From positions 31,612,166 through 31,676,165 of the forward strand of contig CAIIXF020000011.1 of NCBI GenBank assembly GCA_903813345.2: a DNA stretch of 64,000 nt. Reading direction: 5' to 3'. This document shows, piece by piece, positions 1-64,000 of the stretch; the first letter of the stretch is position 1, and each line of letters opens with the position of its first letter. The notes beneath the pieces were generated by a model. The model worked only from the letters and a program-made list of their open reading frames with translations. It ran no database searches and was not told the DNA's origin. The DNA comes from Owenia fusiformis (Eukaryota; Annelida; Polychaeta; Sabellida; Oweniidae). The position numbers and the translations under genes were made by a program.

Positions 1-106
1 ACGGACAGACAGACGGACGGAAGGACGGACGCGCCTAGGCCGACAATATGGCCCCACACTATGTGGTGGCCCCACACTATGTGGTGGCCCCACACTATGT
101 GGTGGG
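1..106. repeat. Short tandem repeats at the window edge
   Basis: Bases 1-30 are a degenerate GACG/GACA tetranucleotide run. Bases 48-105 hold three near-perfect copies of a ~19-bp unit containing CCCCACACTATGTGG. Similar gacgga-rich runs recur near 30850-30905, so this is probably the end of a dispersed repeat family. No coding signal is seen. Confidence 0.8.
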
Positions 107-433
107 GACATAAAAAGTGAGTTGACATTGAGTTTACAAGAACTCAAGACTATATTTTCTAATTAAATCCATGAATCAATATCTATCCTGGTGAAAAATG
201 AAGAGGCCTCAATTCTAGTAAACTTACATGTGTTACATGTGTTTTGTTTGAATATGCATACTTTTTATATCAAGAAGTGTGACACAAAATAAAATCTATT
301 TTTCTGCTAGTGCTAGACGATCCATCCAGGCTATTTCATGATAAAGTTAGGAAGTCTGATTTTTTAATAAAAAATAGAAGATAGCTACATGAAGAAGTTA
401 GTGCTTAACATGTTTGACTAATACTTTACTCAC

Positions 434-3400
434 TTAGTAAAAACAGGTAGCTGAGCACCCATAACTTTTATCCTGGCCACCAGGAGGACTAGAGTGCTGG
501 CAAGAAGCACGATTGCTCGAGTAACAGCCCTGCGTAGCTTAGGAGGCAACCCGGACGTCACTTTAGCATTTTTTGAGTTCTTCGTGGGTTTCCCCCGAAA
601 TAATGAGATTCCTGTTTGAAGCAATGTTGGAATGGTAATCTGAAAGTATAAAGAGAGACGGTGCACTAACTAGGTGTATATGCTTTTCATGGAAAATTTT
701 ACTTTGTACTCGTTATGGAATATAGTTCTTATGTAAGAATCAATGAATCACAAAAATATTATATTATAGACATAAGATGAAACAATATTTATTTTTTAAT
801 CATTTAAGTATTTATTTTCCTCTCATGACAGGTTCGGATAAAATGTGCACAATAAAATTGCATGTTACAACAGTACTGTACCAGCTTTTGAAAATATGTT
901 ATTTTATACAAGTACTACACTATAATATATATACTATAACCACCAACCACCAACCGCCGTCAAAAATGGAAACCATAACAATATGTCACCACTTTTTGGT
1001 TGTGACATAAAAAGTCTCGTAACTCTTGATAAAAACTTAAACTTTAAAACTCATATAAACGAAGTCCGAGCAAAAATTGACAAACTACTAAATCCCCTAT
1101 CAGCATTGAAAATGAGAGTAAACTCAAAACATCTTGAAACAATGTACACTTCTTTCATCCTCTCTAAATTCGAATACGGCTCTTTAATCTATGGTTCGGC
1201 GTCACAAGGTGCTCTGGAACAACTAGACAAACTCCATTACAGAGCAGCCCTGATAGTTTCCGGGGCGATTTATGGTACGTGCAAGCAAAAATTATATAAA
1301 TGTTTAAACTGGAAAACCCTAGCGGAGAGAAGAGAAGAAAAACAAAGTATTCACATGTTCAAAGTCCGATCAAATTTGACCCCCTCTTATGTAGTCTCTA
1401 TATATGAAAAACTGTCCAATCCTGGTGCCGAAAGGGAGCTCCGCTCCAGAAGAGAATATGTTTTACCAGTGAGAGCGTCTGTGAAATACCTAAATTCACC
1501 AGCCATAAAGCCTATCTCCATTTGGAAAAATCTTTCAACTGAAATAAAAACATCGCCAACCCTAGCAATCTTCAAGAAAAACTATAATAAGAAATATACA
1601 TTTCATAAAAAGAATATTTTAACAAAAAATCTTAATTTGAAAAGGTCTTCTGAAACTAAACTTAATAAAATAAGAAGCGACCTTGCCCTTAAAAGTGACT
1701 TTTTTAGACATAATTTCAACAACATCATAGATCCTTCTTGCCCCTGCGGCCACCGAAATCAAGATAAGATTCATCTTTTACTCGACTGCCCTCTAACCGC
1801 CATACATAGAAATGATTACATACAGAACATCCTAAAGTTAGACAATCTTGATATTATGTGCTATTTTGGAAAAACCAGAAAGCAAAAAATAGAATTTATA
1901 CTTTATGGAGATGAAAATTTAAATAGTGAACTGAATACAAAATGCCTTCAACTATCTTCAAATTATATCGATAACATCTTAGAATGACCATCCTCCTCAT
2001 TTCACATCATCTCTCATTAACACTCATATACATCATCATGGGCAAGACCTGGTGGACAACCGTCTGTCCGTTGCAATCCTACACACTCCAGTGATTTATT
2101 ATATGTTTTTAACTTTCTAGAGGGGGGCCAATAATGCTATGTAGCCTCGGCCCCTCACAATCTATGTAAATAATTATGTTGAATATTATAGAAATAAATA
2201 ACAATAACCTAAAAAAAAAAAAGTCTCGTAAAATTGGACCTTCTTTTGTTCAAAAGATAACTTGATAACTGTGACAAAATAATACATTAGATTAAATTCT
2301 GGTGTTTGATACCTTTTGTAGAACAAAGATGTCATATACGCAGCAAACTGCAACTACAGTGATTCCTTGTTCTTTGCATAGTGTCGCTATAGCAACTAGC
2401 ATCAGTGTCACACCGACATATTTCCAGTCTGCAAAAGAATACGCAAGTAAATTATTACTTCTGAACATACAAACCACATTCATCTGAGGAAATTAAACCA
2501 AATCACCTGTTTACTTTTAAACTTATCAATGGATATGAGTGACATACAATAGAAGTGTTGACTGTTTTGAAATTGAAACTTATAGATAATGTTGTTTATC
2601 TTTAGACTGAGCTTCAAAGTCCATTGAAGTAGATCAATGAAGTGCTTTCCAACTTACAGCTTAAATATGAATTAATTAATAGATGCTGAAGATGTGACAG
2701 GATATTACAGGATATTTGAAAATCAATTAAAGCAGAAAGCTTAATTATTAAAGACAATAACACCCTCCTCCTGACGAATCTGTTTTGACAAATAGACCAT
2801 ACACAATACACATGCTACAATTATTACAATATTATGAAACACTGTCAACTTAAAGAACATTCAACCAAGTTCAATTGTGCCAAAAAAAGATTTGTCAAAC
2901 TCTATTGATTAAAAAGATATGCATTGTTAGGTAGCTTGCATTTTAGGTACATCCTGTTGTAAATCATCTGCGATGATCATTTGCAGTTGTCCCCTACCTG
3001 TGTGTATTGAGCTAGAGGCTGCAGCAGAGTAGGCCATTATGGCGGCAAGAAAGAAGATAGAAGACAAGAGTTCAGCTCGACCTACCACTCCAGTGACCTA
3101 TTCAGAGAGAAACATACATTCAGGTGAACAACATGTTGCTATAATTAGACAATGTAAACAAATAAATATTATAGAAGCTATACTTAAACAAAAATAATTG
3201 TTGTACAGGTAATAATGGTAAATAATGGGTGTCTAGGTAATGATCGTAAATAATGGGTGTCCAGGTAAAAACTCTCATCTGTTTGTACATGTATCTTAAC
3301 ATTCACTCTGTATTAGAAAATTTCATCCATATTTAGCGTAAACTTACAGCTTCTGTATGCACTGGGTGAACTGCAAACAATAAGGCAGCAAGGAAGCTGG

Positions 3401-5424
3401 ACAGTTCAGACATCACACTACAGCAGACCCTGTAATAAACAACCATATAAAATCTTCCAGTCTAAACATACAGATGCAAAATATATGTCCTCAAACTTGA
3501 ATAGGAGTGGTTCAAAACTCATATAAAAGGCTGTGGTGTCTAATTGTAAAAAAAACCAACCATATATAAGTCAATGTACCATATTGAACATAACTATTTT
3601 TATCCTAATTTGAAGTTGGGTATTGTTTTTGGCTCACCCTGTATATATTGAAGCAATTAAAAGAACAAAGTTCCATATGTTCAGAAATTTTATAGCTTCC
3701 TAAGTGGAGCCCTATGTTATTTTCAGGAAATAACTCATTCCATGCATGGTCAATATTTTTCAGATTTGCATAGACACACCTTGATTATTAGTTATAAATA
3801 TGTTATGCTAGCTAATAAAAACTATGTTGCAAAGTATTGTATCTACATATCTGATAATACATATATGTACATAGGGTTGATTTGTCCAGTGCTATACATA
3901 AATATGAAGAATATAAGTGAACATACCTCATGAAGATAAGACAGACTGCTGCATGGAGTATGACATTGACTAAGTGGTACCCTACAGGATCCAACTCTCC
4001 CCAGGCATAATTCAGTCTGAATGTTAGCACACATAGTGGTCTATAGGACTTGTGACTTTTTTCCTGTATGAAGAATATAATGCAATGTAATAATATTACT
4101 ATGTCATACAATGAATGTGATATTAAAAATAATGTTATCAAATGATAAGTTTGTATAATTCCATACATTTTGGAGTGTGTAATCATGAAATAGAAAAAAA
4201 TGTTCTTGGCTATGTCTCCATCATGTACAAATGTAATATAGACTCCATTGTAATGACTACATGTATTTATAATATGATACAATATATTATGATGTAATAT
4301 AATTTTAATGAAGTGTGATCTCTATATGTTTTGACCCATTTTGTTCACAACTGTGAAGAAACTAGGTATGGTATGGCAAGTGATTTCTGAAAAAAACATC
4401 TTATATTAAGATGGGGCTCTTGTCCATTGTTTCTCAGAGTTGGATTAATATCTTTATCATCTTTGGAACATCACTTGGGAGGAAAGCAATTGTTTTAATA
4501 GAGAAATTTATTTATGGTATAGTTGTCATGGTTTCCTGATATTGTCCCATCCCTCAGGACTTTGATAATAGGAAGGGAAGACAGGACAAAGCCTGTATAC
4601 TTCTTGTGATTTGTCTTTGACCTATGACTGCTGACCTATACCGGCGATTACTAGAGTGCTGCTAACTCGATAAAAGGCTGGCGCTGGCTAGAATTGTCTA
4701 TGGTTCTAGCCAGGATAAAGATACCAGTTCTTTAACTCGACAATGGGAAGAACTGCTCTACCTTAGTGACTAATATGTCATGATATGACATCTAAAAGAG
4801 TCAATAAAAGATATATATACCAAAGATTTTGGTCCATGTTCAAGATGGAGTTCAAGTTTATATGACCTTAAAACTTCCACCCAGATGCATTTCTAAATAA
4901 TGATCTTAGACTTACATTTTTCTTTCATAGGTTGTACAGGCCCGTAGCCAGGGGGAGTTCGATGGGTCCGAGCGAACCCCCCCCCCCTGGCCAAAGAATC
5001 TTTCAAACCATGCAGCTTTTCACCATTCTGAGTAATTTTTAAGTGATTTTGGCCATTTTTGGACCAAAATTGTCACAAGTGAACCCCCCTTGAAATTTTT
5101 CAAAAAGTGAACCCCCCTTGGCAAATCCTGGCTACGGGCCTGTTGTAGCTGTCTCAAATCAAGTGCCATACCACACATGGTCATTTACGCCACTTGGAAT
5201 AAGTCTTGGTAAATGAATACACAAATATAGATAATTACCTTAGGCATAGGTGTCCCCCAGAAGTCATTCCAGAACAGGTTACTTATGGGGGTCTTAGGAC
5301 GCAAGTCTTTATTTTCCTTAATGGCTGATGCATCGTCAAAGACAAAACCACATTCCAGTGCATTATAATAGCAAACTGTGACAGCGAGGACAACTATTGC
5401 GCTGTATATTTGACTAGACTCCAT
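434..5424 (-). CDS. TMTC3: TMTC3, protein O-mannosyltransferase with TPRs (5' six coding exons, partial)
   Basis: TMTC proteins are ER multi-pass membrane O-mannosyltransferases that modify cadherins, with TPRs in the C-terminal half. Six exons join in frame: 5424-5239 (62 codons, starts MESSQIY), 4063-3927, 3429-3348, 3097-2998, 2428-2313 and 639-434, all with GT/AG junctions. Family hallmarks are CGFVFDD in the first luminal loop (a DD motif is expected in the catalytic loop), [62 protein letters not shown] and QLPVFTK. The NDFWGTPM and [13 protein letters not shown] stretches favour TMTC3 over TMTC1, 2 and 4. The first exon encodes an N-terminal hydrophobic segment ([15 protein letters not shown]). 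An acceptor at 5461-5463 indicates a 5'UTR exon beginning at 5460, so the true first exon lies upstream. The remaining transmembrane segments and all TPRs lie left of the window. A LINE fragment sits antisense in the intron between the fifth and sixth coding exons. Confidence 0.93.
1009..1022. repeat. Target-site duplication, left copy (LINE)
   Basis: The sequence aaaaagtctcgtaa matches 2218-2231 exactly and borders the truncated LINE; the right copy overlaps the poly-A tail by five A residues, so its unambiguous part is 9 bp. Confidence 0.85.
1023..2222 (+). mobile_element. 5'-truncated non-LTR retrotransposon (LINE), C-terminal reverse transcriptase region
   Basis: An open frame runs to the stop at 1985-1987. 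It encodes the end of a LINE reverse transcriptase and its C-terminal extension: [12 protein letters not shown], the thumb-like [14 protein letters not shown], then a cysteine/histidine motif [18 protein letters not shown] 3'UTR of ~220 bp ends in a 12-A tail (2211-2222). The 14-bp sequence aaaaagtctcgtaa occurs at 1009-1022 and again at 2218-2231, so it is a target-site duplication and the element is truncated exactly at codon TLDKN. The catalytic domain and endonuclease are missing, so the copy is dead. The upstream ATG at 983 lies in host flank and is fortuitous. The element lies antisense in TMTC3 intron 5. Confidence 0.92.
4937..5142. mobile_element. MITE with CAGGCCCGTAGCCAG terminal inverted repeats
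   Basis: A ~206-bp non-coding element begins CAGGCCCGTAGCCAG and ends CTGGCTACGGGCCTG, flanked on both sides by TTGTA (4932-4936 and 5143-5147). The body has C-rich and G-rich runs and inverted stretches. A related copy lies at 25567-25735. The CAG...CTG ends resemble hAT-type non-autonomous elements, although the visible duplication is 5 bp rather than 8. It lies in TMTC3 intron 1. Confidence 0.8.
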
Positions 5425-5460
5425 TACCCTGACATTGCTGAGATATAGTCACATAGCATC

Positions 5461-7815
5461 CTGAAAAACATTTTTGGCAGATTATCTGGACACTCCATCT
5501 GACACTTGCCGTCACTTGTGTCTGTTTCTTGGACTTCGAAATTCATTCATTGATTCAAAACATTGATTGAATATTTGATTGATTGAATCGAATTTTTGAA
5601 AAATAAAAAATAATAGTATCATATTTTGTGAACTTAAATCTCATATATACTTACATTATTTGATACGAAAGGTTTCTAGATTCATTTGTTGCTCATACTA
5701 CATTATTAAGGGGTACATTTAGGTCCTTTAAATCGAGAAATCGGCTGAATAAGTGGTGAAATTTCAAAAAAGTTTCAAACCGGAAGTTGATTAAATCATT
5801 GACAAAGATTACCGGCGTGTAATCACGAAATATTAAGGAAGTTCTGAATTTGTTTTGACATCAGTCCATGGTTCTGATAATGACGAAAGCTTCAGATTTT
5901 TAACTTTTAGCATTGTCGGGTTAGTTTTAGTCACTAGTCAGTCTACTAGAATTCACATTGAGTGACTGATTCTTTAAAATGTCAATATACCGTGTACCAT
6001 TTAAAAATAGATCATCTTAAAATTGAAAGGAACCTTCCTGGTTAGCCACTGTACCCCCTAGGAAGTCCCATTATGTTGAGAAACCCTAGAACGACTGTCA
6101 ACCTACCGCACCAGTAGTACAGGCTTGTTACTGTGCACCATGGGCTTTCAAGAGAAAGCTCATGTGTGCACTGGGAACCATTTACATTAAACATGGACGT
6201 ATAATGAGTGCTGTGGGTAGAAATAGATCTATGATAAAAAAATAAAATAAAATAGAATAAATAAAATAAATGAATAAAATAAAATCAGTTCCTTATGTGT
6301 TTTTATCAAAAGGATCAAGAAAAGGTTGATAAATAAGCGAGAAATCATTGAACTGATTCATCGCCATGCATGAAAGTGATTCAGGGAAAAATGCTTTTAG
6401 TCTTAGTTCTCATATAACAATCATAGATTACCACCATGAATACGGGAGTGATTTTTTGAAGAATCAAGAAAATTTAGAAAAGATTGACCGAAAAATTTAA
6501 CATTTTTCAAAAACTTTAGCCTATTTAAAAAACGGCGGGAAATTTGAATATTTGAAAAATAAAAAGTTGAAAACATTTTTAAATGTTGTGAATTGAAAAC
6601 GTGTACCACAAGTGAAACTAGAGGTCATAATATGTCTTTTAAAGCGCCACTGTACATGAGAGAAAATAGTTAGACAATTCTATCCTACTCCTTTGCGAAA
6701 GAACGATTTTATTTATATGAATAATTATGTTATGGATATACAATCATCTGCAACCTTCAAGATTGAGCAACTGAAATAGCTTGTGAATCAAGATAGAAAA
6801 TGTAACTTAAAGTATGAAAAAGGCTTCTAAGTTATTAAGTCTTATTTGAACAATCGTCAAAATAAACGTTTCCACTTGAAGCTTAAGACAACAAGGAAAC
6901 GGAATATATTTAAAACATTGTGATCCAGAGTTTCCAAACCTTTCAAGGCCAAATATGAAAATAAACACTTGAATTGCAAACTACAATGAAGTAAATTAAT
7001 ATTTGTACTGAAAGTTGATCTCATTCTAATGTTATCAGGTACGGAAAGGAAATGTTGTCGGATTAACCATTGAAATAAGTTGGCATAAGTATAATCCGTC
7101 TTTTGAGTCCGCCATGGCGACCAGCCATTGATCCAATCAAACAATGAAGGTTCTTGTACAGGCCCACAATGCAACGGAATATTGACGCTGAGCTTCGTAA
7201 GATCGATATTGATCATTTTTTACATATACTTTGACCAAAATTATAAATAGCACAGAATACCTTTTTTGTTTATTTCAAACATGTTTTCTCTAAACAACCT
7301 TTCAACCAAAACATGTGCGTCTACAGAAGTCCCATACAATGTTGGTATTTGCTCAGTATTACAACTCCGGATAAAACATTAACAGCTGCATACATTCAAA
7401 ACAAGTAACAAACAAAAAAGAACAAGGTCCTTTCAGCCGAGAAACAAAGCACATTTAGGCATTTTATTGGGAAGAGAACAGGAGAAATCAATGAAAATGT
7501 CAAAGGGTCTCTTGATCACAAATGAAAGTTAAATAAGGAAGAATCAATATAGTTAAGTTAAGCATACGTGATCTTGTACTGGTTCCAAAATTATTGTGGT
7601 ACAAACAAGCCGCCTCTGTGGAACAATTGTTAGATTAAAGTGTATATTTAGATCAGTGATTTTGGGTTATTTAGGACGTCTGTTAAGACAGTACTTTATC
7701 GATACGTCGGTGAACTTGATAATGTTCACAAATTGACTATTTCTAGGACGTTGTTGTGTCATATTGAGAATCAAATACATCTTACTTCATAGCAACGGTT
7801 GCGTCGAGTATCGTT
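5461..7815. other. Intergenic region between divergent TMTC3 and DTHD1-like genes
   Basis: AT-rich sequence without a convincing coding exon. It includes a simple A/T-rich tract of AAAT-type units at ~6236-6290. Since TMTC3 (minus) and the DTHD1-like gene (plus) diverge, both promoters should be in this ~2.3 kb, but I see no strong core element. Confidence 0.5.
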
Positions 7816-10800
7816 ATGGCTGAAGAAAAGGAACCAACCGCAGATGGCGATAATAAAAATGACAACGAAACACATGAAGATAAACCTGTTGACTCAGATG
7901 GCGATAACAAAAATGACAACGATACAGCTGAAGTGAAAGAACCAACCGCAGATGGTGATAACACAAATGACAACGATACACCTGAAGTTAAACCGGTTGA
8001 CTCTGATAACAATAGGAATGAAACAAATGATGAACATAAAACGACAGATGATAATGACGGTACACGTTTAACTGACACAAGTGAAGAAGATCGTGTTAAA
8101 ACTCCGCATGTAGATCAAGAAGACATTATCACAACGCAACAACAAGACGAGGAGGAAGAAGAAGATGTCGAGGAGGAACCCATTGATTTAAATAGTTTGG
8201 ATTTTAATTCACATCTCAAACCATTAATTGAAAGACTTACACAGGAACGTGATTGGATTAATGAATGTCCTCTAAAAAACTACAAGCATATCAAATCTTT
8301 AAAAAGGGCAATACAAAGGACTAAATCCATAGCTGAAAAATGGGAACAATTTGCAAGTGAACTGACGGAGGGCCTTGTGGAAGTGAGAGAGACGTCGCAG
8401 TCAATCTTCAAAATTCTTGAAGAAAAGTTATCAACGGATGGCTTGAACACATGGATTGAGAATGGATCGGCGTTTAATACTCAATCAGGTATAGGAGATG
8501 TTATATAGATTTTAATAGTTTTAGGATTTGCGTTTCCCTCCCACCACCTTTCCCTCAATATTTTATAAAGTGACTACATCTACTTCCATTATAGCTTATA
8601 CTTAATCTAGGCCCAAAATAACAAGGGATAGCCTAATATCAAATCCATTGGAAACCGTGATGATTTCTGTAACACTGGGCTTCTGTTCATGGTACTAGTC
8701 AGTTTTCCGTGAACGTCTACCCCTGTAAATCACCTTATTGGTATTAATGTCCCCGTTAAGCCAAAAAGTCAATGAGAAGAAACATTTACTTTAGAAAAAT
8801 TTGATCGGTTTTCAAGGTATAGGTTCACGGTAGGTTCCTAACTTAAGAATCTACGAGAAGAGATGAAGAATCTCTTTCGCCCCAAGTTTTCCCTTAGCAG
8901 TCTTCAAATAAACAATACCACCCCAATATATCAATACAGAAATCATTGTAATTTTACTTATAAACCATAACTGTACCAAACGTGATTCGATTACAGTAAA
9001 CGTGCAAATAGTCAATACAGTATACGTGCAAATATTCAATATTTATTACCTATTCATATTTACACAAATTCTATAGCGTTTGTTGCCTCTATGCTCTTTC
9101 TGCCAAAGTAAAGAATATCAATATAATCACACCACTTCAAAAATCTAACAAAAGAGTGTTGTAGACATTTTAAAGCGATACAGTATATAATACTTATTGA
9201 CTGTTTTCCAGAGAAAATGCCTATTATCTTAATGATATATAAAAATCGGCTTCTTATGGCCTCACCGAAAAGATATAAACAAGCGAAATAAATAGCTAAT
9301 ATTGTTAATCATTTCATGATTGTTTTTTGATATTTCTGTAATTCTAATTTTCAAACCACTGTTTGCATTCTTTTCATTTTTACAGACGAAGACAAGGCGG
9401 TTCAAGAATTGAAAAATTATGCACAAGCGGCTAATGCCCGTAAGGAGATCACTGCCGTTAATGCTGATCTTGCAGCAGCAGTGAAACTCGCCAATGAGGC
9501 TGAAACGGAGGCGGCAGAGGCGGCCCTCGAAGCAGAAAGGGCAGCTAATGAAGTAGAACAGGCACGGGAAGCTGCAGAAGAAGCAAGACGAGCAGCTATT
9601 GCAAAGGCAAGATTTGAAGAGGAAGAACGGAGACGTATGGAAGAGGAAAGGAAGGCAAAGGAAGAATATGAACGTCAACTTAAAATGGAAGAAGAGCGCA
9701 AGAGAGCGGAGTTGGAGGCATTGAAAGGAACTCCTGAGGAACAAGCAAGAATAGCAGAGGAAGAGGAGAGACAACGCCAAGAGGCAGCAAGAAGAGATCC
9801 AAAGAACTGGGAACCATATTTGTAAGTTAACGTCTTGTGTATCATCCCAAAAACTAGAATAATGCGAAAAATCCAACATCTTCAAAACACTGTTGAGAGT
9901 GCCGAATCATTTTATTCAGTTAATCTATCAATTCAGATACTGGTTTATGGACACTTCTCTCCAAAAACTTAAAAACTCCCATTGACCAGAATGTTGAAGC
10001 TTGTTTATGATTGAATTCATAGAGATTTAGCTCAATTGCATTTCGTTGGAAACAGGATCCAAAGAGAAGTTAGTGTTCTGTTTGAAGGAAGTATGACTTA
10101 TAGTTCATGTGTAATTCTAGTTATCGAGTGAAATCTGAAGACTGGGACCAAGGCATGGGCTGTGTGATCAGAGCGATGAAGGGGGTCATATACCAAGAGG
10201 ACCTCATCTGTGAAAAACTCAGCCAATTAGATGATGTCTTACAACTTGCTCCAAATGAAGAATTGGTCAGCAACATAATCAGGATAAGCAAGGATGATCC
10301 CAAAAAGAAAATAAATGTGAGTAGTGCACATTGAGAGCATCTAACATGAATAGACTGCTCGATCTTGCTGTCGATTTTGACAGATTGCTATGTATTTTTG
10401 TAAATCTTTAAATGATAATTATATAAACACAAACAAAAGTTTAAATGGACTTAATCTGGTAATGTAAAGACGATATAAGACAGAGTTAAATGTGTTTTTT
10501 GTTTTGTTTTCTGAAATATATAGTTATAGACATGTACAAAAAGAAGTGACCTGTTCTAAATCCACACATTGATAGTTCTTGTTTCACTAGCCTCACGGGT
10601 CACACGCCTAAGATTCCATCGAAGAGCAAGTGGGGCTCTAATAGCGTTTTTGTAATGCTCTTTGTGATCTTTCCATCTTGGGCACATGTGCTTACATAAG
10701 TTGTTTATTCACAGTTTGAAGAGCCGTTTCATCTTGCCATCCCTCAATGTGCACCAAGAATGAATAACCCAACGAAGGAACCCATTATTAAGATATTGGA

Positions 10801-13800
10801 CTCTAAGACTGGGGAATGGAAACCATTACAGACAAAAGAAGTCCAGTTTGAAGATATGAAGGTCAGTATTTCACCTTAGTTCATCATTTGTGCCATTTTT
10901 TTAAACGATAACGAGTTATTCTGGATTGTTTAGTAGAATGGTGTTGTTAATCAGACGCCTTATACATTTAGAGTTAGACACCTTTATACCGTATGTATAA
11001 TAGCTGGATGAATAAATTTAAAAGCACTTTCATTATCTGCAGATCAAATCAATTTCATTAACTTGATACACATTTCCTTTATTAGGAGTTGAAGTTTGTA
11101 GAGGCCAAGATTAAAAGGATGGGAACATTCGCTGTCGTGTTGAAGTTCAAGAAAGACCAAATCACAGTCACAAAGAAGGGCGGCAAATTCTTCTCGTCTA
11201 TTGACAGCAGAATCTGCATGGGCTTCAGCCCTGGTGCCTTCAGAGTCAATACCAACATCCAATTTGAGGTTTGTACTGACCTTTTACATATTTCCTCGTC
11301 TCTTAAGAAAGAGAGACAGCTTGTCTCAATTGCCCCAAGATTTAGCTCAGTCTTTCTTCATATCAATTGAAGTTTTTCTGCCAATAGTTTGCAAATGTAA
11401 ACGTCAGTCAATTTGTTGAAGGAATATCACAGTTATTTCATTCAGGACTAATATTGTTCAGTCAACTTCAAAAAATACTTTAAATACGACAGTATCGTCA
11501 AGATCAGCCATATGTCTTCCAGGTTCAACCAGTAGACCTTGCCGCAGTGTCGGATCTGAAGATGAGGCAGGTCGAATTGTGTGGGAGTCTCTTAGCATCA
11601 AGCCCCATATTAAAGCTTTGGCCACCCAAGAGAAAATGCCCGATGACATTCACCCTACCTGTTCCACCGAATCCGATGTTACGAGCCAAGAGGCCAGGGA
11701 CGGCAGTAGAGAAAAAGGAAAATAAGTCATCCGTGAACAGACCAAAGTCGGCGTTTCCATTAAAGAACAAAGATGCAGATGGTATGTCAAAAATGTATAA
11801 CGATGAGGCCCGAGTTGAAGCGCATGGTGGAAACTTTTGGTATCGCCTGTCCACATAATTATAAAGCCAATACTTTCCTGTGATATTTTAACTTATTGGT
11901 GACATCGTTCAAACCGAAGAAATTAAGGAAAATACTAAACATGTGGTATAATAAATCTAGCTATCTCATGAACATTATATTTAATTTGGCACATTAAAAT
12001 ACATCTTGTTTTTCTGTATGCTATAGATACTGCTTCGCTACAAGAGGACAATCTACACCTGCTATACAGGAACGCAGAGACGGACGCCTGGGAGGCTGTA
12101 TCGAATGTTGTTATTGCACAGGGTAAAAACAAAGACACTGCTACATTTGAAGTGGACACTCCATTGGAAAGGTAAATGCATGCAGATTTCATTTTATTCA
12201 ATGATTGTGTGATTGTTTTGCAGAAGAATGCATTGGCATTACACATGTCAAAACATTTCAAAGTGAGGGATATCATACTGTTTATTTATATGGGCTAGTA
12301 TAGCATGATTCACCTCATGGGGGGTTGTGTTTTACTGGAGTTTGGTTTTGATTCATCTAAAAAAGACTCTGGGTGTTGCACAAGGATAAGATCACAGATA
12401 TTTCAAGGCTATTGGTAGTGGTAGACGATTGGTAGTAGTTGCCTTTTGTATTGTTGCTTTAAAATAAAAAAGCATTGCTAAAAATATTTCAAGGCGAGGC
12501 AACAGTGTCTACAACATGGCGCGGGTGATTTATATTGCTTTAAAATAGTGACTAAGAAATACGATATCTAAGTTTATATAAGTATATAATATAAGTTTAA
12601 ATGAAATATACAAATGAACAAATATAGATGATAATGATTTAAATCGTGATCTTCTATTTCAGGTTTGTTGTTTTACGAACCCAAGTGGACACACCTGTCC
12701 CAAAGGTTGAAAAGATGGCCAAAGCACTGGACGAAGCACTTTGTCACAGAGTGGTTCAAGTTGTCTTACAACAGAATAATGACGACCCCGGGGATATCTG
12801 CATGAACTGTGTCAATCTAAACAAAGTTGATAAAACACTGAAACAGATGAGTGAGGCTGGTTATGAAGAAGGTCCATCGCCAAGTGATGACATTATACTT
12901 AAAGAAGGACAAATCATAACGTTATCATTTAGAGGAAATATATGTAGAAATACAGAATACGAGGATGATTTTGAGGATGAGGACACACAGACGGGGGACT
13001 TGAAATTCTGTTTTAATTCTCATTTAAAATCAAAACTTGAATTTTATGTGACTGAACTGGACAAGTTTGCGCAAAAAGGAATAAACTGTTACAGAGGTTT
13101 TGCGCAGTTTAACACCAGGGGTCTTATTCCTCGTGAAGTGGCACAGACTGAAGATGATAGAGGGAACAGAAGTGGGGGAAAAGCAAAAACACAGATTGTC
13201 TATGAAGAGGGAAATATTTTGCTATGTGAGATGCTCATCAATTTACCAAAAGTAAGAATGAACTACCAGTATTCTTAGCCGCGTTGAAATTGTGTCACAT
13301 CTGGATTATTGTCCCACACTTATTAGAAAAATGTTTGTAATTTCTGTCACTGGATAAACTAATGCAGATGAAAATATGTTTCTAGAGATATTCATTTAAT
13401 GGCCCGCTAACTAAGTAGACTTTAGGTTTTCTGTTAAAATATTTCCTAAACCATATGTCTTGATTTCCAGCCCGAACAAGAAGCGCCAAAACCCATCATT
13501 AAGGCACCAGTCACATTTAAATCAGAAGGTAAGAGAAAATTATTTATCCAATATACTGTATTCACGCAAACTGTGAACAAAGTCAATATTTTACCGGTAT
13601 TTATTTGTCGATACAATATCTGGTTAGTGTACCGGAAGTAGGAAATGAAGTGACGATTTTGCCAAATTTTGATGAATATTTATCCGGGGTATTTATATTC
13701 GAATCGTAATATAGACCTCAGATCAGGTATTATATTGAGTAATAACTATCTCAGGGCTAGGCACAAAAGCTTTCGAACTCCTCACTCCCTTCTGTCGTTC

Positions 13801-15209
13801 GGGTTTCAGGAAACTTTGTACCTACATGTAGCCCTGAGGTATTTATTCGTCGATATAATATCTGCTCTTCGGTCTATATTTCTTAATTCCATAATAATAT
13901 CAAATCAGCAATCATCATGATGGGGTAATAGTAGCTCTTTATCCAGATCAAGAGCAGTACATATAAATTGCGCTGAATGACTTCTCAGGATGCCTCCTGT
14001 GTTTTACTATGGACGTGTCTTTGTTCTTTGCTGCATTTTCTGTTGCTGCATTTTACCATAGATTCTCTTCAAAATTTTAAATATGGATTTTCTCCAATGC
14101 CTTTATTTCGTACTCTATTGTTTGTAGATCTAGTGGACGATGAGACATTGCGACATTTGTCAACCGAGTTAGGGGAAGAATGGAAACGTCTTGCCAGTCA
14201 GCTGAACGTGAAGGGTACGCGCATCCAAGCCATTCTGCGGGACAACGTGAATGCAGAGGCTACAGACCAAGCCGCCTTTGATATGTTGGTAACATGGGCC
14301 AAACGAGTGCCGCGATCCATGAATAAGGTGAATATTTACATATACGTTAAAAGGTTCTACTTTGGGAGGAAATGTGATTTTTAAGATATGTTCATGTGAC
14401 TGCTTCATTGCCCACGTACGGCCATTCTGATACTTATAGCATTTCTCTCTGTTGCATCGCAGATCTCTCCAGAAAGATAGAGGTGGAGAGGGCGTGGCTT
14501 ACCACGACGACGTACGGCTTATTTGACGGTGATATTATTTTGAGATATCGTGGCTTATTCTACTCAAGTATTGACATTATTGAATGGCCTAACATTAATT
14601 GTACAATTTAGGTGGATATACTGTGTAACGCATTGCTGAGTGTTGGTAGAGTTGATCTGGTAGAAGAAATACGGGATAGAGAAAGGGAATTCAGAGAAAC
14701 TAAAGCAGCCAGTGTACGAGGTAAGCACTAAGCATATGTAAATTAGTAAAATGTAAATGAAAAATGCTCCTCAGTTCACAAACATTCAATGGTTGTGGTG
14801 ACAGTGAACGTGTTTTCAAGTTATTTGATTAGAAGTATATTAAGTGTTTTACTAAGACGATTTTGTGAAACACCAACTAAAAACAATTTGGTTACATTTG
14901 AGAATTAAGCACATTTCGTTTTTTTCAGATTCCTACCTGAAGCGTGCGTTCGTTATTGTTGCGCAAAGTCCGAGCGTCGTTAACCAATGGCAGGAGTTCG
15001 TCTCCAAGCTTGGACTCTCTCGGTCTATCATCCAGAGCGTGGACGATGAGTATTCGAGCATGAGGGAAAAATGTTTCAACAGTCTCCTGAGATGGAAGGA
15101 AGAAAATCAAGATGAAGCTACAACTATGAAACTGTCGTTGTGTCTTAGGAAATGTAAACATTTAGATGTTTGTCGCCAGGTCGAGGGCATAGCTGGTTCG
15201 AAAATTTAA
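7816..15209 (+). CDS. DTHD1-like protein: acidic repeats, coiled coil, ZU5/UPA-like modules, two death domains
   Basis: Twelve exons join in frame to 1,091 residues: 7816-8488, 9386-9821, 10121-10316, 10715-10861, 11086-11268, 11523-11781, 12027-12171, 12663-13251, 13471-13528, 14128-14327, 14612-14720, 14929-15209. Residues ~1-120 are acidic and repetitive (EPTADGDN and KPVDSD units); ~235-355 form a highly charged coiled coil; ~436-570 resemble ZU5 (HLAIPQCAP, CMGFSPGAF); ~680-875 (LSFRGNI) resemble a UPA-type module; ~896-985 form a classic death domain (LSTELGEEWKRLASQLNV, LVTWAK, GRVDLVEEI); ~1000-1085 form a second, divergent one (QWQEFVSKLGL, LLRW). Death domains mediate homotypic assembly in apoptotic and innate-immune scaffolds; ZU5-UPA-DD occurs in PIDD, UNC5 and ankyrins. 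The closest named protein I can suggest is DTHD1 (death domain-containing 1), whose function is poorly known. There is no signal peptide or membrane segment, so it is probably cytosolic. Exon structure is well supported; the orthology is my inference. Confidence 0.88.
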
Positions 15210-15641
15210 TCGCTAAGCGATATGTTTTAAGATATGTTTCTTTGACGACGGACAGTAGTTCTGCCATGGCTGGTGATAAGACAGGATGCTTATGTTACTG
15301 ACCATGGATAAGATGGACTACGCCTAATATAAGATTGACTACGTCACCTACTGTAGATACTATGGATTGGATGAACTATTTGATAGATAACATGGACTCC
15401 ATTTTTTTTATTACGATGGTGAAATTATGGGACTGTGTAAACGCAAGCTATGGTGAAATCACCATGGAGATAAACAAATATAATGCCACAACAAAAACAT
15501 GAATATCGCTAATTTAATAGTGGACTTTGATGAAAATTGCTTTCTGACTGTGCCTGTTCATCTATTAATTATCAAACAATATTAAAGAGAAAGTCTGAAG
15601 ATCATTCAATAATAATTATATGAGCGAACATGATTTACATA
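15210..15641 (+). other. 3'UTR / intergenic tail of the DTHD1-like gene
   Basis: AT-rich non-coding sequence after the TAA stop. It has short imperfect repeats of a ggac/atgga type at 15250-15480. An ATTAAA at ~15581 could serve as a polyadenylation signal. The following transposon begins at ~15642. Confidence 0.4.
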
Positions 15642-16693
15642 TACAAGGGGCGATCCATATATTCTGATAAAAATGCTCTCATTTTGTGATTTTTTAACAT
15701 ATCCCTCTCATTTTTTCAGAAAATGTAGATTATGTAATTACACATACAATGCTAAAATATTATAACTATATCTTAAATTATCAATGAGATAAAGTTGCCA
15801 TGGTAACCTGTATTAAGGGTAGGCAGGTCAATTTAATTATAACATATAAATATCAAAATAACTTGTTATTTTAATTATTTTAAAGCATGCGGAAATCATG
15901 CATTTTTTCTAAAAAAGTTTGGTGTATTGTTACTTGTTGTTTTTTGCTAAACAAATGTTTATATGTGCTCACTATAACATCACAACAAATCACAATAGCA
16001 TTGTAGGACAGAATGGGCCAATTGACATTACATGTTATGAGACAAACCAAAAATCAAATTGTCAGATTAGGTTAATGTGGCTGATGCAGAGTATCACATT
16101 AATGGATACATTAAGGAATACCATTAGATTTGATTTTCTAAGTAAGATGACACTGTCAGAGACATACATGGACTCATAAAGTGCATGGGCAAGGTGTTAT
16201 ATCTGCATAAAGAATCTATAGGTAGTATTGTAAAGAGGAAGGCATGGTCACTGTTGAAGATCATCCGCAATCTGGGTGCAAGAAGAGCTTGCGGACAGAG
16301 AATAACACTACGATGAATTGAGATGTTACTTATGAAAAGATAGCTATTCCACTGTATAAATGATCAAACAAGGACAACAGGGGTGTGGAACAGATCAATG
16401 AATAGTTGGCAATGACTGGAAGATGCGTTTGATCTGCTTAAAATAGATACTGAGAAATGATTAAATTAACATATTTATCTATTTTAGACGTTATAATTTA
16501 ACTGACCTGCCTACCCTAAATACAGGTTACCATGGCAACCTTATTTCAAAATTAATTTAAGATACAGCTTAAATATTTTAGCATCGTATGTGTAATTACA
16601 TAATCTACATGTTCTGAAAAAATGAAAGGGATATGTGAAAAAATCACAAAATGAGAGCATTTTTATCAGAATATATGGATCGCCCCTTGTATA
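15642..16693. mobile_element. DNA transposon with ~200-bp terminal inverted repeats, X-box in each arm
   Basis: The left arm (15642-15843) and the right arm (16490-16693) are inverted copies at roughly 90% identity by eye. The outer end reads TATACAAGGGGCGATC and its complement is at the right end, consistent with a TA target site. The ~645-bp interior has only short frames and no transposase motif I recognise, so the copy is non-autonomous. Both arms hold the palindrome GTTRCCATGGYAAC (15794-15807 and 16526-16539), which matches the RFX X-box consensus. Confidence 0.85.
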
Positions 16694-16973
16694 TTCAGTA
16701 CTGGTGACATTGTAAAAATGTGTATAGTAAACTAGAAAAAATATAAAATAAATATACGTCATATTTTCATAATAAAACCATTGTAGTCCTTATAATGATT
16801 TATAGACTGTTTGAAATATCATTCTTGTAGATTTGATATAAACGTAGACAAACAATTGATCTTAATAGACTAAACGTTATTCTTTTTTGTGATGCAACGT
16901 TTTGCAAAATATGCAGGTACTCTAAAGACTCCAGAATGGCCTTTGTTTCTTATTTAAATTCTTCCCATGATGG

Positions 16974-17021
16974 ACACGAAACTCTCTTTTAAGAAGTGAA
17001 GTCGAACAAATGCAAAGGGTA
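16974..17021 (-). mobile_element. Solo terminus of the TACCCTTTGCATTCG element family
   Basis: The segment ends aatgcaaagggta; on the opposite strand it begins TACCCTTTGCATT and continues into ACTTCACTTCTTAAAAGAGA. The same terminus occurs at 18915-19001, 31910-31946 and at both ends of the intact element 42178-43427. Only one end is present here. Confidence 0.75.
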
Positions 17022-17074
17022 CGTTATTTTTGATGTACTTGACATACAATGGACTAACAAATACTTTTTTCTTG

Positions 17075-17745
17075 CCCCAATTACTTGTTACTCAATTACC
17101 ATATTCTGAATATATCAATCATTTGTTACTCGATTACCATATTCTGAATATCTCAATCACTTGTTACTTGATTACCATATTCTGAATATATCAGTCACTT
17201 GAGTTGTTACTCAATTAGCATATTCTGAATATCTCAATCACTAGTTACTCGATTACCATATTCTGGATATCTCAATCACTAGTTACTCAATTACCATATT
17301 CTGAATATATCAGTCACTTGTTACTCAATTACCATATTCTGAATATATCAATCACTTGACACCCAATCAAATCTTACTCGATTAACAACTGCTAAATATA
17401 GATTGTCCCAATTATTTCCCACTCCATTACCATATGCTGAATGTAAGTCATCTTAATCGTTTATTAATTACCGTATTTTGAATATCTCAATCAATGGTCA
17501 CTCAGTTATTATTTGCTGAATATCTTGTTCAATTGTTACTCTGTTACGAGTACTATACAGTATATGCTGAGTATAGATTCCCTCAATCATTTTTTTGTAG
17601 ATTACCATTTGCTGAATATAGGTCGTCCCAATCCTGTGCTAATTGCCATATGTCGAATATCTCAATTACTCTATTAGTTATTTATGCTGAATTAATTTAT
17701 TCAAATTGTTTGTCAATTACCATAAGCTGAATATTTGTTGTCGTC
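17075..17745. repeat. ~37-bp minisatellite overlapping the 3' end of the EctC-like gene
   Basis: About seven close copies (17081-17357) of a ~37-bp unit with the core ATTACCATATTCTGAATAT are followed by degenerate copies to ~17745. Unit variants differ by a few substitutions and one 5-bp insertion. The last degenerate unit (caattaccataagctgaata, 17715-17734) overlaps the coding end of the minus-strand gene. Confidence 0.88.
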
Positions 17746-18477
17746 TCCCTTTGTGAAATCATGCGTTTCGTGGCCTAGCAACGCAGGGAAGAAGTAACAT
17801 ATAGCTTCTGCTCCTTTATCATACAATTCGACATCATGTTGCTCATGCCTGTCGATAAGGATCATTGTACCATCGTGTTTCTCTTCATCAAATTCTTGGG
17901 ACTCTTCACCTCCATTCCATATGTATTTCCCAGAGCCTTTGAACATGAGCACAGCCTCCACGTGGTTTGGGTAATAAAGCGGAGACCTGAAATTGGGGAA
18001 AAGAGTCGTGTTGGTAATTCCAATATTGAAGCCGTCTGCTTTTACAAAAAGTCGTCTGCTGTAGCCTCGTTGCCAAAATACATTCTTGGGAGTACCTACA
18101 ATATCATCAAGACGCCGAACTATAAAACGACCAGGTGTCTGATCCGGTGCGCATGGGACATATCCGATAGATAATCGAATGTCCTCTTTCACCTTGATCG
18201 TTGTAATTGTCTCCGCATTAAGCGCAAGAACATCATCGGCACCAAGCTGGACCTCCTCACCATAAGGCGACGCAGCAACGGCAACCCCGCGCATGACGTA
18301 GTAGGTGTGGTTATATCCAATTTTGTATGGTTTTAATTCTATCACTTGATCTTTCACTAGATGAACATCATAGACAACAAAACCGACATCGTCTTGTTCC
18401 GAGACGAGAACTTTGCCCTTGAGACCCGTTTCTCCAACATCTGAAACCGTCTGCTGGTTTGTTATGATGCATTTCAT
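17713..18477 (-). CDS. EctC-like (ectoine synthase family) bicupin protein
   Basis: The product is 254 residues in one coding exon. The C-terminal half (~131-245) aligns by eye with bacterial L-ectoine synthase, a small cupin that cyclises N-gamma-acetyl-diaminobutyrate to the osmolyte ectoine. Matches include W135...RRLFVKADG, T157/T158, YYPNHVEAV, GSGKY, GTMILIDRHEQH, CYFFPALLGHETHD. Using P. lautus EctC numbering from memory, Glu57 corresponds to E174, His93 to H214, Phe107 to F229, Glu115 to E237 and His117 to H239, but the metal ligand Tyr85 is I206. EctC is only ~130 residues; the N-terminal half here looks like a second, degenerate cupin (NHTYYVMRGVAVAASPYG...ADDVLAL). A splice acceptor 32 nt upstream of the ATG (exon start 18509) implies a 5'UTR intron. 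The last residues and stop lie in a minisatellite. No ectA or ectB is nearby. Substrate is unknown; other cupin isomerases (IolB/KduI type) are weaker alternatives. Confidence 0.85.
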   Translation of the reverse strand: MKCIITNQQTVSDVGETGLKGKVLVSEQDDVGFVVYDVHLVKDQVIELKPYKIGYNHTYYVMRGVAVAASPYGEEVQLGADDVLALNAETITTIKVKEDIRLSIGYVPCAPDQTPGRFIVRRLDDIVGTPKNVFWQRGYSRRLFVKADGFNIGITNTTLFPNFRSPLYYPNHVEAVLMFKGSGKYIWNGGEESQEFDEEKHDGTMILIDRHEQHDVELYDKGAEAICYFFPALLGHETHDFTKGDDNKYSAYGN

Positions 18478-18509
18478 CCCTTACCTTCGAAGATTACGTT
18501 TCAATATAC
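18478..18509 (-). promoter_or_regulatory. 5'UTR segment with upstream splice acceptor of the EctC-like gene
   Basis: Read on the minus strand, tatttttacag ends at 18510 and is a good 3' splice site, leaving 32 nt of leader before the ATG. A GC-AG type donor (AAACAG/GCAAGT) near 18660 is a possible partner. A second donor-like GAAG/GTAAGG just before the ATG is probably not used, because it would remove the start. Confidence 0.5.
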
Positions 18510-18914
18510 CTGTAAAAATAAGACACCCGTCTAACCGTTATTAGAAAACCTTGAACTGACAAAAAAGAACGAGAAATAACGTAGCGAGAACTAGTTTGGT
18601 GTGATAGTAGGATTAGGAAACGCATCAAAACGTTCACCGACAACCAAATAAAATGTCACTTGCCTGTTTTTGGAACGAAAAACTCCGCGTTTCCGCCCCT
18701 GAATACGTTTCTGTATGGCTATCCCAGTTGCTTTTTGTTTTTGTCTAATTATAGACGCAAATAAATAATACATACATGCAGTAGTTTTCCGATGTTGAGT
18801 CTGTTTGTAATTCTGCCAGCGATGAGAACACAGTCGAATCTACGTGTGTGCTGATTATCAACATTAGACGACCACATTTTCAATGTCATATTTCATAATG
18901 CAAGATTGGGCCAT

Positions 18915-19001
18915 ATATACCCTGCGCGAAGAGTCTAGTTATGAACTACCCGAAGATGAAGCTCTCTTTTGAGAAGTGAAGTCGAACGAATGCAAAGGGT
19001 A
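18915..19001 (-). mobile_element. Solo terminus of the TACCCTTTGCATTCG element family (longer copy)
   Basis: This copy includes the inner sequence accctgcgcgaagagtctag, which corresponds to the inner end of the inverted repeats at 42540 and 43080, joined directly to the terminus ending aatgcaaagggta. It is an internally deleted copy. It lies on the 5' side of the EctC-like gene, in the same orientation as the copy at 16974-17021. Confidence 0.75.
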
Positions 19002-19007
19002 AGCCGT

Positions 19008-20552
19008 ATACAGAGTGACACAAAAATAGCACCCACTAATTTCGGAATAACTCAATAACCAAGAAATATTCATGATTTTTTTATGTGTGTTAAGCAGTTT
19101 AGTGTTCAATGAAAAAAAGATACCTGGACGGAAACGTGATATCTCTAAATCTGAAAGTTGTTAATGCTATCCAAGTACAACAATCCCTTTTCCATTGAAC
19201 ACTCTATCTACATAAAAAGAATCGCATACATTCATTTATTATTATGAAACACGATGCCCATGTCAAGCAGCGTGCCTACTAGGCACGCAGTTTGAAACTC
19301 TGACAAACTGCGCGCATATTTCAAAATGTGAGACGGGGAGGACACGACTCCCAAAAAGAGCCAAAATACGAAAAATACAAGGTTAGTCTCGTTCTAAAGA
19401 TAGTATACCATTCTGTGAAGATGAACTTAATTTACTCATAGTACTCAATGTTTTTCCCGATGTAAACCTAGTTATCTCAATATAAGGGTCTTAAGTAACT
19501 TCTGTGTTCAAAATTTACAGTGTAAAGTTATATGTATGTCTTTTTATCGTCATTTGCCGTTTATTCAGCCATTGTGTCTGTGTATGCTAGAATATATAGG
19601 ATCACTCCATCTGATTAAAACAGCAAAGTTTGTGTTCAAAACGATAATACGCCATAAACGTGATTTAAACATTTTTCTTGTCAAACTGCGCGCCTATATT
19701 CACATGTATTTCCCAAACTGCGTGCCTAATATTTCAAAACTGCTTGCCTATCCAAGCTTGTTTTGTATTATTAGAAAACATAAGCGCCATACAAGGCACA
19801 TATGTGTCTAATAGTAGAACCCCAAAATTGAAACACTATGAGAGTCCATCCACCAAGATGGTGATCTGAAAATAAATGTTTTTTTCGTTCCCAACTTAAT
19901 TGTCACTTCTATTATACATTTTGACTTTCAATATGAAAAGCTCATAAAATCTGACGATAAAGCAAAATTTCCAAAGCTACATCGAAAACACCTACACGTA
20001 CCTCTGTAGAAATTCCAATGATAATATGTAGTTTTAATAGTGTATGCGCACAGATTGTAATTTCTGGCTAAAATAGGCGCGCAGTTTGTGGTTTATTTCT
20101 TTTTAATCTCCTGATTATCTGTTTTATTTCGAAATATTTTGAACTAAACATGATAAATGTGTAAGGAATTAAATATAAAACGAGTCTAAAGTATTTGTCA
20201 TTTATGTTTAAAGTGCTAGATCGATTTACGTATAAATTCCCATTAAATCAGTGACGAAAATGCCATTAATCTGCTTATGTTTTAAAACTAAGATTCATTT
20301 GCACACAGTTTTTGCTAGTATTTGCAAGATTCGTATATTCGCCACAGAATGAACGCATTGAACAAGAAAACAATGCAGGATAAATGTCTTTAAATAACGT
20401 TTCAAAATACAGACTCCAACTTAAATGATCAAATGTTCTTAGGCACGCAGTTTGTGATCGAAACAAACTGCGCGCCTAAGTAGGCGCGCAGCTTGACATG
20501 GGCACCGTGAGAAAGTTATTCCAAAATTAGTGGGTGGTATTTTTGCGTTACA
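19008..20552. mobile_element. Outer TIR element enclosing a second nested element
   Basis: The left end (19009-19055, cagagtgacacaaaaatagc, acccactaatttcggaataac) is the inverted partner of the right end (20510-20550, ttattccaaaattagtgggt, ggtatttttgcgttac). A TA at each end is consistent with a mariner-like target site, and the end resembles that of the element at 31813-32322. No transposase is visible. Confidence 0.7.
19255..20504. mobile_element. Inner element with repeated AAACTGCGCGCCTA motifs
   Basis: It begins TGCCCATGTCAAGC and ends with the complement (gcttgacatgggca). Terminal ~75 bp are inverted copies, each holding a hairpin of GTGCCTACTAGGCACGCAGTTTG type. The motif AAACTGCGCGCCTA or a variant occurs about nine times, in both orientations (19270-19318, 19681-19748, 20076-20090, 20440-20495). 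Such arrays resemble subterminal transposase-binding sites. The interior has no convincing long frame. Confidence 0.72.
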
Positions 20553-20795
20553 TAAGAAATAAAATAAATTAATACACTACATGTCAGATTTACTATATAC
20601 AAGTATATTTTCCCCAACAGTGTCGAGTCACGATTTAAGAGTACCCAATATTTGGATTTTTTGGAGTGAAATAATGTTGACCAATGTTTTCCGTCTGAGA
20701 TTTTTGAACCAAAATTTTAACAAATAAAACATGTCGTTACCAACCTAAATCACTAACTAATAGACGAGTAGGGATAAAATAAAAAAGGATTGACT

Positions 20796-21408
20796 GACCC
20801 TGTTGGGTTTCTTGGTATTTTTGTAAAGCTGTGCATCACCACAACATCTTCTACTTAATAAGAAGTTCTGAAAATGGTCCCGTCGTCATGGAAACGGACG
20901 CTGAATAAAATACCTGCTATTAACAGTATTCGAATAACCAATAACATGTTTTGTTATATAACTGTTCCAGTTCTTATCCGTTTTAAATAATCTTGGTACC
21001 AAATGAAAGCATGTTGAGTGCTCTTTCAGATAAAGTATAATTTATGCAAATCAGCTCATTTGCATATCTTCTGTGACGTCATAATTGTGATTTTCCTCAT
21101 ATTTTGAGCAAGTTATTAAAATACATGTTATAGATACCCCTTTGAATTAAATAAGTGTAGTAAAGTTGTATATATTCATAAAATACAAATATAGGAGAAA
21201 CAGGCTTTATTTTGATATATATATAACATATCTCAATCAGTTTAAGCGATATAGCCTACGTCCTTTTAATTAGTACATAACTGGAAAAATAACAGCAAAA
21301 GTAGACCTATTTTATGGTACAACTTGTATTTTACAAAATATGAACTAGCCTTACGTAAATCATGGGGGGTTGAGACGGTAAACACTGATATTAGCAGGTA
21401 AACCTCAG
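20796..21408. repeat. ~613-bp tandem repeat, copy 1
   Basis: It runs from GACCCTGTTGGGTTTCTTGG to the next GACCCTACTGGG. It contains CATGGAAACGGACG, GCAAATCAGCTCATTTGCAT and a gatatagcctacgtc segment, all shared with copy 2. Non-coding. Confidence 0.85.
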
Positions 21409-22002
21409 ACCCTACTGGGTATCTTTAGAAAGCTAAACCTCTACTATATCTTCCACATAATGAGAAGTTCTGAAAATGGCGCCGTTGCCATGGAAACGGA
21501 CGCCGATTAAAATACCTGCAATTAATAGTATAAATATCATGTTTTATTTTATAACTTCTCCATTTCTTATCCATTTTAAATAATCTTGGTACCAAATGAA
21601 ACCATGTCAAATGCCCTTTCAGAAAAATTATAAATTATGCAAATTAGCTCATTTGCATATATTTTTTGATGTCATAATTGCAATTTTTTCTAATATTTTT
21701 TAGCAAGTTATTAAAATACATGGGATAAATAACCCCTTTAAATTATATAATTGTAGTAAAATTGAATATCTTCATTGAACACAAATGTAGCCTAGGCAGG
21801 CTTTATTGAGATATATAGATCATATTTCAATCGGTCTGGGAGATATAGCCTACATCTTTTTAATAATAAGTACATAACTGGAAAAAATACAACAAAATAT
21901 ACCTACTTATGGTATTTTACAAAATATAAACCAGTCTCATATAAATTATGGGTGCTGAGATGGAAAACGCTGATATGAACAGGTAAACCCCAGACCTAGT
22001 AG
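21409..22002. repeat. ~613-bp tandem repeat, copy 2
   Basis: Head-to-tail with copy 1, at high similarity by eye over its whole length. The segment 21484-21497 reads GTTGCCATGGAAAC, an RFX X-box-like sequence. It is interrupted at its right end by the element 22003-23235. Confidence 0.85.
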
Positions 22003-23235
22003 GTGGAATTACACCTACGATGTAAAAGCGCTTTTTAAAATCCTATCGGGTTTCGACCCGCCTTTAGAGTCAGGTGTAATCACGATCGCGGATTTAGAAA
22101 AGCGCTTTTGTAATCCTCCCAGACCCCTAGTCATTAAAAACCGCTTTCACACCCAAAGGCGGTTTAACGTGTAGGTGTAATACCGATTGGTTTTCAAGGC
22201 GCTTTAACTCGATTTTACACTGAACGAAAACTATATTTGCGCATGAGCATCAAGCATGTTATTGATTTCCGGTGTGGAGGAAACTTCAAAAAACAAAATT
22301 CAAATATTGTGCAAAACTCAATCAAATCACCAAAATGTCGAAAATCATCATTATTCCACGTTCTACAAAGAACAACGCAATTTGTAAATAGAATAACCGT
22401 AAATTAAATAAATAATATAATACTATTGACGACGGATATTGATGATTCAGCATCCCGAACGAAGAAAGTAGCTAATATTTTGAGCACCATAGTATTATGA
22501 TAATAGCTCTTCTCGATCACTTTGACGCTCACTGGGCCAAAAATCTAAAGTCTTATATTTATACGCCCATGGGCGTATAAAAAATGATAAAATAACGGAC
22601 GAAATTACCCCTTCTTTCAGTTATACGCCCAGGGCTTATATACGAGAAATTCCGGTACTATTGTAGATTGGGGAAGGCGAGGGGAGGGGATGATTGAATA
22701 GTTGAAATTACCTCTCTACAATGAAGTCAGAAAAATGACGAGATCTTTGTCTTGTCCACATCGTTCGTTCCTGTCCCATATTACCAAGGATGCCAAACAG
22801 CCCCAACAAAAGTACCATCTTCATTTTACTGGATCTCTCTTGGATCTCTCCTAACGACCGAGCTTCTCTCTTTGCGCGCTTGTGCATTGTTTTCCATGCT
22901 TTCTTTAGCACATATTTGTTAACGCAGGAGGTAGATTGAATACGATTTAAGAAAAAAAGGAACATACAGTATCGGATCATTTTGAATCTCCAGAGATGGC
23001 GCTACGGTTGAAAGTGTATATCTAAATAGCAGATTTTGATGCAAATGCGATGGTTGATGGCAAATTTTTGTCTTAAATCAGTCTAAAAGCGCTTTAGAAA
23101 AATCAAGTGTAATCACGAAAAGTTGTCTTCAAGGCGCTTTTAAAATTCTGGTGTAATCAGGATTGCGGTTTTCTAGCCTACGTTACCAAAAACGCCTTGA
23201 AAACGCCTTTAGCCATGAAATAGGTGTAATTCCAC
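22003..23235. mobile_element. 1.23-kb element with GTGGAATTACACCTA ends and repeated AAAAGCGCTTTT motifs
   Basis: The left end GTGGAATTACACCTA is the complement of the right end TAGGTGTAATTCCAC. Both subterminal zones carry AAAAGCGCTTTT/AAGGCGCTTT blocks and GGTGTAATCACGA-type blocks. The centre has two TTATACGCCC palindromes (~22556-22640). It splits the tandem array between copies 2 and 3, giving an empty-site comparison: the uninterrupted junction would read gaccta followed by actgag. A short minus-strand frame at 22708-22980 is not identifiable as a transposase. Confidence 0.75.
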
Positions 23236-23580
23236 TAACTGAGTCTCTTGGTATCTTTAGAAAGCTAAGCATCTTTGCTCAATCTTCCGCATAATGAGAC
23301 ATTCTGTAATTGGCCCCGTTGCTATGAAAACGGACTAATAAAAACAAATAAAAATAATACACTAGGTATTGGCAATATCGTGATCATGAACGAAAATGTT
23401 TGTCTCATAACTTTCCTATTTATTATCCATTTTGAGTAATATTGGAATCAAATGAAAGCTCGTTATTTCAGTTACAGTGCAATCTATGCAAATTAGCTCA
23501 TTTACATATCCTTTGTGACATCATAACAGTAATTTTTCTCACATTTCGAGCAAAGTATCAAAAAAAGATGAGACAAAATA
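23236..23580. repeat. ~613-bp tandem repeat, copy 3 (partial, diverged)
   Basis: It begins at actgagtctcttggtatctt and follows copies 1 and 2 through GCAAATTAGCTCATTTACAT and the gagcaaagtatcaaa segment, then stops at ~23575. It is the most diverged copy. Confidence 0.75.
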
Positions 23581-26500
23581 CAAACCTCCTAGAAATGCGA
23601 CACCATTCAAACGACTTGGAATGTGACAATTCACATGTAACCTAGGAATGTGAGAGCAACCTAAAAGTGTGACAGTACACAAACACCCAGAATTGTAACA
23701 ACATATAGACAACCCAAGAAATGTGACAACACGCAAAAACCTACCTTCTCACTTCATCGACGTCCTGAGACCTCGGATGGAAAGGTGCTTCTGAAGTTCG
23801 AGCCTGTTCGAATTGAGGACAACCCATTGGTCTGAATTCTATCGGTTCGATGACCAAGAAGTCACATTTTCAAAGAAAGTTAAATTCAAAGTTGAGTAAC
23901 AATTTTGAAAATGCTATTTAGATGTTATCCTTTGTGTAGATTTCAAATATGACATCACTTTGCCTATCTGAACATTTACTTATATAAATCAAGATTGCTT
24001 CTATTTGCATCTAGTCTATTGTATAATAGAGCCAATTTTCGCCATTGCTTAAATCGAATGGTAGTCAATAAAAAATGTTTTGGAGCTATTTGCATTTTCA
24101 TAGCTTCAAAGACCGTGCATCAATTTTAGATTAAAAATAAACATAAGTCATTAAATAAGGTTAGACTGGATTTTATTCATACAGAAAATAAATACTTTGA
24201 ACCTTTCTTCAATTCTAGACACTCTGTTCTAGTTTTGTTCTTATACTTCAATCATTCAGTACTAATTTAACTATCTAAAAGTTCTAAAAAACTATTACAA
24301 ATATTTTTTCATGTGCTATTGGACATAAAATACCATGACAATGCAAAATGTCTTTGTTAAAGGCGAGAGCAGTCTCTAGATTTTCAAACTTTTTAGAGGT
24401 CACTTAAAGATCACAATTGTTTCTTAAAATGCCACATTAGTCTTAGAAAAAGGGCACGTTGGTTTCTTAAAATGTCACATTGGTTTCTAAATTCACATTA
24501 GTCTCTAATGGTCACATTGGTTTCTTCAATGGGTCTCTCAAAATGTCATCTAAGACATTGGTCTCAGGTTTTTCTCTGTGATTAACAGGTTAGACATTTC
24601 AGTTACAACTATTTAAGCACCACCCTGTAGATTCAATGAATAAATCAGATCATAATTCTGGTTGTTCTTCTTGATAGAAGTGAGCTAAACTTAGGTAAGC
24701 ACAAATACACCCTGTGTGGAAGGACTTCAAAGTTAAAAAAGGGAAATTAAGGAGTATGAAAGAGTTTCGCTACACCCCTCCCCACCCACAAGAATAGTCT
24801 AATAGTCATTGAAAGCATATACAGGCAAAGTAGAAAATTATGCTTTTGGCCCAGTTCTAACTATGGAATGTTTCTCATTTTTTAAATATCCATGTGTATC
24901 AATATCCCTTTAAACTTGGAAATAATACAGGGAATGAATACCTTCCGTTTTACAAGGGGAATGTGTATCTTACATTCTATGGCAAATAACAGACAAGCAG
25001 CAGTTATACAAGCAATATAGCCATTTGCAAATATTGAAGGTTTTACACTACCTTGACAGCAAAAAATGATCATGTGACCATATATAGACGACATGATTGG
25101 GTAAGTCTGGTCATATGAGTTTGCTGGTATAGATGGTGTAACAACTTACGGAACTTACAAAAATATGCGCAAAATTACAATGTAAAATATTTCTGAAATG
25201 CTGCCATTTACTTAAATGGGAATGATAACATTTGGAATGGCATCCTGGTCAGGTTATCAAATATACAATGGTTTCTCTTTTTCATCGTGCTACAGCAAGC
25301 TTTGAACCTGTCCTAGAACGTATCTATTGAGTGTGAGAACCAACAATGGTATAACTTTACATCATAAGAAATCATACAATTTACTTGAATACCTGGGACT
25401 AACATATTGAATGGATACATATTGTTAATAACAGAGGTTACACCATTTCTACTATTCTTTTTTTGTTGATTTTATGTCATATGAAGAAAATGGGTATATG
25501 CTATATTATAAGCATATAGTCTTGCTTCAAGCTCTAAGGTAACCCTTTCACCCCAGATAATAGTAACAGGCCCGTAGCCAGCTTTTGCCAAGGGGGTTCA
25601 CTTTTCCACAAATTCCAGTGGGTTTAGATTTGTCAACTTTGGCCCAAAATCACTTGAAAAGTGCTAAGAATGGTGAATAAAAACTGCAAGATTTTGAAAA
25701 AATTCTTGGCCCCCCGCCTTTCTGGCTACGGCCTGGGTAAAGAGACTTGTTGCACGACTATTAAGTATGATACACTTACAAAATATTGCTGTTGGGCACA
25801 TAAACCTGGACACTATTTACATATTATATATAATGGAACACAGCTGTATACATTCAAACTGATATTGCATTTTGCTGATATTGATTAAAAAAGTTAATTT
25901 GACCATACATTCAGAAATCAGATATCTAAAAACAATGCAATACATAGTACAGTAGAACCTGTCCAAGTGGGACACCCCTTTGGGACCTCTAAAAGATATA
26001 CAAAATATGTATATCGCGATGTATTGACTTATTGCGACAACACTACTAAAAAGTATTCCACTTGGGATGGGTTTCATTTATAGTGGTTCATTTATCATTA
26101 AGTCAGTTGGTCTTGGGACTCTGAAAAATGTTCCACTTACAGAGGTGTTCCACTTCTAGAGGTGTTCCACATTACATGTTTCACTGTTTCCATTTTCCTT
26201 CATATGCAAAATGTTGGTTTTGAGAATGTGAGTACATGTAGAAATGAGCATTGTCATTAGTGAAAACATCATATTACATTATAATAAAAATTATATAACA
26301 AGTTTAAAGGAACATGTCAAGGTTAAAATTACTGTCAGTAGTCTGGAACATTTCACATGTATTTTGGACAAATTACCTTGTCAACTGACCAATGGGTAAT
26401 TTAAATTGGAAAGTTATAGGGGATTTTTCTCCTTTTTAGGACGTTTGGTCAAATAATATCAAATAGTAAAGACAATGTCCCTTTAATTTAATTACCAAAT

Positions 26501-27035
26501 ATCAAAATAGAAAATATAATATAGACATTATTATGTACATAGCAAAAGCTAGATGCATATGCATTTTGCTGTCGGAAAAACATTAAATACTTAAATAACG
26601 ACTGTACTTTGAGGAATGGACCAAATCTTACAAAAAATGTTTTATCTACAAAATATACATGAACACTACCTACTTTCACTCATGTTTTAAACATTACACA
26701 CTTGCACTAAAAATTCTACTGTCTAAAATATACAAGTAACATCACACATAACATATCAATATTTTATACCTTTAGGTTTAAATTGCATTTTAAAATTTCA
26801 ATATAATACTTATTTTCATATTAAAATAACTGGCAATACAGATTGTGAACTGTTTCTCAGATTCTTTTCCAACATAAGATTGCCTGAGTGATTAGAATGC
26901 TGTATGCTACATTTAAAAAGATACACTCATGTGATCTATTCACGTAAATGCATTCATGTTATATGCACTCGCATAATACAATCACACATATGATCAAAAG
27001 GAATGCAACCACATGACCACACTTTTGTAAAGCAA
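23581..27035. other. Non-coding stretch with short degenerate repeats
   Basis: No convincing exon on either strand. Bases 23590-23745 hold irregular repeats of a gTGTGACA-type word spaced ~20-30 bp; 24425-24560 hold repeats of CACATTGGTTTCT. A CAGGCCCGTAGCCAG element lies at 25567-25735, and around 26130-26170 are short repeats of gttccact. The right end should include the 3'UTR of the Ig-receptor gene. Confidence 0.5.
25567..25735. mobile_element. MITE, CAGGCCCGTAGCCAG family, second copy
   Basis: Starts CAGGCCCGTAGCCAG and ends CTGGCTACGGCCTG, with interior similarity to 4937-5142 (ttgccaaggggg, gtgaa). The right terminus has lost one G. Confidence 0.75.
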
Positions 27036-30000
27036 TTACACAACTGTAGTCATGAGTGTCGGTTTAGAGGTTGCATCAGGCCTGGGTGGTGCATTACGTG
27101 GAGGTCTAGGAGGGGTACTAGAGTTATTATTAGCTGCTTGTTGCTCATTCTTTGCGGCTTTCCCTGGGGATGAGTATGGTGGTGGGCCTTCATCAACAGG
27201 CTCATCAAGAGTTGTGTCCGGGTCTTCATCAACTAAGGGAATGTCATCCTTAGAGGATACATATGGAGGAGGACCCTGACCAACAGGAGGTGTAGGGCAA
27301 GGTCTGGCTGGCTCTGGATCAGATTCAATAGGAACTGGTGTCCGTCTTGATGGTCTATCAGGGACCTTGGTAGAATGTTTGTTTGGTTTAGTGTGCCTAC
27401 TAGGTTCCCTAGGTCTGGCACCACTGCCCGGGGGTATAGGGTCAGTGTAAGGTGGAGGAATTTCCTCATCAGCTGCATCATGGCTGGTGGATTTAGGATT
27501 GAGTGGAGCACTTGGATCATTAATATCTGATTCATCATCATCATCAACATCATCATCATCCTCTTCATCTTCTTCATCTACTTCCTCAATGTTTGCATTA
27601 TATAGTTTCAGTATTTCATCAGTAAGATTAGCAGCTGCAACAGCAACTGCACCCTCCACAGGAGGTTTGTCCTCAGTAGCATCTCCCTTGGGCTCATCTG
27701 GTTCATTATCCTTTTGAGGTTTTGGGAAACTGAATGGCTGGGCTGGAGTCGCATTTACGGGAGATGTTTGGGCACTTACAGATGGCATATCAAAAGAACT
27801 AGTGTCTCCGCCATTCGGAGTATTTGGCGGAAGATTATCCGATGCCAAACTATCACTCTCCCCATTTTCTGTTTCTCGATTGCGTCTCCTACGTCGTTTC
27901 TTCTTCCCATATTTATTCGAGGATTCTGAGAATCTTGAACTGAGACTCATTCGGCTCAGTTCATCTTCGCTGAAAGCTCGATTACGTGGCACACTAGCTG
28001 CTTGTGATACCCAATTATTAGTCCTTTCATTGGATTGATCCATAATTTCCTGGTACATCTTACCCTGTTGCTCCTCAATATTCTCATCAATTCGTCTCTT
28101 TCTTTTGCAGAAAACAACAAGGCCAATGATAATAGCTATAAGAATGACTCCTGACACTGATCCTATTATAATACCCACAAGAGCTCCATTGTTGCTGTCG
28201 TTAGGTGTCTGTGGGTTATACCCTCCCTGGCCTGGGCCTGCGGGATTCTCTACATATTTTTCTGTAACATAAATGTCAACAATGGTTCGATAAGATAAAT
28301 CAATATTCAATCATAATAAAGTAGATTGGGTTAAGCTGACGATCCCTTTATTTTGGTGTCTGCCAAATTAAATAGCCACCAATATGCAGAAAGTGTCAAA
28401 GTCGCCAAATCAAGTATTGACACTACAGAAATTAATTTCTGACCCTAAGTAACTAGCAAACATTAAAATTCGTTATCTCATAAAAAACTGTTAAATTTTT
28501 TAAAAAAATAATCAGAGCGAAGTGTTGTTAGCCAAAAGGGAGCATACTTACCACTACTGTAAGTCACATATACATCTCCTGTGAACTTTCTGCCAGGTAG
28601 ATCAGTGCATTCTGCCCAACATGTGTATCGGCCCTCAAGATTAGGACGCATGTTGCTGATACGCAGCAAGGCCTCAAACTGTGCTCCATCCTGATGTTGA
28701 TTATTAATTTGGGTATAATGTGCGTTGTTCTGAACACGTTCAGACCAATATGCCCACCACACTTTACATTTTATGTTTGATTCAGAAAGAGGTCGGTTTG
28801 ATCTATCAAATACATCACAATGGAGTTCGGATGAGCCACCATCTTTTATTGTGAGTTTTGAAGGTTTTACTTCAATTTCCAATGGGACATCATTTAGGAA
28901 CTGACCTGTAATTATAACAAAAACAAGAAATTAAATTTTGAAGTGAAGTAATATTAACATTTTGCGACCATTCTTTAAGGTCAGACTACACTTTCTACCA
29001 TTTTGATGAACATGTGCATTTTTCAGATGAACATAACCCATTCCAAACACAGTCTAAATCTTTAATTTGTGCACAAAAGGTGCTTTAGTGTGCCCAGATT
29101 AATAATTGAGTCTTTAAGATAGAGTCAAAAGTTGGGATTTCATAAATTTTTGACCCAAAAATAATACTTTTACAATTTTATTTTGAGCACTTTTATTTTC
29201 AGCACCCTCACACTCCAGGCTATGTATCTAAAGTAGAAATTAAAAATATATCTATTTCGGTGACATTTTGCCAGATTCATACTCATATATGCACACTGAC
29301 TGGGCCAAACCAGGTGTCATTTTAATGTAAACAACACCTATAAACAAAGGCACACTGTAAATAATTTCAACTAATTATCACAAGTATTGTTTACATTTAA
29401 GTGTATCAGGCTCTAAGTCAAGTCATACTCATATTATATAATCAATTTATCTAAATTGTCAAATTAGGTCAATGTGATTCATATTGTACAATAAATGAAA
29501 TAACAAATAAGGTGATACCCATCATGAGGATAGAATTTGTGTTTCCTTACAAGGGAGTTGGGGTAAACTGTGCTAGGTTCATATTTTCTAGTTTGCTAAG
29601 TCAAGCATATGGAAATGCATGAACTTCAATACAAATTTCATCTGAATTAGAGAGCTGTATTGGACATTTTGAAAGATGAAAGACTGCCTGAATTAACAGT
29701 CAGAAAGTATACTGTATTAAGTGAACCTTTACAATTTGAGATTTGCAAAAATTGGTATGACCTGAGGAGATGCAATAAAATGATCATTCTAGAAGTATAG
29801 TTGGTGCAGAAGGCCGCGCATTTGGGGAGTTCCAGAGGCATGATCCCCCGGGAAATTTTTTGTCATTGAAGCCATTTTTTGATGCAATCTGAGCATTTTA
29901 AGGACTATCTTTTCTGATAAATAAAGGACCCACGGTCCTGTGCTCACACAGTATAGAACCTTCAGAGGAATGTATATCCTGATTTTCTAACAAAATTATT

Positions 30001-31496
30001 GATTTTGATTTGTAGTCTCGAACTTCGAGAAACTTAGATAGCACAGTTTGTGACCTAGTTTGAGGACCTTTGACCTTGAACATTTTACTTATTCTGAGCT
30101 CAGTAGGTCTTTTGTGATTAAGGTGACCAAAATTTACATCCAAATAATCAATTTGAAAAATCAACTTTTTTTGACCTTTCGAAGGTGACTGAAGGCCAAA
30201 TCTTAAAACTAAGGTCAGATTTGAACTCCTGGCAACTTGTAGAGGATTTTCCCAAAAGAATTTGGTGAAATTGAAGTAAGTTGAAAAATAATTTATTTTT
30301 ACTGGTTTTTTGACGTCAAATATCTCAAAAACAGTAAAAATTTGATGCTGACATATATTGAGCAATATGTAGGGAATGCTTAAATCTAGTAATGATGTAA
30401 TTCATTGCATGTAATGAACAAGTATATGGACAAACTTTGAGAAACTTGTCAATCACAAAACCTGCTATTGACGATATACATATACATGAGAAAGTTCCCT
30501 GAAAATGAGTCCTACTTTTTGTCAAATTTTATAGAGTAAACACCAAAAACTGTAACTTCAAGAGCTTTTAAATCTTCAGAGAACATAAGTTGCATATACA
30601 GCAATTACTACAAGTTATTTGAAAGTTCTACTTCAACAAAGTGTCTAGTATTTACAGAAAATTTGACTTTTTGACGTCAAACTCAGCAATTTCTCAGAAA
30701 CCGGGCGAACTTGGGAAATGGCGATGATAGGTCAAATAAGCATTATGGATATGCATAAAATGAATGTGGATATGATCATGGGCTTTCAACTAGAAGGAAA
30801 GCCCATGATATGACTCATCCGAATAGCAGTTTTAATTTGTGCGGCCAATGTTGACGGACGGACATACCGAGCAACTGATGGATGGACGGACCAACGGATG
30901 GACGCCTGGTTGATCCCATAGGCTCACTGTGTGAGCCAAAAAGGACTGGGAATATCAAGATTTCCATAGCCATCAATCTAAAGATGGCTATGTGCAAATA
31001 CAGTAAATGAAAATCCTTTCTGATGGTTTACATTGAAAACATTTTGGGCCGTCTTTTTAATTATATTTATAGCTCATTATCAAGGCCAAATGTTAATATC
31101 ATGTGCACTTGATAACCAGCCTCCATTATCCAATCAATGATCCATTACTGGAGAATTCCAGGTGAGTCATAGAAATGAAATATCAATAACAACGATCCTT
31201 ATGGTAGAAAAAATATATATTATATATTATATTCAACTATCTTTCAAAGTCAATCTAACACAACATGAGTATTTGGTTACATTTATATACTTGATTACCT
31301 GTTTAATTTACCAAAAATGCAATCAGACTTTTTGAGTTTGACCTACTTTTTAATTATAAAAACATTCTCAACTTTGAATTGAAAGTCTGCGATGATCAAC
31401 ACATTAAAAGTATATTTGGAACTTTATTTGTCAACTATTATACTTACATGATGCAGCACCCAAGAAATACAATCCTAAGACAATCGTAAACGTCAT
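27036..31496 (-). CDS. Single-Ig-domain, single-pass membrane receptor with PPPY cytoplasmic tail
   Basis: Three exons join in frame to 542 residues: 31496-31448 (signal peptide MTFTIVLGLYFLGAAS), 28905-28552 (Ig domain) and 28261-27036 (stalk, membrane segment, tail). The Ig domain has the two expected cysteines, LHC and YTC, with a tryptophan-rich strand (KVWWAYW) and the NMRPNLEGRYTC pattern of a V- or I-set fold. A Gly/Pro-rich stalk precedes one membrane helix (ALVGIIIGSVSGVILIAIII) and a basic stop-transfer (CKRKRR), giving type I topology. The ~350-residue tail is disordered: an RKKRRRRRNRE stretch, a Ser-rich part, a long Asp/Glu run and three PPPY motifs (PPPYTDP, PPPYVSS, PPPYSSP), which bind WW domains such as those of NEDD4-type ubiquitin ligases. 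I cannot assign a named orthologue; adhesion or signalling at the surface is inferred. Intron 1 is ~2.5 kb and repeat-bearing. Confidence 0.88.
29800..30935. repeat. Probable dispersed repeat in intron 1 of the Ig-receptor gene
   Basis: The segment has a different texture from its surroundings: phrases such as tttttgacgtcaaa recur at 30300-30320 and 30660-30680, and it ends in a gacgga-type tetranucleotide run (30850-30905), similar to that at the window start. No terminal inverted repeats or coding frame found. Confidence 0.4.
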
Positions 31497-31812
31497 TTTG
31501 AAGTCATTTTCTGTTCAACTACTGTTTGAAAATCGTATCCTGAACTTTGAACTATACAGAGCTAGCCGTTGATCACTTCCGCATTGACCTAGTTTCGTAT
31601 TACAGGTGTGCTAAACTACCTTTCGCCCACGTAAGTTCCCGAGAATTCAAATCCGTTTCAAATGCATTGACTCACTTTTAAAAATTGTATCGATTAATTT
31701 CGTGGTTTAATTTCCATTAATCCAAATAAATAGATGTATTCATGTTCAGCCCGAACTCGATCAGATCATACAATCACAATCAGGGTGATCACAATCAACC
31801 AGTAAGCTAAAA
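31497..31812 (-). promoter_or_regulatory. Likely 5'UTR/promoter side of the Ig-receptor gene
   Basis: This is the sequence immediately upstream of the signal-peptide ATG on the minus strand. I see no TATA box at a convincing distance and no upstream ATG that would extend the frame. The assignment rests on position only. Confidence 0.35.
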
Positions 31813-32322
31813 TACAGGGTGAGCCAAAAAGGTAACCCAAACAAACTCAGTAATTCAGCATCGATGGGTTTGGACCCGTTGGTTGGAGTCATATTAGCAA
31901 CAATTAAACGTTGATTTGAGAAGTGAAGTCGAACGAATGCAAGGGTAAGCCATTTACAAAACATCATATAAAATACCGGCGCGGTGTTTGTAGGCTAACT
32001 TGAAGGATCGGGCGTAGTTGTGCACTACATGAGCACAGAGATGTGTTATAGCTCTCAACCCCCTTCTTATCTCTTGTTTCTGCGTTTCAAAAGTTGTCAA
32101 TGTAGACATTAGCCCCACAGATACAAATCTGGTGGGATTTATGTCTCGTGGATGATGCAGGTTTCTAGATTTGCAGCATGTTTTGTAAATGAAAGACCAA
32201 TGAAACTTCGAAGAAGGAAAGAACATTGACCAAGGTTTAATTGTGCCAAATATGATCTTAAATGTTCAATGACTGAGTTAATAACACACATTTGTTTGGT
32301 TACCTTTTTGGCTCACCCCGTA
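31813..32322. mobile_element. Mariner-like MITE (TACAGGGTGAGCCAAAAAGG)
   Basis: Left end TACAGGGTGAGCCAAAAAGG is the inverted partner of the right end CCTTTTTGGCTCACCCCGTA (TIR ~33 bp including the aaacaaa/tttgttt part), with TA at both outer edges. Length ~0.5 kb, non-coding. It contains a solo terminus of the TACCCTTTGCATTCG family at 31910-31946. A solo end of the same family (ggctcaccctgta) lies at 3631-3643. Confidence 0.8.
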
Positions 32323-32326
32323 TATT

Positions 32327-33545
32327 GTTGAACTGGCCTTGTAAACACCATGCATCACGTAAACCTTCACAATAAATTGCTCTACTAGATATGTAAATTG
32401 TCATAATCACCTAACCATGGATGTAAACCAATACAATCATATGCTTCTTGGGCATGTAAACAAACACAACCAACTGACTGTGTAAACAGACAACTGACAA
32501 CACTTGAATGTGGAACTGATAATGTAAATCAACACAAATGTATGGGTGAACTAGCCGTGTTAACTATCACAATCAACTGACCACATAAACCAACTCAACC
32601 AAATGCTTAACTAGCCATGTAAATTGACACAATCAAATGCTGGCTGGGTATTTAAGCAAACTCAATCAACCTGGCCATGTAAACCAACACAATCAAATGT
32701 TGAACTTGCCATGTAAATCAACACAATCAAATGTTGAACTTGCCATGTAAATGAACACAATCAAATGCTTGCTGTGTTAAAGCCAACACAATCAAATGCT
32801 GATCTGTCTATGTAAAACAACACAATCAAATGTTTGCTGAACTGTCTATGTAAATCAACACAATCAAATGCTGAACTGCCTATGTAAAACAACACAATCA
32901 AATGTTGAACTTGCCATGTAAATCAGCACAGTCGAATGCTTGCCATGTAAAGAGCCAACACAATCAAATGCTGAACTTGTCATGTAAACCAACACAATCA
33001 AATGTTTGCTGAACTGTCTATGTAAACCAACACAATCACATGTTGAACTGCCTATGTAAAACAGCACAATCAAATGTTGAACTTATCATGTATATGAACA
33101 CAATCAAATGCTTGCCGTGTAAAAAGCCAACACAGTCAAATGCTGAACTGCCTATGTAAACCACCATTAAATGTTGAACTTGCCATGTAAAAAGCCATAA
33201 TCAAATGCTGAACTGTCTTTGTAAACAAACACGACCAAATGCTGAACTGTCTATGTGAACCAACACAATCAAATGTTGAACTTCCCATGTAAAAAGCCAA
33301 CACAATGCTGACTGGGCAGGGGAACAAACACAATAAAATGCTTAAAGATCACGTATCATGTCACAACATTAAGGGGTTAATTTGAACCACTTTAGCTTAT
33401 TTTGTAGTCTTAACCAATGTTACCAAAATATGATGAGTGAAACTTTTCAAAGTAAAACCGATACAATCAAATGCTTACTGCTTATACTGGGCATGTAAAC
33501 AAACACAATCAACTGGCCATGTAAACCAACAATCAAATGTTAAGG
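32327..33545. repeat. ~35-bp minisatellite array (about 1.2 kb)
   Basis: Degenerate copies of a ~35-bp unit containing CATGTAAACCAACACAATCA and AATGCTGAACTG run through the interval, best preserved at 32640-33300. A non-repeat gap lies at ~33345-33460. Minus-strand frames through it simply encode the repeat. Confidence 0.88.
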
Positions 33546-33989
33546 TCTCAGCTCTGTAAAACATCAACCTTTATGAAAAGACCATGTACAGCAAAAAGAA
33601 GATGAGCATACAGTACAACGTGTCAGGTAAACCTCGTAAACTACCCCACATCTTCTTGATCTTCTAAACTAAGTCTCCACTACATTTTGTCACTCATGGA
33701 CCTGCCCATGCTTCACTGCAACCATAGATGTATTATACCTCCATGCCACAACCAAACACGAAAGGGAGTGATCGATGACGGGGGAGATGAGTGGATGTTA
33801 CCCACCCAAGAAATCAACATTTTATATAAACCAGGACAATCTACCTATGAACTCTGAAAATATCCAATATTAAGCCGTCGTCACAATGTTATGATGTGAA
33901 AGATTTTTCAAAAGAAATAGTCAATGCCAAACAATCATAATCCCGGGGTCAACAACACTTTATTTAAATTTCCCGGGGTTAATAATTTC
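33546..33989. other. Unique non-coding spacer
   Basis: Nothing recognisable between the minisatellite and the CCAAT-bearing segment; no supported exon on either strand. Confidence 0.4.
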
Positions 33990-34152
33990 CATGACGCTTC
34001 GTATAGTGTCTCAAGATTCGACCAATCGAATTCCTCAGTACAACACGTCAAACTTTGATAGATCGTTCTCTCTGATTGGCCAATCTACCTGGGACGGGAG
34101 AAAAGTTTGCGATCAACAAGTGTTTTCGAAGTGTCTTCCACATTTTTAGCAG
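33990..34152 (+). promoter_or_regulatory. Possible promoter and first non-coding exon of a plus-strand gene
   Basis: This stretch is relatively CpG-rich for the region. It has a CCAAT box (gaccaatcg, 34020-34028) and a perfect palindrome ATTGGCCAAT (34075-34084, two overlapping CCAAT boxes). It ends in a donor-like TTTTTAGCAG/GTAAAG at 34152/34153. The next plus-strand coding sequence is the Slp gene at 45945, so this may be its leader exon with an ~11.8-kb intron. The link is conjecture. Confidence 0.35.
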
Positions 34153-37100
34153 GTAAAGTACTTTATATATATGTGATGCTTTTCAAATAACATTATTCAA
34201 ATAGAGTTATTGTATTTTCTGCATATGTGTTAGTCTGGAAAAGATTCTTCGTGTTTTTCACTGGAAATCATCGTTTGAAAAGTTGAATATTTTCTGTCTG
34301 ACTTTGTTTCATTTCATACCTGACTGCACACCAGGTATGTTGGTTGTATTATGGTTTACTGAAAAGACGCTTCACATTGCTGCAATTTTACATTCCGGTC
34401 AAAGGGAGCTATTGAGATTTGATAACTATAGTTTTTTGATAGGCTTTAGAACCTTGCTATTTTCTGTCAACCTTTTCGGCATTTGGTGTGGGGTAACTTC
34501 GACACTTGTTGTTTATTTGCTCTAATTTCCGATCTAGGGGGAAGCATTTTTTTTCTCGCATGGATCGAGATCTCGCAAGATTTTAATTTTTCCAGAAATC
34601 AAACATGGCGGAAATCGGAAATTCTACTTCTAATAAGTAAGCGTCGAAGTTACCTTGTCATTTATGTCGACTTTACCCCACACGGCGACGTTACACCCCT
34701 TTGCCCTAGAACATGGGATACTTACTTCATTCGTTGGTCTGCAACGCATCTATTTTCAAAACAGTCTTATCAGCATCATACAGCCATGGACTTTGCTTCA
34801 GGTCCATAATACGGAAAAATATGCAAAGAGTAACATCATGGGCTTGGCGCTATTTTTATGAGTAGTACGCCACCAAGGGAACACAAGTTTAATGAAGTGA
34901 AAAACAAACATTCAGAAAATTTTGAAATTTGGAGTTCATTTGTAACCATGAACTACCGATGCAAACTATCACAATCAACTGACCATACAAATCAACTCAA
35001 ACATAAGTCATATGATAAGTGGGAATCAGGTATCGGGAATAGAGCCTACGTTAAGGTTTGTTTTCAAATTATAATTTAACAGTTCAACACTTGAAATTGA
35101 ATTTTAGTGTATAAAGTGGAACGTGAATTAACATATTAATTGTACATCTTTTTCACAACTGACATTGTTTGATACATCTTACATGTACTTTGGTATCTTC
35201 ATCTTCACTTATCATCTGTGTTTTGATACCATCATTATCATTATTTGTAACTGCTGCTGTTATTGTGCTAGCCTGTTGTCACATCTACCCTTTCCATCAG
35301 CTGAACTATTGTCCAACTCCATGTTCTTTTTATATTTTCTTAGGATAATCTCACCTCTCAGTGATAAGTGTGAGATTTTTACAAGTAATAAGCTTGAAAA
35401 GATTTAACTTAAAGTTAAAAACCATGAGAATTTACAATAGTTGTTTTACGTATCAAGTTTTATATTGTCATTGCATATTTACCATTGCAGTGCAAGGAGG
35501 TTTATTTGATTTACTATTATTATATTTGTTTGATCTGCTAAGTCAATATATGGCTCACTTCTGCAAATTCCGGTTTTAATAGGCATACAATTACATGTAC
35601 ATGAACTATTTTTCAATTAGGCCACAAACGTCATGCCATATGTATTAATGTCTGGGTTTTGAACATGAAAATTATTTTCAACATGAAAATTATTTTCAAT
35701 CATCGGTCGCTCTTGTTAAATATAGACTGTAAACTTCAAATTGTTGGCTGTAAATAGGTACATCCATGATCTATACACTGTTGTCTTCTTTCCAGGGGTT
35801 CAAATTAACATATAAGCTTACCAAGTTGTTAAAGTTAGAGTCTAAACTGGTATGATTATATGTGGTATATATACCTACAAAGAGGTATGGTTTGTCCTCA
35901 TTTCACTTTATAATATATTTTTCTACGTCAATGAATAATTATACAAAAACTATTTTAAATGTACATAAATTTATATTTGAAATGTTCTCTTATACATAGT
36001 TGACCACTAATGCTTAAATAGAGGAACATGTAGGATATGAATGACTTATAAGGAACCTCATATTTATCTGTTAAAAATATAACTCATTTGCCTTTTAGGG
36101 CAGTTTCAAAACTGAATGATTTGCCACAAATGTATTGATATTGAGTAGTATATTGTTGCGGCATTGCAGTATATTACTTCCAAGTTGTATTTCTGCTTCA
36201 TAAATTCATATACAGACGATTAATAGCGTATTTGAGCCAATATGTAATAAGCTAACCTCGTTAAAAAAATATTGATCAGAATATTGTTGAAGGATTGGAT
36301 GGTGGTTGGAGAGATTGGGAACCTGCAACAAATCAACATTCTCATTTTCACAATTCACACCAAAATTGGATAAAATATGCCAATTTTTCATGATTTTTCT
36401 CATTTTCAAGTGGGTGCAAATGGATTCTCAAGTGGGTACAAGCCTATTATCAAAATCTCAGGTGGGAGCTATGCCCAATTGCATCAATGATGGGAGATCA
36501 CTGATTTCATATATGGTATGCTTATGATTCAATTGATGACTTCATTTGTTTTGCTGTTTGTACACCTTTTTGAAAAGTACAATAAATTATTAAACCCCAT
36601 TGTACCATTGGCTGCTTGCCATATGGATTTTAAACTCTTGTTATGAAATACTTATTGATGTGTCATACAGAGAAACCCAAGAATTCATGAGACCACGAGC
36701 AACTCACAGCATGCATGATGTGTAGATGCTATCCATGTGTATCATAGTTCCGCTAATTACCTCTTTGTATTGACAGATAAGTTTTGTTTTTGCCTCAAGA
36801 TGACTAAAATTATGCAGATTGGCATTCTGAAAATGTCATGTCATGTCTAAACATATTGTGGTGCAATTGATAAATGTAGCCATGGGAATATAACAGGGAA
36901 AATGTTATATCAGTAAAAAGCAGAGATCTATTTGCCCAGAGTGGCAATATGATACCAGACTCATATAATGAATGGTCAAGTTTGAAGCTTATCCAGTCTC
37001 ATCTCAGTCAGATCGGAAAAAACGAGAATAACTTTGTGAGGTCTCAGAAAAAATAATGATAGAATAACTTACATTTTACATAAAAATGTTAAAGAGTTTG

Positions 37101-37890
37101 TTGAGCAAATTGGTTTCAATAATATTCCATCATGTTAAACATTCATATAGTGGTTATATTCATGGTATTATAAGGCAGAAAGGTTAATTTGTTTTGTTGA
37201 TAATCGTTGTATCATAAATATAATACAGTGAAACTTGTGTATGTGAACACCATTTATGTTCACCCCTGTTTTATGATCAGCATTCTGGGATTCATTATCT
37301 AATTGACTCCTAAGAGAAAAACCCCCAGTATTTGGATAAACTGAAATGTGAAGACACATTTAGCTTGTATACTGTTATTCACACATTACATGTTTAACTG
37401 TAAGCTTATCAAGCATCTGTTGAATGGAATTCATTCACATTGATATTCAATTTTATAGGTTCTGACATTGATATAGTTTCACATGCATATGCATTTATTA
37501 ATTTTCTAGAAATAAACTATATAGGTTTATGTTCTTAGCTTTGTTCTATTGTTCTTATCAAATATCAATCAACCCCCGATTGAAGTTCACCTCAATATCA
37601 TGATTTCGACAGGATCTTACTTTTTCAGTATTTTTTATTGCATCGATCACCATTTTATTGTGACAGCAGACATACGTGAAGCAGCGATAAATATACACTT
37701 TTGCATTATGAAATATTACTACATGTATATGTAGATGATTTACTCATTTTAGTTGAAAAATTCACCGTGCTTAAATTTGTTCTGTGTAGTTATGATGCTA
37801 AGTTTGTATTCTAATTAATTTGTTTTTATTTCATGTGTATTATTTGAGAATACATATTATTTATTGTGAGTAGTTAGTACTAACTTCTTG
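34153..37890. other. Non-coding, intron-like tract
   Basis: AT-rich sequence. Short open frames (34283-34525, 35165-35407 and others) lack codon structure, splice context or family resemblance. If the promoter at ~34.0 kb belongs to the Slp gene, this is its first intron. Confidence 0.4.
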
Positions 37891-37893
37891 TCT

Positions 37894-38060
37894 ACCTGAA
37901 TAGCTTAGTAGGATAGGTTTGTTACTCTTGTTCAAGAGGTTTGAGGTTCAACTCCTGGCTTAGTCAGCATTTGTTACTTATGAGAATGTAAGGGTACTTG
38001 GCGAGAGTCTGTATAGAATACAGTTGCGTGCATGTGAATGTTATATATTATTGTCTCTGA
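37894..38060 (+). mobile_element. tRNA-derived SINE
   Basis: A polymerase III A box TAGCTTAGTAGG (37901-37912) and B box GGTTCAACTCC (37945-37955) are spaced as in a tRNA. The acceptor stem does not pair, so this is not a functional tRNA. A tRNA-unrelated body (ggtacttggcgagagtc, acagttgcgtgc) follows to ~38060. Confidence 0.7.
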
Positions 38061-38108
38061 ATTTTTGTATGAAATATAGCTTTCTAAATACAATGTTATA
38101 TTGTTGTT

Positions 38109-38145
38109 ATGTCACCACCAAAAGTGGTGACATGTTGTTATAGTC
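38109..38145. repeat. Dispersed repeat, ATGTCACCACCAAAAGTGGT family
   Basis: A short palindromic head TGTCACCACCAAAAGTGGTG, followed by tgttatagtctycaac, recurs at 41251-41290 and 48251-48290; a weaker relative lies at ~39930-39955. It is probably a conserved end of a retroelement or MITE family. Copies are same-strand. Confidence 0.6.
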
Positions 38146-38214
38146 TTCAACTCTTTTAGCAAGACAGTTGTGTGAAGTTGTTATGTGCTCAACAATGTAA
38201 TTTTCTCTTGTGTT

Positions 38215-38312
38215 AGTCTAGCTACAGGCCCGTGTGACCCCCGCCCTCTCCACTTCAACAAGGTGTTAAGCCAAGTACAGGGGGGGGGGTCACAGAGGCT
38301 TTTAGCTAGACT
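38215..38312. mobile_element. Short MITE, AGTCTAGCTACAGGCC ends
   Basis: 98 bp with inverted ends AGTCTAGCT/AGCTAGACT and a G-run (9-10 G) facing a C-rich stretch. A related element is at 49296-49418. Confidence 0.65.
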
Positions 38313-38887
38313 ACTCTGGTGTCAGCTATCTTCCTCACCTGCTTAACAGTAAGGGGAGTAGTTAGGGAAGGGGCTGGGTCCAGAGACTTGATTCAGGACT
38401 AAGCGCAATGTTACTAATACTGAAAATCTTTATGCAAGAACAAAATGTACTTGCAAAGAGACCTTAACTCAGAAGCCTTATCTGAAGTGAAACCTATAGT
38501 TAGATAAGAAAACATACATATACTTGTAAGTTATTGACTTACTGACAGATATAGGCAGGTATGTACTTTTTTCATTATTTTTCAATAGATATCATATGAA
38601 GTAAAACACAGAATTGTGAAGTATAGTAGCATATCAAGACCATATGTAACATGTTATTATTGTGAAAATAATCAATTATTTCGAGTAGATAAGACATACA
38701 TATTGGCATTCAAACTGTATTTTAAAGGTGTTTTTATCTCTAGCTTGCCATTTGGTACTTGAAGTGATGTTTGTTTTGCTACTTACGAACATCATTATCT
38801 TTTAATTGCCTCTTATTTCAATGATTGTCTGCTTGTTTACACTTCATCTCATGTCCTAAGTCTGAGGCAGTCAAAAATCAAACCTAA

Positions 38888-39000
38888 TGCCTTGGTCACA
38901 TTTGCTGCGATTCATCGGCCGGCGCCTGGCCGATTGAGTATTTTGTTCAAAATTGAATGCATTTCTGAACACAATACTCAATCGGCCGGGTGCCGTAGTG
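38888..39000. repeat. Foldback repeat with CGGCCGATTGAGTA arms
   Basis: Inverted arms CCGGCGCCTGGCCGATTGAG (38930 region) and CTCAATCGGCCGGGTGCC (38978-38996) surround a ~50-bp loop. A related, longer foldback lies at 40801-41032. Confidence 0.65.
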
Positions 39001-39404
39001 AAAATCAGACAAAAAAAGGCATAAGTAAAGCATTGTTGGGACCATGGTGCAATAATATTAGATGCAAAGGGTTTGGATATTTTGGATTTTTGTGGTTTGC
39101 CTCACAATATGTGGCCTCTTATATTTTGATGACATTTATTTTGAAAAAAGAATATGGCTGAAACTCCCTTATTATTAATTAGAAAAGGCCAAAGGTTATT
39201 ATTATAACTTTTATTGACATATAGTATCATAACATGATTCCATTAGTCAGAACTATGTTAAACTACATATCTAAACTACTAAACACTAACTAAACTAAAA
39301 AATACAAAAATGCAGGTAAAACTAATTCATCTAAGAGTATAAAAGCTTTGTATCTAAACACACTCTACTATTTCTTCATTTCATTTTGATCAGCCTTGAT
39401 CAAA

Positions 39405-39575
39405 ATCAAAATTATTTTTTTTCCTGGTCCATGGGTTTTCCACTTCTTCCCATAGCTCAGGTAGCAGTGAAGCCAAATTCGGATTCTCATTATATCTTTC
39501 TGTTTTGCAATTTGTTATATCTTCATAGGCAGGGACTAATTGAAGAATGCTATTCTTAGTCTTGCTTCAATTTTA
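39405..39575 (-). pseudogene. Orphan coding-like fragment (unidentified)
   Basis: A minus-strand frame of 58 codons without ATG ends at TGA (plus 39389-39391 region). It reads like real protein: SILQLVPAYEDITNCK, then NENPNLASLLPELWEEVENP, then WTRKKNNFDFDQG. The composition (acidic, Pro/Trp-bearing, no low complexity) is unlike the other short frames nearby. I see no clean upstream splice acceptor and no neighbouring exon, so it may be a terminal exon of an unseen minus-strand gene, a retrocopy, or chance. Family unknown. Confidence 0.25.
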
Positions 39576-40800
39576 CAGCTACACCCCCCCCCAACTATTT
39601 CTCTATTTGAGAAGCTACTATATGTTGAAATATATATCTCTGATAAGAAGGAATGTTATGAACAGGATAAGTGGTACTTGGCAGGGAGGCTTCTGTTTTA
39701 ACCAAAGATATGAACTTTTGGTTAATTCACAACTCATGTAAACTTATGTTTTGCACATCTCCCTTGTTTTAAAGTGTTAATATGGTCATGTCTGTTTTAT
39801 ATCAATTCCATCTAAAGTGTGAAAACCTTGCAGAATCCTTGGTATTTGTATTTTATTTACTATAGGTGACTAAGTTACGATATGCCTATTAAATTTTTAA
39901 TTCGGTACTTTTCAGTTTTTATGTGTTATATTCCACCAAAAAACGGTGACATTGTTTTTGCCACCATTTTTGTAACTGTATCAGGTGTCAGGATCCATTA
40001 GTAACGATTGTTACACTTTTGCAGTGGTGACTAATTTTTAATGGTAATGATTTGTTTTGAATTTCAGTACATAGTAATGATGATATTTTTAATGGGTCAA
40101 CCATTCAATAATGTCAGTGTATATTTTTAAAATCAATATGTTTGTTACATTCTGCTCATACAGTACAATATACAATATGTATATAATAAACCTGGTCATG
40201 TTGATTGGAAGTGGGGTTTATTTTTAAGTCCAATTTTGAAATCATAAATACCAACCGAATACACATGGTTCAATCCATTATTTTGTAATGGGTGACTTAG
40301 CTAGTACATGTAATTGACTGGTCATGCAGTATACCTGTTAAAAACTTAATATTATACAGTATACTGTATATTAAAGGTAAGTCTACATTTACAGCTATAG
40401 GTTTTTTGGGGTCTTGTTATTGATAAAAACTGAAGTTTAATTGAAAGATTTATTTAAAGGAATTTAAAGGTGTTTGTACATATTTCATTCTGTATTGTAA
40501 AGAGTTCAATCTGGGCACTGAATAACTTACTAAATATAGGGTAAAAAGAGTTGTTAAATTGTAACACGCTTAGAAAGGCAAAAGCATGAACTTCCTTTTT
40601 TATTTGTTAACACTATTCAAATCTTTCATATAATGCATTAACATGTAAGCCATAGTGGCATACAACTTCAATGTTTACTCGTCATTCATTTTTTCTGTTC
40701 ATTTATCAAGTAAAATAGACTTTCTCTAAAAAATGAATGCTTTAAAAAAGTACCTGCAAAATAACACGTTGGTCAAATCCGTCAGTAATGCCTCAGTAAT

Positions 40801-41032
40801 GCCTAGGTCACATTTGCTTAGATTCATCGGCGGCGCCCGGCCGATTGCAGTGTTTTTTTCAAAATGGATTTCCACTTGCTTCAAATTGACCAAACATTTT
40901 TTTTAAATCATGAACAAGTTCTCAGGAGTTCACACCTGACTTAAATCTGAGATTTGACCTTTAATTTTAAACAAAATACTCAATCGCCCAGGCGCCGGCT
41001 GATGTATTGGAGCAAATGTGACTGTGACCTAA
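40801..41032. mobile_element. Foldback/MITE with TAGGTCACATTTGCT ends
   Basis: Left end ctaggtcacatttgcttaga plus GGCGCCCGGCCGATTG is inverted at the right as CAATCGCCCAGGCGCC plus gagcaaatgtgactgtgacc. Length ~232 bp, non-coding; same family as 38888-39000. Confidence 0.75.
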
Positions 41033-41868
41033 GCATAACATTTGATCTACGGCAACGCTATTGAGTCCATAGCTTCCCAAAATCAAGATAAGTATGCAGC
41101 ATAAAGGGATAAGCAGCATACAGGGATAAGCAGTACGATGTAGATTTTCTACAGTATATCAATTTTGAGAAGCTACAGCCATCATATAGCCGGCTATAGA
41201 GCAAAAGTGACTGAGGCTTTCCCTTTTAGCTAGCAGTACCAAAGAGTTTTATGTCACCACCCAAAGTGGTGATGTTATAGTCTCCAACTTTTCGTAGACA
41301 GTGTTCTATGGTTGGTGTTCGGCATTTGTTGTCCTGCATCTGTAACACATGGCAGGTAGTGACATTTGCATGTTAATGCCTTGTTTTAAGTTGGTATATA
41401 GTTTTAGGATTTGAGTTAGAGACAGAGTCCCTTTAAGGTGAATGTCTCACAATAATTAAATAATATCACCGGCCTTTCTAATACATAGAGACTAACATCA
41501 TTATTTAAAAAAATGCTGTAATGAGAAAATCGATGAAAACCTGGATTATGTTTGAATTAATTGATTTTTTCAATTCAGCTATTTGCATGATTTGTATCAC
41601 AAAGTGCTGGACTAATACCAGTTGATATATTTACTTTGTATTAACCTTGTAGCACAGTTATGCATACAGTAAAACCTGTCTAATCCGAACACCCATGGGA
41701 CCAGCCAAAAGCGTTCAAATTGGCAGGTGTTCTAATTTCGAGGATATTGTTGATGGGGGGGGGGGGATTTTCATTGTTCAGTCCACTATATTGAACACTT
41801 AACACGAAGTCAAAAACAATAAATTATGAGATAATTCTACAATAGGCCAATAGCCTATATGCTATGTT
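41033..41868. other. Non-coding stretch with a G homopolymer
   Basis: It includes the dispersed repeat at 41251-41290, a 13-base G run at ~41755-41767, and no supported exon. Confidence 0.4.
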
Positions 41869-41869
41869 T

Positions 41870-41971
41870 TATTTACATTTTGAACAATTTCATTATTTTA
41901 GTAAAAATAACTCATATTAATAAAATATGAGTTATTTTTACTAAAATAATGAAATTGTTCAAAATGTAAAT
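41870..41971. repeat. Near-perfect 50-bp-arm palindrome
   Basis: The left arm (ttatttacattttgaacaat through actcatatt, 41870-41919) is matched exactly in inverse at 41922-41971, with a loop of two or three bases. A transcript would form a ~50-bp hairpin. It is AT-rich and not obviously tied to another repeat in the window. Confidence 0.9.
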
Positions 41972-42177
41972 AATACAGCGTATTACAAAATTTTTGCCAA
42001 AATACTGTATATTAAATGTCATTCTGGTGTATTCTCAATGATTTACCATATTTCTTCTCTTAGCTGGTATACATGTTTTTACATCAGATTTTCTGTTGAT
42101 CATGCATCATATTTTGGTTTGGGGAATGAGCTTTTTAATATGAAAATCTTTTTATTTTTCATTTATCAATCAACATA

Positions 42178-43427
42178 CCTTTTGCATTTGTTTGACTTCA
42201 CTTCTTAAAAGAGAGCTTCGTCTTCACTCTTTTAAACTAATATAAACCTGTGAACTCACCGCGCCAATCAGTGTTCGTCGGCCAAATTTGACCGACGTTC
42301 TATATATGGTCATTCCTTCTGACGGCATTGTTGAGCCCAGAATTGACCAATGACATGCGCATATTTGATTAGAACGCATTTGGCGTATGTTTCATCAAGC
42401 GCGATGAATGGTGGAAGAAAGGCCAGCGCCAGAAAGGCCAGTGATTTATTACCGAAACTATCACCGGTACCCGTCGTGGGGGCGGGGCTACTAAACTGTA
42501 ATATGGTCTCTACTAGGCAGAGTGTAGTTTCAACTAGACTCTGCATGCAGGGTACAATCAACAAGTTATACATCTAAAGTCTTCTCGGTCCCTTTATGTC
42601 ATTATATGTCAAACTTTGAGTTCAGTATGATACATAATAAGAACAGCAATATATTCACTAACTGGGAATATCTGGCTAGGACTGAGCCTTTTAAGTGTGT
42701 CAATTTAGATGTTGTGTATATTAAAGATACAAATAATGACGGATGTTTCATGTTACTTAAGAAAGGGAAAACGGATTGTTTTTATAAAATCTCATGCCCA
42801 GCTTAAAAAATGTTTTTCATAAAGAATACACTGATATAGCAAGCAGGTTTTTCTATTTTTGGCGTGTCATAGGTCACAAATATCATTTGTCTGTCGATTC
42901 TGCAGAAAGCATTTCCTAATTAAAGTGGTAACCATCATGCTCTGTCAAAGTTTAGGTTGTTCCGACCTAGTCATGTCAAAATGCTCATTTGCCTCAGGAT
43001 GGAACTTAAAGTGTCAGTGTGCCCAATTTAAAATCATGTAAAAGAGAGCTTTGTTTACTACAATCCTCCAGGCTTCTGGTACCCTGCGCGTATAGTCTAG
43101 TTATATACTACCCTCTGCCTAGTATAGATGATATTACAGTAAGTAGCCCCGCCCCCACGGCTGATGCCCACGACAGCTCGGGTCATGAATTATTCCACAC
43201 CTACCACACTGACTGATTCTCAACCAATCAGCAAGCTGGAAGGAATACGTGCTAAATGCATGCACACTAATTGTGCGATTACGTCAGAGAAAATGACCAT
43301 ATAGAATGTCGTCCTTATTTCGATGACGAACTCTGATTAGCGCGGCGAGTTCAGAGATTTATTGTAAACTGAAAGAGTGAAGACGAAGCTCTCTTTTAAG
43401 AAGTGAAGTTGAATGAATGGAAAGGGT
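42178..43427. mobile_element. Intact 1.25-kb element with ~370-bp inverted repeats
   Basis: The left arm 42178-42550 and the right arm 43060-43427 are inverted copies. Shared landmarks are ACTTCACTTCTTAAAAGAGA, cgtcttcactctt, GGGGGCGGGGCTACT, ctaggcagag and gcagggtac. The outer TA/CCCTTTGCATTCG-type end is shared with the solo termini at 16974, 18915 and 31910. The ~500-bp interior has no transposase. Non-autonomous, probably Tc1/mariner-like (TA target). Confidence 0.82.
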
Positions 43428-45944
43428 GGGCTTCTGGGTATTATTCCAAAATTTTAAGAAGTGCAGAAATAAAATTGATCTAAGGAACATGCTACAAATA
43501 TGCTGGAAAATGTTTCTGGTTTATTTGTGAAGATTAATGTTAAATTTAAAACCACATACTGCCACTTTAAGATGACTAACTGCTTGTCAGAGGGTATTTA
43601 CTATAATCACAGGGCCATAATTTTGTTAGAACGACTACAATAGAAAATTACGGTCTTGATGTATCTTTCAGGATTGTAACATGGATATAAGATTCACTTA
43701 GGGTCCCATTCAATTTCGTATATTGAGTTACTGCCACAATAGGACTGAATAGGAACAAATCTTCCAGAAATCATTTATTTATTTGTCTCTCAGTTAATAT
43801 TGAAACACTGAGTGAAATCTTGTGCTAAGGGCTGGTGTACAGCAGAAAATAGCTGTAATTAAAGACCTATTAACTCCCTATTTTTGAAAAAGAGTGAAGC
43901 AGAAGGTTGCAGGGTCTCGTTGCAAGACTAAAAAGTAAGAAAATTATGGAGGATATAACACTAAAATAAAGTTATTACTAAAATACACATATATTTTGTC
44001 CCTAAAATGGTTCAATTTTGCCTTCTTTGTTATATGAATTTCATCCTGCTTGCAGCGAGAAGACGGACCGGTTCGGGGCAATCTGCTTGCAGCGAGAAGA
44101 CGGACCGGTTCGGGGCAATAGCTGATGAAATTCTTTGTCACAAAGTTTGGCATTTTTTATAAAATCAAACGCGCGTCATTGAAACTCACAAGATGTAAAT
44201 AGCATGTCATTTACATCATACCTTGATGGGGAAAAATATATCTTATATGTTAGAAGTACTAAATAAAAGTTATCGTGAAAATGAGACAGTCGTTCTCGAG
44301 AGAAAAGAGCATAAATGCGCATTTAGAGAGTTTTGGTCCGTTTAAAAATCTGTAAAAAATTGGGGTACTTGAAAGCATCGGGAGGCATCATATATTTCAA
44401 ATTAGACACGAGGAAGTCAATATTGAGCAAGTTATGGCTATTTTAAATTCAAATAAAACGGTTAACCCGTACCGGTCCAGCTTTTGACCCGTACCGGTCA
44501 ATTTTCGTTAGCTGCGTATACCAAGGGTGGTTATATTTTCATGTATATAATTTTACAGTCATCAGAGGTCTTAGAACATAGCATATATGTAATATGTATG
44601 GAGTGAACAAGAATTTATAAACCTGATAATGCAATTAAAGCACATATAGGATTTATAAAATGTTTCACAATATTGAGTTATACTAATATATAATACCTCA
44701 CATGGAATTCATAATAAATGTTTACCATTCTTGTTACGTAACAGTTTTTACGCTCAGCTTAATATAAATCTTTGATATAAACATAAGATCTCGTTAAAAT
44801 GTTTATGTTAATATCCTGTGATTTCGTTAAATCTATTTATTCATAAACATTTATTGGGACCTAACAATGGGAACATATGTTTTACCATTTCTAGTTTTAT
44901 TATAGCCTTTTGACATCCATATTGTTGGATCAATGCAAACACATATGGTACCTCTGAAAGGTGTTAAACTTGTTAGATGCTCACTTACAGAGGTCCATTT
45001 AACATTGAGTCAGTTGGTCTTGAGACTGAAAAGTGTTCCACTAACAGAGGCGTTCCACTTTACAGGTTTCACTGTACTTTAATTTTTTTGTTTTGTTTTT
45101 GTTATTTCAGTGAGGCTGTCTCCCAGTTGTCTCAGGCTGAATATACCCCACCTACAATCACTCGGGGAACAATAGAAACCTTAAAGATAGACAAAAGAAA
45201 CTTACTCATGGAAAATAGAAACTTTTTATAGAAAGTTTTGACAACTTCATCTCAAATGATTGAACTTTCATCCAAACGATAGAAACCCTATATATGGACA
45301 TATAAGAAGCTGCTGTCTTAGTAGATATAAACAGCATAGGAAAAGTTAATATATTGGAAACATAACATTGCACTTAACATTGAGTTCAGCCCATATATTC
45401 TCATTTTCACTACCAGCATGTGAGAAAAAGTTATTAAATCAAATAGAGCTGGTCTAGTTAATCCATACACGGATACATATGCATATGTACATACGAGTAT
45501 ATAGTGAAATGTCCACAGTTTTGGACTTGTGCCTTAGGATCTTTGGATTAACATTTATTTGAAGTATGTCATCTTTCAAAAGCCATGTATATGTAATGTA
45601 ACCTACATACTTACATACATAAAGTAAAGAAGTGTTATAGGATGAACATACAGCCTTCAATATATGATGTGAAATGCATATGTAGAAATTCAGGATTAAG
45701 TGATTGGATGTTTTGATGTCAAGCGGTATCTATAGCAATAATACAATTTGCAAAAAAGTCTTCCTGTTTTGTATCGTGCCTCCCGGAACACCTGTCTTCC
45801 AGATAGTGAAATACTCCTTGGACCAGCATTATTTTACCAATTTATACAACCAACGCAAATCTTATGCAACACTACAACTGGAGATGTGTGTACTCTAAAT
45901 GAGTCATGAATACAAGATATAATTAATAAACAAAAAGACGTAAA
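43428..45944. other. Non-coding tract before the Slp coding exon 1
   Basis: It includes a perfect 37-bp direct duplication at 44048-44120 (cttgcagcgagaagacggac core) and two nearby cccgtaccggtc words (44466-44505). An acceptor-like ttgttatttcag at ~45100-45110 might mark a 5'UTR exon. No coding exon is supported. Confidence 0.45.
44048..44120. repeat. Tandem duplication of a 37-bp GC-rich unit
   Basis: Two head-to-tail copies of a unit containing GCAGCGAGAAGACGGACCGG differ by at most one or two bases. It is markedly richer in GC than its surroundings. Confidence 0.85.
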
Positions 45945-48900
45945 ATGACAAAATATAAACGTGGTGGTTTACCTACCGATAGCAAAATGGCAGAACTTGT
46001 AAAAATCGATGTGAATCATTTGACTGAGTCGGAGCGTGACCAGATCATGGCGGTTCTGAAGAGAGATGACGATCTAAGAAAGGCAAATGAGAAAAATATC
46101 AGGTACAGTATATATGTAACTGTGTGTTTAAGATATTAGACATAATTGAATAAGTATACATTCAAGGATTAAGGCTGTATTTTTGTATGACCGCGGTGCA
46201 AGTGAATTGTGTAATATTTTGATGAGTTTTCTCCCCAGGTATCACTAAAAAGAACAATAAGCCCTGCAGAGCAAATTACATGCTCATGTGTTTTCAACAA
46301 AAATAGCTCATCCAAGTGCACTTACACTCACATGATTCTTTTGAAAGACATCATGGTTTATACTGCAATCAAACTCCTGTGGGGCACTAGCAACAAGCCG
46401 ATGTGGTTGACATACGCAATTACCCGACAAGTTTGACACATCATAATCGTAATTAGTAGTGTATGTGCGATTGGATTAACTGTTTTCTTTGAAAACGTGT
46501 GACCATGTAATTTGCAATGCAGGGGCTGATTCTGGGTAGCAGTAGGCCAAGTAGTTAAAGAGGAGATAAGTTAAAGGTTGTATATAACTATCAAAGTGTT
46601 TTGACACCTTTTCAAAGCCTTGATTCAGCATATTGCCGTGTATGTGTAATACTTTTCATCACTTATTTATCTTTTATCACGTAAATTGATAAAATATTGA
46701 CGGAGTGGGAGCTGTTACAACGACCCTTACTTTTTGCAATTTTCAGAAAGTTTCGTCCAGTGTATTTAATGAGTGGCCCACCTTAAATCAAATACAATAA
46801 CATTGCCGTTTTTGGGCTTATTACTTGACAGCATAATGCATTTTTATTATATTGTATTAATATTAATATGAGGAATCTAACGCTTATTATACCCTAGTTA
46901 GGGATAATTTTGTATTCAAATGTAAAAAAAATCTGGGGAATCCACTAAGAGTTGGGAGGTTTCTCCAAATACATTTATATTGTTGGTGGAAATGACGTCA
47001 TATTACATTGGATTTCCACAAGAGCTGACCACGAGTAGTACGTCATCAATATACTTTGGATGATATGGAGACATTCATTGTGACATTTGGTTTGGGGAAT
47101 TCCTGACAACGGCCAAACACTTTCACTTTTGTTATTAGAGCACTTTGACATTCAATTGGAAATCGAAAGTGTATTTATTAGATTTAGTTCAATGAAAAGG
47201 AATCAAATTGATGATTATCCTTTAAAAGTCGTTTTTAACGTTTTCTAATGCCTAGATAGTTATATACATCCTTTAATGCACATGAAGTCATCATGCAAGC
47301 CTATACACTGTGTGATGCAGGCCTATATCTAAAATACATGAACTGATTACTTGTTGGGCTTAGCCAAGCATAGCAAGGTCACAGTAAAAAGTCATTAATC
47401 TAGTTTATTTATCACATCTGTCTGAAAATAAAAGAGACAACACAATGGTAAACAAGAATATCCGAAGCTGCCAAAAGTTTCCAGAAATCTTGACAATATT
47501 GATTTTTCTTATGTACATACATGGATATGCTTAATTTTTCATTTTACCTTATCCTCATATAGCATGGCTTTTATTCATATTTGCATCTGCAACTTCATAC
47601 AACTAATTCATATTTCATTTGCAATATGTTACACAGATACATTAGCAATGACAGCTTTATTAAACCCCTGAAATATATCTAAATGTTTATCATTTAAAAT
47701 ACAAGTGGAAATGGACAAGTAGAATTTTTAATGAGTTGAACAAACTCAAATTAGGTCTACAGATAATTGTATTTGGAAATGCAATGGAAAATTGGAATTT
47801 TAATCATATTCTGAGATGAATGGTATAAAATAAGTATTGCTAAAGTGACATTTTAATTCATGGGTATTAAAAACATACTTGTTCATTGAAAGCAGGGTTT
47901 TTAAAAACACTTTTACTTTTGAGGTTACTGCCCTAAGTATTCTCCTGCAGGGTATATGTGCCACCCAGGGATTTCACTAGAATTTCATTCAGAACTCTGA
48001 AAAAAGAAGCTGAACATGGATCAAGGCCAACTTTTACTTTGGGGATAGTCTTGGATACAAGCCAGAAATGAAATAAACATCTCTAAGCTACATGTAAAGC
48101 AGTAAGATACAGCTTGAAATTGTTAAATGTTTTTGCCTGAATTTTCTGAAAATCCTTCAAATGAAAGACATTTTTGCCTTTGTGTATCTCTTTTCTACTG
48201 AAATTGTGATATATTAAAAAATCATAGGAGACCCTGGGATTAATGTTTTTATGTCACCACCAAAAGTGTTGACATATTGTTATTGTCTCCATTTTTGTGA
48301 TGGTGGTTGGCATCTGACGTTCCACATTCGGCGTCTAACAAATGCTAGGTGGTGACATTTTGCATATTAGTGCCTTGTGTGATATCATTATTTTTCACTG
48401 TTTTTAATAAGTTGGCACCTCTTGAATTAGATTTCTTTAGGTAGCCAGGGTTGACTTTTTAATTATATAATTATTGTTCAATTTATTCAACCTTGGACTT
48501 GAAGAATCTCATATTGATCCAGTATTCCGACAGCTTCAAAAACAGGTTCTGTACCTACAAATTCAAGACATCGAAATCTTTGCAAATTGTAATATAATTG
48601 AATTAAATGAAATGATACTATTATTTCCAAGTTCATTCTTATTTAGATTAAAATCCATGTCTACCCTAACCCCCTCCTATTGATGAAAAGTCTAATAAAA
48701 AGAAGTTCAGTTCTTAATGTCAATTTTGTAAGGATAAAGTTTCACATCTTTTAAAATCATGAACATTTATTTCAATAGATACATAGAATAATATATGTTC
48801 GTAAACTTAAACCTTTTTCATAAATGATAATAAAGTTTTGATTTGAATTGATGACAAATTGTAAGCAGTTCAATGCAAGAGAAGTGACACATTCTGATAA

Positions 48901-51328
48901 CTGCAATAATATCTTTCATTCATATGATTTTTATGTTATGAACATTTTATACCCTATTGTACAAAAACAAGAAAACATCTTGACTTTTGAGAGGGGATTG
49001 TTATATTGCAAAATAATCAAAGTTAAACTTTTTACGATTTTGTTTGCACGTCATAGATTTATCTGCATTACAATCCAGAACCTGTTGATCACGTCAGGAT
49101 ATAACAACGATTTCTACAGCTAAACCTTTGTTCCCAAGTAGAAGTAAATATGCTTTATAAACTATGTATATTTGGATGCCGGCCTGAGTTCCTGAATCAA
49201 TGAAAATAAATCGTGTCTTTCTGGCTTTGAGTTAAGAATTTCACGTTGAAATAAGAAGAGGGTATATTTCAATTGTTCAAATCTTATTTGGATGTAGTCT
49301 AGCTTCAAGCCCCTGTGACTCCCCTCTCCCACTACTTGACTACACAGGTATGGAAACTTCTCACACAGGGGAGGGGAGGTGTGTAGTAGGGAGGGCATGA
49401 GGGCTTGTATAGCTTTATTTGTCTGTAGCATCCATTTGCTTTAGTGATTGGGAGGTCTCTGCTGTTACATTTAAGTCATTAAAATAATCGATGTTCTGAA
49501 TTATAATGTTCACTTTGGCTTATACATTGCTATGAATCATACTCTATTATCAGAAACATCATCTCATAATTTATGGCTTAATTGTAAAATTACAAAATCT
49601 GCATAGCAAAACATAATTGCTGAACTTACATGTATAGAAAATATGCATCACTCGAGAGAAAAATGTCACGATGGACATATTTTAAAGTGTTAAATACTAT
49701 GTAAAAGAGTGGAATCAGGGAGGAATAAAATAAACAGTCATAAAGATAATATACTCAATTGTATAGAAATGCAAGAAAATTATAGACATTTCATTCAAAT
49801 TTGATGTAAATTTTTTTTAAAAGGCATGACTCATAATTGTTTTCTCACAGATTATCAGCTTATTTTCAATATACAATTTGTAATTACAGAACTGACATTT
49901 GAATTGAATTAATCATAAGATCAACCATTGATGAATATAAATGAAAAATAATTATTCCAGACATGTTGTGAATAAACTGAATCTAATTTATTTATATAAT
50001 TTATTCATGAGTAAGCCACATATAGTAGCAGGATGCAAAAATGATTTACTTATTGAATACTCCATTTTCAGATGTAATGAAATTGTATATGATCAATATC
50101 ATCAAGGAAGGTCACATTAAGGATCCAGGCCTAAACATTGACCAGATACCATCATTATTGGTCAAAAAGGACAATTTGAAAAATGTATTTCAGTTGTTTC
50201 CATTATGTTTTTTTCACTACCATAACCAATCATGTATGAGAATACTGTAATTTAATCCTCTGTTTCAGGGGTTGTAACCAAAATAGATAGCCCTTTACTG
50301 CCATGAATTCACCAGTTCCAGGAATGACAATGCAAAATGAGTACTGTATATTGCAAGGTTTGGTCAACCCTTGCAACAATTATACAGCTTCCTCTTCATC
50401 ATTTGGATACTACCATTATGATTAAAAGATGGTGCTTCCTTATAATGTGTATCTATGTCTATTGCAGTAAACTCAAAGCTGAAATCAAACTAATTCGAAT
50501 AAAGGGGGCAGTCAAGGCAGATCAAAATGCTGAGAAGACATGCTCAAGGTGCCGTACAGAGCTTGGTTTCTTTTTCAATTCTGGTGAAATGTGTCCAAAG
50601 TGCCACAGTAAAGTTTGTAAACTATGCAAGGTGGTCGCCAAAGATGGCAAGTGGCTATGCACTCTCTGTTTCAAGCAAATGTAAGTACAATGCTATTATA
50701 AATTAGATATCAGTTTAGATTCGACTCTTTATGAAGTTATCAAGTCAAGCCTTTTTCTTCCCTTTTTAGAATTTAAGATCGATATTTTCTTGGCAATGCA
50801 TTTTGACAATTATTTTTACAAATTTGTAAATGTAGGTAGAATTGGCTTTTTTTAACATTTAAACTGCATTTGCACCCCGTTTCTAAAATCAATTTCAAGA
50901 ACTTTATTTTTGCTCAGTGCAAAATTCTATAAAATAGAACAACACAAACCTTATAATGTATATGAACTAAAAAAAGAGACTTAAATATTTATTATATTTC
51001 AGGGAACTTCAATATGCATCAGGTGAATGGTTCTACAAGAATCTCCAAGAGAAAACTCAAAACAACATAAATCTCTCAGGTACAAATGATCATATTTTGG
51101 TTTAGTTTTAGATACTTTTGACAGAAAAAGAAATAAAAGCATACAGTATTTAGAATATTTTTGAAAAATATTTTTCAGCAAATTACATAAATTAATTTGT
51201 AAATTAAGTTTCTTTTGGCTTGGATCACCTTAAACTACTGAAATCTCATCTCATCTAACAAATATTGTGCTTTTTGTTAGGTACAGAACTCGTCAGAGAA
51301 TCCATCAGGAGGAAGCCACAGCGAAATG
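45945..51328 (+). CDS. Synaptotagmin-like protein (Slp/SYTL4-5-like), N-terminal Rab27-binding homology domain, partial
   Basis: Four exons join in frame: 45945-46102, 50468-50680, 51003-51079, 51281-51328 (phase-1 end; more exons lie downstream). The start may be 45945 or the in-frame ATG at 45987 (MAELVKID), which fits family N termini better. The product is an Slp homology domain: helix 1 (HLTESERDQIMAVLKRDDDL), an eight-cysteine zinc finger (CSRC-x13-CPKC-x4-CKLC-x10-CTLC) and the second Rab-binding helix (ELQYASGEWFYKNL, the SGAWF-type motif), then TELVRESIRRKPQR, which resembles granuphilin/SYTL4. Slp proteins bind Rab27-GTP on secretory granules and dock them to the plasma membrane through two C-terminal C2 domains, which are not in the window. 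A MyRIP/melanophilin-type Slac2 protein is less likely, because RESIRRKP is Slp-like. Confidence 0.88.
46103..50467 (+). other. Intron 1 of the Slp gene (between coding exons 1 and 2)
   Basis: About 4.4 kb with no supported exon. It contains the dispersed repeat ATGTCACCACCAAAAGTGTT at 48251-48290 and a MITE at 49296-49418. Short frames such as 48848-49123 and 50041-50250 have no family features. Confidence 0.6.
49296..49418. mobile_element. MITE related to 38215-38312
   Basis: Left agtctagcttcaagccc pairs with right gggcttgtatagcttta; the interior has ccctccc/gggagg complementary stretches (CACTACTTGACTACACAGG facing ggtgtgtagtaggg). Confidence 0.6.
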
Positions 51329-53012
51329 GTAAGATTTATGAAGATATATCTGTGTGATGGTCATGTTTTGAATGCCAAAATAGGTTGAAAATAAAGGTAT
51401 AGCACGGGATCATAGTTGAAAGGAAACTAGAAATGCAGACCTATTGAAAATGTTTACAATAGTAATGATGTCACATAAATAAGTATGACATGCAACCGCT
51501 TATTTTATGACCCATAAAAGTTTACACAATTTAAAGACATTAAAAGTGTTCTTCATTCTGAGCATTCATTGTTAAGCTATAATTCTGAGTACTAGCTTGT
51601 GATAACTTGTTTATTTAAAGTAGTCTGGACTTGCTAGCAGATCTTAATAATTATTTTTACCATATTTGCATTTCAAAATGTGACCATGAGACTGTACAAT
51701 CATACATCTATGTGCACTGATGTATAATTTATGTAAGGCTGCTTTTTTGTTATTGCTTGATATCAAATCATACAGGCCATTGTTTGTTATAAGATTGTTT
51801 CACATCACACAGGGTTATGCCATCCCAGCATGCATCATCCTTCCAAATTTAGGCCCTTACAAAGTAAATAGATCAGTTAAATACAATTTCTGCCTGGTTA
51901 TCCCACAACCTCCCTTGTCAAACCTTTTTGTGGCATTTTCATGATGTACATTTTTTCTTTCAATTTGTATTTTTGTAGTTTTAAATCAAAAGGGAAAGGG
52001 CTTGGTCACCTGTTCATTTTTTTTATTTTTCAATCCACATACAATTCACATGTAGGGGCATAGTTGGTCATGTGTTGCTATAGTAGTTAGACAAATCAAC
52101 TTCAAGACTAAAACAGTTTTGTATCTGGTCTCCAAATCAAGGTCCATCAGATGTGTTTTCCTTCTCAGAAAAGGGGCGTCAATTTTCCATCATCGGAATG
52201 TAATTCCTCGGTGAAGGCTATTAAATAAGTAAACTTCCATAAATATATAACTGACATATTGAAAAAATTTATAAATTATTGTACCTTTCAACCAAATGAA
52301 CATCTGGATTAGTTATCTGAAAATTTCACAGTTTCAAAATGTTGTTGCATAATGTCAGTTTAGAATTTATCCTCATATATAGATGGCAGTGAGAGTTTAA
52401 GAACAGGCTAACAATCTTTCTCAAAAATACACCATCTACTTAATGAGTTTCTATTTGAGTGACCCTTCATTCATTAAAATAGCTGTCACATTAACCATGT
52501 GGGCTCACCATTTGCCACCGTGTCTATCTCCTGAAATGTAGAAAACATAACGATAATAAAATAATACTCAGAAATTAGCAATAAGTTGATATTACTTTGA
52601 ATATAAAAATGCCTCAGGCACTAATATTGTAAGTTATTCATGATGTAAATTGCATTCCATTTTTATGCAATATGTTAGAGATGCTGACTTTGCTAGATTC
52701 ATATCTTTCCAGAGGCCATTTGAATAGATGCAAAATGCTCCATGGTGGATACATTTAAAACATCTGTTCTTAGCATTTTTGAACCATTCAGACAGTTACC
52801 CTCAAATCAACACAAAATGAATTTTTACCTTCTAGCTGAAATGTCATTTACAATTACATCATTATCACAGGCAGAAAGGCCAAAAAAGATAATCCACTGA
52901 AAATGTCACTAGTAAAATACGAAAGCCATATCAACACTGTGATACGCCATATCTATGGGCTAATGTGTGAGGGTTGACAGGGCAGCATCTTGAACCCATA
53001 TACATCTGACCA
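51329..53012 (+). other. Slp intron sequence
   Basis: Non-coding. It carries at 52376-52530 one copy of a dispersed repeat (tggcagtgagagtttaagaa, then accatgtgggctcaccattt) that recurs at 62406-62524. The variable Slp linker could hide a short exon here that I cannot see. Confidence 0.4.
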
Positions 53013-55735
53013 CCCTTATAAAAAATTCAACCTTGAAAGTCCGAATTTAAACCGTTGCACATTCATTGTACAATCATTGATCCGATCATTTATGCAACCA
53101 TGCCAACCGTTACAATGCAACCATTACAATTTTGGTTGTAAACTCATTGAAAATGTTTCAATCATATGTAACCATTGTAAACGCTTGACAATTTTGGTTG
53201 CATTTCTTGCAACCGTTTCAATCAAATGCAATCCTTTAAAACTATGGCAATTTTATCTCAATACAACATAAAATAATTATCTTGCTCTTTAAAAAATATA
53301 TTTCATGCATACATTTCAGAATTTAAATGGTTTGATCAAAAAGATATTTAAAGTATTGAAATAGTTTAGTAAACTTGTCTTGTGAATGAAAATATATTGA
53401 ACCAATTTTCATCTAACTTTGAAGGATGGTGATTGTCTAACTCACATGCATATTATCTAGATAACAGCAATGCTAAGGCATAGCTTGTCATGACTATCAT
53501 TTTTACAAAATCACTTCACTACTTTTTAAGTTATTGCAAAATCATTTGAAAAAATTTTGATTGGGTCAAGTCTTGGATTTTACACTTCACCTTGTCTGGA
53601 AGGAAGAAATCCTTGAATGGGAAAATAATCTGTTTTGATTTGATATTTTGATTTGATAGAGAAAATGCAATCAGACATTACAGGATGTGTTTTAAATAAT
53701 TAAGTCGATAAGCATAACTTAAAAAACTCTGATTAAAGTTAAGACTCAGTCTATCTAGTTTGATTAGAGTCTGCTTTGAAGGATGTGTCTAAAGAAACTT
53801 TATTAATCCATAAACAAAACAAAAATAATTCGGCAAGGCAAAACAAACCTTATTACAGAGAGACTCTCAGTTTGATTAGAGTCTGCTATAAAGGAAGCAT
53901 CCTATGTAATTTAAATTATTCCATACACAGAACTTGATAAATAATTTGCCAAAGAAAATCTCTCATATTTTCCTCCAGATTTTTCCAAGTTTAGAGTTTT
54001 GAAAAATAAGCCCTGCTTTTGGTTGTTAATTTTTAATCATCAACACATATTATTTAAACTGAAAACACTTTTCAGTACAAATGCTCTGCCCTAGTGAATA
54101 CAGTAAAACCATGGACTTTCAATCAATTGGTAAAACAAACTAAATAAAAATGAAATAAAAAATTCTGAAAATATTATTTGCAGTTTCATATACTTGCTAT
54201 TTGAGATTTCTCAGCACTTATTGAAGTAATTGAATAAAGAAATAAACCCTCAAAAATCTGAAAACACTTCTTAAATTTTAACTCCCCCCTATGCATGAAA
54301 TAGAGAATTAAAATAAATATATGGTATAACACAAGATGAAAATAGATATAACAGAAACTAGGACTATGAACCCTTTTTCTGGTCAAGCATTTTAATTATA
54401 GCCGTTCAACCGTTTTAATTAGCTGTTCAACCGTTTTAATTAGCTGTTCAACCGTTTTAATTGGCTGTTCAAGCATTTTGATTTTCTTTCATGAGAATAT
54501 CAATATGTAGTAGGTATTGTTGTGTTGAGCATTGTTATAAAAAATATTTGCCAAGAAAGAACATGGTAATTAAATCTGTCGTGAATAATGTGTTTCACAC
54601 ATAATATACAGTCAAAATAGTCCTCTTGTTTGTATTTTTTAAATTTTAGTGAGTCATACTCTTGATATTTGGTGTTAACTACACATGGGCACATTTGAAG
54701 ACCCATTTTGCTGGGGGGGGGGCTGGCTACTGGCCTGTTCATTGTATATAAACTTTTGCGGGGGTCCTGAGCTAAACCCTCCGATATCAATATGTTCCCA
54801 AACCAATCTATTTGTATATCATGGGTGTAGCAATAATCCATCTACCTTGACAAAATTTTACTGAAATTATTAATTCAGATGTTTTCCAATTGAAACTGTG
54901 AAAATTAAGTCTTTGCAGCCTGAATGCATTATTACTATAAAAACATTTTCACTAAATAAAGCAATCAACTTGTGATTACATGTTTGTATTATTTTGTACA
55001 TCATATCCTGCTTCTTTTGATCATACATGTATATCAGTCTAATCATGAACAAAAACCATTGTGTCTCATCTTGTGATTTTGTTAAGTTTAAAGGAAATCT
55101 TAAGATTTTCCTTGGTCAATTTCTTAACCAAATTGGAATTTTGCTCAATTCTTTTCATAATTAACATTAAAGATACATTATTTTGGCAATATCAGATAAA
55201 GGGAAATAAACACTAGATATGGTACTTTTAATTGTCTGGTATCGCATTCCTAAATCCGTACTGGAGAAAGAAACATATGAACATGAATTTAGTAATTTAC
55301 TATAATAAACATGCATTTATGCTTGCAGAAAAAATATCCTAATATACTGTTGTTGAATAGAGGTAGATTCAAATCCTTACTTAAAGATAATTTTAATTCA
55401 GGTAAAATGATTACTTTTTTGTAACAATACCAATTCAGGATGGTTGCAGGGCTTGAACTATGTAATCATTGAACAAAACGTATTGCAACCATTTACATTT
55501 CAATGTGAAATGGTTGCAGTTTACAATGGTTGCAGATTACAATGATTGTATAGAAATGGTTGCGCAGTCGTTGAAAAGAGTTGACTTTGTTTGGTTGAAT
55601 GCAATGGTTGCACAATGATTGCTTATCACCGTACAATGGTTTTTCCTTTGATCTTAGTAGTTGAAACAATCAGTATTCAATGATTGATGGAAACGGTTTA
55701 AATTCGGACTTTCAAGGTTGAATTTTTTATAAGGG
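53013..55735. mobile_element. 2.7-kb DNA transposon with TTGCAACC-rich subterminal arrays
   Basis: The left end CCCTTATAAAAAATTCAACC, continuing cttgaaagtccgaatttaaa, is matched inversely at the right end (aaattcggactttcaaggtt, then TTATAAGGG). Next to each end lie 200-300 bp packed with variants of GGTTGCA / TGCAACC and acaatgg (53055-53240 and 55435-55650), inverted relative to each other. The interior has no transposase frame; it contains a four-unit repeat of agctgttcaaccgttttaat at 54398-54480. Confidence 0.8.
54398..54482. repeat. ~20-bp tandem repeat (GTTCAACCGTTTTAATTAGCT)
   Basis: Four consecutive units of ~20 bp, the last diverged (caagcattttgatt). It lies inside the 53013-55735 element. 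Confidence 0.85.
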
Positions 55736-57984
55736 CAGTAACCAATATTTCGTCTGAAAATACGTAAAATGAACTGAGGGCCATCTTTTAAACCTCAGGA
55801 GAGAATAAAAACGACAGAGTAATAAGAGGTAATATACATGTACATGTATAGGCTTGTCTTGAGAATGATCCTTTGTGTAAAGAACTGACTGAAAATCAAA
55901 TTTTGGACAGAAAGAAAATGAAATAATCACATCTGAAATCTCATGTAATATGTCTTACCAACACTGGTTTATCAGTAGGGGCTAAAATGGGTCTTTTTGG
56001 GATCATATTAAACAAATTACATGTAGATGTAAAAAATAAGCCTCAGTTTTCTAAAAATGGGACCAATTTTCTCACCTTTGTCAAATTCCAGGGGTCAGCG
56101 CATTATTCTGAAACCCATTATACTGAAGTGCATTGTACCGAAAGGCGTTATATCGAATGCCTTTAATACCAACACGCATTGTACCAACATTTTCCTGCGT
56201 GTAACTATCTGCATGTAACCTTTAAGAGAAAATGCTTAAAGGGTTCCGATAAGCTTCCCGTATATTTGATAAAATGAAAATCTCCCTTTTATAAATGTGT
56301 GACGATCTAAACTGTACCAATGTTATATAAAAGTTAGAGGTGTTGACACAACGACCTCGAGCCTTTGAACCCTTGAGTATTATTCCGGGATCGAGCCTTT
56401 TATACTAAATGGTGAGCAACACCAGAAACGAGCGTTCGATTTGCTAAACGGTATGCGTCACCCTTTAAAACCCAATTGATAGTCAAATTAGTGTTAAAAT
56501 TTATTTGGAGTAAAATATCAGACAGTTTTCAAGTTTTTACACATGGTATTCATTGATTAAAATTGTAAATCCTTACAAAACAGGAGAACATCTATTTTGA
56601 GACTATTTATTCGGAAAACAACTCAATAGTTTATAAGAATGTGCCTAATAGACATCTCAGTTAGAACAAACTTCTTAAATAGAAGCCAATTAAAAAAACA
56701 TTTATTCTGTGTTGTCTAGCCTTAGCCTAATTCAAGGATCCCTTCTCGAGGGCAGAGAAAAATACAGCAAATTGTATTGAAATTAAATGTAACATATTAT
56801 GTAATTGATGATGAAATATTTTCGCGAACTGACAACATTACGTACATTTTCTATATAGGGGGGGGTGTATAGAGGGTCTTGGAAATGCATATACAATATT
56901 TTTCAGCTCTCTTATACCATATACAATATTTTTTCACCATATACAATATTTTTCACAGCTCTTATACCATATACGATATTTTAGGTGAAATACAATATAC
57001 GATAATTTTGAAACTGCTTTTGGTTAAAGTTTGGATATTTATAAGGAAATAATATTAGGAGAGAATCCATGTACTAAAGTAAATGTATTATTATAAGGCA
57101 ACTAGACTCCACATACATACCACAATGATTTCATTTATTTCAATATGAATTAGACACCATTCGGGTACATCAGCATCAGAAAAGCTGTGACCACATTTTA
57201 TTTTCAGGTAAACAAGTTGATTTAAAACACATTTATGATATAAGATTCATGACTTCTCTTTAGTGATTTAGCAACCTACTTTGACCAAAAAACTAACTAT
57301 GACATTGCTGCAATTTGCTAAAGCCATTAGCCTATTACCTGTAAAAGTACCATAAAGATATTCAAAATTAGCAAAAAACCTGCATCATTGGAATGGGTGG
57401 AACCCAGTGCTCCTCTTTCTTATGACCTACTTTCCCATGACTTATTTAAATGTCCTTCATAGTGAGCTAGGGAAAAAAATTCTTGAAACATAATTGATGC
57501 AAAATTGAGAATGTTGAATGAAAGATTCATCATGTGTTCTATGAAAATAAAGTTTGCTGAGGAAAATATTTATCAGATAGATCTAGATAATGAAGATTCA
57601 CAATGCACAATAATTTTGTAAAGCAGTTACCTGGAAAATATAATTAAGTATTTAAAACAGTTTCAGAAATAAAGGACTTCACAAACTTCCATGTAGATAA
57701 TTCATTTTTGATTGGACTCAGTCTGGAAACTAGTTTGAAATAAAGGCAAGATGAGACTTGATTGTTTAAACATTTGAAACAAGAGACACTTCGGGGTTTC
57801 AGATAAGGCAGCCTCAAAGACAGTATAAGTTAAACAAAGGTGTGTCAAAATTAAGCAAATTTCCATGAAGGACAAACCACATGTTTCACAAATGATTTCA
57901 AGGCAAAGATGTATTGATGAGAATGAAAACTACTCTATGTAACTAGAAATAACTTTCTTTTAAAGGACCACGGACGGTATCGCA

Positions 57985-59125
57985 ACAGATTTCAGTCATA
58001 TATTGGATTTTGGCTATTTTCTGAGGATTTGAACAGGTGCATATGTTAGGCCAATGCATTAACTCCAGGACAAGCAGTCATAGAGATTATAAAATAATTT
58101 GGACTTTAAGACAGGGAAGGTGCAAACACCCCATCAGCAGGCCTGTCAACTGTCCCGCAATTTGCGTATTTGTCACGCATTTGCTGAAGAATTTGAAGTC
58201 ACGCCAGTTTTTTTTGCGTGACAGAAAATGTCACGCAAATACGCATTTTACCTGGTAATTGTCAAGCAAAAATATTTCTGTAGAAATTTTTTCGAAATAT
58301 GTTTACGATACGGTAAAAATACGAACGTCGGAAAAAAACGAACGCAATTTGTTCGGATTTGTCACGCGAATCCCGTATATGTCACGCATGTTCATTGGAA
58401 ATTTTCGTACCTACCCCCCCCCCCCCCCCCCCCCGTTGACGACATCGCGAGCGTAGCGATCGCGAAAAATTTGAGGTGATCAAAGTTTGGCAAAGGTGCT
58501 CAAACTTTGGCCAAAGGTGTTTAAAAGTTGGCCAAAGGTGTTCAAAATTTGGACAAAAGTGTTCAGATTTGGACTTAGGTGTCCAACATTTTGAAGTCAC
58601 TCATATTAGGTGGTCCCAAGTTGACAGCCCTGCATCAGCATGTTTTTCTGTAATGTTGTCCTGATTTCCCTTTCCACACCTGTTTTTCAAGGTTTTTGCA
58701 TCGATCACTCTGTTGCGTTTTGAGACATGGTTAAGATCTTTAAATGAAAATATGATTCATGCAGGGGTTTTAAAGATATCAATTTTGGATGACCAAAATT
58801 AAGCTGAAAACAATGGATCACATGAGTTTTCCCTATGGGAAAATAACATGGGAAATACATGTACTGTTTTCCACTTTATCCCAAATAAATCATATTTTAG
58901 AGGTTAACTGTGTCTCAAAGTGCAACATATTGGTGCATCAAACATTGAAAAAACATATGTGGAAAGGGCTGAAAATAAGGACAACATTTCAGAAAAACCT
59001 TCCCTGTCTCAAAGTTCAAATTATTTTATTACCTCTATGAGTGCTTGATCTGGAGTTAATGCATTGGCCTAACATATGCACCTGTTCAAATCCCCAATAA
59101 ATAGCCGAAATCCAACACATGACGG
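57985..59125. mobile_element. Inner inverted-repeat element (GAACAGGTGCATATGTTAGG arms)
   Basis: Left arm 57995-58073 (atttgaacaggtgcatatgt, taggccaatgcattaactcc) is inverted at 59050-59120 (ggagttaatgcattggccta, acatatgcacctgttcaaat). It encloses the hAT-like element below. Confidence 0.75.
58141..58634. mobile_element. hAT-like non-autonomous element with a 22-base C run
   Basis: The ends CAGGCCTGTCAACTGTCCC and GTCCCAAGTTGACAGCCCTG are imperfect inverted repeats. The interior has repeated TTTGTCACGC words (58170-58390), a poly-C run at ~58413-58434, and five tandem-like TTTGGCCAAAGGTGTT units (58483-58590). Confidence 0.65.
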
Positions 59126-59317
59126 TTTGAAGACCAAATGAACACCTTTTGCTATATTATGCTATATTAGCATTGTGATGCTTGTATTAAAACATGCGCT
59201 GTATGAACACTTTATACTCAAATATTTTCATGATTTATCCCACATACCCCAAAACACGAGTAGCCATAGTGACCATATTTTTCATCAAAGTTAAGATGGT
59301 CAATGACATTTGGCAGT

Positions 59318-60284
59318 CTCACGCCCGGTGATCTGATGAAATGAATGGAGGGGGAGTAGCTGATTTTCGGTAAATTCAACAAATGTTGAAGATTTATTTT
59401 TTCAAGCAAAAGTTTACAATTGAATGGCTACATGAATAGGTGCAGTGCACAGGGAAATATGTTAGGTCTTCTTGGATTTTTTTTGAACTGATGGAGTTCT
59501 AAGATAAAAGGTCTATTAAAAAAGGCGCAGCGTCGCCAACGTGCAAATGCCAATGTTTTTGCTATAAATCAAGCAACAATGGTCTGCAAGACATGTAATA
59601 AATATATAAGCGACATTTTTATATCACAAAATTCATTGCCGGTTTTTTAAAATAATTTTCCAAATGATAGATAAAAAATAATCGAAAATAATTAAAATTG
59701 AACGGAGGGGGGGAGTGAACGGAGGGGGGGAGTAAAATGTCTTTAAGGTGGAAGAAATTTCCACAAATTCGTGTACTTGAAAAATGAACTCACTTACTCA
59801 GTAACTTGATGTTACAACTCTGAAAAGTGAAAAATGGGGACATATGGATTTATTGGAAGTTTTCATATGTCTTATAGACAAATTACTCCCCCCCCTCCAT
59901 TCAATTTTAATAATTTTCGATTACTTTTTATATAACGTATGGTAACATGTTTTACAAAACCCAATAGTTTTGTGATAATTACTTCACTTACAAGTATTTA
60001 TTACAGGTCGTGGAGACCCCTGTTGGTTGATTTATAGCAAAAACATTGGCATTTGCATGTTGGCGACGCTGCACTTTTTTAAAGATCTTTTATTTTAGAA
60101 CTCCACAGTTAAAAAATCCAAAAAGACCTAACATATTCCCCCGTCCACTGCGTCTATTCATTTAGCCATTCAATTGTAAACTTTCTCTTGAAAAAATAAA
60201 TCTTCAAGATTTGTTGAATTTTCTACCGAAAATCAGCTAGATCTACTCCCCCCTCCGTTCATTTCTTCTGATCACCGGGCATGA
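59318..60284. mobile_element. Foldback element with ~400-bp arms (GCCCGGTGATC ends)
   Basis: The left arm 59318-59718 and the right arm 59885-60284 are inverted copies (gtagctgattttcggtaaat, ggcgcagcgtcgccaacgtg, aaatgccaatgtttttgcta shared), with a ~165-bp spacer. The inner edges carry G-runs/C-runs (cggaggggggga). Non-coding. Confidence 0.85.
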
Positions 60285-61311
60285 TTCTTATTTGAGACTG
60301 TATTTAACACCTCCTGTGAAAGTTTGAATGAAAAGGGCACAAAACTCTTAGTTTGAGAGGGATTTTCTCTAAACTAACAGTATCGATTGACCTGGAATTT
60401 GAAAACAATTATAGAGACTACTTTTCCATGTTTTTCCAACACGGTTACAGTAAGAGAGTTGGCACAATGGGGGAACTTTAGGGTACAATATCTTCATAAT
60501 TAGCCTTCTTTAATTCTAGATACCATATACCATATTTTCTAAAATACCATATACCATATTTTTTACACCTCTTATACCATATACGATAAATTTTGCCCCC
60601 TCTTATACAATATACAATAAAATTTCAGCCTCTTATACGATATACAATATCTCTATACACCCCCCCCTATATATATACAATACAACGCTCAACACGCCAT
60701 TCGAAAGCTTATTTAGTGTTCTTTAATCTCGTTCATTACAAATCGAATCAAATGTTCAGGGACTGGGAAATTAAGTGTTACGCATTGAACTTTAATAATA
60801 AATCATGAAAAATTTTCGCAGGCTAACAAAATTACATACATCTTTTGTTTATGATACATACGTCTTCCATTACAAGCCTTTTTACATCACAAAATCATGG
60901 TGTCGATATACAGCAATGGTTTTCGGTACAACTCCCATCGGTATATTGAATTTCTGTACAATGCACGTTGGTATAATGACGTGATCCCAAATTCCAGATC
61001 ACCACCTGGAGGACGACTTAAATTAAGGACTTACACATGTATAGAGAACTCTTATAAAAGGTTGTCCCCCATGGAACTACCTGTCAGGGACTGGTTAGGA
61101 GCTTTACCAGCAGCCTTTACAAGCAGTCTTCAGGTTTAGTGACATGGCCCAGACCTTGCCTTGACATGACCTTGACCTTGCCACTTCTCCCATGCAATGA
61201 CACACACCTCCTTCTTGTGATTCATATGCACCCATATAGGCTTGGACACTGTTATTGATTCATTTTACTTGTATTACCTCAGATACTGTGGGATGTTAAG
61301 GGTATTATATA

Positions 61312-62161
61312 CACCCTATGCAGACAGAGCCTGTGGGAAATATTGGGTGCGGCGCAAATGAGCGGAGGGTGCGGAGCTAACGGTCATTTTTGAATTTAAA
61401 ATTGGGATATTTCTGAAACTAAGCCGTTTTGGGACTTCAAATATACCAAGATATGTGTATTTGACACCAAATATCAATAAAATTGTGAAAATAGTAGTGC
61501 AATTCATTTTATAGCGACGCAGTATGCCTTAAACATTTCCCAGACCTATATATTTTGAGACTATCCTTTTAATACTGCGTCCCCAGCATTCATAAAAAAT
61601 GGTGTTCAAGATACACTACCCATGCAAATTATTTTTGCATCTTGAAAGCCAGGCAGTATCTGTGTGATTTTGTAAAAATTCGGAAATGTTCTTCAGATAT
61701 GAGCCCCCTCTATATATTGGGTGCGGAGCTACGTTTATGGAGCTGCTCCGCACCCAATATTTAGAGGGGGCTCATATCTGAAAAAATTTCTGAATTTTTA
61801 TAAAATCACACAGATACTGCCTGGCTTCCAAGATGCAAAAATAATTTGTATAGATAGTGCACCTTGAACACCATTTTTTATGAATGCTGGGGACTCAGTA
61901 TTAAAAGGATAATTTCAAAATATATAGGTCTGGGAAAGGTTTAAGGCACACTGCGTCGCTATAGAATGAATTGCGCTACTATTTTCACAATTGTATTGAT
62001 ATTTGGTGTCAAATACACATATCTTGGTATATTTGAAGTCCCAAAACGGCTTAGTTTCAGAAATATCCCAAATTTAAATTCAAAAATAACTGTTAGCTCC
62101 GCACCCTCCGCTCATTTGCTCCGCACCCAATATTTCCCACAGGTTCTGTCTGCATAGGGTG
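61312..62161. mobile_element. 850-bp palindromic foldback element
   Basis: The two ~420-bp arms are almost perfect inverted copies meeting at ~61740 with a ~20-bp loop. The outer end is CACCCTATGCAGACAG. Both flanks read ATATA (61307-61311 and 62162-62166), a possible 5-bp target duplication. The mirrored 63-codon frames in the two arms (61316-61507 minus, 61966-62157 plus) are the same sequence; they are not supported as a gene. Confidence 0.9.
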
Positions 62162-62394
62162 ATATAGCACTCACTGAATTTATTCGCATCAATCAGCGCA
62201 GGTAATTTAAAAGATGACGTCTCTTTTCTTAGCCTCAATACAATTGATAATGGAATGAACAAGTTGGGATAATTTGAACACTAAGCTAATACTTATTGTG
62301 AAGGTTAACATGGACATTGTTTAATCCCAATTACAAAAGTATTAATATAAATGATACAAACAGCATAAAATATTTAGAAAATTGGTAACATTCA

Positions 62395-62720
62395 CACTAT
62401 ATATAGGTGGCAGTGAGAGTTTAAGAACAGGCAAACAGTCTTTCTCAAAAATCCATAATCTACCAGTACTTCATGAGTTTCAATTGTCACATTAGCCATG
62501 TGGGATCACCATTCGCCACCGTGTAGCATCTAACTTTGGGCATTTATGTTTCAATTTTTTGATTAATTTTTGTATTTGGTATGATAGGGGATATCTTGCT
62601 GTAAAAGTATTTGTTTTTCCCACCATGTATCCATACCATGTCCCACCGTACCTGTCTTCTCTGAAGTATTCACACGGTGGGAAACAGTGAGCCCACACAG
62701 ACTTAATGTGACAGCTGGAG
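62395..62720. repeat. Dispersed repeat with GCCATGTGGG...CCACCGTGT inverted pair
   Basis: The part 62406-62524 matches 52376-52530. It contains gccatgtgggatcaccattc and ccaccgtgt, with an inverted counterpart at 62672-62712 (cacggtgggaaacagtgagc). Confidence 0.65.
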
Positions 62721-64000
62721 CATATTGACATAACATGGGTGATTTTTTTATATAATCTGTTTTATTTCATTATATACAAGTACAAATAGTTGCTGATATG
62801 AGTGACCAATCGCTATGAAAGGATAGCATTATAGGTTCACTGGGTGAATTAGAGACAATGTTTTGCGAAAAATTAATACATTTACCATAATGCAGTACAC
62901 AATGTGAGGGTAAAAACTATTGTATCAGGATAATCCCAATTTTGTCACTATTTTTAAAAAGTTGGAGAAAATGAAAAACACTCTTGGGTAGAAACCATTT
63001 TGGATAATTCAATCTTTTGCAAAAATGCAATTCCATCTATGTGTTTCCTCTCGGGATTTGAGAAGCTAAATATGCAAAGCATTTCTACCCTCCCAAATCC
63101 CCCTATCATCTCATAGGAGGAACAATAGGTATTGATCAAGGGGAGAGCGAATATTAAAAGTCAATGGATTTGGACTTAACTGCACCTATATGCTCAAAAA
63201 TAAAGTGGGCCCCTTGCGTGATTTATCGATATCAAACTTGTTTAATCACTCTACAAAATAACAGCTTTTAGCCATATTGATCAGACGGTTAGCACGTCTT
63301 TATAATTTCCCTGATGTATTGTTTGTCTCCAGTGGCAATTCAATTTAGAATGTTGTTAAATTTCACTCGATATGGGCACCTCTGGATCCTTGACGAGATG
63401 TTACTGTTGTCTGTACTTTTATGAAATGGGTTGCGGTTAAAACGAATGGGGAATTACCATCAGAATGTTGTGACATAATGTTATAGACACAGTTGTTTTT
63501 TGTGACTGGCATCGGTGTTTGTCATTCGGCGTCTGTAACAGAATTGGGAAATCAATATTAATTAGTCTTCTGTATGTCGATCAATTGTTTTGGTGTGTCT
63601 GCACTCAGATACTAGTGACTGGTTCAATATTTTGAACTGAAAACATTGGATGAGTTGAAAAAGACAATTGATGTTTTTTTAACCTATTATGAAGTCTCAT
63701 TTTTTTTACATTACTGATAAAGATTGAATTTTTGACCTGACCCAATATTTCTTGGCCTGGCCTATCATTAAGTTTGAATTCTTGATCTGAGTAACCACTT
63801 CATTTCACTTTTTCCTTCAAGACATTGAACATATTTCAAGATTTTGATAGCTGGAGTTACCCTTAGTTTAACATCATGATTGATGAACTTCATTAATTGT
63901 TATTTGTTTTGAACTTTTTGACCATCAACATAAGTGTTTGGAAAATGAATAATTTTAGATGTGGGATGGGAGAGTAAGAGCTTGCTATCTAATTACAATG
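62721..64000. other. Non-coding right edge
   Basis: AT-rich with no supported exon. The segment ~63475-63545 weakly resembles the body of the ATGTCACCACC dispersed repeat. If the Slp gene continues to the right, this is intron. Confidence 0.4.

Follow-up and report, generated by a model that had tools for sequence, protein, structure and literature searches.

An animal bicupin gene of the ectoine synthase type, present in two copies and with a replaced iron ligand

The stretch of animal DNA analysed here, 64,000 nucleotides long and called the window below, carries on its minus strand (17713..18477) a single open frame of 254 codons plus stop that encodes a bicupin of the ectoine synthase (EctC) type. 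This EctC-like gene is real, duplicated and nuclear, and it belongs to the animal. The best explanation of the whole, to which we give an even chance, is that the two copies encode a constrained animal bicupin derived from, or standing beside, the orphan type of bacterial EctC, with a changed metal site and a substrate other than that of ectoine synthase. The original prediction had reported a complete 254-residue frame with an EctC signature set, about twice as long as bacterial EctC. The limits of the frame proved to be exact (the strand had not been given), the motifs NHVEAV, GTMILIDRHEQH and CYFFPALLGHETHD are all found in it, and the double length is borne out.

Animal EctC-like genes are already known. 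Passages in PMC5924519 and PMC5796728 cite Harding 2016 for EctC-like sequences in Branchiostoma floridae and Saccoglossus kowalevskii, and a passage in PMC11639872 records PF06339 for two corals, Seriatopora and Favites; the present gene has in common with these reports that it is of EctC type and found in an animal. Neither a two-barrel animal EctC nor a loss of Tyr84 is described in the titles and abstract openings of the open literature, among the matches listed, and a two-barrel variant with Tyr84 replaced may be undescribed. With its fused second barrel and swapped metal ligand, a constrained animal protein of this kind would offer a direct way to see whether the fold does chemistry beyond ectoine. 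It also carries a caution, namely that animal PF06339 genes should not be annotated as ectoine producers.

Two barrels and the metal site

The C-terminal EctC-type barrel comprises residues 118-254 (17716..18126, minus strand), as judged from profile matches, alignment and an AlphaFold2 model. Its predicted homology to EctC is significant over residues 119-240, where the Pfam model Ectoine_synth (PF06339) gives an E of 9.5e-24, and the scores of 84.5 bits for the window copy and 90.5 bits for the paralogue exceed the gathering cut-off of 27. The NCBIfam model PRK13290, with its cut-off of 128, is not reached, at 89.9 bits (E 1.3e-25) and 99.5 bits for the window copy and the paralogue, respectively. 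In a sequence search of the PDB, the best four matches are all L-ectoine synthases (E 3.5e-12 to 7e-12).

The N-terminal barrel (residues 1-117; 18127..18477, minus strand) is weakly EctC-like. An extra cupin-like half had been predicted here, and a second barrel is indeed modelled, but its best-scoring family in both copies is EctC, weakly and below the cut-offs. The E values in the two copies are 1.1e-3 and 5.7e-4 with PF06339 and 4.2e-4 and 3.5e-5 with PRK13290, and Cupin_3 is a close second for the window copy (E 8.3e-3). Against three EctC models the N half scores 11-23 bits, while 1000 shuffled halves reach at most 9.2 bits; against a 67-row EctC model the scores are 12.3 and 21.2 bits, with shuffled halves at most 8.0 (again 1000). 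When this half is compared by hhalign with five EctC proteins of orphan type, the E is 4e-4 but the probability just 34%. The metal residues of EctC are missing from this half. At the place of Glu57, three alignments give His, a gap or Asn, and none gives Glu; the places of Tyr84 and His92 hold the non-ligand residues Leu or Met, and Thr. A remnant metal contact is possible, given that His occupies the Glu57 column in one of the three alignments.

The AlphaFold2 model, calculated from 57 rows, is a bicupin with a mean pLDDT of 85.3 and a pTM of 0.85; 55 of the input rows are single-barrel proteins, so that those rows inform the C half. An earlier prediction from two rows, with a pLDDT of 45, was set aside. 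The best structural matches of the model are themselves bicupins, namely 1sfn (Z 23.9), 1sef (23.4) and 4e2q (23.3), at 14-16% identity. Single-barrel EctC entries do not occur among the best 50 structural matches listed, which says nothing against kinship since bicupins fill the lists; in a Foldseek comparison with viral models, a phage L-ectoine synthase is found at rank 2. Taken together, the protein resembles a pair of EctC-type barrels joined in a single chain. Bacterial EctC is described in a passage of PMC4795551 as a head-to-tail dimer, and because EctC itself is built in this way, a natural reading would be that two such barrels have been fused and that one of them is inactive.

We now consider the active site of the C half. 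The roles of several EctC pocket residues, and the iron triad Glu57/Tyr84/His92, are described in passages of PMC6344544. In the alignment, the equivalents of Ser23, Arg25, Thr40, Tyr52, His55, Glu57, His92, Cys104, Phe106, Glu114 and His116 are unchanged in both copies. Among the iron ligands, Glu57 corresponds to Glu174 (17956..17958, minus strand) and His92/93 to His214 (17836..17838, minus strand). The triad is nevertheless incomplete, as the third ligand, Tyr84/85, is lost in both copies and replaced by Ile206 (17860..17862, minus strand) in the window copy and by Phe in the paralogue. This residue is Tyr in all 40 bacterial rows that were fetched by similarity alone (25 of canonical and 15 of orphan type). 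It is also Tyr in all 81 rows of a set fetched by pattern (L011-L090), for which two patterns were used, one of them containing Tyr84 itself; for 34 of the 81 rows, the other is the only one that fits. The alignment also places Trp135 (18073..18075, minus strand) at the shifted position known from orphan EctC (column 18), with Gly138 at the canonical place of Trp21, and residue 38, which is Asn in the Paenibacillus enzyme of solved structure, is Thr in the animal copies. A four-residue insertion region immediately precedes the second metal motif; it contains His201 (17875..17877, minus strand), which is kept in both copies and could possibly serve as a substitute metal ligand.

With Tyr84 replaced, the C barrel is likely to hold its metal differently or not at all. 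For the enzyme from Sphingopyxis alaskensis, a passage of PMC4795551 gives 29% activity and 9.4 mol% iron for the Tyr85Phe variant. Since that bacterial variant kept 29% of its activity, the replacement makes ectoine synthesis less likely, though still possible.

Both halves are constrained: between the two copies, dN is 0.35 in the N half and 0.30 in the C half, with synonymous sites saturated or nearly so.

Relation to orphan EctC proteins

The prediction of mainly prokaryotic kin is supported, and by score and by most of the informative residues the closest bacterial relatives are the orphan EctC proteins. According to a passage in PMC6344544, the pocket Trp of some of these is displaced by two residues; in our alignment the shift amounts to three columns. 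The shifted Trp, together with Gly at the canonical place, is found in both animal copies, in all 81 rows of L011-L090 and in 15 of the 40 rows fetched by similarity. A comparison of 95 orphan with 20 canonical rows yields 19 diagnostic columns, some of them partly circular because the Trp motif served to group the rows and the fetch patterns contain Cys59 or Tyr84. Both animal copies have the orphan state at seven of these (W18, G21, T38, S48, L50, and a C-terminal S and Y) and are canonical at one (Val59); the window copy alone is canonical at column 119 too. At the remaining columns they mostly match neither majority state. When models are built from equal-size subsamples, orphan models outscore canonical ones on the C half in all 60 cases for the paralogue and 48 of 60 for the window copy, and on the N half in all 60 and in 13 of 60, respectively.

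The rows were assigned as follows. L011-L090 are 80 loci but yield 81 rows, as L085 supplies two that are identical. L088 and L090 are canonical in the tree by a strict motif rule but were grouped with the other, non-canonical rows in the clade tests; the column table counts them as orphan type, and the scoring models omit them. L092 and L106 are of orphan type, though they stand within the 20 rows counted for the active-site table.

In addition to the displaced Trp, Gly21, Thr38, Ser48, Leu50 and the C-terminal S and Y, the animal pair shares with the orphan proteins that no ectAB was recognised. The bacterial proteins differ from it in being single barrels of ca 120-140 residues, in keeping Tyr84, in having Cys59 where the animal pair has Val59, and in being encoded mostly beside adenylation and carrier-protein genes.

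For the tree, 115 bacterial rows were thinned to 69, and the animal pair was added as the only eukaryote sequences. The branch that bears the pair is 2.12 changes per column long and borders on orphan actinobacterial proteins. A clade of the pair with canonical EctC costs 1.0 log unit (AU p 0.456), and the AU p for a clade of the pair with two Porticoccaceae-type rows is 0.412. Bacterial origin by transfer, as put forward in the original prediction, is thus plausible but unproven, the branch being long and the AU test separating none of the alternatives.

Orphan EctC genes, whose function the literature terms unclear in passages of PMC6344544 and PMC5924519, have a recurring neighbourhood. Within at most 8 kb on each side, EctA/EctB probes match at none of 80 orphan loci. 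Probes for adenylation, carrier-protein, ketosynthase, NRPS or acyl-CoA dehydrogenase genes match at 66 of the 80 and no assembly-line probe at the remaining 14; as the probes were taken from orphan loci that had already been inspected, they are biased towards such genes. The ketosynthase counts are not separate evidence, since the PKS probe also detects adenylation domains. In ten canonical control regions, hand-chosen around similarity matches, EctA/EctB are found in nine and assembly-line probes in none. Annotated neighbours of orphan genes include a PKS in Rhizobium gallicum, an NRPS in Mycetohabitans, and AMP-binding, carrier and acyl-CoA dehydrogenase genes in Streptomyces and Burkholderia; the Gloeothece locus is different, with a desaturase, an acetyltransferase and a halogenase. 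These data suggest that orphan EctC proteins act in assembly-line biosynthesis. A solitary gene need not be of the orphan sequence type: two that are canonical in sequence, L008:4007-4402 (Marinobacter) and the control L130, likewise show no nearby ectA/ectB. A transglutaminase-like gene also adjoins 24 of the 80 orphan loci.

Two-barrel forms were sought in bacteria. With the window copy as query, matches were found in 57 of 398 genomes from the phylum of a Porticoccaceae genome and in 4 of 386 from the phylum of a cyanobacterium; the paralogue gave matches in 28 of 296 genomes from the phylum of a Streptomyces. None of these three phylum searches yielded a two-barrel form, and among the places listed all start at residue 104 or later. 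No single place in 65 plasmid records covers 80% of the query; among the best 40 of these 65, two start earlier, at residues 63 and 73, and overlap an annotated gene next door as well. In nine tblastn rows the match begins before residue 103 and thus reaches upstream of the EctC start. Two of them run through a stop, and in the other seven the extension was rejected as a second barrel, the open sequence being unrelated as judged by eye. Upstream of EctC, 17 of 114 loci have at least 100 open residues, and a profile scan of 600 bases in three frames at all 114 detected an EctC-like stretch in L085 only. There, on a Moorena contig (L085:7774-8927), there are two identical EctC copies and a third start, the latter followed by a masked or unknown stretch. 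The identical copies and the run of N point to a probable assembly artefact, and we therefore reject this locus as a bacterial two-barrel form.

Five phage records match the C half only, two of them with annotated ectoine synthase/ParB proteins. In MN313256, MK016501, NC_026590 and KJ567043, the annotation of the EctC-matching phage protein reads ectoine synthase/ParB multidomain or ParB-like. Viral contigs searched with both copies gave no confirmed relatives, and of 33 stretches obtained by scanning genome contigs with the two-copy alignment none was confirmed as a relative.

Proposed function and alternatives

In the mechanism that we favour, the N-terminal barrel, lacking the EctC metal residues, would probably be a built-in partner of the C barrel and take the place of the second subunit of the EctC dimer. 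The C barrel, which according to the alignment keeps Glu57, His92 and most pocket residues, would most likely close the ring of a small amino-acid-like amide with loss of water, or catalyze the reverse. Its substrate would be other than N-gamma-acetyl-diaminobutyrate, and the protein would act outside any osmolyte pathway of the bacterial kind. A more specific version is tentative, and we consider it rather unlikely in its full detail: an EctC dimer fused into a new cyclising enzyme with one dead and one re-tooled barrel, giving a cyclic amidine or lactam-like product by chemistry related to that of orphan EctC in bacterial assembly-line clusters. In our assessment, what the orphan group does is no sure guide to the chemistry of the animal protein.

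A non-enzymatic cupin, i.e. a small-molecule sensor or carrier that lost catalysis along with the iron ligand, is about one chance in a handful. Such a role agrees with a C half short of one ligand, with an N half devoid of the EctC metal residues, and with constraint on both halves. On the other hand, Glu57, His92 and nearly the entire pocket are kept in both copies, which seems to go beyond the needs of binding alone.

Somewhat less probable is a working ectoine synthase without EctA and EctB, which would obtain N-gamma-acetyl-diaminobutyrate from food or symbionts, or restore ectoine from its breakdown product. The substrate residues are mostly kept. As in EctC (PF06339; PDB 5bxx, 5onm), the C half has the same fold family with Glu57, His92, Tyr52, Thr40, Arg25, Ser23 and Phe106 in place. 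There is also a bacterial precedent, as a passage in PMC5924519, a review that calls the data not yet conclusive, reports ectoine production by Pseudomonas syringae, which has a solitary ectC, upon addition of leaves of its host. The animal protein, however, is twice as long as EctC and comes from an animal host, and it has Tyr84 replaced in both copies, a changed Trp21 place and Thr instead of Asn at residue 38, with no ectA/ectB recognised. A search of the animal genome, limited in sensitivity as exon-split genes can be missed, gave no match for EctA and a single one for EctB, at 34.9 bits against a cut-off of 552.2. EctD gave no match in this genome, and its controls gave no signal either. 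The animal is expected to have EctB-related aminotransferases. These absences are weak evidence, since intron-split genes can escape detection and even related aminotransferases were barely detected in the EctB search. The ectoine or osmolyte role raised in the original prediction is thus disfavoured by the replacement of one of three iron ligands in both copies, by the genome searches within their limited sensitivity, and by the closest bacterial kin being orphan proteins. Judged from its sequence, the animal protein is probably not an ectoine synthase.

Less probable again, and in our view improbable, is a hydrolase working like (S)-ureidoglycine aminohydrolase, a bicupin in which the C-terminal barrel is the active one. 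Its structure 4e2q has the same overall two-barrel fold and length, and superimposes with an rmsd of 2.3 over 217 residues (Foldseek E 1.6e-13), tied with 1sfn and 1sef. The identity to 4e2q is only 14%, however, the metal motif of the animal protein is of EctC type, and EctC is the sole NCBIfam match listed up to an E of 5; the shared fold by itself shows no function.

Genomic setting

Compared with our preferred reading of a duplicated animal gene, bacterial contamination or an assembly error is extremely improbable and was rejected: the EctC family is mainly prokaryotic, but two diverged copies lie on two different large contigs, animal domains are found close to the window copy, and a two-barrel relative is absent among the bacterial ones examined.

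The open frame exceeds what chance would give, the longest open runs in 20 simulated windows of 64 kb with the same dinucleotide make-up being 121 to 170 codons. The genome comprises 498 Mb in 525 contigs, and a DNA search found two EctC-like copies only. The paralogue is an intact frame of 259 residues, 60% identical across the whole length, on a separate contig of 35.8 Mb (G000:C2:17039531). Only the coding sequence aligns between the two copies when the window copy, with ca 4 kb of flank to either side, is compared by blastn with 9.5 kb around the paralogue. Searches for COX1, which would have told the mitochondrial code, and for a mollusc haemocyanin domain as a phylum marker gave no match, and the controls of the haemocyanin search gave no signal either.

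The predicted animal-gene surroundings were also found. Among ten neighbouring frames scanned in the window, two match Death and one FYVE_2 above the cut-offs, with Ig models in one frame staying below, and in agreement with the prediction no ectA or ectB was recognised among the window frames examined. The window has no Rfam match at gathering score and no tRNA, and megablast against E. coli genomes gave no match. A possible polyadenylation signal AATAAA lies shortly 3' of the stop (17696..17701, minus strand), a weak indication given 187 AATAAA in the window.

Two repeats were observed near the copies. Close to the paralogue (L117:6644-7285), a YIYLYRSPVP-like peptide recurs in minus-strand open frames, as from a tandem repeat. 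Downstream of the window copy, an AT-rich tandem array spans 17078-17358, with 7.3 copies of a 38-base unit.
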